This document shows, in pieces, positions 1-41,368 of a stretch of DNA of 41,368 nucleotides. The stretch covers positions 1 through 41,368 of the forward strand of contig JAITSO010000057.1 of assembly GCA_031287735.1 (NCBI GenBank), read 5' to 3'. Position numbers and translations under genes: made by a program. The notes below the pieces were generated by a model. That model did not search any database. It saw only the letters and a list, made by a program, of their open reading frames with translations, and was not told the origin of the DNA. Origin of the DNA: Elusimicrobiota bacterium (GTDB taxonomy: Bacteria; Elusimicrobiota; Endomicrobiia; Endomicrobiales; Endomicrobiaceae). The stretch's first letter is position 1. Each line of letters begins with the position of its first letter.

Positions 1-123
1 GACAATGTGACAATGGAAATAGAATTGATAATGCCGGTAGCGATGGAAACACAGTTGAGATTTGCAATAAGAGAAGGTGGCAGAACAGTAGGCTCCGGAG
101 TTGTTACAGAAATCGTAGAATAA
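1..123 (+). CDS. tuf: Elongation factor Tu, C-terminal end (partial)
   Basis: The window opens inside a reading frame of 40 codons ending in TAA. It encodes the last part of EF-Tu domain 3, with the recognisable segments [24 protein letters not shown] and the terminal TEIVE. EF-Tu delivers aminoacyl-tRNA to the ribosome in the cytoplasm. The order tuf, rpmG, tRNA-Trp, secE, nusG is the classical bacterial arrangement and supports the call. The 5' part lies outside the window. Confidence 0.95.
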
Positions 124-169
124 GTCGCATCTATTAAACCATTAGCAACAAAATAAATTGGAGAACAGT

Positions 170-322
170 ATGTCTGAAAGAGTTATTATAACCATGGCGT
201 GCAGCATTTGCAAAAACAGAAATTACTATTTTGACAGAGGAAAAAAACAAGAAGGGAAGCTTGCTCTTAAAAAATTTTGCAAAAATTGCGGGAAACGCAC
301 AGACCACAAAGAAACGAAGTAA
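170..322 (+). CDS. rpmG: 50S ribosomal protein L33
   Basis: This 50-residue gene encodes ribosomal protein L33 of the large subunit. It starts at the ATG at 170, after a GGAG ribosome-binding site near 160. It carries two CxxC pairs (CSIC at residues 11-14, CKNC at 37-40) that form the zinc ribbon of the Cys-containing L33 type. The basic tail (KRTDHKETK) and a length of about 50 residues are typical. It lies 46 bases after tuf and 14 before the tRNA-Trp gene. Confidence 0.93.
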   Translation: MSERVIITMACSICKNRNYYFDRGKKQEGKLALKKFCKNCGKRTDHKETK

Positions 323-336
323 CTGTGCAAAATTTT

Positions 337-408
337 GGGGGCATAGGCTTAATGGTAAACTCCCGGTCTCCAAAACCGGTTTTGGAGGTTCAAATCCTTC
401 TGCCCCCG
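337..408 (+). tRNA. tRNA-Trp (anticodon CCA)
   Basis: A 72-base cloverleaf can be drawn by eye. The acceptor stem GGGGGCA (337-343) pairs with TGCCCCC (401-407), followed by discriminator G. The anticodon stem CCGGT/ACCGG encloses the loop CTCCAAA, giving anticodon CCA. The T arm contains GGTTCAAATCC. The 3' CCA end is not encoded. Its position between rpmG and secE matches the conserved bacterial order. Confidence 0.95.
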
Positions 409-493
409 TTTTCAGGAGAATAAGGAGCAGTTAGCATAAAATTGGTTTTTGGACGGTGCAAGTTTAAAAATTATAAGTTGGAGAAGGTATAAA

Positions 494-682
494 ATGAATT
501 TTTTTAGCAGTTTGGTTGTTTTTTTAAAAGGTTCCTACTATGAACTCACTAAAGTCACTTGGATAAGCAGGAAAGAAGTTGTTGGCACCACAGTTGTAGT
601 CGCTATTTTCGTAATAATTATGTCTATTTTTGTAGGTCTTGTGGATATGTTTTTAGGTACTACAGTAGGAATTATATTATAA
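494..682 (+). CDS. secE: Preprotein translocase subunit SecE
   Basis: This 62-residue single-span membrane protein is the short bacterial form of SecE, the clamp subunit of the SecYEG channel. An amphipathic N-terminal helix with the typical YYELTKVTW segment is followed by a hydrophobic helix (about residues 30-55). The frame is open further upstream, but the ATG at 494 follows a good GGAGAAGG site and gives the family's usual start. nusG begins 14 bases downstream. Confidence 0.92.
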   Translation: MNFFSSLVVFLKGSYYELTKVTWISRKEVVGTTVVVAIFVIIMSIFVGLVDMFLGTTVGIIL

Positions 683-696
683 GTTGGAGTAAAAAA

Positions 697-1236
697 ATGG
701 CTAATCAGTGGTATGTTGTTCATACTTATAGTGGGTACGAAGATAGAGTAAAAAATAGCTTGGAACAAACTCTAAGCAATCTAGACAATAAAGATAGTGT
801 AAAGATTTACAGAATTCTTGTTCCAACAGAAGATGTCGTTGATGTTCGTGGAAATAAAAAAACGATAAAAAAGAAAAAATTTTTTCCGGGATATGTTTTC
901 ATTGAAATGACACTAAATAACGATGTGTATTGGATTATCAGGAATACAGCAGGTGTTACAGGATTCCTCGGCGGCGTAAAACCTGTTCCAATAGCTCAAG
1001 AAGAAGTGAAAAATCTCCTAAATATTGTCAACAGAACCAATTCGGACGCAAAACCGAGACTTGCAATTTCGTTTGAAAAAAACGAACAGGTACGAATTAA
1101 TGAAGGACCATTTAAACATTTTGTGGGCGAAATAGCGGAAATAAACGCAAATAAAGCAAAACTTAGGGTTATGGTAAATATTTTCGGCAGAGCTGTTCCT
1201 GTAGAGTTGAATTTTTTACAAGTAGAAAAGGTGTAG
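697..1236 (+). CDS. nusG: Transcription termination/antitermination protein NusG
   Basis: This 179-residue protein is full length for NusG, which binds RNA polymerase and couples it to Rho or the ribosome. The N-terminal NGN domain begins with the classic WYVVHTYSGYE and contains FPGYVFIEM. The C-terminal KOW domain carries NEGPFKHFVGEI. The ATG at 697 follows a GGAG site. An extension of the frame upstream overlaps secE and does not resemble NusG, so it is rejected. Confidence 0.96.
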   Translation: MANQWYVVHTYSGYEDRVKNSLEQTLSNLDNKDSVKIYRILVPTEDVVDVRGNKKTIKKKKFFPGYVFIEMTLNNDVYWIIRNTAGVTGFLGGVKPVPIAQEEVKNLLNIVNRTNSDAKPRLAISFEKNEQVRINEGPFKHFVGEIAEINANKAKLRVMVNIFGRAVPVELNFLQVEKV

Positions 1237-1341
1237 ATATATATATCATTTCGAAAAATCACAGCAACAAGTTATGAATACGAATTGTCAATAAATTGAT
1301 TTTTTTGAAAATGCCTTAAAAATTAAAATAGGAGTTTAAAA

Positions 1342-1776
1342 ATGGCGCCAAAAAAGATAAAAGCTTATGTTAAACTGCAAATTCCGGCAGGTAGTGCAAA
1401 CCCTGCACCGCCAGTGGGTCCCGCACTTGGACAGCAGGGTGTAAACATTATGGATTTCTGTAAACAGTTCAATGACAAAACAAAAACTACCGAAAAAGGA
1501 ATGCTCATTCCTGTTGTAATTACAGTATACGAAGACAGATCTTTTGCTTTTATAACAAAGATGCCTCCAGTATCTTCCTTGATTAAAAAAGCTGCCGGGG
1601 TAGCTAAAGCTTCTGCTATTCCTAATAGAACAAAAGTTGGAAGAATTACTAAGATTCAGGTTGAAGAAATAGCAAAACAAAAAATGCCAGATTTAAACAC
1701 TAATGGAAACTTAGAAGCTGCAAAATTTATGGTGGAAGGAACAGCAAAAAGTATGGGAATAGACATCATAAGATAG
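1342..1776 (+). CDS. rplK: 50S ribosomal protein L11
   Basis: This 144-residue protein has the normal length of L11, which forms the GTPase-associated centre with 23S rRNA. The proline/glycine-rich N-terminal segment ([20 protein letters not shown]) and the C-terminal rRNA-binding domain with a GTAKSMGI ending are intact. The start follows an AGGAG site. It is followed after 14 bases by a tautomerase gene instead of rplA. Confidence 0.96.
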
Positions 1777-1790
1777 GAGGTTTAAAGGTT

Positions 1791-2027
1791 ATGCCGCACA
1801 TTTCATTGAAAATGCTTAATGGAAGAACTGAAGAGCAAAAAAAGAAGCTTTCAGAAGCTTTGTCGCAAGCAGTTCAAAATGTTCTAAATATAGTCGATAT
1901 GCATGTTTCTGTGACTATTGAAGATTATTCTGCAAAAGAATGGCAAGAAGTGTTTAAAGAAGAAATTACGAATAAAGAAAAGTTTTTATATAAGAAACCG
2001 GAATACGATCCAAAAAGTTTGATGTAG
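1791..2027 (+). CDS. 4-oxalocrotonate tautomerase-family protein
   Basis: This 78-residue protein begins Met-Pro-His-Ile, so removal of Met would expose the N-terminal proline that acts as catalytic base in this superfamily. The body (SEALSQAVQNVL, then VSVTIEDYSAKEWQEVF) follows the beta-alpha-beta monomer plan. It resembles the slightly longer PptA/YdcE type more than the 62-residue 4-OT type. Its substrate cannot be told. A strong AGGAGG site at 1775-1780 overlaps the rplK stop, so translation is probably coupled to L11. A tautomerase between rplK and rplA is unexpected. Confidence 0.82.
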   Translation: MPHISLKMLNGRTEEQKKKLSEALSQAVQNVLNIVDMHVSVTIEDYSAKEWQEVFKEEITNKEKFLYKKPEYDPKSLM

Positions 2028-2084
2028 ATTTTTAGTGGGAGCTTGCTAAATATGCACTAAAGCGCTAAACCACAAGGAGATAAA

Positions 2085-2762
2085 ATGACAAAAAAATCAA
2101 AGAAAGCAACAAAAACAATTGACAAAAGCAAAATTTACGCTATTGTCGACGCGGTACCATTGGTAAAGGAAAACGCTAAAGCCAAATTTGATGAAACAGT
2201 TGAAACGCACATAAGGTTGGGAATTGATCCAAAGCAAAGCGATCAAATAGTAAGAGGTACCATTTCTCTTCCCCATGGAATTGGAAAAATCAGAAAAGTC
2301 GCTGTGCTAGCAAAAGGTGAAAAGCAAAAAGAAGCTGAAAAATCTGGAGCAGACAAAATTGGAGCCGAAGATTTAATTGAAGATATCTCAAAAGGTTTTT
2401 TAGATTTTGATGTTTTAGTTGCTACTCCGGACATCATGAAGGACCTGAGTAAAGTTGCAAAAATATTGGGGCCTAAAGGTCTTATGCCTAATCCTAAATC
2501 CGGTACAGTTACTTTTGATATTGCCACTACAGTTAAGGAGTTAAAAAAAGGAAGAATAGAGTACAAAAATGATTCGTTTGGAATTGTTCATGTTCCAGTT
2601 GGAAAGGTTTCTTTTGAGAATGAAAAACTTATAGATAATATAAAAATTTTAATCGAAGCTGTTATAAAGTCTAAACCTACTTCATCAAAAGGTCAATATA
2701 TAAAATCTATTTCCATTGCATCAACTATGGGACCGGGATTATTTGTAGATCACAAAATCTAA
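2085..2762 (+). CDS. rplA: 50S ribosomal protein L1
   Basis: This 225-residue protein is of normal length for L1, the L1-stalk protein that helps release deacylated tRNA and often represses its own operon. The signature GPKGLMPNPKSGTVT is present. The C-terminal KSKPTSSKGQYIKSI and MGPG segments are typical. An AAGGAG site precedes the ATG. The gene next downstream is rimP, not rplJ, so the ribosomal protein run ends here. Confidence 0.96.
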   Translation: MTKKSKKATKTIDKSKIYAIVDAVPLVKENAKAKFDETVETHIRLGIDPKQSDQIVRGTISLPHGIGKIRKVAVLAKGEKQKEAEKSGADKIGAEDLIEDISKGFLDFDVLVATPDIMKDLSKVAKILGPKGLMPNPKSGTVTFDIATTVKELKKGRIEYKNDSFGIVHVPVGKVSFENEKLIDNIKILIEAVIKSKPTSSKGQYIKSISIASTMGPGLFVDHKI

Positions 2763-2846
2763 ACATAATATAAATAACTTATCGCAGAAATTTTACTTTA
2801 CAGAACGACTTGCGTTGAGCCGTCTCTTGTTTTTGGGAGAAGCAAC

Positions 2847-3302
2847 ATGTTCAAAGTACGAGAAATTGAAAATTTATTTTCGCCTTTTGCTGAAAAAGAA
2901 AAAGTTGAGGTGGTCGATGTTTGCTATACTAAAGAAAATGGTGATTGGATATTGAAAATTTTTATAGATAAAGAAAATGGTGTTAATATGGATGATTGCG
3001 AAAGACTCAGTAAAATTTTTAGCAAAATATTGGACGAAAATGACATTTTAGACAATTCGTATATTTTAGAGGTTTCTTCTCCGGGACTTAATAGAATCTT
3101 GAAAAAAGAAAGCCATTTTAAAAAATTTGTTAGAAGTAACGCAAGAATCCAAACCTTTAACCCAATAAACAACCAAAAAAACTTTTTAGGCGAAATCCTT
3201 GAGGTTTTAAACGGTAGCATCAAATTAAATGATGTAACGAATGGACAGGTGGAAATTCGTATCAACAACATAAAAAAAGCAAATGTAGAAGAATTGTTGT
3301 AA
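2847..3302 (+). CDS. rimP: Ribosome maturation factor RimP
   Basis: This 151-residue cytoplasmic protein matches RimP, which assists 30S subunit maturation. The N-terminal domain contains VDVCYTKENGDWILKIFID and DDCERLSKIFSKILDE. The central YILEVSSPGLNR is the most characteristic segment, followed by an SH3-like C-terminal domain. A GGGAGA site precedes the start. It heads the conserved rimP-nusA-infB cluster. Confidence 0.92.
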   Translation: MFKVREIENLFSPFAEKEKVEVVDVCYTKENGDWILKIFIDKENGVNMDDCERLSKIFSKILDENDILDNSYILEVSSPGLNRILKKESHFKKFVRSNARIQTFNPINNQKNFLGEILEVLNGSIKLNDVTNGQVEIRINNIKKANVEELL

Positions 3303-3330
3303 AAATATTTTTTGATTTAACGGAAAAGTT

Positions 3331-3362
3331 TTTGTTCTAATAAATAGTTTTGCACTCTATAA
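3331..3362 (+). promoter_or_regulatory. Possible promoter for nusA
   Basis: A perfect TATAAT lies at 3357-3362, 28 bases before the nusA start, leaving room for the AGGAGG site at about 3379-3384. Upstream, TTGTTC (3331-3336, 20-base spacer) or TTCTAA (3334-3339, 17-base spacer) are weak -35 candidates. In such AT-rich DNA a chance match is possible. Confidence 0.35.
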
Positions 3363-3390
3363 TTTACAAAAACTAACTAGGAGGATAGCG

Positions 3391-4695
3391 ATGACAGATA
3401 AGAACAAACTCTTTTCGGTTCTTGAACAGATAGAACGCGATAGAAATATAAAGAAAGAAGATATCTTTGCAGTTGTAGAAAACGCTCTTGTTGCAGCCTA
3501 CAAGAAGCAGGTAGGAAAAAATTCAAATGTTATTGCTAAAATAAATGCTGAAACAGGAGAAATGCAAACTATCGTCACAAAAACCATTGTGCAAAATGTA
3601 AAAAATCCAGTTTTAGAAATCTCTCTTTCTGAAGCAAAAAAAATCAATGCAAAATCTGAGATAGGAGCTGACATAAAAATCACTGTTGATGCACAAGAAT
3701 TTTCACGTATAGCTGCACAAACAGCAAAACAAGTTATAGTTCAAAAAGTTAGAGAATCTGAAAGAGATTTTTTATTTGCCGAAATGAGGGAAAAAATCGG
3801 GCAGCTTGTTAATGGAATAATATATCGCATAAGCAATAGGACAATAATAGTAGATTTAGGAACCACTGAAGCTATACTTCCAGCAAGCGAGCAGATACCC
3901 AAAGAAGAATTTAAAATAGGTCAAAACATAAGAGCTGTGATAACAAAAGTTGATAAAACTCAAAAAGGAATAAGTGTAGTTCTTTCCAGAGCTACAACGA
4001 GTATCGTGAAAAAGCTTTTTGAAATAGAAGTTCCGGAAATTTACGATAAAGTAGTAACAATTCTAAACGTGGTCAGAGATCCAGGTGTTAGGACAAAATT
4101 GTCGGTCACTTCTTCAAACCCAAAAGTTGATCCGGTAGGTGCTTGTGTTGGTATAAAAGGAACGAGGGTGAAACCAATTATTGACGAATTAAGAGGCGAA
4201 AGAGTAGACCTAATACCTTATAGTTTAGATCCTTTGAAATTTATTGCAAGTGCTCTTTCTCCAGCAAAATCAGTTGTTGTTAATATCGTTTCCAAAGATA
4301 GCAAAAAATCTGAAGCCATTGTTCCAGACAATATTCTGTCACTTGCTATCGGTCAAGGCGGGCACAATGTACGGCTTGCCGCAAAACTTACAGGTTGGAA
4401 TATAGACGTGAAATCTCTATCACAAAAAAATGCTGAAGCAAAATCCAAAAGTGTGAATGCTGGCAAAGAGACCATGCAAAAAAACGACAGCAAAAACAAC
4501 ATTGAAAATCAAAGTCAACCGCTTGCCATTAAAGGTATAGGACCAAAAACACTTGAAATATTGAAAACATCTGGTTATGACAGCGTAGAAAAACTTGCAA
4601 GAGCAACTTCTGAAGAATTGTCAGCTCTATCTGGAATAGGCACTAAAAGTGCAGATAAAGTAATGCTTTGCGTAAAAAAAATTCTAAACACTTAG
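3391..4695 (+). CDS. nusA: Transcription termination/antitermination protein NusA
   Basis: This 434-residue protein binds RNA polymerase and modulates pausing, termination and antitermination. The N-terminal polymerase-binding domain (residues 1-130) is followed by an S1 domain (about 134-200). Two KH domains follow, with VGACVGIKGTRVKPIIDEL and the GQGGHNVRLAAKLTGW motif. The tail (about 375-434) is a helix-hairpin-helix with IKGIGPKTLEIL and LSGIGTKSADKV, joined by a low-complexity Lys/Asn/Ser linker. It has a strong AGGAGG site. Confidence 0.95.
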   Translation: MTDKNKLFSVLEQIERDRNIKKEDIFAVVENALVAAYKKQVGKNSNVIAKINAETGEMQTIVTKTIVQNVKNPVLEISLSEAKKINAKSEIGADIKITVDAQEFSRIAAQTAKQVIVQKVRESERDFLFAEMREKIGQLVNGIIYRISNRTIIVDLGTTEAILPASEQIPKEEFKIGQNIRAVITKVDKTQKGISVVLSRATTSIVKKLFEIEVPEIYDKVVTILNVVRDPGVRTKLSVTSSNPKVDPVGACVGIKGTRVKPIIDELRGERVDLIPYSLDPLKFIASALSPAKSVVVNIVSKDSKKSEAIVPDNILSLAIGQGGHNVRLAAKLTGWNIDVKSLSQKNAEAKSKSVNAGKETMQKNDSKNNIENQSQPLAIKGIGPKTLEILKTSGYDSVEKLARATSEELSALSGIGTKSADKVMLCVKKILNT

Positions 4696-4700
4696 TTAAA

Positions 4701-4729
4701 TTATTCGCTATACAAGTGGAAAATATAAT
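4701..4729 (+). promoter_or_regulatory. Possible promoter for infB
   Basis: TTATTC (4701-4706) and a perfect TATAAT (4724-4729) are separated by 17 bases in the gap after nusA. A start site near 4736 would leave the GGAGG at 4752-4756 intact. It would allow infB transcription independent of nusA. This rests on sequence pattern only. Confidence 0.4.
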
Positions 4730-4766
4730 GGCGTAGACAGAGTTTTTAAGTGGAGGATTCAATGTT

Positions 4767-5201
4767 ATGAATAAAACAAAAAAATCTCAGTCAAAAGATA
4801 GCAAAAAAACATCAAGTCCGAAGGTCTCAAAGGTGCTTTTAAAAAAACCTAAAACTACAAAAAACGTTGGTTCGCCCACGAAACCTGCGAGAGCAACTGC
4901 AGTTCCTCAAGAAAAACAAAGCGATTTACCAGTAACCAAAACCAAAACGAAGATTCCAAAGGATTTAAAGCAAAAAAAAGAAAGCAAGCACGATAGCAAA
5001 AAAAAAACAAAAGGAACTGAAGTAAATAGCACAATAAAAAGCAATACCAAAAGCACCAATAAAAAAAGTGTCAACAGTGCAGAAGCTGCAAAGAAACCTT
5101 ATAAAGGAACTAGAAAATTGCAGCAAGAAAAAGAATTGCTAGCAGAAAAAATTTTGAAACAGAATGAAGCAAAAAAAAATAGCCGAAGAGAATGCACGTA
5201 A
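4767..5201 (+). CDS. infB: Translation initiation factor IF-2, N-terminal part (frame-split)
   Basis: A 144-codon frame starts at an ATG ten bases after GGAGG (4752-4756). It encodes the Lys/Ser/Thr-rich, disordered N-terminal region normal for bacterial IF-2. It ends with a charged helix (QQEKELLAEKILKQNEAKK) and then runs out of frame into NSRRECT and a stop. The IF-2 body continues in the +1 frame, overlapping by 38 bases. Removing a single A from the nine-A run at 5171-5179 joins the two frames as EAKKIAEENARKEQ. I therefore read 4767-7119 as one infB locus broken by, or decoded through, a one-base slip. Confidence 0.8.
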   Translation: MNKTKKSQSKDSKKTSSPKVSKVLLKKPKTTKNVGSPTKPARATAVPQEKQSDLPVTKTKTKIPKDLKQKKESKHDSKKKTKGTEVNSTIKSNTKSTNKKSVNSAEAAKKPYKGTRKLQQEKELLAEKILKQNEAKKNSRRECT

Positions 5202-7119
5202 AGAGCAAGAAGAGGAAAATATAATATCACAACTTGCAGAAAAAGCTATAGGTCTTGGCATAAAACCCGAAGATATCAAAAACCTTTCGAGTAAAGATTT
5301 GCAGGATTTAATTAAAGAGTTAATTGACGAAAAAACAAAAGAACAAGAAAAGCAATTTAAAGGCATCATCATAATAAACGAGCTTTCTACCGCAAAAGAA
5401 ATTTCGGTACAAATGACAAAAGTCACTCCCGGCGAAATATTGAAAAAGCTTTTGCAAATGGGTGTTCTGGTTACTATTAACACAAAACTTGATAAAGACA
5501 CTGCCACCATAATTGCAAATGAATTTCAATATGACGTTAAATTTGTTTCTATATCGGAACCAAAAGATAGTCCTTATGAAAAACATTCGGAAGACAGTGC
5601 CGATAAACTAAAACCGCGACCGCCTGTAGTTACTATAATGGGACATGTTGATCATGGAAAAACATCACTACTTGACGCTATCAGAAGCAGTGATGTTGCC
5701 GGTGGCGAACATGGAGGTATTACTCAACATATTGGTGCTTACAGCGTTAAAACAAAAGATGGTAGACACATAACTTTTTTGGATACACCAGGTCATGAGG
5801 TTTTTACTGCCATGCGCTCACGTGGAGCTAAAGCCACTGACATAGTCATTTTAGTGGTTTCAGCCGTTGATGGAATTATGCCTCAAACTATTGAAGCTAT
5901 AAACCACGCTAAGGCCGCAAATGTTCCCGTAATAGTTGCAGTAAACAAAATAGATCTGCCAGCTTCAGATTCGCAAAAAATAAGACAGGAATTAAGCGGA
6001 CAAGGTCTTAATCCGGAAGAGTGGGGTGGCGATACCATAATGGTTGATATTTCTGCAAAGCAGAAATTAAATATAGACAATCTGCTAGAAATGGTTTTAT
6101 TGAAATCCGAAATGATGGAATTAAAATCAAACCCGGACAGAAAGGCGCAGGGTATCATTGTGGAGTCGAGACTTGATTCTAAGAAAGGACCTATTGCAAC
6201 TCTTCTAGTTCAAAAAGGAACTTTAAAGTCTGGCGATGTTTTGGTAGCTGGCACAACTTACGGCAAAGTACGAGCTATGACAAACGATACCGGCAAAAAG
6301 ATTGAGGTAGCACTACCAAGTTTTTCAGCTGAAATTTTAGGGATGAATGAACCACCGGAAGTTGGCGATAAATTTGTGGTTGTAGATAAAGAAACTTACG
6401 CAAAAGAAATTTCTGATTCAAGAAAAGAAAGAGTTAAAGCCGCTTCTTTGAAACCAAAACGTCACCATCTATCTCTTATAGATGTAAGTTTAGGAAAAGT
6501 TAAAGAACTAAAAATTATATTAAAAGCTGATGTACAAGGTTCTTTAGGTGCCTTAAAAGATTCGCTCGAAAGACTTTCAACAAATGAAATAGCGTTGAAA
6601 ATTATTCACGGCGGGGCAGGCGCCATTACTGAATCGGATGTTGCTCTAGCCACGGCTTCAAATGCTTTAATAGTTGGGTTTAACTTGCGACCGGATTCTA
6701 TTGTAGAAAAAATTGCTGAAAATAAAGGCGTAAGTATCAACGTTTACCGCATAATTTATGATCTAATTGCAGACGTTAAAGCTGCAATGGAAGGATTACT
6801 TGATCCAAGCTTGAAAGAAAAAATTCTTGGAAAAGCATCCGTTAAACAAGTTTTTAAACTTTCAAATTCAGGAACTATTTCGGGATGTTCCGTTTTGGAG
6901 GGTAAAATTCAAAGAGGAGCAAAGATTAGGCTTTTGAGAGACAATGTCATAGTTTTTGAGGGAAACATAATCTCGTTAAAAAGATTTAAAGATGACGTAA
7001 AAGAAGTTGAAAAAGGCTACGAATGCGGAATTGGTCTTGAAAATTTTTTAGATATCAAAGTCGGAGATGTAATTGAGAACTTTATGCTGGAAAAAATCTC
7101 ACGCAAATTAGAAAATTAA
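5164..7119 (+). CDS. infB: Translation initiation factor IF-2, main body
   Basis: This 651-codon frame holds all functional parts of IF-2, the GTPase that brings initiator tRNA to the 30S subunit. An alpha-helical segment and the IF2-N fold come first. The G domain has GHVDHGKT (G1), GGITQHIGAY (G2), DTPGHE (G3), NKID (G4) and SAK (G5). Domains II, III and the C-terminal initiator tRNA-binding domain follow. The ATG at 5164 has no convincing ribosome-binding site, so this frame is more likely entered from the 4767 frame by slippage. An internal start giving a short IF-2 form is the alternative. Confidence 0.93.
   Translation: MKQKKIAEENARKEQEEENIISQLAEKAIGLGIKPEDIKNLSSKDLQDLIKELIDEKTKEQEKQFKGIIIINELSTAKEISVQMTKVTPGEILKKLLQMGVLVTINTKLDKDTATIIANEFQYDVKFVSISEPKDSPYEKHSEDSADKLKPRPPVVTIMGHVDHGKTSLLDAIRSSDVAGGEHGGITQHIGAYSVKTKDGRHITFLDTPGHEVFTAMRSRGAKATDIVILVVSAVDGIMPQTIEAINHAKAANVPVIVAVNKIDLPASDSQKIRQELSGQGLNPEEWGGDTIMVDISAKQKLNIDNLLEMVLLKSEMMELKSNPDRKAQGIIVESRLDSKKGPIATLLVQKGTLKSGDVLVAGTTYGKVRAMTNDTGKKIEVALPSFSAEILGMNEPPEVGDKFVVVDKETYAKEISDSRKERVKAASLKPKRHHLSLIDVSLGKVKELKIILKADVQGSLGALKDSLERLSTNEIALKIIHGGAGAITESDVALATASNALIVGFNLRPDSIVEKIAENKGVSINVYRIIYDLIADVKAAMEGLLDPSLKEKILGKASVKQVFKLSNSGTISGCSVLEGKIQRGAKIRLLRDNVIVFEGNIISLKRFKDDVKEVEKGYECGIGLENFLDIKVGDVIENFMLEKISRKLEN
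5171..5179 (+). other. Nine-A run at the infB frame junction
   Basis: Nine consecutive A bases separate the two infB frames. Loss of one A in the transcript, or a +1 ribosomal shift, fuses the N-terminal region to the GTPase body without extra stops. Poly-A runs of this length are known sites of RNA polymerase slippage in AT-rich symbionts. A replication slip that killed the full-length form, or a homopolymer sequencing error, would look the same. Confidence 0.7.
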
Positions 7120-7168
7120 TGAGTATGAGAGACTTTTGCAGAAGCAGCATTTTGGGGAAACTAAAGAG

Positions 7169-8254
7169 ATGTTTTACCATATTTTTTATGCTTTGCATGA
7201 TATTTGGACACCATTTAACGTATTTCAATATATAACATTCAGAGCTGGCGGTGCGATTTTAACAAGCCTCATAATTTGTTTTATTTTGGGACCATTCACC
7301 ATACGAAAACTTGCCAATCTCAAAATAAATCAAGTAGTTAGATCTGATGGATTGCAAACACATATTCGCAAATCAAGCACACCTACGATGGGTGGAGTTT
7401 TGCTACTTTTCTCTGTAGTGGTTTCAGCACTTATGTGGACACGGCTAAACAACAGATTTGTCATTTTACTCTTGTTGGGTAGTTTATGGCTTGGTATTCT
7501 AGGATTTTTAGATGATTACTTAAAGTTTAAATATCAAAATTCAAAGGGTCTTTCTCCGAAATTAAAATTATTCTGGCAAGCGTTGTTTTCTGTTATCATA
7601 GCCGTATATTTGTATCTGTTTCCTCAAAACCTAAATTTTTCTGTCTCTGCCAGCATACCTTTTTTTAAAGGTGTGTTCGTAAACTTTTCGTATCTGTACA
7701 TGCTTTTTGTAATTTTGATAATTGTCGGTAGCTCTAACTCTGTAAATTTAACCGATGGACTTGATGGTCTTGCTTCAGGTAACATATTAATTGCAGCTTT
7801 AACTTTTGCTGTGTTTGCATACCTTGCCGGGCATTACCAAATAGCAAATTATTTAAAAATAATTCACGTCGCAGGAGCCGGAGAAGTTACTGTTTTTTTA
7901 TTTGGAATTATAGGAGCAATGCTAGGATTCTTATGGTATAATGCTCATCCTGCACAAATTTTTATGGGGGATACCGGCAGTTTATTTTTAGGCGGAATTT
8001 TGGGAATGTCAGCAATTTTTATAAAGCAGGAGTTGGTTTTACCGATAGCTGGTGGGGTTTTTTTAGTTGAAGCTTTGTCTGTTTTGGTGCAAGTTTATTG
8101 TTATAAAAAAACTGGAAAACGTATATTTAAAATGGCACCTTTACACCATCATTTTGAGCTGAATGGCTTGTCGGAGCCAAAAGTCACAATAAGGTTTTGG
8201 ATTATCGGAATAATTCTTGCAATAATTTCTCTTGCCACGCTAAAATTAAGATAA
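7169..8254 (+). CDS. mraY: Phospho-N-acetylmuramoyl-pentapeptide transferase
   Basis: This 361-residue polytopic membrane enzyme transfers phospho-MurNAc-pentapeptide to undecaprenyl phosphate, making lipid I. Diagnostic segments are STPTMGG, LGFLDDYLK, SSNSVNLTDGLDGLA, AQIFMGDTGSLFLG and MAPLHHHFEL. About ten membrane spans can be seen. The start was set at the ATG at 7169 because MFYHIFYALHD...FNVFQYITFRAG matches the usual MraY N-terminus; the frame is open a little further upstream. It lies 49 bases after infB, an unusual partner for a cell-wall gene. Confidence 0.95.
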   Translation: MFYHIFYALHDIWTPFNVFQYITFRAGGAILTSLIICFILGPFTIRKLANLKINQVVRSDGLQTHIRKSSTPTMGGVLLLFSVVVSALMWTRLNNRFVILLLLGSLWLGILGFLDDYLKFKYQNSKGLSPKLKLFWQALFSVIIAVYLYLFPQNLNFSVSASIPFFKGVFVNFSYLYMLFVILIIVGSSNSVNLTDGLDGLASGNILIAALTFAVFAYLAGHYQIANYLKIIHVAGAGEVTVFLFGIIGAMLGFLWYNAHPAQIFMGDTGSLFLGGILGMSAIFIKQELVLPIAGGVFLVEALSVLVQVYCYKKTGKRIFKMAPLHHHFELNGLSEPKVTIRFWIIGIILAIISLATLKLR

Positions 8255-8302
8255 AAAATAGCTAATTGTAGACATTCATGTGAAACCACCAAAGTTAAAC
8301 AA

Positions 8303-9631
8303 ATGAAAAAAATAGCAATTTTAGGACTTGGAAAAAGCGGAATTGCTGCTGCAAATCTTGCTGTTAAATTAAACCATAAAGTTTTTGCAAGCGACAACTC
8401 GCCATTTAGAATAATAAAAAATTTAAATAAAAAAGTGGGGACAGAATTCGGTGTCCATTCAGATAAAATTTTGGACTGTGATGTTATAATTAAAAGTCCG
8501 GGAATTAACCCCAATGTTTCTATTTTAAAAAAAGCTCTTAAAAAAAATATTAAAGTAGTGAGCGAATTAAAATTCGCTCTACAATTTTCAAAATATAAAA
8601 AGTTAATTTCAATAACAGGAACAAACGGAAAAACTACAGTAGTAGATTTGATATCAAAAATTATTAAAGGTCATTATAAAGACTCAATAACAGCTGGAAA
8701 CATCGGCTTTCCTCTATCAGCTAAATCACTAAAAACTTCAAAAAACACAATAATTGTAATGGAACTTTCAAGCTATCAGCTTGAAGATACCCCTGACCTA
8801 CAGTCTGACGTTTCTGTCCTTTTAAACATTACCCCAGACCATCTTGAACATCACAAAACAATGGCAAGCTACATAAAAGCAAAAGGTAATATTTTTAAAA
8901 ACCAAACTGGCAGCAACTTTGCAATTATCAATTACGACGACCAACTTTGCCGTAAAATTTCTTCGAAAATAAAGCCTAAAAAAATCTACTTCTCTAAAAA
9001 ATTTTTAAAAGAAGGCGTTTTTTGGGACGATGGAAAAATTATTATAAAAATATTAGGAAAAAAAGTTGCAATTAAACCAAAGATAAATATGATCGGATTT
9101 CATAACATAGAAAACATATTAGCAGCATCCGCAGTGGCTTTCTGTGCAGGTATTCCGCCTAAAAAAATAGAAAAGACAATTTCACATTATAAAGGAATTC
9201 CTCACAGAATAGAGTATGTCGCTGAGGTAAACGGAATAAAAATTTACAATGATTCTAAATCCACAAACATTGATTCTACAAGGGTCGCACTGTCTTCTTT
9301 TGATAAAAATATACTTTTAATTATGGGCGGTCTCGGCAAAGGTATTCCTTACACTCCCTTAAAAAAACTTATAGAAGAACGAGTAAAAACAATTTTTCTT
9401 ATAGGTAAAGATGCACGAAAAATACGAAAAGATCTTAAAAACTGCACACGTTTTATTTTGAGCAAAAATATAGAAAATACCGTTAAAGACATTTTTAAAG
9501 AAGCGTCGTCAGGAGATGTTGTTTTGTTTTCACCAGCATGCGCTTCTTTTGATCAATTTAAAAATTTTGAAGAAAGAGGCAATTATTTCAAAAAAATCTT
9601 TTTAGCACACATTAAAAAAAACAAAAGCTAA
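8303..9631 (+). CDS. murD: UDP-N-acetylmuramoyl-alanine:D-glutamate ligase
   Basis: This 442-residue Mur ligase adds D-Glu to UDP-MurNAc-L-Ala in the cytoplasm. The N-terminal Rossmann-like part starts with KKIAILGLGKSG. The ATP-binding P-loop TGTNGKTT lies at residues 105-112. The central domain has ELSSYQLE and NITPDHLEHH, and the C-terminal domain has NDSKSTN. mraY-murD is the classical dcw order, but the next dcw gene (ftsW or murG) does not follow. Confidence 0.94.
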   Translation: MKKIAILGLGKSGIAAANLAVKLNHKVFASDNSPFRIIKNLNKKVGTEFGVHSDKILDCDVIIKSPGINPNVSILKKALKKNIKVVSELKFALQFSKYKKLISITGTNGKTTVVDLISKIIKGHYKDSITAGNIGFPLSAKSLKTSKNTIIVMELSSYQLEDTPDLQSDVSVLLNITPDHLEHHKTMASYIKAKGNIFKNQTGSNFAIINYDDQLCRKISSKIKPKKIYFSKKFLKEGVFWDDGKIIIKILGKKVAIKPKINMIGFHNIENILAASAVAFCAGIPPKKIEKTISHYKGIPHRIEYVAEVNGIKIYNDSKSTNIDSTRVALSSFDKNILLIMGGLGKGIPYTPLKKLIEERVKTIFLIGKDARKIRKDLKNCTRFILSKNIENTVKDIFKEASSGDVVLFSPACASFDQFKNFEERGNYFKKIFLAHIKKNKS

Positions 9632-10301
9632 TTCATGTTATTGTGTCATTGCTCTGCTTGTTTGTAATTTTATTTGCATCGCTTTTTATGCATTTGATGC
9701 ATGTATTTCTTGTGGAGTTTACAGCTTGTTCTGCTTTTTTAATTACCAATAGAACAGACATTTTCCCACACAAAAAGCAATAGTGTTGCTTTTTTGTTGT
9801 TGGTTTGCAGAGCAAATGATACAGCAATATGTTGCACGACAACATCACCTTAAAAGCTACTGCTACGATGGGAAAACACAATTTTCTTATTCTATTAGAG
9901 TAAGCTAATTTTTTTAAACAACCAACAAACCATTGCTTTTTGGATAGCAACTTTCTACCGTTAGTGCTACTCATGCAAGGTGTATCCACGCCATATTTTT
10001 GCACAAATATTAAACACAAAACAGTACGAACAAGATAATCGTTCCCATGCTGTGATTATTGAGCAGCCGACCGTACCACAGAACAAAACCTAATCAGTAA
10101 GCAGTATGGTTTAGCAGCAAACTCTACTTACAATCAATTGGTTTTTCCATTGAAATCAGCTCATATAAATATAATTGACAGTAGACGATAAAATAGATAG
10201 CATCCCGTCACTATAGTGTGTTTGGTAAGCTGCTCTTATAAGCTATGCTGAACTATCTAACATTTTAAATTAAAACGAAGTAAAAACTATGGAGGTTTGA
10301 A
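9632..10301. other. Intergenic region after murD without a convincing gene
   Basis: About 670 bases separate murD from the next gene. Apart from a hairpin terminator at 9772-9795, I see no supported gene. A 128-codon minus-strand frame (9633-10019) has no family features, no ribosome-binding site and odd composition. Possibly this is the eroded site of lost dcw genes, but I could not recognise FtsW or MurG remains. Confidence 0.5.
9772..9795 (+). terminator. Rho-independent terminator after murD
   Basis: AAAAAGCAA (9772-9780), a TAGTG loop and TTGCTTTTT (9786-9794) form a nine-pair hairpin running directly into a T run. It lies about 140 bases after the murD stop and probably ends the infB-mraY-murD transcript. 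It is A/T-flanked on both sides, so it could work in both directions. Confidence 0.6.
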
Positions 10302-10640
10302 ATGGCTGAAAAAGTTCAAAAAGCAGGTGTGAAGAAAGAAAAAGGATATTTGTATTTTGTTGACGGGGACGGCGATATTTCAAGATGTCCTATGGCAAGA
10401 GGCAGAGCAACAAAAGGTGAGGAAGGCAGTAAAAAAGTTGCGAAAGTAGGTGTAGAAAAAGAAATCGGATATTTGTATTTTGTTGATAAGAATGGTGATA
10501 TTGCAAGATCTAAAATGAGCAGAGGCGGGACAAAGAAAAAGAAAACAAAAAAACTTCTGAATAAGGAAGTTGTAAAAAAAGTTGCGAAGAAAAGCGTGGC
10601 TAAAGTAGCTAAAAAAGTTGTAAAAAAGAAAAAGAAATGA
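10302..10640 (+). CDS. Two-repeat small protein with lysine-rich, histone H1-like tail
   Basis: This 112-residue protein of unknown function has a strong GGAGG site. Residues about 8-38 and 49-79 are two copies of the same unit, with consensus KxGVxKExGYLYFVDxxGDIxRxxMxRG. The DNA of the two copies is also clearly related, so an internal duplication of about 120 bases is likely. The last 30 residues (KKVAKKSVAKVAKKVVKKKKK) are almost all Lys, Ala and Val, as in bacterial histone H1-like tails, and would bind nucleic acid. No signal peptide or membrane span is seen. The GYLYFVD unit is a small domain I cannot name with certainty. Confidence 0.8.
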   Translation: MAEKVQKAGVKKEKGYLYFVDGDGDISRCPMARGRATKGEEGSKKVAKVGVEKEIGYLYFVDKNGDIARSKMSRGGTKKKKTKKLLNKEVVKKVAKKSVAKVAKKVVKKKKK

Positions 10641-10654
10641 ATAAATAATTGATT

Positions 10655-10692
10655 TAAAAAAAGTCCTCCCTTAAAAACGGAGGACTTTTTTG
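10655..10692. terminator. Bidirectional Rho-independent terminator
   Basis: AAGTCCTCC (10661-10669) pairs perfectly with GGAGGACTT (10679-10687) around a nine-base loop. A run of A lies before it and a run of T after it. It separates the convergent 10302 gene and the ccdA-like gene, and can end transcription from both sides. Confidence 0.85.
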
Positions 10693-10697
10693 TAATT

Positions 10698-11402
10698 TCA
10701 AACAAAAAAGTAATTAAATTTCTCCAATAAATTCAACATAATTAAAATACCTATCAAAATAAGAAATAACCCTGTAATGATTTCTATTGCTCTAAAATAT
10801 TTTTTTATAACACTAAAAAAAGCCAAAAATTTATTTATAAAAAGCGACGTAAGAATAAACGGTATTGCAAGTCCTAATGAATAAAAAATAAGAAGATACA
10901 GACCATTCGAGGAATTTTCCTGGTTTGCGGCAAGTATTAAAATAGATGCTAAAATTGGTCCAATACATGGCGTCCACCCTGCCGCAAAAGCTGCACCTGT
11001 AATAAAGAGACCAAAAACTGTTAAGACGGATAGACTTTTTCTTGAATAAGAAAGTTGTTTGTTTAGAAAATCAAATTTTATGACAGAGAGCGTGTGAAAA
11101 CCCAATAAAATAATTACTGTTCCTCCGATGTATCTTAAAAGTGATTTGTGCGATATAAGTAGATACCCTATTTTGCTTGAGGCAAGTCCTAATGATATGA
11201 AAACAAGCGAAAAACCCAAAACAAAAACCAAAGTTTTTAAAAAAACTATTTTTCCGTGAGTGTCTGTTTGCTTTAAATCATCTAATGATTGAGAAGCAAT
11301 TAAAGAAATGAAAGACGGCAAAAGAGGCAGAACGCAAGGACTTATAAAACTAAAAATACCTGCTGCAAAAGCAATCCACAAAGACAATTGTGCAATTTCC
11401 AT
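10698..11402 (-). CDS. CcdA/DsbD-family transmembrane thiol-disulfide transporter
   Basis: This 234-residue protein has six predicted membrane spans and belongs to the CcdA family, which carries reducing equivalents from cytoplasmic thioredoxin across the inner membrane. The two functional cysteines are in place: FISPCVLPLLP (Cys23) and AAGWTPCIGP (Cys146). No thioredoxin domain is fused, so an external partner is needed; none is encoded nearby. It is the last gene of a minus-strand run, 18 bases after the RNase H gene. Whether it serves cytochrome c maturation or general thiol supply cannot be told here. Confidence 0.85.
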   Translation of the reverse strand: MEIAQLSLWIAFAAGIFSFISPCVLPLLPSFISLIASQSLDDLKQTDTHGKIVFLKTLVFVLGFSLVFISLGLASSKIGYLLISHKSLLRYIGGTVIILLGFHTLSVIKFDFLNKQLSYSRKSLSVLTVFGLFITGAAFAAGWTPCIGPILASILILAANQENSSNGLYLLIFYSLGLAIPFILTSLFINKFLAFFSVIKKYFRAIEIITGLFLILIGILIMLNLLEKFNYFFV

Positions 11403-11420
11403 AAAAAAGACCTCTACAAC

Positions 11421-12110
11421 TTATTTACTTCTATATTTAGCGGCACTTTTTGCAAGCTGGTCAGCTCTATTATTTTTTATATTACCGGTATGGCTGTCAA
11501 TATTTCGCCACTCTATGGCTATTTTCGAAGTTGAAACAAGAATGGCATATTTCTGTCTAAACTGTGTTGAAGGTTTCCAATCTCCTTTGGCAAAATGCTC
11601 TATACCTATATAGTCGTAATTGATTCTAACTTTATCAACGTTATTGTTTTCGCACCACTTTATAGCTTCAATCACAGCTTGCAATTCTCCATCAAGTTGG
11701 TGAGACTTTGTGTTGCGTACTATTCCTGAAATTTCAGCTTTTAAATCTTGTTCAAGATAAATTGCCACCCCATAAGAAGTCACACCATTGATATAACTTC
11801 CGTCAACGAATACCTCGTAAATCCCACTTTCTTTTGGGTAAATTGAAAATGAATTTGATTTTTCCCAAACGCGTTCAAAAACCGCAAGCATACCTTTTTC
11901 GCAAAAGCTAACCTTAAAAGAAAAGCTTTTTTTTGTAGGTTTATAATACAACGAAAAAACCCCCGCTTTCTCATAATTTTTAAAAACTTGCATAATCAAC
12001 AGATAATCCCTAAAAGAAGTATTGTCAAAGGAAAGTCTAATGTTTTCTTCCTCAAAAAGTTTCGTTAATTCTAAAGCTCTTGTATAAAGTTCATCTCTAT
12101 ATAGAGTCAT
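11421..12110 (-). CDS. RNase H fold protein with extra N-terminal domain
   Basis: In this 229-residue protein the last ~130 residues form an RNase HI-type domain. The acidic catalytic set is visible: Asp103 (VFVDGSY), Glu142 (GELQAVIEAI), Asp166 (INYDYIG) and Asp217 (NNRADQLA), with His207 in DSHTGN. It should cut RNA in RNA-DNA hybrids. The first ~95 residues are not the usual caulimovirus-type hybrid-binding domain, and I do not recognise them. The start follows a good GGAGGG site. Confidence 0.82.
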   Translation of the reverse strand: MTLYRDELYTRALELTKLFEEENIRLSFDNTSFRDYLLIMQVFKNYEKAGVFSLYYKPTKKSFSFKVSFCEKGMLAVFERVWEKSNSFSIYPKESGIYEVFVDGSYINGVTSYGVAIYLEQDLKAEISGIVRNTKSHQLDGELQAVIEAIKWCENNNVDKVRINYDYIGIEHFAKGDWKPSTQFRQKYAILVSTSKIAIEWRNIDSHTGNIKNNRADQLAKSAAKYRSK

Positions 12111-12130
12111 TGTCCCTCCTTTTATTTAAT

Positions 12131-12170
12131 GCCGTTACACTATGGCAAAAGCCGTTACGCTATGGCAAAA
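12131..12170. repeat. 20-bp tandem duplication at the 3' end of the GDT1-type gene
   Basis: GCCGTTACACTATGGCAAAA (12131-12150) is followed immediately by a copy differing at one base (12151-12170). The right copy contains the stop codon and last codons of the minus-strand transporter gene, and the left copy lies just after the stop. It looks like a recent slippage duplication. Confidence 0.8.
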
Positions 12171-12715
12171 ACTTGCAAAATACCAAAAACTATAAACAAA
12201 AATGCCGCACTGTATTTAATGGTTTTTTCAGGCAAAGATTTTCCTAAAATAATCCCTACCGCAATCCCTAAAGCATCAGCAATAATCATTCCAAAAGAGC
12301 TGCCGGCTAACACTGAAATGAAAGATGGATGTTTTATAGAAAGCGTAAGCGTTGCAAGTTGAGTTTTATCTCCCATTTCCGCAATGAAAAATGCAATTGC
12401 TACTGTAAAAAAAGGATTTAAAATAATTTCATTTTTTCCATCTTTTTCATCAAGAGAATCGCCTTTTAAAGTCCATAATCCAAAAAATATAAACAAAATT
12501 CCAGATATAAAACTGATTAACTTAACAGGCAAAAACCCAGAAGTCCAATGCCCTAAAAGAACTGCCGCAAAATGATTTAACAAAGTCGCTGCCATTATAG
12601 CTAAGATAACTGTAATGGTTTTAAATCTCAAAGCAAAAGACAAAGCCAAAAGCTGTGTTTTATCGCCCATCTCTGCAATAAATATAATAAAAAAAGATGA
12701 CAGAAAAATTTCCAT
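12155..12715 (-). CDS. GDT1/TMEM165 (UPF0016) family cation transporter
   Basis: This 186-residue inner membrane protein has six predicted spans and two copies of the family motif E-x-G-D-K-T, at residues 15-20 and 113-118, each followed by QL. The two halves are inverted-topology repeats. Bacterial members export Mn(II) (MneA type), and eukaryotic relatives move Mn or Ca. I see no manganese riboswitch upstream. It lies 67 bases after lipA, probably in the same transcript. Confidence 0.88.
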   Translation of the reverse strand: MEIFLSSFFIIFIAEMGDKTQLLALSFALRFKTITVILAIMAATLLNHFAAVLLGHWTSGFLPVKLISFISGILFIFFGLWTLKGDSLDEKDGKNEIILNPFFTVAIAFFIAEMGDKTQLATLTLSIKHPSFISVLAGSSFGMIIADALGIAVGIILGKSLPEKTIKYSAAFLFIVFGILQVFAIA

Positions 12716-12782
12716 AAAACAATTTAACCTAAAATTGAAAGTTTAAAATTTTTTAATACTAAAGTGCAAAAGCATACTAACT

Positions 12783-13595
12783 TTAAGCTGGAAAATATGA
12801 ACTGCGCACATATCTGCCGGCAACTACATCCTTAATACCTAATGTTTTTGCAAAATCAGCTAATTCCTCAAACTCGCTGTCAGAATATTCTTTAATAACA
12901 GGATAATGTTTCTTAGACGGAGAAAGGTATTGTCCTATTGTAAGAACATCTGTTTTTAAATTTTTTATATCGTTAACGGTTTCAAAAATCTCTTTCTTGC
13001 TTTCTCCAAGACCAACCATTATACCCGTTTTAATTTTAAAATTAAAAGATTTTGCATATTGTAAAACAGAAAGAGAACGATTATAATCTGAATACGTTCT
13101 TAATTTAGAATAAAAATTTTTAGGCATTTCTAAATTATGAGAAAACACATCAGGCTTCGCCTTTAAAACGATATCTATGTTTTTCACATCGCCTAAAAAA
13201 TCCGGAACTAAAACTTCAATTTTGCAGTACGGACAAATTTTTCTAACAGCCGAAATTGTTTTTGCAAAATGGTATGCGCCTCCATCTTGCAAATCATCTC
13301 TTGTCACAGACGTTATGACAGCATAAGAGAGGTTCAGAGCTTTAATTGCTTGTGCTGTTTTTAAAGGTTCTACTGGATCTAGTGATTGGGGTTTCTGTTT
13401 TTCCACGGCGCAAAATTGGCAATTTCTCGTGCAGTTTTTCCCTAAAATTAAAAATGTCGCTCTCTTATTCTTAAAACATTCTCCAATATTTGGGCATTTG
13501 GCGCTTTGGCAAACTGTATTTAACCCTTTAAGAGCAAATTCTTTTTTTAAAGTAGCAATGTCTGATATTGAAATTCTTTTCTTTTTAATTAGCAT
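12783..13595 (-). CDS. lipA: Lipoyl synthase
   Basis: This 270-residue radical-SAM enzyme inserts two sulfurs into protein-bound octanoyl groups. The auxiliary cluster cysteines are Cys29, Cys34 and Cys40 (CQSAKCPNIGEC). The radical-SAM cluster cysteines are Cys55, Cys59 and Cys62 (CTRNCQFC). Further landmarks are SVTRDDLQDGGA, LEVLVPDF-like EVLVPDFLGD, SHNLEMP and the C-terminal RSSY. The start overlaps the 3' end of nadB by 11 bases. No lipB is seen next to it. Confidence 0.95.
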   Translation of the reverse strand: MLIKKKRISISDIATLKKEFALKGLNTVCQSAKCPNIGECFKNKRATFLILGKNCTRNCQFCAVEKQKPQSLDPVEPLKTAQAIKALNLSYAVITSVTRDDLQDGGAYHFAKTISAVRKICPYCKIEVLVPDFLGDVKNIDIVLKAKPDVFSHNLEMPKNFYSKLRTYSDYNRSLSVLQYAKSFNFKIKTGIMVGLGESKKEIFETVNDIKNLKTDVLTIGQYLSPSKKHYPVIKEYSDSEFEELADFAKTLGIKDVVAGRYVRSSYFPA

Positions 13596-15162
13596 AGTTT
13601 TTATTTATTTTTATCACGGTATATTTGGGATTTGGCAAAATGAAAGGATAATCTGTATTAAAATGAGCGCCTCTGCTTTCTTTTCTTTGCGTAGCCGAAA
13701 AAGCTATCATTTCAGAGACAAAAATTATGTTTCTAAGTTCAATTCTTTCTGTAGTTAAAGGTTCTTCTAAAAAAGATTTTTCTATTTCATTTTTTAAAAG
13801 TTCTATTCTTTTTTGAGCTTTTAGCAGTCTTTCATTTGAACGAAAAATCCCCAAATAATTCCATGAAAGCCTTCTAATTTCTTCCCATTCTTGAATAAAA
13901 ACTTTAGAACTGCTAGGAGATTCTACTTTATTATTTAAAGGTTTAATCTCAACATTTTCAAAACAATCTTTTAAAAATTTCAAAGAATCTTTATAAACTC
14001 TATCCGCATAAACCAATCCTTCCAATAAAGAATTGGACGCTAATCTGTTAGCTCCGTGAACTCCTGAACATGCAGCCTCCCCAGCACAATAAAGTTTTTT
14101 TATCGAAGTGCTTCCATTTGCGTCAGTTTTTACTCCTCCGCAAAAAAAGTGTGCAGCGGGAACTACAGGTATCATATTTTTAGAAATATCCATTCCAAAT
14201 TCAAGACATTTTGCATAAATATTTGGAAATCTTTTTACGAGAAAATCTCTATCTTTTGAAGTAATATCTAAGTAAACAAAATTTTCTCCGTTGGATTTAA
14301 GCTCATTGTCTATCGCTCTTGCTACAATATCACGAGGTGCAAGCTCTTTTTGCGAGCTATATTTTTCCATAAAAGTATTGCCGTTTTTTAGTCTTAGTAT
14401 TGCACCTTCACCCCTAACAGCTTCTGATATTAAAAAAGATTTTGCTATAGGATTATAAAGACAAGTTGGGTGGAATTGAACAAATTCCATGTTAGCGATT
14501 TCAGCACCTGCTCTGTAAGCCATAGACATTCCGTCGCCCGTAGCAATATCTGGATTTGAAGTGTAGAGATAAGTTTTACCGGCACCGCCTGTTGCAATTG
14601 TCGTAATTTTTGAAATAAAAATTTCAACACGTCCGCTTTGCGAATTTAAAACATATGCTCCGCAGCAAATATTTTTATCATTTAAAATTAAGTCTATCGC
14701 TGTGCGGTTTTCAAAAACACATATGTTTTTATTTTTGCATATATTTTTTACTAAAACATTTTCTATTTCTTTGCCCGTAATGTCACCGCAATGTAGAATT
14801 CTCCTTTTGCTGTGCCCGCCCTCAAGACCCAATTCAAATTCCGACGAAGAATAATCTTTTTTTGCAAATTTTAAACCTAATGAAATAAGTTCTTTTATTC
14901 TGCTCGGTGCTTCTTTTACTAAATTTTCAACAGCGTTTTCATCGCAAAGACCAGCACCTGCAACTATAGTATCTTTTATATGCTCATCGAAAGAATCAGA
15001 TTTATCTGTCACGCAAGCCACTCCACCTTGTGCTTTTTCAGTAGAAGAATCAGAAAGTCCTCTTTTAGTAATTAAAGAGACAGAACCGTTTTTTGCTGCC
15101 TTCAATGCTAGACTCAATCCACTAATCCCGCTTCCTATAATTAAATAATCCGACTTAAACAT
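13585..15162 (-). CDS. nadB: L-aspartate oxidase
   Basis: This 525-residue flavoenzyme oxidises aspartate to iminoaspartate, the first step of de novo NAD synthesis. The FAD-binding motif GSGISGL is at residues 10-16. Other family segments are AQGGVA, TGGAGKTYLYTSNP, EFVQFHPTCLY, LISEAVRGEGA, and CAGEAACSGVHGANRLASNSL split across the middle. The start overlaps the panC stop in a TAATG arrangement, so translation is coupled. nadA and nadC are not in the window. Confidence 0.94.
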   Translation of the reverse strand: MFKSDYLIIGSGISGLSLALKAAKNGSVSLITKRGLSDSSTEKAQGGVACVTDKSDSFDEHIKDTIVAGAGLCDENAVENLVKEAPSRIKELISLGLKFAKKDYSSSEFELGLEGGHSKRRILHCGDITGKEIENVLVKNICKNKNICVFENRTAIDLILNDKNICCGAYVLNSQSGRVEIFISKITTIATGGAGKTYLYTSNPDIATGDGMSMAYRAGAEIANMEFVQFHPTCLYNPIAKSFLISEAVRGEGAILRLKNGNTFMEKYSSQKELAPRDIVARAIDNELKSNGENFVYLDITSKDRDFLVKRFPNIYAKCLEFGMDISKNMIPVVPAAHFFCGGVKTDANGSTSIKKLYCAGEAACSGVHGANRLASNSLLEGLVYADRVYKDSLKFLKDCFENVEIKPLNNKVESPSSSKVFIQEWEEIRRLSWNYLGIFRSNERLLKAQKRIELLKNEIEKSFLEEPLTTERIELRNIIFVSEMIAFSATQRKESRGAHFNTDYPFILPNPKYTVIKINKNYAN

Positions 15163-16001
15163 TATTTCCTCATTAAAACATTATCTATAAGTCTTGTTTT
15201 CCCAAGACGAACGGCAAGCACAAGACAACAAAATTCTGAATTTTTATTTATTGAGGATAAGTCTTTCGAATTGACAGCCTGAATGTATTCTATTTTTAAG
15301 TTGGGAATTTTTTGCAATTTAACTTCGGCTGCTTTTAAAATAGAATTTAAATCTTTATTTTTAAATTCTGATGCCGCTTGTTTTAAAATTTTATTGATGC
15401 AAGCACTCAAATCTCTTTCTTCAAAAGAAAGATAAGCATTTCTGCTAGAAAGAGCAAGTCCGTCTTTTTCTCTGACTGTTGGGCAAGCTATGATTTTTGT
15501 TCTGAAATTCAAATCTTTTGCCATTTTTTCTAATATTTTTAGTTGTTGAAAATCTTTCATTCCAAAATAAGCTTTGTCTGCAAAAGAAATATTAAATAGC
15601 TTTGCAACCATCGTAGCCACTCCTCTAAAATGTCCTGTACGAAATTTGCCGCAAAGAATATCTTGCAATTCTTTTACTTCCACAAAAGTTTTATGGTTTG
15701 CACTAAACATTTCATTAACGTTTGGAACAAAAACATAATCAACATGAGATTTTTTGCAAACAAACAAATCTTTTTCAAGTGAACGTGGATATTGCAAAAA
15801 ATCTTCGCCGGGAGAAAATTGAGTAGGATTTACAAAAATAGAAACTATCGTCACATCATTATTTTTTACAGATTTATCAATCAACGAAACATGTCCTCTG
15901 TGTAAAGCACCCATTGTTGGCACAAGACCAATTTCGTCTCCATTTTTTAAATGCTTTAAAGCTATTTTTTGGAGCAGCAAAGATTTCGCCAATACTTTCA
16001 T
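15162..16001 (-). CDS. panC: Pantothenate synthetase
   Basis: This 279-residue protein has the normal length of PanC, which joins pantoate and beta-alanine using ATP, leading to coenzyme A. The HxGH nucleotide-binding motif lies in PTMGALHRGHVSLI (His34, His37). VNPTQF, GKFRTGHFRGVATMVAKLF, FGMKDFQQL and LSSRNAYLS follow. The start has an AAGGG site. It is the first gene of the minus-strand panC-nadB-lipA run. Confidence 0.95.
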   Translation of the reverse strand: MKVLAKSLLLQKIALKHLKNGDEIGLVPTMGALHRGHVSLIDKSVKNNDVTIVSIFVNPTQFSPGEDFLQYPRSLEKDLFVCKKSHVDYVFVPNVNEMFSANHKTFVEVKELQDILCGKFRTGHFRGVATMVAKLFNISFADKAYFGMKDFQQLKILEKMAKDLNFRTKIIACPTVREKDGLALSSRNAYLSFEERDLSACINKILKQAASEFKNKDLNSILKAAEVKLQKIPNLKIEYIQAVNSKDLSSINKNSEFCCLVLAVRLGKTRLIDNVLMRK

Positions 16002-16308
16002 TTTACAACCCTTTTGCCTTATAAATTTGATATTTCTACTCTAATCATAAATGGGCAAACTCATTCTATTAACACTGCAAAGCTTTACGGATACATACCA
16101 CAAATCGACATCAAAATTACAAAATTTTCAGCAACAATAACCCAAACATTTGTTTAAAATTTATTATTACGGAATCTAGTCAATCCATACAGAAATGGCG
16201 TGGTTGGGTGGCGACATATCCGTTAAATGCTGCTCACAACAGAAAGTCCGCATACACAAAGCGAACGTTTTAGCGTATGGATTCAATAGCTGCAGAAACA
16301 TATGCTCG
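16002..16308. other. Intergenic region with an inverted repeat
   Basis: No gene is supported between panC and the stomatin gene. AATCCATAC (16182-16190) and GTATGGATT (16275-16283) form a perfect nine-base inverted repeat about 84 bases apart. CATAC at 16251-16255 could pair with the right arm instead. The panC promoter probably lies here, but I could not place it. Confidence 0.45.
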
Positions 16309-17232
16309 CTAATTGCCACTTTTTTTGTTTTGTTGAAAGTCTTTGAAAAGTTCGGCTATTGAGCCAATAGATGCTGTGACAGCAGAGGTCTCAAGCGGTA
16401 AAAAAACTTTTGTAGCTCTTCCGTCAGCAATTTTTTCAAGAGCTTCAAGATACTTTATCGCTATAAGATCACTTGTTGGATTTCCACTATGTATCGCATT
16501 ATAAACAACTTCCACTTTATATTTCTCGGCTTCAGCTACTTTCATTATAGCTTCAGCTTGTCCTGTTGCTTCTAAAACCTGTTTTTCTTTTGTCGCTTGT
16601 GCTTCGAGAATCACAGCTTGCTTGGCGCCTTCAGCTTTTAAAATAGCAGATTGCCTTAAGCCCTCGGCTTCTAAAATATTAGCTCTTTTTTCCCTTTCAG
16701 CTTTCATTTGCTTTGACATTGCATCTGTAATATCCTTCGGTGGATCTATTTTTTGTATTTCAACTCTAGTTACCTTCACTCCCCATTTGTCTGTCGCTTC
16801 GTCCATAACATTCCTTAATTGAGTATTTATTTTCTCCCTTGAAGTAAGAGTACTGTCAAGTTCCATGTCTCCAATAACATTCCTTAAATTAGTTTGAGCA
16901 AGTTTTAAAGCAGCAAGTGCAAAATTTTCTATGTTGTAAATCACCCTTACTGGATCTGTCACTTGAAAGTAAATTATGGCATCTACAACAACCGAAACAT
17001 TATCTTTTGTGATAACACTTTGTGGCGGTACATCTATCACACGTTCTCTCATATCAACCCTAATCATCCTTTGAAAAACAGGTATTATGATATTTGGACC
17101 TGAGTTTCTAGTGCTTGTATATTTGCCCAAGGTTTCGACAACTCCTTTCTCGTATTGTCGGATAATTTTTACAGCACTAGCAACAAAATAAACCGTAAAA
17201 ATTACAACAAAAACCATAAAAATTATCATCAC
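16309..17232 (-). CDS. SPFH/stomatin-family membrane protein (slipin, QmcA-like)
   Basis: This 307-residue protein has one N-terminal membrane anchor (residues 2-24) followed by an SPFH/band 7 domain. Typical segments are EKGVVETLGKY, RMIRVDMRERVIDVPPQ, GDMELDSTLTSREKIN and VEIQKIDPP. The alpha-helical region with Ala/Glu repeats (EAEGLRQSAILKAEGAKQ) drives oligomerisation. Such proteins build membrane scaffolds and pair with NfeD proteins, as here. Two adjacent ATG codons (17232 and 17229) follow GGAGG, and the second has the better spacing. Confidence 0.92.
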   Translation of the reverse strand: MMIIFMVFVVIFTVYFVASAVKIIRQYEKGVVETLGKYTSTRNSGPNIIIPVFQRMIRVDMRERVIDVPPQSVITKDNVSVVVDAIIYFQVTDPVRVIYNIENFALAALKLAQTNLRNVIGDMELDSTLTSREKINTQLRNVMDEATDKWGVKVTRVEIQKIDPPKDITDAMSKQMKAEREKRANILEAEGLRQSAILKAEGAKQAVILEAQATKEKQVLEATGQAEAIMKVAEAEKYKVEVVYNAIHSGNPTSDLIAIKYLEALEKIADGRATKVFLPLETSAVTASIGSIAELFKDFQQNKKSGN

Positions 17233-17242
17233 ACCTCCATTT

Positions 17243-17674
17243 TTATTCCAAATGTTTTACTACTACTGCTACATTTCCATTTGTAATCTCTATTTTAACT
17301 TTTTCACCAACTTCAAAACCAAAAGTATTGGAAGTTGCAAGCCATATTTCTCCATCAATTTTAATAAAGCCGCTTTTTGAAACTGCAATTTTTTCCGTCA
17401 CAACTGCTATTTTGCCAACAAGAGAATCTACGTTGGATGCAAATACTGATCTTTTTGATGTTACATTTTTGAACAAAGGTTTTATCACAAAAACTGAAAG
17501 TAAAGAAAATATCGCAAAAATAGAAAAATCAAGCCAAATGGATATTCTAAAAGCAGATGTCATTGACGACAAAACTGCTCCAATTGCGAGACAAAAAAAG
17601 AAAAACGTAGACGGTATCGCAATTTCTAAAACCACAAACACAAAAGCACAGACAAGCCACAACCACCAAAACAT
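17243..17674 (-). CDS. NfeD-family membrane protein
   Basis: This 143-residue short-form NfeD has three or four N-terminal membrane spans (residues 1-65) and a C-terminal OB-fold domain (about 80-143). The OB part carries SLVGKIAVVTEKIA and SKSGFIKIDGEIWLA, and a terminal KIEITNGNVAVV segment. The protease domain of long NfeD forms is absent. It sits 10 bases upstream of the stomatin gene, the conserved pairing of these families. Confidence 0.88.
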   Translation of the reverse strand: MFWWLWLVCAFVFVVLEIAIPSTFFFFCLAIGAVLSSMTSAFRISIWLDFSIFAIFSLLSVFVIKPLFKNVTSKRSVFASNVDSLVGKIAVVTEKIAVSKSGFIKIDGEIWLATSNTFGFEVGEKVKIEITNGNVAVVVKHLE

Positions 17675-17990
17675 AGATACCCCCGTCTGATTGCGATGCT
17701 ACAAAGTTTCACTTACAACCGTCAAATCATAGAAACAATTTTTTACTTAGTTTGCACATGCAATATTTTCACACTGAAAAGAAATGATTTCTATTAAATT
17801 TTGGCAAAAAACAAATAATATGATACGTGACAACAGCAGTTTAGTACAGTCAATTCTGCACTGGCAATAGTGATAATTAACTGCAATACGCCATACCATG
17901 TGCATCATAATTTTTCATTACATTTTAAAGCATTTTAAACAAACTGAAAAATGCTACCAGAACGTTTTTTAGCTATGCTGTGGAGGAAAA
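17675..17990. other. Divergent intergenic region between nfeD-like gene and tatD
   Basis: This 316-base AT-rich spacer must hold promoters for both directions. AGAAATGATTTCT near 17781-17793 is close to palindromic, and a related GAATGATTTCTATT occurs at about 25671-25684 upstream of leuS. I found no -35/-10 pair I would trust and no gene. Confidence 0.35.
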
Positions 17991-18776
17991 ATGATAATAG
18001 ATACTCACGCACACATTTGCGATACTAAATTTGATAAAGACAGAAATGAGGTCATTGAAAGGTCGTTGTCGCATGGTATTTTCAAAATTGTTGAAATTTC
18101 TTGCGAGCCGCATTACTGGGAAAAAGCTTTAAAACTTTCGGAAAGAAATGAAATTTGGACAGCTTTTGGGATACATCCAAATAACGCAAAGTCAATTAAT
18201 TGGCAAGATTGCAAAAAGCTTGAAGTATTCATAAATAACGCAAAATGTGTAGCTGTTGGAGAATGCGGATTAGATTACCATTACGATAACAGCAATGAGA
18301 ACAAAATCATTCAAAAGCAACTTTTTGCAAAGCAACTGGAGCTGTCGTTTCAATACAAAAAACCATTGATTATTCATTGCAGAGACGCTCATGAAGATAT
18401 GATAAATATCCTAAAAAATACGAGAACTGGCTACAAAGGTGTAGTTCACTGCTTCTCAGGAACGCTGCACGAAGCCGAAGAATACATAAAATTAGGTTTT
18501 TATCTCGGAATAGATGGGCCTATCACCTACAAAAACGCCGATGCTTTAAAACAGACCATCAAGGAAGTAAATATTGAAAACATGCTTATAGAAACCGATT
18601 GTCCCTATTTAAGTCCTCAAGAACACAGAGGCGAAAGAAACGAACCGTCTTATTTATTAGAAACTTTAAGAGAACTATCCACCTTAAAAAATATCCCATT
18701 TGAAACAGCAGCACAACTAACAAGCAAAAACGCAATTGATTTATTTTGGCAACCTGTTGCACATAATACACCGTAA
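17991..18776 (+). CDS. tatD: TatD-family metal-dependent hydrolase (DNase)
   Basis: This 261-residue TIM-barrel enzyme is of the TatD/YcfH type, with exonuclease activity in characterised members. Metal ligands are seen in IDTHAHICD, GECGLDYHYDNS, IHCRDAH, VHCFSGTLHEAEEY and IETDCPYLSPQ. HRGERNEPSYL is the family's usual continuation. The strong GGAGG site sits just before the ATG. It is the only + strand gene between 10.7 and 41.4 kb and ends five bases from the convergent alr stop. Confidence 0.92.
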   Translation: MIIDTHAHICDTKFDKDRNEVIERSLSHGIFKIVEISCEPHYWEKALKLSERNEIWTAFGIHPNNAKSINWQDCKKLEVFINNAKCVAVGECGLDYHYDNSNENKIIQKQLFAKQLELSFQYKKPLIIHCRDAHEDMINILKNTRTGYKGVVHCFSGTLHEAEEYIKLGFYLGIDGPITYKNADALKQTIKEVNIENMLIETDCPYLSPQEHRGERNEPSYLLETLRELSTLKNIPFETAAQLTSKNAIDLFWQPVAHNTP

Positions 18777-18781
18777 CAATT

Positions 18782-19921
18782 TCACACAAAGTTTCTTGGG
18801 ACCCGGGATGATATTGAACACACTATCTCGTAACTTATTGTTTCCTGTATTTTTGCAAGCTCTTGAGCTGTTATCATGTTATTTCCTTGTTTACCTATCA
18901 AGACAACTTCATCTCCTACCGCTACATCTTTAACATCACTCACATCTACCATTGACATGTCCATAGTAATTGTTCCAACAATAGGACAATGCTTTCCGCT
19001 AACCAAAACCTTTGCTTTGTTTGACAAAGATCTACTGTAGCCATCTCCATAACCGACAGAAATCGTAGCTATCAGGGAGTTTTTTCTTGCCACCCAAACT
19101 TTACCATAACTTACACTAATCCCTGAATAAACTTTTTTTAGCTGTATTATTCTCGTCTTCCATGAAAGGGCCGGCTTCAGTTTTAAAGTTTTTTCAGCAT
19201 CGCTAAACGGCAAAATGCCGTAAAGGGCAATTCCGGGGCGTACCATATCTAAGTGAGTTTCTTTGTATTTTAAAATAGCTGCCGAATTAGCACAATGCGC
19301 CAAGAACCTTAAATTTAATTTTTTGCGTGCAAAATTAACAATTTCCATAAATTCATTCAATTGGTTACGCGTTGACACCGCATCTGTATCAGCCACCGGA
19401 AAATGAGTAAACATTCCTGTCATATTCAACCTACTATCATTAGCAATCTCTCGCAAAATTTCATAAGCACTATTTTTATCAACACCAATTCTACCCATAC
19501 CAAGCTCTGCTTTTAAATGGAAAGAAATTTTCTTACTTGAATATTTTAGTATGTTTTTCAAAGACTTGAAAGTATCAGCTGAATAAATAGAAAGCGTTAA
19601 AGAATTTTTTGCAGCAACTTCAAATATTGCAGCAGAAAAGCAATTACCGAGAACTAAAATATCTGTACTAGTTCCTATTCCGCCCTGCCTAAGCTGAATT
19701 CCTTCTTCTATGCAAGCCACACCTATATAAGTAACTTTAAGTTTCTCGGCCTCTTGGGCAAGAACGAGAGCACCGTGTCCATACGCATTATTTTTCAGAA
19801 TTGGCATGATCTTTGTATTTTTCGAAAGCATTTTGCGAATAGTCTTAAAATTTGAAGCAAAATCGTCCACATTTACTTCTACAGTATTTTGACGGTAACA
19901 AAAACAATTACTTTTTTTCAT
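18782..19921 (-). CDS. alr: Alanine racemase
   Basis: This 379-residue PLP enzyme makes D-alanine for peptidoglycan. Lys43 in ILKNNAYGHG binds PLP, and Tyr272 in SVSYGKVW is the second catalytic base. HLKAELGMGRIG, LDMVRPGIALYG, SVGYGDGYSR and TMDMSMVDV are family segments. The frame is open 25 codons further upstream, but the ATG at 19921 follows a GGAAG site and fits the family start. Together with mraY and murD it indicates an active peptidoglycan pathway. Confidence 0.93.
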   Translation of the reverse strand: MKKSNCFCYRQNTVEVNVDDFASNFKTIRKMLSKNTKIMPILKNNAYGHGALVLAQEAEKLKVTYIGVACIEEGIQLRQGGIGTSTDILVLGNCFSAAIFEVAAKNSLTLSIYSADTFKSLKNILKYSSKKISFHLKAELGMGRIGVDKNSAYEILREIANDSRLNMTGMFTHFPVADTDAVSTRNQLNEFMEIVNFARKKLNLRFLAHCANSAAILKYKETHLDMVRPGIALYGILPFSDAEKTLKLKPALSWKTRIIQLKKVYSGISVSYGKVWVARKNSLIATISVGYGDGYSRSLSNKAKVLVSGKHCPIVGTITMDMSMVDVSDVKDVAVGDEVVLIGKQGNNMITAQELAKIQETISYEIVCSISSRVPRNFV

Positions 19922-19998
19922 TATATTTACTTCCAAAATATATAGTTGTTGCAAAAAAATTGCTTTAACCCAAAAATTTTCAAATATAATCTGCAAGT

Positions 19999-20748
19999 CT
20001 ATCTTTTTATTATAGTTCCTTTTAAATTTTTTATTGACACGCTTCCATTACAAATCCATACTTCTTTTACACCTTTTGATATGGCATGTTGACAAGATTT
20101 TATTTTAGGTATCATGCCACCAGTGATAGTTTGGTTTTTAATTAAATTAGGTATTTCTCTAATTTCAATTTTTTCAATAAGCTTTTTGTTTTTATCTAAA
20201 ACACCGCAGACATCCGTTAAAAAAATAAGCCTTTTTGCTTTAAATGCACAGGCTAAAGCGTTTGCTACTTCGTCGGCATTCACATTTAACGAGTTCCCGT
20301 TTTTATCGCAAGCTATGGAAGCAATTACAGGAACGAAACTATAATTTAAGAGCGTTTCAATAAGTTTTCTATTTGTTTTTACAGGTGTTCCGACAAATCC
20401 TAATTTTTTTATTTTTTTACATATTATTGATTTTGCATCTTTTGCAGAAATACCAACGGGATTTGCACCATATTTGAGCAAATTTGAGACAATAATACGG
20501 TTGACCTTGCCACTTAAGGCAAGCTCTGCAATTTCTAATGTTTGCTTATCAGTTAAACGTAAACCGTTTAAGAATTTGCTTTTTATTTGAAACTTATCAA
20601 GTAAAAAATTTATTTCTGAACCACCACCATGCACCAAAATATTTTTTGCTTCTTTTGAAACAGAAGCAAGTTCTTTCAAAAATTTATTTTGAATTTTTGG
20701 GGTTTTTATTAAACTACCTCCAAACTTAATGATTGACAAGTTATTCAT
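19999..20748 (-). CDS. argB: Acetylglutamate kinase
   Basis: This 249-residue amino-acid kinase phosphorylates N-acetylglutamate in arginine synthesis. IIKFGGSLIK, ILVHGGGSEIN, LNGLRLTD, NVNADEVANALA, LIFLTDVCGVLD and TGGMIPKIKSC are the expected nucleotide and substrate motifs. Its length is at the short end, as in feedback-insensitive forms. It overlaps the upstream channel gene by four bases (ATGA), so the two are co-translated. Confidence 0.93.
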   Translation of the reverse strand: MNNLSIIKFGGSLIKTPKIQNKFLKELASVSKEAKNILVHGGGSEINFLLDKFQIKSKFLNGLRLTDKQTLEIAELALSGKVNRIIVSNLLKYGANPVGISAKDAKSIICKKIKKLGFVGTPVKTNRKLIETLLNYSFVPVIASIACDKNGNSLNVNADEVANALACAFKAKRLIFLTDVCGVLDKNKKLIEKIEIREIPNLIKNQTITGGMIPKIKSCQHAISKGVKEVWICNGSVSIKNLKGTIIKR

Positions 20749-22013
20749 AAGTTTTCCCTTTTTGAATTTTTTGCAATAAGTTCTAAATCAGCACCAGATG
20801 GGTTTTGAAAAATTTTCAAACCAAATTCTGGCATAACTGCAAGCAAATGGTCTATTATATCAGCTTGAAAGTGTTCGTAGTTTTTCCACTTTTTATCTGA
20901 ACTAAACAAATAAAATTCCATCTCTAAACCATTTTGATCATTTTTTAAGTACCGAACCATAGTAGTGAGATCTTTGGCTGTGGTCGGCAAAGAAGCAATG
21001 TATTTTTCGGCGTAGGTACGATAAGTTCCTAAATTTGTCAAATACCTACCTGAAATATAATTATACTTGGAAAAGTCTAGTTTTTTGTTGTGTGCTGAAG
21101 TTTCATCTATTTTTTTATTCATGTAATCTGCAATAAGTGAAATTTTAGAGAGCTTTTTAACTTCTTCTTTTGACAAGAAACGAACTGTCCGTGCATCAAT
21201 GTACAAAGAACGTTTAATACGTCTGCCGCCCGATTCAGACATTCCTCGCCAATTCTTAAAACTGTCGGAAATTAAAGAGTAAATTGGAACTGTAATAATT
21301 GTGTTGTCCCAATTTTGTACTTTTACAATTTGCAAAGTAATATCTACTATCAAACCGTCGGCATTATATTTGGGCATTTCAATCCAATCGCCGATTCTAA
21401 CCAGATCATTTTCGGATAGCTGAATATTTGACACAAAACCAAGAATAGAATCTTTGAAAACTAAAAGGAGAACGGCACTTGCTGCCCCAAGCCCACTTAA
21501 AATCCCTACCGGAGAAACCTTTACGATTGTGGTTATGGATAATATCACGCCAACAACATAGAAAAAAATTTTGATTATCTGAGCATAGCTTTTAAGAGGT
21601 TTTCGTTTGGAACGCTCTGTATATCTGCGTTGATAAAAAATATGGACACCGTCAATAAAAGCACAGCAAATACTCGCCGTCATAAGTGCAATGCATGAAA
21701 GAATTAGACGCTGAAAAAAAAGATATACGTTGTTATGCGGATAAAACAAAAGCAACAGCACATAAGCGGCAACAGCAGGGATTATACGTAAGCACCGAGA
21801 GAAAAAAGTGCTTTCCGTAAACACAATTTTCCATATAGTATTTGAATTTTTGAACCTTTTTGAGATGATAGACGTGATTAACAAAGCCGACAATTTGGTC
21901 GCTATAAATACAATTAAAACAAAAACAATAATAGAAGCTACCTCAAGGAATAAAGGATTTATGTTGACTTTTGAACCTGCTTGGGAAAATAAATTTACAA
22001 ACAAAGCTACCAC
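20745..22013 (-). CDS. Mechanosensitive channel of the MscS family (YbdG-like)
   Basis: In this 422-residue membrane protein, five hydrophobic segments in the first ~200 residues lead to the pore-lining helix (VSPVGILSGLGAASAVLLLVFKD, split here as SPVGILSGLGAASAVLLLV). The cytoplasmic beta domain carries VRIGDWIEMPKYNADG, very close to E. coli YbdG. Such channels open under hypo-osmotic stress. The gene is 14 bases after proB, so an osmotic-stress gene and a proline-synthesis gene share a transcript. Confidence 0.9.
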   Translation of the reverse strand: MVALFVNLFSQAGSKVNINPLFLEVASIIVFVLIVFIATKLSALLITSIISKRFKNSNTIWKIVFTESTFFSRCLRIIPAVAAYVLLLLFYPHNNVYLFFQRLILSCIALMTASICCAFIDGVHIFYQRRYTERSKRKPLKSYAQIIKIFFYVVGVILSITTIVKVSPVGILSGLGAASAVLLLVFKDSILGFVSNIQLSENDLVRIGDWIEMPKYNADGLIVDITLQIVKVQNWDNTIITVPIYSLISDSFKNWRGMSESGGRRIKRSLYIDARTVRFLSKEEVKKLSKISLIADYMNKKIDETSAHNKKLDFSKYNYISGRYLTNLGTYRTYAEKYIASLPTTAKDLTTMVRYLKNDQNGLEMEFYLFSSDKKWKNYEHFQADIIDHLLAVMPEFGLKIFQNPSGADLELIAKNSKRENL

Positions 22014-22027
22014 TTGCTGTCTCCATT

Positions 22028-23113
22028 TTATAGTAAAACCAAATTATCACGATTCACAATTTCGTCATCACTGGTTGGAAAAATTTTGTTTACAGCAGCT
22101 GTATTTTTACCCTTGATTTTTTCAAGACTTTCGTTATCGTAATTAGTTAAACCTCTTGCGAAGTCTTTTGAAGAATTTAAAACTCTGATATTGATAGTAT
22201 CGCCTCTTTTGAAATTTCCGCTTATTTTTACTACGCCGGCAGAAAGCAAGCTTTTTCCTCTTTCGCATATAATTTTTGCAGCTTTTGCATCTACAAAAAC
22301 AAAACCTTTAGGTTTCTTGCTAAAAGCTATCCAGCTTTTTTTTGCTCTAATCCGGTTTTGACTTGCTTTTATTACGGTACCAATTTTACCTTCCATTATT
22401 TCTTCTAAAAATTGCACTTTCGAAGAATTCGCAATTATTGTCTCTATGGCACTACCAGATGCTATTTTGGCGGCAGCTATTTTTGTTTTCATACCGCCGG
22501 TTCCTTTTTCACTTGTAGAATCGCTACCTGCAAAGCTTTCAATTTCATCGGTAATTTCATCTATAACTTTTATAAGGCTTGCTTTCGACGGGTGTCCAGC
22601 ATAAAAACCATCAACGTCTGTGAAAATAATAAGCTTATCGGCATTAACAGCAGAGCTTACTAATGCAGCAAGTGTGTCGTTGTCGCCAAATTTTATTTCA
22701 TCCACAGCTACTGTATCGTTCTCGTTTACAATAGGAACTACTCCATTGGAAATTAAATAATTTAAAGTGTTTCGCAAATTTATATAACTCTGTCTTTTTT
22801 CGAAATCGTCTCTCGTTAAAAGAATTTGAGCAACAGCCATTGAATATTTTGCAAAATTTTTGGAATAAGCGTTTATAACTAAGGGTTGTCCTATTGCGGC
22901 AAGTGCTTGTTTTGCGTTTAAACTTTTCGGTTTAATTTTTAGTTTTAAACATTGCAATCCGGCGCCTATGGCGCCTGAACTAACAACAAGTATTTCGTTT
23001 TTCTTGCTTCTAAGTTTCGAGATTTGTTCAGATAAATTAAGGATATATTTTTGGTTAACAGAACCATCTGGCAAAGTCAGCGAACTAGTACCTATTTTTA
23101 TACATATTCTCAT
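22028..23113 (-). CDS. proB: Glutamate 5-kinase
   Basis: This 361-residue enzyme makes glutamyl 5-phosphate, the first step of proline synthesis. The kinase domain has [56 protein letters not shown] and GTGGMKTKI. The C-terminal PUA domain (about 270-355) is present. A TTG codon 21 bases upstream could extend the frame, but the ATG at 23113 has a GAGGG site at the right distance. proA is not in the window. Confidence 0.93.
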
Positions 23114-23149
23114 TACAACAACCCTCTTTTTCAACCACTTTTCGGCTAC

Positions 23150-25588
23150 TCACAAAGCGACAACAGTAAAAATTTTATTTTGAATGTATATGAATTTTAT
23201 AATTTGCTTATTTTTTAGATGCAGTGCAATTTTTTCGTCTGCAAGAACTGCTTCTTTGACGGATTGTTCGTTGCTGTCTGGAATGATGTTGATTTTGCCT
23301 CTAACTTTTCCATTTATTTGTATGGGAATTTCTATAGTGTCAAACTTGATTTTGCTTTCATCATAGTTAGGCCATTTGTAAGACGAAATGAAATTTTTAT
23401 TCCCTAAATTTTCCCAAATTTCTTCACAAAGATGCGGCGTAAAAGGTGTCATAAGCAAAACAACGTTTTTGTAAACTTCAAGCGAAACTCCATCATCATT
23501 TGAGTGATATTTATAAGAATACAACGCATTGACAAGCTCCATAATAGAAGATATTGCTGTGTTAAATTGTGATTCTTTTTCTATATCGTTTGTGACTTTT
23601 TTTATCGTCTGATGCATTATTCTTAAAATATCATTTTTGTCTTTTTCTTCAGCGGGTTTTTGAGATTTTGTAAAAATTAAATCATAAAGACGCCAAACTC
23701 TATTTATAAATCTCCAACAACCTTCAACTCCATCGTCCGACCATTCAAGTTGCTTTTGAACAGGAGCTGCAAAAAGAATGAAAAGCCTTGCAGTATCTGC
23801 ACCGTATTTTACAACTATCTCATCAGGACTTACAATATTTCCTTTTGATTTAGACATTGCACTTCCGCCTAAAGTTACCATCCCTTGAGTTAAAAGATTT
23901 GTGAAAGGCTCATTGCTTTTTACAAGTCCTAAATCTCTCATAACTTTATGCCAAAATCTTGAATAAATTAAATGCATGCAGGCGTGTTCTATTCCGCCGA
24001 TATACTGCTCTACCGGCATCCAATAATTTACTTTTTCTACGTCAAAAGGCACTTTGTCATTATGTGCGTCGCAATAGCGCAAGAAATACCAAGATGAGTC
24101 TACAAAAGTATCCATGGTATCCGTTTCTCTTTTTGCAGCTGCACCGCATTTTGGACATTTTGTATTTACAAAACTTTCGCTTGATTTTAATGGCGACTCG
24201 CCTTCACCTGTAAATTCTACGTCTTCAGGAAGAGTAATCGGCAAATCTTTTTCATTTGCAGCGACGATACCGCATTTTGAACAATGAATCATAGGAATAG
24301 GAGTTCCCCAGTATCTTTGCCTTGATATGAGCCAATCTTTGAGTTTAAAATTTATTGTTTTTTTGCCAAAACCTTGTGCTTCAACCCATGAAGATATTTT
24401 TTCAAAAGCTTGTGACGACTTAATTCCATCAAAAATTTCTGAATTCACTAGAACGCCTTCACCCTCATAAGCTGATTTTTCAACTGAAGAATTTTCGCCC
24501 TTTATAACTTCTATAATGGAAGTGCCGTATTTTTTTGCAAACTCCCAATCTCTTTGGTCATGAGCCGGCACAGCCATAATCGCGCCGGTGCCATAACCTG
24601 TTAAGACGTAATCTGCTGCAAATATTGGGATTTTCTTTCCATTTGCAGGGTTTACCGCACTTATTCCTTTAAGTTCAACACCTGTTTTTTCTTTGCTTTG
24701 GGATCTTTCAATATTTGATTTTTTTGCACTTTCAGAAATGTATTTTTCAACTTCATTGTAGTTTGTAATTTTAGATTTTATATCGGAAATAATCTCGTGT
24801 TCAGGTGCTACTGCCATAAAAGTTGCTCCAAAAATTGTATCCGGTCTTGTGGTAAATATTTTTAAAATTTTATCGCTTTCATCAATTTTAAAGTCAACCT
24901 CTGCACCAAAAGATTTGCCTATCCAATTTTTTTGCATTGATAAAACTTGCCCAGACCAACCTGAAAGTTCTTTATGTGCTTCCAAAAGTTCGTCGGCGTA
25001 ATTTGTGATTTTTATAAACCACTGCTCCATATCCCTACGTTCCACAGCACTTGAGCATCTCCAACATTTTCCGTCTGAAACTTGTTCATTTGCCAAAACA
25101 GTATTGCAAGAAGGGCACCAATTTACATTTGATTTTTTTCTAAAAACCAAACCTTTTTCCCACATTTTTATAAAATACCATTGATTCCATTTATAATATT
25201 GAGGTTCGCAAGTAGCAAATTCTCTGTTCCAATCATATGAAATGCCAAGTCCTTTAAACTGCTGTTTCATTCTTGCTATATTTTGTTTAGTCCATTTTGC
25301 AGGATGAATTTTATTTTTTATGGCGGCATTTTCGGCAGGCAGTCCAAATGCGTCCCAACCTATAGGGTGTATTACATTTTTGCCTTTCATTTTATGAAAA
25401 CGTGCAAAAACATCTCCTATGCCATAATTTCGAACATGACCCATGTGAAGATTTCCAGACGGGTAAGGCAGCATCACAAGACAATAATATTTTTCCTCTC
25501 CAGTCGTTTCAAAATTTTCAAAAACCTTGTCATCTTCCCATTTTTTCTGCCACTTTTTTTCTACTTCCAAATGATTGTAGTCTGACAT
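23150..25588 (-). CDS. leuS: Leucyl-tRNA synthetase
   Basis: This 812-residue class I synthetase is full length for the bacterial form. The HIGH motif is HMGH at residues 48-51 in PYPSGNLHMGHVRNYG. Zinc-type Cys pairs (WCPSC, CWRC, HCSKC, KCPKC) and the CP1 editing domain with TTRPDTIFGAT and the GTGAIMAVPAHD segment follow. The second signature reads AMSKSKGN, with Ala for the usual first Lys. An AGGAG site precedes the start. A decayed copy of its first ~25 codons lies at 29.03-29.13 kb. Confidence 0.96.
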   Translation of the reverse strand: MSDYNHLEVEKKWQKKWEDDKVFENFETTGEEKYYCLVMLPYPSGNLHMGHVRNYGIGDVFARFHKMKGKNVIHPIGWDAFGLPAENAAIKNKIHPAKWTKQNIARMKQQFKGLGISYDWNREFATCEPQYYKWNQWYFIKMWEKGLVFRKKSNVNWCPSCNTVLANEQVSDGKCWRCSSAVERRDMEQWFIKITNYADELLEAHKELSGWSGQVLSMQKNWIGKSFGAEVDFKIDESDKILKIFTTRPDTIFGATFMAVAPEHEIISDIKSKITNYNEVEKYISESAKKSNIERSQSKEKTGVELKGISAVNPANGKKIPIFAADYVLTGYGTGAIMAVPAHDQRDWEFAKKYGTSIIEVIKGENSSVEKSAYEGEGVLVNSEIFDGIKSSQAFEKISSWVEAQGFGKKTINFKLKDWLISRQRYWGTPIPMIHCSKCGIVAANEKDLPITLPEDVEFTGEGESPLKSSESFVNTKCPKCGAAAKRETDTMDTFVDSSWYFLRYCDAHNDKVPFDVEKVNYWMPVEQYIGGIEHACMHLIYSRFWHKVMRDLGLVKSNEPFTNLLTQGMVTLGGSAMSKSKGNIVSPDEIVVKYGADTARLFILFAAPVQKQLEWSDDGVEGCWRFINRVWRLYDLIFTKSQKPAEEKDKNDILRIMHQTIKKVTNDIEKESQFNTAISSIMELVNALYSYKYHSNDDGVSLEVYKNVVLLMTPFTPHLCEEIWENLGNKNFISSYKWPNYDESKIKFDTIEIPIQINGKVRGKINIIPDSNEQSVKEAVLADEKIALHLKNKQIIKFIYIQNKIFTVVAL

Positions 25589-25603
25589 TTTATGCTCCTA
25601 AAA
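25510..25603. repeat. leuS 5' end, intact copy of a ~90 bp direct duplication
   Basis: This segment covers the leuS ribosome-binding site, start codon and first ~25 codons. It matches 29033-29127 in the same orientation, with scattered substitutions and one gap. On the minus strand both copies read TTTTAGGAGCATAAA then ATGTCA. The two copies bracket two RM systems. Confidence 0.8.
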
Positions 25604-25715
25604 TTCTGTATGTTGCAATTTAAGACTCATACTTAAATGTTTTGTTGAATGCAGTATTTGAAAAAATAAAAGAATGATTTCTATTGCTTACGTCGCAAAA
25701 ATTCTAAGCACAACA

Positions 25716-26732
25716 TCACTGAAAATGATTATATTTTTTATCTAAAATATGCAAATATTCATAAGTAAAAAACGCTTTGTGGTTTCTATTTTCAGTTTTG
25801 TCTGATTTGAATCTTTGATATTTGCATTTAACAACATTATATTTGCCATACCGCTTCATAACAGATTTAATATCGTCTAAACTCATAAGACCTTCATTAT
25901 TATAGCTCAAAAAAATATATTTAAACTTTGCGTCCTCAATAATATCTTGAAAACTTTTAAGCACATTATTTTTAGTGCAATAATTTGAGCGAAAATATTT
26001 TCTTAAACCTGTCTTACCTTTTGGAATAAAATTATCATATTTTGCGACGGTATTTAACAAATGGTAATTAGCACCATATTGCCTTTCATTATAAGGCGGG
26101 TCTAAATATAAAATATCCCCTGAAATTTGTTTTATTAACTTATTGCTGTCTTCATTGTAAACTTCGTGTGAGTTATCGTTGATTTCAAACAAAGCAGGTT
26201 CTAAAAAAATTTTTTTAGCAGCGGTCTTTTTTATGTTTTTCAAAAATGCTCCATAAACAGAAGCTGTATTTGCAACTTTATCGGCAGATTCAATCAAAGA
26301 TACAAGTAAAGAATAATATACGTTGCCATTTATTATCTTATTTTTAAACCATACTTCTATTTGTCGTCTTATAGCATCTATTTTTTGCCCATTTTCATCT
26401 GTAAAATATTGACGGTTGCTGCCGCTGCCTAAACAATAATTTTTATAAATAAAACCATCTTCAATTAAAGGCAAATTATTTAACATATCCAGCAAATTAG
26501 AAACATCGAAATATCTGTGATTTTCAATATAATTTTTATTCAATACGTAACTGTAATATTCAATATCATTACTAATTACTTTTTTTACATCTTTTTTAAA
26601 AATTCTACCGATTATCCCCGTGCCGGCAAACAAATCGCAAAATATTTTATCAGATAAATTTTGCCCGACAATTGAACAAATTGTATCTTTGATAAACGAT
26701 GATAATTTAAATTTTGAACCAATATAATTCAT
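25716..26732 (-). CDS. DNA adenine methyltransferase, D12 class (RM system 1)
   Basis: This 338-residue methylase begins NYIGSKFKL, the FxGxK-like motif X of the D12 (Dam-like) family. Motif I, DLFAGTG, is at residues 33-39, and the catalytic motif IV, DPPYNERQY, starts at 211. This order is typical of alpha-class m6A methylases. The start was set at the ATG at 26732 with a GAGGG site; an upstream TTG extension reads into the remains of the endonuclease. Its start overlaps the end of the endonuclease remnant (ATGA). The recognition sequence is unknown. Confidence 0.88.
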   Translation of the reverse strand: MNYIGSKFKLSSFIKDTICSIVGQNLSDKIFCDLFAGTGIIGRIFKKDVKKVISNDIEYYSYVLNKNYIENHRYFDVSNLLDMLNNLPLIEDGFIYKNYCLGSGSNRQYFTDENGQKIDAIRRQIEVWFKNKIINGNVYYSLLVSLIESADKVANTASVYGAFLKNIKKTAAKKIFLEPALFEINDNSHEVYNEDSNKLIKQISGDILYLDPPYNERQYGANYHLLNTVAKYDNFIPKGKTGLRKYFRSNYCTKNNVLKSFQDIIEDAKFKYIFLSYNNEGLMSLDDIKSVMKRYGKYNVVKCKYQRFKSDKTENRNHKAFFTYEYLHILDKKYNHFQ

Positions 26733-27338
26733 TGTTTTCCCTCTACGTTTTTTATTAGTTCTAATGGAGAAACTTGAAAAAATCGGCAAGCTCGCATCAG
26801 TTCAAATATGTGTTTTTACACATTTTTCACAATATCTTGATTTAAGTAAATTATTGGTTCTTGTAAGCAAAATAAATTTATTTTTTATATATTCCTGCGT
26901 CATATTCTCATTATTTTCATTTTCATTCTTTCCCCATCTAATTTGAGGAAATTTATGATCGATTTTCAAGTTCGTTAGGTAACATCTTCCTCAATAACAT
27001 GACTTCTTGATAGCTGTATATAGCTTTAATTTTGGAAGACAATTTGCCCGCAATAGCAAATCTTATTTTTGTATCTTTCAAAATATTTAAGGACTCTAAT
27101 TTTCTATGAACAGTATTACTTGAACATTTATCACAAAAATTTTTTTAAAATTACCTTTTTCATTAGTATCTAATTGTATTTCTCTTTGTCTCCAAGCTTG
27201 CCAAGTTTTAGCTTGTCCAGATTTTAGTTCACACTTACTGCAATGCCATTTTAAATCGATTAGTATTTCAAATAGAATTATTCTAAAGCTGTCTTCCAAA
27301 TTTTTTTACAGCTCCGCCATGAACAAAAATTCTCTCAT
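26730..27338 (-). pseudogene. Restriction endonuclease remnant with Cys pairs and DHKFP motif (RM system 1)
   Basis: Reading the minus strand in successive frames gives one protein trace: KWHCSKCELKSGQAKTWQAW, then FCDKCSSNTVHRKL, then IDHKFPQIRWGK and SRYCEKCVKTH, then a short tail ending at the methylase start. At least three frameshifts and one in-frame TAA break it, and the C-terminus looks truncated. Three CxxC pairs and the Asp-His of DHKFP suggest an HNH-like nuclease. Its place directly before a D12 methylase makes it the former endonuclease partner. It probably began at the ATG overlapping the stop of the 27335 gene. Confidence 0.72.
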
Positions 27339-28054
27339 TGCATTGTTTGGTTAATGGTATTTTTGAAAACAGCAATTTCATCATACGCGGTTTTATCATA
27401 TTGAAACGTATTTGTCGGTAATGAATTGCGTGCGATATCGTTGCACATTTCTAATTCTGCTAAATTGAGATTTTCGTACCTAAAAAGCACTTTTTGCTCA
27501 GGAACTTGACATGCTGAACGTGCCTGCGAATTGCAAACCGCAACGTTGTCTGCAAAAACTTGGACAACATCTTTGTTCAAAAACACATGGAACACGTCAT
27601 GATGCTTTACAGTTAGATAATTTACCTCACCACCATTAAACATTGATTTGTCGATAAACGTCCGTACTCGTCGTTTTTCTTGCAATAGTTTCGCAAGGCA
27701 TCTCATATGGATGCGTAGTTTTTCTTTTGCGGACAGTTTATCTTTTAGATAATCTTCAAAATTTTCAGGGAACGCTTCAATGCATTGAACCAATAACTGT
27801 CCGACACCATTCATTGTTTGAAAGAAATCGTCATGTTTAAAGCGGTTAACTCCATACAAAAATAACTGCCATTTCTTGTGACCGCTTTTTACCGAATGAG
27901 CGTCGCCAGCAATATCAATAACATCTTTTTTTGCAGTTGGATCATTTTTGTAATCATGCTGCAATCCAATAAGCAACGCAAATTCCAACGCGTCATCATG
28001 TCCCTTTTGCCGAACTTCCCGTGCTTTGCTGCTTGTCAAACCTCTTTTTGCCAT
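27335..28054 (-). CDS. Probable type II restriction endonuclease (RM system 2)
   Basis: This 239-residue protein has no membrane span or signal peptide. Its landmarks are DVIDIAGDAHSVKSGHKKWQ, FNGGEVNYLTV, HDVFHVFLNKDVV and QKVLFRYENLNLAELEM. I take it as the endonuclease of system 2 because it starts one base after the adjacent methylase stop, with a GGAG site. The layout resembles known type II endonuclease genes. I cannot assign catalytic residues, although the mix of Asp/Glu and Lys is compatible with a PD-(D/E)xK fold. An upstream ATG at 28099 lies within the methylase gene and is less likely. Confidence 0.65.
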   Translation of the reverse strand: MAKRGLTSSKAREVRQKGHDDALEFALLIGLQHDYKNDPTAKKDVIDIAGDAHSVKSGHKKWQLFLYGVNRFKHDDFFQTMNGVGQLLVQCIEAFPENFEDYLKDKLSAKEKLRIHMRCLAKLLQEKRRVRTFIDKSMFNGGEVNYLTVKHHDVFHVFLNKDVVQVFADNVAVCNSQARSACQVPEQKVLFRYENLNLAELEMCNDIARNSLPTNTFQYDKTAYDEIAVFKNTINQTMQ

Positions 28055-28055
28055 T

Positions 28056-29024
28056 TCATTCTCCAGTTTTTTCTGGCATCTTGTAAAATAAGAGTTCATG
28101 TGATTTTTTTATGTAATTGCCATTATTATTGCGAGCACGATTTTCGCCTATTCGCGTATCGCCCTGGCTCAATGTGTACTGCCATGATGGAGTTTTAAAT
28201 GGAATGTCTTTATACCACTTGCGGATAATGCTGCAATCGTTATATGAAAGGATAAAGCCGCCTTTGTGATTCAACAGCAAATCGCGTAACAATTCATGCT
28301 TAAAGCCTTTGTGATATATCGGAAAATTTCTGTGAGGGTACAAGCCAACAAATGTTTTGCTGTCGCCATCTAAGTAATAAGGCGGGTCGCAATAAAAAAA
28401 ATCATTTGGATATTTTTTAAACACATTTTCAAAACTATCGCATTTGACGCTTATATTATGCAGTTTGCAAGTTCTCATTTTTTCTATCATCGTGCTGTAA
28501 CGACATTCATTCAAATAAACTGATGATGGCCATCCTAAAAAATGCGGTCCATACGAAGTGTTGTGGTTAAAATAAAAAAGAGCAGCAAGCTCCGTTTTGT
28601 TTTTAATTTTTTTCTCGCCCGTCCAATGTGCTTTCATTATAGACTTAATTTCTTGAAAACCTTCTCTAGTAGGAACGTAATTTTTCATATACTCATACAT
28701 TTTTTCAGGAACTAAAATTTGGTGTTTCCAATAATTTATAAGCAAATCAAAAATGTCAAAACCTTTCACTTCAAGACCAAGCTCTTTTGCACAGGCAATT
28801 TCAAAAGATCCGCCGCCAAAAAACGGCGAAACAATGCACTCTAATTTATCTGGCAACAATTCAGCAATGTAGCCGACAGCAAGCGTTTTGCCACCTGCAT
28901 AACGCAGAGGCGTGCCAGTATAACGTTTGTATTTCACCCCACTTTTGAGCCGATTTAAAAGCATAACTTTTCGCTGGTAAAAAGTTAACTTTATCAAACC
29001 ATTCAAGTTTTTATCATATCTCAT
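28056..29024 (-). CDS. DNA adenine methyltransferase, D12 class (RM system 2)
   Basis: This 322-residue alpha-class m6A methylase has motif X as PLRYAGGKT (from residue 39), motif I as SPFFGGGSFE (66-75) and catalytic DPPYYLDG (from 213). The protein differs clearly from the D12 enzyme of system 1, so the two did not arise by local duplication. The ATG at 29024 follows an AAGGA site; the ATG at residue 21 is an alternative. The gene begins directly after the decayed leuS copy. Confidence 0.88.
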   Translation of the reverse strand: MRYDKNLNGLIKLTFYQRKVMLLNRLKSGVKYKRYTGTPLRYAGGKTLAVGYIAELLPDKLECIVSPFFGGGSFEIACAKELGLEVKGFDIFDLLINYWKHQILVPEKMYEYMKNYVPTREGFQEIKSIMKAHWTGEKKIKNKTELAALFYFNHNTSYGPHFLGWPSSVYLNECRYSTMIEKMRTCKLHNISVKCDSFENVFKKYPNDFFYCDPPYYLDGDSKTFVGLYPHRNFPIYHKGFKHELLRDLLLNHKGGFILSYNDCSIIRKWYKDIPFKTPSWQYTLSQGDTRIGENRARNNNGNYIKKSHELLFYKMPEKTGE

Positions 29025-29032
29025 AAGAAAAT

Positions 29033-29127
29033 TTCCTTATTTTAAAAAATCATGGCATTTTTCCATTCTTGCTGTCACTTTTTTCCTACTTCAAAATGAC
29101 TGTAGTTTGACATTTATGCTCCTAAAA
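29033..29127 (-). pseudogene. Decayed copy of the leuS 5' end
   Basis: The minus strand reads TTTTAGGAGCATAA-ATG and then MSNYSHFEVGKK, a stop in place of Trp, and QQEWKNA. leuS itself begins MSDYNHLEVEKKWQKKWEDD. Similarity covers the ribosome-binding site and about 25 codons, then ends just before the methylase of system 2. Being broken by a stop and a base loss, it encodes nothing useful. It marks the boundary of an insertion with duplication of the target. Confidence 0.78.
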
Positions 29128-29137
29128 AATTTTTTAG

Positions 29138-30175
29138 TTAAACCATATATTGTAAATTATTTCTAATTTTATTCCATTCTTCTATATGAAAACCCTTAAT
29201 TTCAGTAGATATTTCTGCGTCTCTGATTAAATTTTCTGTATACTGCCGCAAGAAATCGGTACAATTATCTACAAATCTCAAATAATATTTAAGCGTCGTT
29301 AAAACACCATTTGCTATTATATCTATGCCTTTTTCTTTTTTGATATTCAAAATAATATCTGATATTTTCTTTTCTTCAATGTCGGTTCTGAAGCTGTTTT
29401 GAAAAGTCGTAAGAATGTAATATCTGTCTAAATCAACTTTACTTATCTTTTTTATCACATCAAAAATTAAATATTCGTCAATTGGGATATTATGCTTAAT
29501 TTCTACTATCTCAAAAGGTTTTATGCCTTTTGTATATATTTCTATATCTCCAAAACCATGCTTATCTGAAGAAGTATGAACTTGTAAAGGAATTAGGTTT
29601 TTGCTTTTATATCGGTCAAGTTTATCAAAAAGAACTTCATAAATTGAATATATCGCAATTACGGGCAATCGCGAACTTTTCTTTGTCTGAAAATGTCTAT
29701 CAAGCATTGAAAGAATGATATTGATATTTAAGTTTTCAATACCGCATGTTTGCTGATGAGCAGTTTTATAAAATAAATTTTTATTTTTTTCTGATAGCTT
29801 TATCAAACAGAAAAACAAATAGACAAGATATTCTTCTGGTGATTGTTTAAAAGTTTCTGTTTGGTCAAATATATTTATGAACGACTCTTTAAGTTTTCTA
29901 TTTCTTATCTTTAAATTTTTACCGTCTTCCTTAGTCCATTTGATATCTTCTCTTGTAGCCAAGGTTAAAAATGCACTTTCTTTATTTGCGTATTTTGGAA
30001 ATTTATCTTTGAAAAAAGGAGAAGCTATACGCGTATCTAACGACCTTGCAGAATAACCATTAATAAAATCTGTTCTATGCAAACGAACATCTTGTTGAGA
30101 AGTTGTTATTTTCTTTAATAGACTTGTAGTTAAAGCGGAAACCAAAGATTTATTGCTTTCTATATTGTTAATCAA
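29138..30175 (-). CDS. Probable type II restriction endonuclease with N-terminal frameshift (RM system 3)
   Basis: This 345-codon frame lies beside a TSPPY methylase. It contains a likely PD-(D/E)xK core: FGDIEIYTKGIKPFEIVEIKHN, with Asp then Glu-x-Lys. The frame has no good start, only a TTG. A separate frame begins at an ATG at 30272, overlapping the methylase stop (ATGA), and reads MKERNILDKVYAKSTHLKV before stopping near 30192. Removing one A from the five-A run near 30203 joins both as SENIKKDIDILINN. The original gene was therefore 29138-30272, now split. Confidence 0.65.
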   Translation of the reverse strand: MINNIESNKSLVSALTTSLLKKITTSQQDVRLHRTDFINGYSARSLDTRIASPFFKDKFPKYANKESAFLTLATREDIKWTKEDGKNLKIRNRKLKESFINIFDQTETFKQSPEEYLVYLFFCLIKLSEKNKNLFYKTAHQQTCGIENLNINIILSMLDRHFQTKKSSRLPVIAIYSIYEVLFDKLDRYKSKNLIPLQVHTSSDKHGFGDIEIYTKGIKPFEIVEIKHNIPIDEYLIFDVIKKISKVDLDRYYILTTFQNSFRTDIEEKKISDIILNIKKEKGIDIIANGVLTTLKYYLRFVDNCTDFLRQYTENLIRDAEISTEIKGFHIEEWNKIRNNLQYMV

Positions 30176-30268
30176 AATATCTATATCTTTTTTAATATTT
30201 TTCTGAAACGCTGGAAACCTTCAAATGAGTAGATTTAGCATAAACTTTATCTAATATATTTCTTTCCT

Positions 30269-31273
30269 TCATAAGAAAAATTCCTCACAATAATCTGCTT
30301 CTTTTATTCTCTTTTGCGACAATAAGACGTATTCAGGATTTATTTCAATGCCTACATAATTTCTTCCAAGGTTTTTAGCGGCGATACAAGTGGTTCCACT
30401 TCCACAAAATGGGTCTAATACCGTATCGCCATTGTTAGATAATAATTTTACTAGTTCTTGAATTATATACAATGGGTACACTGCCGTATGCTTATTCCCT
30501 TTCGTTATTTCAACAGGACTTTCTATCAAGTCTTTTTTCATAGCACTACCTGTTATTTTAATAATTGTAAATCCATTTCTTCTAATTTGGTTGTTTCTAC
30601 CACCTTCCATACCGCCGTATGCATCTTTATGAATACCACGAATTTTCATTCTAAAACTTTCCATCTTGCCAAGTTTAACTTCTATTATAACTTTTTCCAA
30701 CTCGCGTTTTGCATTTTCTTTTTCTTCTGTAGTTAAATTTGATTGATTAATAATCTCAAAATATTTCTCTCCTATTTTTGAGGAAGAGTTTTCCATTTTT
30801 TTATTTTTTCTGTCTAAATGGCTTAAATATTCGCCTAATTTAAAACAATAATCTTTTGCTTTAGCAAATATAAAAAAGGGTTCTGTGGATTGTATTAATT
30901 TTCTATGTTCTTGTCTTGGGGTAGGGTTTGCTTTAGCCCAAGTAAGTTGATTAATTAAAAAAACTTTTTTTTCTTCCAAAACTTTAAGTGCAAACTTGTA
31001 TGGAATTAGCAATAAATTACCATTTGAATATTTATCACCTAAATTAAAAACCATTGCACCTGTTGGTTTAACTACACGTAAGCATTCGTTAAATATAAGC
31101 ACCAAATTATTTATATATTCTTCTTCTGTGGCTTCATTACCAATCCCACCATAACCATAATCACGTTGTTGAAAATAAGGCGGTGAGGTTATCACCAAAT
31201 CTATACTATTATCTGACAATCTTTTTAAAAAAAATAAAGCATTGTCACAATGGACTTTATTTAGTATACCCAT
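30269..31273 (-). CDS. DNA methyltransferase, TSPPY type (RM system 3)
   Basis: In this 334-residue beta-class methylase the catalytic motif TSPPY (residues 29-33) comes first, and the SAM-binding LDPFCGSGTT lies near the C-terminus. TSPPY favours N4-cytosine over N6-adenine methylation, though this is not proof. The central part (EHRKLIQSTEPFFIFAKA, GKMESFRMKIRG) probably holds the target-recognition region. Its stop overlaps the start of the partner endonuclease by four bases. A 12-base direct repeat lies upstream. Confidence 0.88.
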   Translation of the reverse strand: MGILNKVHCDNALFFLKRLSDNSIDLVITSPPYFQQRDYGYGGIGNEATEEEYINNLVLIFNECLRVVKPTGAMVFNLGDKYSNGNLLLIPYKFALKVLEEKKVFLINQLTWAKANPTPRQEHRKLIQSTEPFFIFAKAKDYCFKLGEYLSHLDRKNKKMENSSSKIGEKYFEIINQSNLTTEEKENAKRELEKVIIEVKLGKMESFRMKIRGIHKDAYGGMEGGRNNQIRRNGFTIIKITGSAMKKDLIESPVEITKGNKHTAVYPLYIIQELVKLLSNNGDTVLDPFCGSGTTCIAAKNLGRNYVGIEINPEYVLLSQKRIKEADYCEEFFL

Positions 31274-31300
31274 ATATTTGCAAATTTCCTCTATCTTAAT

Positions 31301-31345
31301 TTCTATAAATTAGCTGCTTTTCCTGCATTTTTATTCTATAAATTA
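31301..31345. repeat. 12-bp direct repeat upstream of the system 3 methylase
   Basis: TTCTATAAATTA occurs at 31301-31312 and again at 31334-31345, 33 bases apart, between the system 3 methylase start and the system 4 methylase stop. It could be an operator or promoter duplication. No controller protein gene is seen nearby. Confidence 0.5.
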
Positions 31346-31478
31346 CTCTTTTAGTTTTCCTTGACACGCCAACCAATAAAACAACCGCGATAAAACTATG
31401 TCCCTCCGTTGTAGCTATTAAACGTCTGAATAAATCTCTTAAAATATATTGAGAAAAGTGTTTTTTGAAAATATTCCA

Positions 31479-32402
31479 TCATGTACTTTCACAATTAAAA
31501 AACAAAGTATGCTCTATACGATTTATCCTATTGCTAGCAACATTGTAGTATTCATCTTTCTTTTCAATGCCGATATATTTTCTGCCCAACTCTTTTGCCC
31601 CAACAAGCGTAGTTCCGCTTCCTGCAAATGGGTCTAAAACAATTTGATTTGGCAAAGTAGTTAATTCTATTAGCAATTTCATTAGAGATAGTGGTTTTTG
31701 TGTTGGATGTAGTCCGGTATCGTTTTTGTTCCCTGCAATAGATATTAAATTATTCGGCATTTGCCCATATTTCTTGAAAACGTTTTCGTTCCATGCTCCC
31801 ACATTATTATCCAATAAATTATCCGTAAGAGTTCCGCCTATTTTATAAGGTTTCATAAACCATAAAATCGGCTCAAAAATTGGTCGCAAATTTCCAACTT
31901 TCCAACCGTCCCATTTTTCACAATTTGCTTCATCTTCCCTTCTTCCAAAAACACAACTAATTCTCTGTGCACGATGAGCAGCTTTGTTTTTATTCCATGC
32001 GAGCATATCCTTAAATATAAATCCACAATCTTCAAAAGCACTTATACACCTATGCGCCATTCTGCGACCGGCAAATACAAAAGAACTCGCTCCTGGTTTT
32101 AATACCCGAAGCCAATCCTTTGCCCAACTACAACACCAAATATAGTATTCTAATGGTATTTTTTTGTCATCTTCCGACCATCCATTTAATGGTTTTCCTC
32201 TTGCTTTAAATATATTCCCAGCTTTTAACTGCGCTTTGCTTCGTCCCAACAAAGCAACGTTTTTGTTATTGTGTATAACATCCCATTTATCGTAACTTAT
32301 GCCGTAAGGAATATCACTTAGAATTAAATCTATAGAGTTATCATCAATATCTTTCATTAATTCTAAACAATCGGCTAAATACAGTTTATTTAAATCTATC
32401 AT
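31479..32402 (-). CDS. DNA adenine methyltransferase of a HindIII-type system (RM system 4)
   Basis: This 307-residue beta-class m6A methylase has its catalytic motif IV as LSDIPYG (from residue 28), with Ile where DPPY has Pro. The SAM-binding LDPFAGSGTT lies near residue 265. Paired with a clear HindIII homologue, it should protect AAGCTT by adenine methylation. The partner's 3' end overlaps its start by 17 bases. The length is near that of M.HindIII as I recall it (about 309). Confidence 0.85.
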   Translation of the reverse strand: MIDLNKLYLADCLELMKDIDDNSIDLILSDIPYGISYDKWDVIHNNKNVALLGRSKAQLKAGNIFKARGKPLNGWSEDDKKIPLEYYIWCCSWAKDWLRVLKPGASSFVFAGRRMAHRCISAFEDCGFIFKDMLAWNKNKAAHRAQRISCVFGRREDEANCEKWDGWKVGNLRPIFEPILWFMKPYKIGGTLTDNLLDNNVGAWNENVFKKYGQMPNNLISIAGNKNDTGLHPTQKPLSLMKLLIELTTLPNQIVLDPFAGSGTTLVGAKELGRKYIGIEKKDEYYNVASNRINRIEHTLFFNCEST

Positions 32403-33282
32403 TTTGTTTTGTTACCTGTTCTATAAATTTTTGAATAGTTTTTATTTTATTGTTTAACTTCAGCGCTTTTAGCAATTCTTCTATGGCTTCAGTTTTACTG
32501 AGAGATTTTATTCTAGTTATTTCATTTTCCCAGTAGGATATTTCTTTTTTACCTCGTAGACAGAGCTGTTTTTCAAATTCATTGAAATAGCTTTCAAAGC
32601 TTTTATCATTCAAGCTCAATAATTTTTTTAAGAATTTATTTTGCTTATTTAAAAAATTAACGCATCCTTGTGCAACAGACGTTGTTTTAGCAATAAAAGC
32701 ACTTTGATTCCAACAACTTGCAAGAGAAAATTCAGATGTTTCTTTTACATCTTTATCTAGCAAAATATAAAGATATTCCCAAGAAAATAAAGCTATATTC
32801 CCTTCTAATGCTTGTCTATATATTTGACTTTTATTTTGGGGATACTGGTAATAAGGGCAGCATAGCACAGAAAAATCGCTTTCTTGCGACCATTTTGTCA
32901 TAGATTCCACTTTAAAATCTTTTTGGTTTTTTGCAGTTCTGCTTAATCTAAAAATTTTTGCGTCGCCAACTAGAGTATACCTATGCAACTTACTTTTCGC
33001 GAAAATATCGGCAGTTCCAGACCGTTCCTTAAATACCTTTGTTATCAGTCCAAGCTCCTCTAATGTTTTGGCAAATAAAATGTCTGAAACTTTTGCATAT
33101 AGTTTTTCTTCAGACGAATCTATCTCTATATCTTCTGGTATTGTACCGATTTCACTTATCAACGGTATGATTTTCTTTTTATCTAATGAAAAAATAATTT
33201 TATGCAGCTTGTTTGCAGAAAAATCAAATGTTGATTTGGTGGATAAGCTTTTAATAAGTTTTTTGAAATTAGAAAATATCAT
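32386..33282 (-). CDS. HindIII-family type II restriction endonuclease (RM system 4)
   Basis: With the ATG at 33282 the protein has 298 residues; HindIII has 300. It shares the very conserved FRLSRTAKNQKDFKV (residues 111-125) and the same order of motifs to the end (EAIEELLKALKL, NDRF). Glu86, Asp107 and Lys109 correspond to the HindIII active-site set Glu86, Asp108, Lys110. It should cut AAGCTT. The frame is open 40 codons further upstream, but that part has no HindIII counterpart. The gene appears intact. Confidence 0.87.
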   Translation of the reverse strand: MIFSNFKKLIKSLSTKSTFDFSANKLHKIIFSLDKKKIIPLISEIGTIPEDIEIDSSEEKLYAKVSDILFAKTLEELGLITKVFKERSGTADIFAKSKLHRYTLVGDAKIFRLSRTAKNQKDFKVESMTKWSQESDFSVLCCPYYQYPQNKSQIYRQALEGNIALFSWEYLYILLDKDVKETSEFSLASCWNQSAFIAKTTSVAQGCVNFLNKQNKFLKKLLSLNDKSFESYFNEFEKQLCLRGKKEISYWENEITRIKSLSKTEAIEELLKALKLNNKIKTIQKFIEQVTKQNDRFK

Positions 33283-33444
33283 ATATATTTTATACTCTTG
33301 TATAAACTGTATAAAAAACGTTTGGTATGTTGACACCTTGTTTTCTTTACTACGCTTACATGCCAAGCAGAATAAGCCAATAATAATTTCCTTGCTGACC
33401 AAGTAATTTTTACAATTGCCATTTCAAGAACTTATCTAATGCCA

Positions 33445-33775
33445 TCAACAAAAAAGGCAAAACGTAATAAACTTTACGTAAACAATCGCTAAACAAAGCC
33501 AAATTCCAAAGCAACTTCTTAAACCAAATTTTTCATATAAAGACATCCACTCTATAAAAATATGCTCGTGAAAATGAAAAATTTTTGAAATTAATTCTTT
33601 GATCCAAGCAACACCGCAACGGCGTTTGTCGTCTTAAATTACTATATATTCTGCAACATCATTCCAATAAAAAACATCAATACTATTATTTTTTTAATTT
33701 TGAAAGACAGTCATAAATTGCTCCTTCAAAAACAATATCTAATAAACCAGTCTTAATAAAACCTTTGTCTGCACA
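33445..33775 (-). pseudogene. Decayed coding remnant, unidentified
   Basis: The minus strand shows coding-like pieces in different frames: ADKGFIKTGLLDIVFEGAIY and DCLSKLKK, then IIVLMFFIGMMLQNI, then a 62-codon piece with CGVAWIKELISKIFHFHEHI and LRSCFGIWLCLAIVYVKF. Frameshifts and stops separate them. The composition looks like an old membrane-associated protein. I cannot name a family. It may have belonged to the lipid gene group with acpP and the ketoacyl synthase. Confidence 0.3.
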
Positions 33776-33813
33776 TTAGTTTATTGACTCATTTTGCAAT
33801 ACACTTAAATTTT

Positions 33814-33856
33814 AATTAAAAAAATGCCCTGCAATAGGCAGAGCATCTTTGTTTTT
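33814..33856 (-). terminator. Rho-independent terminator downstream of the acyl carrier protein gene
   Basis: On the minus strand ATGCTCTGC and GCAGGGCAT form a nine-pair stem (one G-T pair) around a five-base loop (33824-33846), followed by seven T. It lies about 150 bases after the acpP-like stop and probably ends the ketoacyl synthase-acpP transcript. Confidence 0.75.
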
Positions 33857-33992
33857 AACTGTCACTTGCCTGGCAAAGTACAATGCAGGAAGTTCTTTTC
33901 TGTCTAAAAATTCCAAAATGATCACTCCGGGTTACAGTTTTTGTAAATTTTACAACTTCAGCAAGTTCTACCATTAATTCCGGTAGAAGTAT

Positions 33993-34238
33993 CTAGTTCA
34001 ACTGTTCTTTTATAAAATCATAAAGACTACCCAAATTTTTAATTTTATCTACGTCATAATTTGAACGCAGCTTGACATCAAACGCTTCTTCTAAACAGAT
34101 AATAACATTGACAATATCAAGACTGTCTAATTTTAAATCTTGCACAAAAGAACTTTCAGGTTTCATGAGTTCATGACTTAAATTGAACTTTGCTATCAAT
34201 GCGGAATTTGTTTTCGAAATGATTTCTTCTTTTGTCAT
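33993..34238 (-). CDS. Acyl carrier protein
   Basis: This 81-residue acidic helical protein carries the phosphopantetheine site DSL (Ser39) in LKLDSLDIVNVI. Its length and the FVQDLKLDSLD context are typical. Its start overlaps the end of the ketoacyl synthase gene by four bases (ATGA), so both are co-translated. It may be the housekeeping AcpP or a specialised carrier; no fabD, fabG or rnc gene lies near, unlike the usual acpP setting. Confidence 0.9.
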   Translation of the reverse strand: MTKEEIISKTNSALIAKFNLSHELMKPESSFVQDLKLDSLDIVNVIICLEEAFDVKLRSNYDVDKIKNLGSLYDFIKEQLN

Positions 34239-35464
34239 TTGTATCTCCTTATAATTAAAGAAGAGTTTGAACCGCCAAGTCCAAAACTGTTCTTTATAAA
34301 AATATTTACTTCTAATTTTTTAACGCCCGAAAAATGATTTACGCCTCCGCATTTTTCGTCTACATTTTCAAGATTTAAAGTTCCGGCAAAATTTTCTTTT
34401 TCCATCATTTTTAGAGCTGCTACCAATTCAATAATTCCGCTTGCCGCCATAGTATGGCCTAAATGTCCCTTAAAACTACTCACTAAAACTTTATCGCCAA
34501 AAATTTGCTTTATAGCTTCGCTTTCCTCGATGTCTCCAATAACAGTGCTTGTCGCGTGTGCACTTATAAAATCCACTTTGTCTGGTAAAATTTTGGCGTT
34601 TTCCAAAGCTGCTGACATGCAACGTTTTATGCTTTCTCTTGACGAGACAGAAATACTTCTTGTCTCCGTGCTGTTTGCAAAACCTATAATCTCACCGTAA
34701 ATTTTTGCATTTCTTTTTAAAGCGCTTTCTAAACTCTCTATAAATAAAATTCCCGCACCTTCTCCGCAAACTATACCGCCTCTGTTTTTATCAAATGGTC
34801 GTGATGCTTTTTGCGGCTCATCATTAAACTTTGTAACAGCAGCGTTTAAAGTGAAAAATTGACCCGTAAGCAACGGGTGCCATTCATCAGCTCCGCCACA
34901 TAAAACTTTTTGCATTAATCCATTGCTGATTGCAAGATATGCAAGACCTGCGTTTATTATTCCAGTTGAACAAGCAGTATTTAATCCAAAACAATCTATT
35001 TTTAACCCAAGACTTTGGGATATATTTAAAAGCAGTGAATGATTCATCGTCTGAAAAACATTTTCACTTGGTATCGTACCCATATTTTCGTTTTTATATT
35101 TTCCAACACCATCTACCCAAGCAGCATATGAAGAAGTAGTAGAGCCTAAGAACAAAGCTGTATCGTCAGTTGCCGTTTCAAATCCGGCAGTTTCTAAAGC
35201 TTCTTTTGCCGCAAAATAAGCAAATTTTGACATATCAGACATTGTTCGCAAATATTGTCTTGGAATGGAAGTAAAATCTATTTGCGGAACTCTAGAAGAA
35301 ACAAAGCTTGCGATATCTTTTCTATCTTTTAACTCATTGTCAACGCTAACGCCCGATTTGCCATCAAGAATGCTTTCCGTCAATACATCTGCTCCGCTAC
35401 CAAAAGGCGAGACTGTTCCCATGCCTGTTATTACCACTCTTTTTCCGTTTAATTTTGCTTGCAT
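34235..35464 (-). CDS. Beta-ketoacyl-ACP synthase (FabF-like)
   Basis: This 409-residue condensing enzyme extends acyl chains with malonyl-ACP. The catalytic set is complete: Cys165 in LNTACSTG, His303 in SAHATST, Lys332 and His337 in FKGHLGHTMAASG. GEGAG and the C-terminal NSFGLGGSN are also present. It resembles FabF but pairs only with an ACP gene. It could supply ordinary fatty acids or a special acyl product. The AGGA site is weak and somewhat distant. Confidence 0.9.
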   Translation of the reverse strand: MQAKLNGKRVVITGMGTVSPFGSGADVLTESILDGKSGVSVDNELKDRKDIASFVSSRVPQIDFTSIPRQYLRTMSDMSKFAYFAAKEALETAGFETATDDTALFLGSTTSSYAAWVDGVGKYKNENMGTIPSENVFQTMNHSLLLNISQSLGLKIDCFGLNTACSTGIINAGLAYLAISNGLMQKVLCGGADEWHPLLTGQFFTLNAAVTKFNDEPQKASRPFDKNRGGIVCGEGAGILFIESLESALKRNAKIYGEIIGFANSTETRSISVSSRESIKRCMSAALENAKILPDKVDFISAHATSTVIGDIEESEAIKQIFGDKVLVSSFKGHLGHTMAASGIIELVAALKMMEKENFAGTLNLENVDEKCGGVNHFSGVKKLEVNIFIKNSFGLGGSNSSLIIRRYK

Positions 35465-35555
35465 TTTTGACGAATCCTATTGACGATTCTGCACTACTTT
35501 CTTGAATAAAATAGCAGATTTCGTAAGCGACAAAATTGGCTTTTGATTGCAACTC

Positions 35556-36407
35556 TTATTTTAGCTGTTGACCATTGGAAAGATCTAATAATTCATTAGT
35601 GATTTTTTCTTGTCTAGATTTGTTGTAAACGTTTGTTAAAGCAGCAGTTATGTCATTGGCACTATCTTTTGCATTTTTCATAGACATCATTCTGGAAGCC
35701 TGTTCTGAAGCGTAAGCGTTCATTAATGCAGCATAAAGCTCAACTTCAAAATAATATGGAAGCAAATCTTTCAAAACTTGTTCGGGATTTGGTTCAAAAA
35801 GATAATCTACTTGCTTTTCTTTGGCATCTACAGAGTCACGCACTGGGAATATTTCATTAATAACAGCTTCTTGAGAAAGCATATTCCTAAACTCGGTATA
35901 AACAACAGCAACTTTTGTAACTTCACTTGTAGAAACATAAATTTTTTTAGCAATATCTATCATTGGGTACATATCTTCATATTTTGGAAAATTCGTTCCC
36001 ATAGCAAAAGAAGCCAAAACGTCGTAATTATGCTTTACCACACTTGAAATAGCTTTTTTTCCAACAACAACAACATAATCCTTTTCTTCTATAAAACCAA
36101 TTGCTTTTTTTAATAAATTTACTACAAGTCCCCCGCAAAGACCTTTATCTGGAGAAATTACATACACCAGCTTTCGTCCATCAACATGTCGTATAAATTT
36201 TTCGCTATTTTTTGAAAAACAGTCTCTGTCGGCAAGAATTCTGTGAAGCATCTTTTTAATTTTAATAGCGTACGGGTTGTGCTTTTCTACAGCATTTTGT
36301 GCTTTCTTTATTTTGGAAGCTGCTATCATTTCCATAGCCTTTGAAATTTGCGCGATGCTTTGTGATGTTTTGATTCTTTTTTTTAATTGCTGCAGGTTTT
36401 GAGCCAT
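35556..36407 (-). CDS. atpG: ATP synthase gamma subunit
   Basis: This 283-residue protein is the central rotor stalk of F1. The N-terminal helix KKRIKTSQSIAQISKAMEMIAASK, seen here in two pieces, and the C-terminal helix with ASEQASRMMSMKNAKDSA and LTNVYNKSRQEKIT are characteristic, as is SPDKGLCGGL. In most bacteria it lies between atpA and atpD. Here it stands alone between a ketoacyl synthase and a sensor kinase, so the operon has been split. Confidence 0.93.
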   Translation of the reverse strand: MAQNLQQLKKRIKTSQSIAQISKAMEMIAASKIKKAQNAVEKHNPYAIKIKKMLHRILADRDCFSKNSEKFIRHVDGRKLVYVISPDKGLCGGLVVNLLKKAIGFIEEKDYVVVVGKKAISSVVKHNYDVLASFAMGTNFPKYEDMYPMIDIAKKIYVSTSEVTKVAVVYTEFRNMLSQEAVINEIFPVRDSVDAKEKQVDYLFEPNPEQVLKDLLPYYFEVELYAALMNAYASEQASRMMSMKNAKDSANDITAALTNVYNKSRQEKITNELLDLSNGQQLK

Positions 36408-36554
36408 TTTATTTCATTCTCTCTTCACTAAACAACTTTAATATTATAGTTTTAAACAACAACGTCCACCGATTATACAATAAATTTTTTCTGCATCAAA
36501 ACGCTATGAATATTCACATATTGCGGCAGGACAACACACAAATATACAATTTGT

Positions 36555-38276
36555 TTAACCGAAAGGAATTCTAATAGAAACCTCTGTTCCTTTTGCGACT
36601 ACGCTTTCTATTTTTACAATGCCACTATGCAGTGCAACTATATGCTTTACTATTGAAAGTCCAAGTCCTGTTCCGCCTGTTTTGCGCGAACGTGATTTGT
36701 CTACTACGTAAAAGCGTTTGAAAACATGTGCAAGATGTTTTTTAGGGATACCTATTCCGCTGTCTTTGACTTCAATTACTAAATTATTACCTGAAATTCT
36801 TGCACAAACTCGCACATTTCCTTTTTCTGTATATCTCAACGAATTGCTTATCACATTAGATAACGCTTGTTCAAGTCTAAACTTATCCGCTTTTAAACTT
36901 ATATTTTTTTCTGTTTTAAATTCAAGCGCGATATTTTTATTTGCAGCTTTTTCTTTAAACAAAATTTTCATTTCATCAAATAAATCTGAGATATTAAATT
37001 CGCTTATATCTAAAATCTTTTTAGCTTCTAACTCAGACAATGTCAGTAGGTCATCTATTATGTTTGAGAGCCGCTCCACATTTCTATTTACCGTTTCAAG
37101 GTGAGCTTTAAATTCTTTTTTATCTTGTTCGTTTTCTAAAAGTTCCAAATATATTTTTATTAACGACAACGGAGTTTTGAGCTCATGAGAAACATTGCCT
37201 ATTAGATCTTTTTTAAAGTTTTCCAATATTTTTATATCGGTTATATCGTGGAAAACCACAACGTGTCCGCCGTTTTCTTTTAAATACGCAATTGTGCAAG
37301 AGAAATACTTGCTTGCATTTTCATATAAAAAAGATTCTTCCTGCGAGTAGTTTTCAATGCGATTTGCTAAAGTTTCATCTTTAAAAATCAACTTATAATG
37401 AGTTTTTTTATTTCCGTCAAAATCAAACTGTTTATCAAAAGTCTTGTTCGTCAACACTATCATTCCTTGTTTTTCAATAACCATAATCGCGTCTGAAACA
37501 GAAGCTATTATTTCATTTAATTCCTCTTTTCCAGAGCTAATTTGATGAAATAATTTTTGCATTTGGTCAGACATATCATTAAAAGTATCAGACAATTCGC
37601 CCAACTCGTCTTCTGACGTTACGTGCGTTTTTATATTGAAGTTGCCTAACGACAATTCTTTAAAAGCATTTGTCAATTCAAGCGTTTTTTTACCGACAGA
37701 ACGTGCAAGTATAAATGAGATTGCAATGGAAATGAGAAAGATGATAAACAAAATAAAATAATTTTTTGATATAAATTCGTAAGAAAAAACTGAAACATTT
37801 TTTACCGGCATACTAAGTCTTAAGACGGCGGCTTTATCATTGTTTTCGTAAATCGGCAAAGCCGTATACAATAAAATTTCATTTAAACTTTCACTTTTTC
37901 GCACAGAAGCACCGTAATTATTTTCTAAAGCGATTAGCACTTCGTCTCTATTTAAATGATTTTCCATTTCCAAAGGATTTTTAAAAGAATCAGCTAATAC
38001 TGATCCATCTTTGTTGATTAAAGTTATCCGAATCCCACTTTTTTTAATGCTTTCTTTTGCAAATTTATCAATTTCTGAAAAATTTTTATCTACATAATTT
38101 TGCGTGATATGATGTGAAAGAGTTTTGGCATTTAACGTAAGCATGTCTGTAAAAATTTTTAAATTATTTGTTTTTACGTTGTGGTTTGCCAAAATGACAA
38201 TCAAAATTCCTGCAAGAATAGTTTTTAAAAGATATGTAAAAAATAGCTTCACGAATAAACTTTTTCTACTTTTCAA
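36555..38276 (-). CDS. Sensor histidine kinase (PhoR/WalK-like)
   Basis: This 573-residue membrane kinase has a first span at about residues 10-30, an extracytoplasmic sensor region to about 170, and a second span at about 173-193. A HAMP linker (194-245), a PAS-like region (about 250-345), HisKA with His364 in NVSHELKTP, and HATPase_c with N-box NVISNSLRYTEKG, DSGIGIP and GGTGLGLSI follow. The start overlaps the response regulator by 11 bases. The signal is unknown, and no phosphate genes are nearby. Confidence 0.92.
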   Translation of the reverse strand: MKSRKSLFVKLFFTYLLKTILAGILIVILANHNVKTNNLKIFTDMLTLNAKTLSHHITQNYVDKNFSEIDKFAKESIKKSGIRITLINKDGSVLADSFKNPLEMENHLNRDEVLIALENNYGASVRKSESLNEILLYTALPIYENNDKAAVLRLSMPVKNVSVFSYEFISKNYFILFIIFLISIAISFILARSVGKKTLELTNAFKELSLGNFNIKTHVTSEDELGELSDTFNDMSDQMQKLFHQISSGKEELNEIIASVSDAIMVIEKQGMIVLTNKTFDKQFDFDGNKKTHYKLIFKDETLANRIENYSQEESFLYENASKYFSCTIAYLKENGGHVVVFHDITDIKILENFKKDLIGNVSHELKTPLSLIKIYLELLENEQDKKEFKAHLETVNRNVERLSNIIDDLLTLSELEAKKILDISEFNISDLFDEMKILFKEKAANKNIALEFKTEKNISLKADKFRLEQALSNVISNSLRYTEKGNVRVCARISGNNLVIEVKDSGIGIPKKHLAHVFKRFYVVDKSRSRKTGGTGLGLSIVKHIVALHSGIVKIESVVAKGTEVSIRIPFG

Positions 38277-38946
38277 ATTTATATCCGATTGTTCGTATAT
38301 TCTTAATAAATTTCCCAGCTTTGCCTAATTTTTCCCTGATATTTTTTATATGCAAATCTATAGTTCTATCTGTTACAATTTTATCTTCTCCCCAAAGATA
38401 ATTCAAAATAGAATCCCTTGAAAAAACTTTATTTTTATTTTTGAACAACAACTCGAACAGCTTGAATTCTGTAATCGTAAAGTCTATTTTTTTCCTGTAT
38501 GCAAAAACTTCCATTGCTTCTTTGTCAATGCTGATGTCTTTGTCATTAACATTATCTTGAATTTTGGAGTGCTTTATTTGTCGTCTAAAAATAACTTTAA
38601 TTCTCACAGCAAGTTCTTTTAAAGAAAACGGCTTTGTAATGTAATCATCAGCCCCAAGCTCCAATCCTAAAAGTTTATCAATTTCGTCTGATTTAGCACT
38701 TAGAAAAATTATAGGCGTGTATTCAAATTTTTTAGTTTTTCTAAGCTCTTTAGATATGTCAAATCCGTTCATGTCTGGAAGCATAATATCTAATATGAAG
38801 AAATCTGGTGTGCTTTTTTTTAGAAACTTAAACATATCGTTTGCACCAGTAAAACCTTTGAAATTATAGCCTTCTTTTTTAAGAGTTATCGCCAAACCTT
38901 TTAATATATCCTCTTCATCGTCTACAGCCACTATTAAATTTTGCAT
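38266..38946 (-). CDS. OmpR/PhoB-family response regulator
   Basis: This 226-residue regulator has a receiver domain with acidic pocket VDDEED, phosphorylation site Asp53 (ILDIMLPDMNG), LSAK and the KPF lysine. The C-terminal winged helix has LTEFKLFELLFKNKNK-type text (read as TITEFKLFELLF) and DRTIDLHIKNIREKLG. The start was set at the ATG at 38946 after GGAAGG; the open frame upstream adds 12 unrelated codons. It is the partner of the overlapping kinase. Confidence 0.92.
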   Translation of the reverse strand: MQNLIVAVDDEEDILKGLAITLKKEGYNFKGFTGANDMFKFLKKSTPDFFILDIMLPDMNGFDISKELRKTKKFEYTPIIFLSAKSDEIDKLLGLELGADDYITKPFSLKELAVRIKVIFRRQIKHSKIQDNVNDKDISIDKEAMEVFAYRKKIDFTITEFKLFELLFKNKNKVFSRDSILNYLWGEDKIVTDRTIDLHIKNIREKLGKAGKFIKNIRTIGYKFEK

Positions 38947-38993
38947 AAAAACACCTTCCACATTTTCTTTATTCCCGCTCATTTACCTTATTA

Positions 38994-39779
38994 TCAAGTA
39001 ACAGAAATTTCACAGAAATCACTATTTTCTTTTAGGGTTAAATTGAGTTCAAAAAGTTCAGATAAATTTTTACTTGTCCATATTTCTTTTCTATTTCCAT
39101 CTTTAATTATTCTCCCATTTTTAAAAAACACGAATCTGTCTATTTCAGGAATAATGTCTGAGACAAAATGTGTGACAAGAATTATTTTTGTGCCTTTTGC
39201 GGCAATTTGCCGCATAGTGTTATGCAATTTTATTTGAGCAGCAATATCTAAACTGTTCGAAGGTTCATCTAAAAGCAAAATTTTTGGGTTGTTTACAAGA
39301 GCACGGGCTATCAAAAACCTACGAACTTCACCTGAAGACATAGTCGGAATAACCCTATCTTTTAAATGCCAAACATCTAAAAATTTTATAACTTCTTCTG
39401 ACTTTTTCAACATGCATTCAGAAATTATGTGGTTTCTTGATATTCCAATACTTGAAAAAAACCCTGAAAGAACAGTTTCAAACCCACTTATTTCATTGTA
39501 AAATTCATACTGCAGTTCATTAGTTACAATCCCAAGCATGCTTCTCAATTGCCAAATATCCCATCTATCTTTATCAAACAAACGATAAATTGATTTATTA
39601 CTTACCCATGACGGGTAAATTTTACGCATAATTAGTTTTATTAGAGTGGATTTTCCAGAACCATTAGCACCAAGTATGGCGGTATTTTCGCAAAATTTTA
39701 TATTAAGCGAGATGTCGTCTAAAATTTTCCGTTCGCTTCTTATGACGGAAATATTCTTAAATTCAATAAAATTTTCCAT
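38994..39779 (-). CDS. ABC transporter ATP-binding protein (ModF/YlmA-like)
   Basis: This 261-residue ATPase has Walker A GANGSGKS (37-44), signature MSSGEVRR (147-154) in place of LSGGQ, Walker B ILLLDEP (167-173) and the H-loop VTHF. The SSGEVRR variant is usual in the ModF/YlmA-type group. No permease or binding-protein gene lies near, so the transport role is unproven. The frame reads 16 codons further upstream, across the end of the DJ-1 gene, but ATG 39779 fits the family start. Confidence 0.87.
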   Translation of the reverse strand: MENFIEFKNISVIRSERKILDDISLNIKFCENTAILGANGSGKSTLIKLIMRKIYPSWVSNKSIYRLFDKDRWDIWQLRSMLGIVTNELQYEFYNEISGFETVLSGFFSSIGISRNHIISECMLKKSEEVIKFLDVWHLKDRVIPTMSSGEVRRFLIARALVNNPKILLLDEPSNSLDIAAQIKLHNTMRQIAAKGTKIILVTHFVSDIIPEIDRFVFFKNGRIIKDGNRKEIWTSKNLSELFELNLTLKENSDFCEISVT

Positions 39780-39789
39780 TTTTTTACCA

Positions 39790-40353
39790 CTATTTGAGCA
39801 AGACAGCTTGAGATATTTTATCTGCAACTTCCTTTCCTGAAAGTTTTTCTACGATGGCGATGGCAAACTCAGCGCTGGTTCCTGCAGCACGAGCCGTAAT
39901 TAAATTCCCATCTGCCACAACTCTTTTCAAACTATAACTTGCCTTTTTGACTGACTTTTCCATCTCAGGGTAACAAGTAAAAATTTTCCCGTCCAAAATG
40001 CCTTTAGCATCAAGAACCACAGCTGGCGAAGCACAAATAGCAGCAATAAGCTTCCCTGAAAGGTTCGCTTCTTTTAAAACATCGTCTAAAATTCCATTTT
40101 GCGATAAATTTTGTGCACCTTTCATTCCGCCTGGCAAAACAAAAACGTCAGCAGCTTGAAATTCTTTTCGATCAATTTGCTCAAGAATTCTATCTGCCAA
40201 AACTGTGATTTTATGAGAACCATGCACTGCTTCTTTACCGTTTATAGAAACTGTAATAGTTTCTATATCAGCACGGCGCAAGTAGTCTACAGGCGTAAGT
40301 GCCTCTACTTCTTCAAACCCATCAGCTAAAAATACAAATGCTTTTTTTGACAT
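39790..40353 (-). CDS. DJ-1/PfpI family protein (YajL-like)
   Basis: This 187-residue protein of the DJ-1 superfamily has Glu at 14-15 (DGFEEVEALTPVD) and the nucleophile-elbow Cys107 in AAICASPAVV, with LPGG and the ITARAAGTSAEFA ending. Family members act as glyoxalase/deglycase-like enzymes or oxidative-stress chaperones; the activity here is not determined. The ATG at 40353 lies seven bases after AGGAGA, while a GTG two codons upstream is too close to that site. It is probably the first gene of the run to the sensor kinase. Confidence 0.9.
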   Translation of the reverse strand: MSKKAFVFLADGFEEVEALTPVDYLRRADIETITVSINGKEAVHGSHKITVLADRILEQIDRKEFQAADVFVLPGGMKGAQNLSQNGILDDVLKEANLSGKLIAAICASPAVVLDAKGILDGKIFTCYPEMEKSVKKASYSLKRVVADGNLITARAAGTSAEFAIAIVEKLSGKEVADKISQAVLLK

Positions 40354-40407
40354 GGACACATCTCCTTTTTAAAACTTGGTAGCAAATTGAAATCTCAAAC
40401 AGACAAA

Positions 40408-40436
40408 ATTTTACTTATTACGTAGATATTTACCAA
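40408..40436 (-). promoter_or_regulatory. Possible promoter for the DJ-1/ABC/two-component run
   Basis: On the minus strand TTGGTA (40436-40431) and TAAAAT (40413-40408) are separated by 17 bases, about 55 bases before the DJ-1 family start. This is a fair sigma-70-like pair in AT-rich DNA and remains a pattern match only. Confidence 0.35.
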
Positions 40437-40584
40437 ATATATTTTATATCTTACTCCACAGTTACCGAACACAAATGTTCCGGCTTACTGAAAAACGAGA
40501 ATTCTTGACCTGCTTTATTTTTAGTTTGCATCAAAAAATTGAGTAATTTTTTAGGTTTTAAAGCTACTGCACTTATACTTTAGA

Positions 40585-40640
40585 AAAGTGGGAATTGCAA
40601 CCTCCTATTTGCAAACGACTCGCTTTAAAAATGGAGGAAT
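40585..40640. repeat. Repeat copy (GTGGGAATTGCAACCTCC type)
   Basis: AAGTGGGAATTGCAACCTCC, then TTTGCAAACGACTCGCTTTA, matches 41063-41104 (GGTGGAATTGCAACCTCC, then TTTGCAGTTGACCTGCTTTA). The match is long enough to be a shared element rather than chance. Confidence 0.6.
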
Positions 40641-40807
40641 TAAGTACGATCACGCCAACTGGAAAAAAGTAATTTACAGTTCACAACTCTCTTTAGTATA
40701 TATCGGATAACGTCTACCTACAAAAATTGGAATCAACAACAAAGACTCTAATAAAGATGACCACTAAAATTCCAACGTTTGCCTACGAATGACGGTGAGT
40801 TGCTTTT

Positions 40808-40909
40808 AATTCCAGCTTTGGAGCCGGTGTTTGTAATTCCCACTTCTTAGGTGGTGTGCTGGTTTGCTGTAAATTCCAGCTTTTCTAAAGGGTGTACACG
40901 GTGTTGCCG
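40808..40909. repeat. Three degenerate half-copies of the palindromic repeat
   Basis: Three short units begin TAATTCCAGCTTTGG (40808), TAATTCCCACTTCTTAGG (40834) and TAAATTCCAGCTTTTCTAAAGGG (40870). They are about 26-40 bases apart and lead into the full copy at 40911. They look like eroded versions of the same left end. Confidence 0.55.
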
Positions 40910-40910
40910 T

Positions 40911-40962
40911 AAATTCCCACTTTTTTAAAGGGGGTGTCGGCTGAAAGCCGTCGGGGGTTTAA
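40911..40962 (+). repeat. Palindromic repeat, full copy 1
   Basis: AAATTCCCACTTTTTTAAAG, then GGGGTGTCGGCTGAAAGCCG and TCGGGGGTTTAA. The core CGGCT-GAA-AGCCG is a perfect hairpin. It is much richer in G+C than the surrounding DNA. Confidence 0.7.
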
Positions 40963-41019
40963 GACGTCTGGATTTAATTTTTAAGTAAATTTATATGCGA
41001 GTTGGGTAAATTTTAAAGT

Positions 41020-41073
41020 TTTAAAACCCCCGGCCAGCTGGTGCTTGCCACCCCATTTAAAAAAGGTGGAATT
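41020..41073 (-). repeat. Palindromic repeat, full copy 2 (inverted)
   Basis: Its reverse complement matches copies 1 and 3: AATTCCACC, then TTTTTTAAATGGGGTGG, a central GGC-rich part, and CCGGGGGTTTTAAA. Copies 1 and 2 face each other 57 bases apart and could fold into one large cruciform. Confidence 0.68.
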
Positions 41074-41141
41074 GCAACCTCCTTTTTGCAGTTGACCTGC
41101 TTTAGGAAAGAAAAGTTAGCTTTAATTCCACCTTTTTAAAG
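41061..41141. repeat. Element with GGTGGAATT/AATTCCACC ends
   Basis: AAAAGGTGGAATT (41061-41073) and AATTCCACCTTTTT (about 41124-41137) are inverted ends of a ~75-base segment whose left part repeats 40585-40625. The layout is that of a small non-autonomous element or a pair of repeat ends. Confidence 0.5.
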
Positions 41142-41166
41142 ACCAGTCTAGCAGCTGAATTGTCTT

Positions 41167-41222
41167 TAATTTCCACTTTTTTAAAGGGGGTGGGCGCCAA
41201 CGGCGGCCGGGGGGTTTAAAAC
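41167..41222 (+). repeat. Palindromic repeat, full copy 3
   Basis: TAATTTCCACTTTTTTAAAG, then GGGGTGGGCGCC, AAC, GGCGGCC and GGGGGGTTTAAAAC. It has the same ends as copy 1 but a different GC-rich centre, so the hairpin is kept while its sequence changes. Confidence 0.7.
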
Positions 41223-41290
41223 CTAAAAATTCACCAAATATCAATAAAACCAGCGACGCTAATCGAAATAAACAAAAATCCACTAAAAAA

Positions 41291-41368
41291 CTACCGGCTC
41301 TGTTCTACAACACCATTTATTTTTAATTTTACCGTTTCTATATTTTCTAACCCATCATTATCAACAAC
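41291..41368 (-). CDS. Possible 3' end of an unidentified gene (partial)
   Basis: The minus strand is open from the window edge for 25 codons and ends in TAG at 41293-41291. It reads VVDNDGLENIETVKLKINGV and VEQSR. The text is protein-like (DNDG-type turn followed by a beta strand), as in extracellular repeat proteins. It is too short to assign or to prove coding. Confidence 0.4.
   Translation of the reverse strand, partial: VVDNDGLENIETVKLKINGVVEQSR

Follow-up and report, generated by a model that had tools for sequence, protein, structure and literature searches.

A YdcE/PptA-like tautomerase gene, apparently acquired horizontally, separates rplK from rplA in a member of the Endomicrobiaceae

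Short 4-oxalocrotonate tautomerases (4-OT; 1bjp and YwhB 2op8) share a beta-alpha-beta fold with Pro-1 and Arg-11, and Arg-39 of the canonical enzyme binds the second carboxylate. For the related YdcE-type enzymes, we know of no established physiological substrate. The mechanism of the superfamily, from which possible substrates are deduced below, has been described (PMC5818174). Endomicrobiaceae are documented to have received genes horizontally from other gut bacteria (PMC11257099). Concerning the L11-L1 operon, other phyla have known L1-binding sites 5′ of rplA, which are described as irregular stem-loops with an internal bulge (PMC10931766).

The tautomerase gene and its position in the operon

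In the window, which is the whole stretch of 41,368 nucleotides that was analysed, the following features were assigned:

1342..1776, + strand: rplK (ribosomal protein L11) of the host lineage; TIGR01632 with 203 bits, and relatives
1775..1780, + strand: AGGAGG Shine-Dalgarno sequence of the tautomerase gene, read from the sequence
1791..2027, + strand: YdcE/PptA-like tautomerase gene of 78 aa with N-terminal Met-Pro, horizontally acquired; PF01361, sequence and fold of 1gyj, and Clostridia homologues
2035..2073, + strand: GTGGGAG...ACCAC hairpin, a probable L1-binding autoregulatory element; genomes of the lineage and L1-site literature
2085..2762, + strand: rplA (ribosomal protein L1) of the host lineage; TIGR01169 with 320 bits, and relatives

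The initial annotation had placed a tautomerase-family gene between rplK and rplA, and this was borne out by the PF01361 match and by the TIGR01632 and TIGR01169 matches of the neighbours. The N-terminal proline was confirmed as well, as the translation of the 78-aa ORF begins with MPHISLKMLNGR. Also correct was the overlap of AGGAGG (1775-1780) with the rplK stop codon TAG (1774-1776). The distance from AGGAGG to the ATG is 10 nt. The rplK of most family members is 75–82% identical to that of the window, and AGGAGG after rplK was absent in the relatives whose gaps were read. Scans, which are weak evidence, found no promoter-like site on the + strand between rplK and the tautomerase gene and no terminator-like site in positions 1-3400. 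Lacking a recognisable promoter and a terminator, the tautomerase gene probably shares the operon mRNA with rplK, which is the simplest reading. On this mRNA, the enzyme might be made at the level of ribosomal proteins, as proposed in the initial annotation.

On its downstream side (2763-3391), rplA is followed by rimP, nusA and infB and not by rplJ-rplL-rpoB; rplJ is located on another contig (G000:C2). The order rplA-rimP-nusA is common to several relatives (e.g. L026, L028, L029, L031, L040, L042 and L045), and others differ there. Further away in the window (10302-10640), an ORF of 112 aa contains a 'KGYLYFVDGDGDISR'-type repeat twice and has a tail rich in lysine, with alanine and valine; it resembles a small nucleic-acid-binding protein.

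The spacing of rplK and rplA was compared across relatives, as had been proposed in the initial annotation. The genes were direct neighbours in 53 of 53 relatives in which both were found, with a gap of 30–331 nt (median 75), so that a gene between them is unusual. None of the 28 relatives whose gaps were read had a tautomerase, another recognisable gene or a coding insert in this place. The wider gaps were filled by non-coding sequence, so that the segment from the rplK stop to the rplA leader evidently tolerates insertions. Non-coding inserts, some of them repeat-rich, were seen in L033, L038, L046, L052 and L053, with gaps of approx. 200–330 nt. Judged from such inserts in other family members, the rplK-rplA gap seems to be tolerant of insertions.

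Directly 5′ of the rplA ribosome-binding site, a GTGG(G/A)AG...ACCAC element was present in all 29 genomes of the lineage that were read. The + strand of the 41-kb window has a single copy, at 2035-2073. When the outer GTGG/CCAC helix was forced, the inner part folded better than shuffled sequences in 26 of the 29 genomes (mean z -1.45) with varying sequence; the hairpin of the window reached z -0.9 under the same constraint. RNAalifold returned only the four invariant outer pairs on a MAFFT alignment, and the hairpin stretch of the window alone was not unusually stable (z -0.23). Thus, the structural support for the leader is moderate. Among the Rfam families, only a tRNA was detected in positions 1-3500 and none matched the rplA leader. 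The hairpin at 2035-2073 is a candidate and probably acts as an autoregulatory L1-binding site. It is intact, the insertion of the tautomerase gene having taken place farther upstream, between the rplK stop and the leader. If the hairpin is the L1 site, the tautomerase gene and rplK would be outside the element as both are upstream.

Origin of the gene

A homologue of the tautomerase was found in one out of 341 genomes of the phylum, namely this one (E<=1e-6). This absence from close relatives had been named in the initial annotation as one half of what would speak against its proposal. A PF01361 search in 77 family genomes yielded two other tautomerases, neither of them in the rplK-rplA gap and both encoded on different contigs. 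The enzymes of two other family members and of three members of the class differ in type or are more distantly related, and they are encoded on other contigs.

The closest homologues in the genome collection were 51–62% identical over the full length and all belonged to Clostridia/Firmicutes (Oscillospiraceae, Ruminococcus and uncultured Clostridia). In a tree with 39 rows, the window protein was located within a clade of 18 rows, the others of which are all from Clostridia/Firmicutes (support 98/94). Row L064 of this clade comes from a genome sampled from the same class as a clostridial genome; the branch of row L056, which is outside the clade holding the window gene, is not meaningful. Within the Clostridia clade, the tree of the 78-aa protein singles out no one donor or closest row. 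The class has few other tautomerases, and these formed a separate clade.

The neighbourhoods on the donor side were read by eye. The neighbours of the Clostridia homologues vary and include a DNA glycosylase, ABC transporters with an Mrp-like ATPase, a Maf-like protein, an RNA methylase near ribosomal protein genes, and RuvC. Beyond repeats within clades, no conserved Clostridia neighbourhood hinting at a function was observed. The differing neighbours across lineages fit a tautomerase gene that moves singly. In the Clostridia genome L013 (4001-6833), the homologous gene is located upstream of a methylase-like gene and S10-type ribosomal protein genes.

The G+C content of the tautomerase gene is 0.32 compared to 0.33 for the window and 0.39–0.62 for the Clostridia homologues, and its third-position G+C of 0.28 is host-like. 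The transfer was therefore probably not very recent. The window protein kept 17 of the 18 columns that are invariant in the Clostridia set, including Pro-2 and Arg-12 (Met numbering), and together with the intact ORF this suggests that the gene has been maintained. In the dN/dS comparison, synonymous sites were saturated. The search for an insertion scar or flanking repeats round the gene gave only short chance repeats. An origin from a phage or mobile element was rejected with no match in phage records, viral contigs and PHROGs. Plasmid matches to the tautomerase were distant (40–52% identity) and mostly from Rhizobiales.

The tautomerase gene is a single horizontally acquired gene and not a conserved linkage. 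Of the two readings offered in the initial annotation, the simple insertion is supported by the occurrence in a single genome of the phylum, the nested position within the Clostridia clade and the unrelated contexts of the homologues. The other one, a real link between the enzyme and growth rate, would mean that the enzyme is tied to ribosome production and that its position was selected so that its dose tracks ribosomal protein synthesis. Such a link would agree with the strong ribosome-binding site of the gene at the rplK stop and with the high expression to be expected for the operon, and also with the ribosomal protein genes near the homologue of L013. However, the placement is unique, the homologues are found in unrelated contexts, the rplA leader that would couple to L1 is downstream of the tautomerase gene, and there is no TGGGAG in the 250 nt before rplK. 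Literature on a tautomerase with rplK and rplA, as far as titles and abstracts tell, contained nothing relevant. Apart from the position of the gene, nothing suggests a functional tie to the ribosome, and a growth-rate link is very improbable. The further claim that the gene was fixed here because its dose must follow ribosomal protein synthesis is even a little less probable; if true, the tautomerase would be tied to growth rate through the L11-L1 operon.

An equally poor candidate is an ancient gene of the phylum that was once widespread at the rplK-rplA site and lost everywhere else. It would agree with the host-like composition, which speaks against a very recent arrival, but it would need many losses to leave one genome out of 341, the gene is nested inside Clostridia, and the few tautomerases from other members of the class group elsewhere in the tree. 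Least credible of all is an artefact of assembly or binning that joined a foreign gene into the contig: the genome is a draft of 60 contigs and the gene is single copy, but its 237 nt with host-like third-position G+C fit exactly between the rplK stop and the rplA leader of the host on a 41-kb contig, and none of the sequences found was close enough to be the contaminant (the best protein match is 62% identical).

Family, residues and fold of the enzyme

The protein matched PF01361 (Tautomerase) with 35.6 bits, above the curated cut-off of 22. The Pro after the initiator Met is present and was invariant in 17 aligned sequences; a loss of Pro-2, which would have spoken against the initial annotation, was not seen in the aligned homologues. 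Arg-11 (numbered without Met), which is conserved to >90%, was kept. Arg-39 is absent and replaced by Ser at the aligned position (HVSVTIED vs NVRVWIHD of 4faz). The description as 4-oxalocrotonate tautomerase-like holds for the fold and fails for Arg-39; lacking this residue, the enzyme is unlikely to act on the dicarboxylate 2-hydroxymuconate as canonical 4-OT does. Tautomerisation of monocarboxylate enol/keto substrates would be plausible.

Among the NCBIfam models, TIGR00013 gave 38.5 bits, below its cut-off of 56.9. The PptA equivalog NF002324 was the best-scoring model with 52 bits, yet this is below the cut-off of 83 and the protein was not assigned as PptA. The monomer structure was predicted with a pLDDT of 91.7. 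The top match in the fold search was E. coli YdcE (1gyj) with 73 columns and a TM of 0.78/0.80 over the full length including the C-terminal part. By sequence as well, YdcE 1gyj ranked first in the PDB (E 1e-5; profile E 6.6e-14). The host-like composition and the kept active-site residues suggest a functional gene.

Proposed course of events and comparison with described systems

The single transfer from gut Clostridia remains, as a whole, very likely the best explanation. One YdcE/PptA-like gene would have passed from gut Clostridia to a gut member of the Endomicrobiaceae (Elusimicrobiota) and inserted at the tolerant site that separates the rplK stop from the probable autoregulatory rplA leader. 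There, it is probably transcribed on the operon mRNA. Translation would start via the AGGAGG that overlaps the stop codon of rplK and may be coupled to that of rplK. In the enzyme, Pro-1 probably serves as general base/acid on small enol/keto substrates, e.g. phenylpyruvate-type monocarboxylates.

The tautomerase gene has the appearance of an ordinary passenger that makes use of a strong operon, and it changes nothing in what is understood about tautomerases or growth control. It is a clean, small case of a foreign gene in a highly conserved bacterial operon in which the probable regulatory element of the gene downstream is undisturbed, and it shows where such conserved operons tolerate insertions. 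It also drew attention to a candidate L1-binding leader 5′ of rplA, which occurs across the lineage and is not in Rfam. With the L1 autoregulatory sites of Actinobacteria, Cyanobacteria and Firmicutes, as described in PMC10931766, this leader would share a putative stem-loop with an internal loop just 5′ of the rplA ribosome-binding site; the lineage studied here is not named in the description given there.

Compared to short 4-OT, the window protein has Ser for Arg-39 and a C-terminal extension of approx. 15 residues. The E. coli enzyme YdcE/PptA (1gyj, 1gyx and 1gyy) also has Ser in place of Arg-39 and shares the N-terminal Pro, a conserved Trp and a C-terminal KKPxY tail; it differs in host and context, and the identity is 29%. 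The tautomerase genes of gut Clostridia/Oscillospiraceae (L006-L021) are not located between rplK and rplA and have various neighbours, but their products are 51–62% identical over the full length to the enzyme of the window, are of similar length and agree with it in almost all invariant residues.
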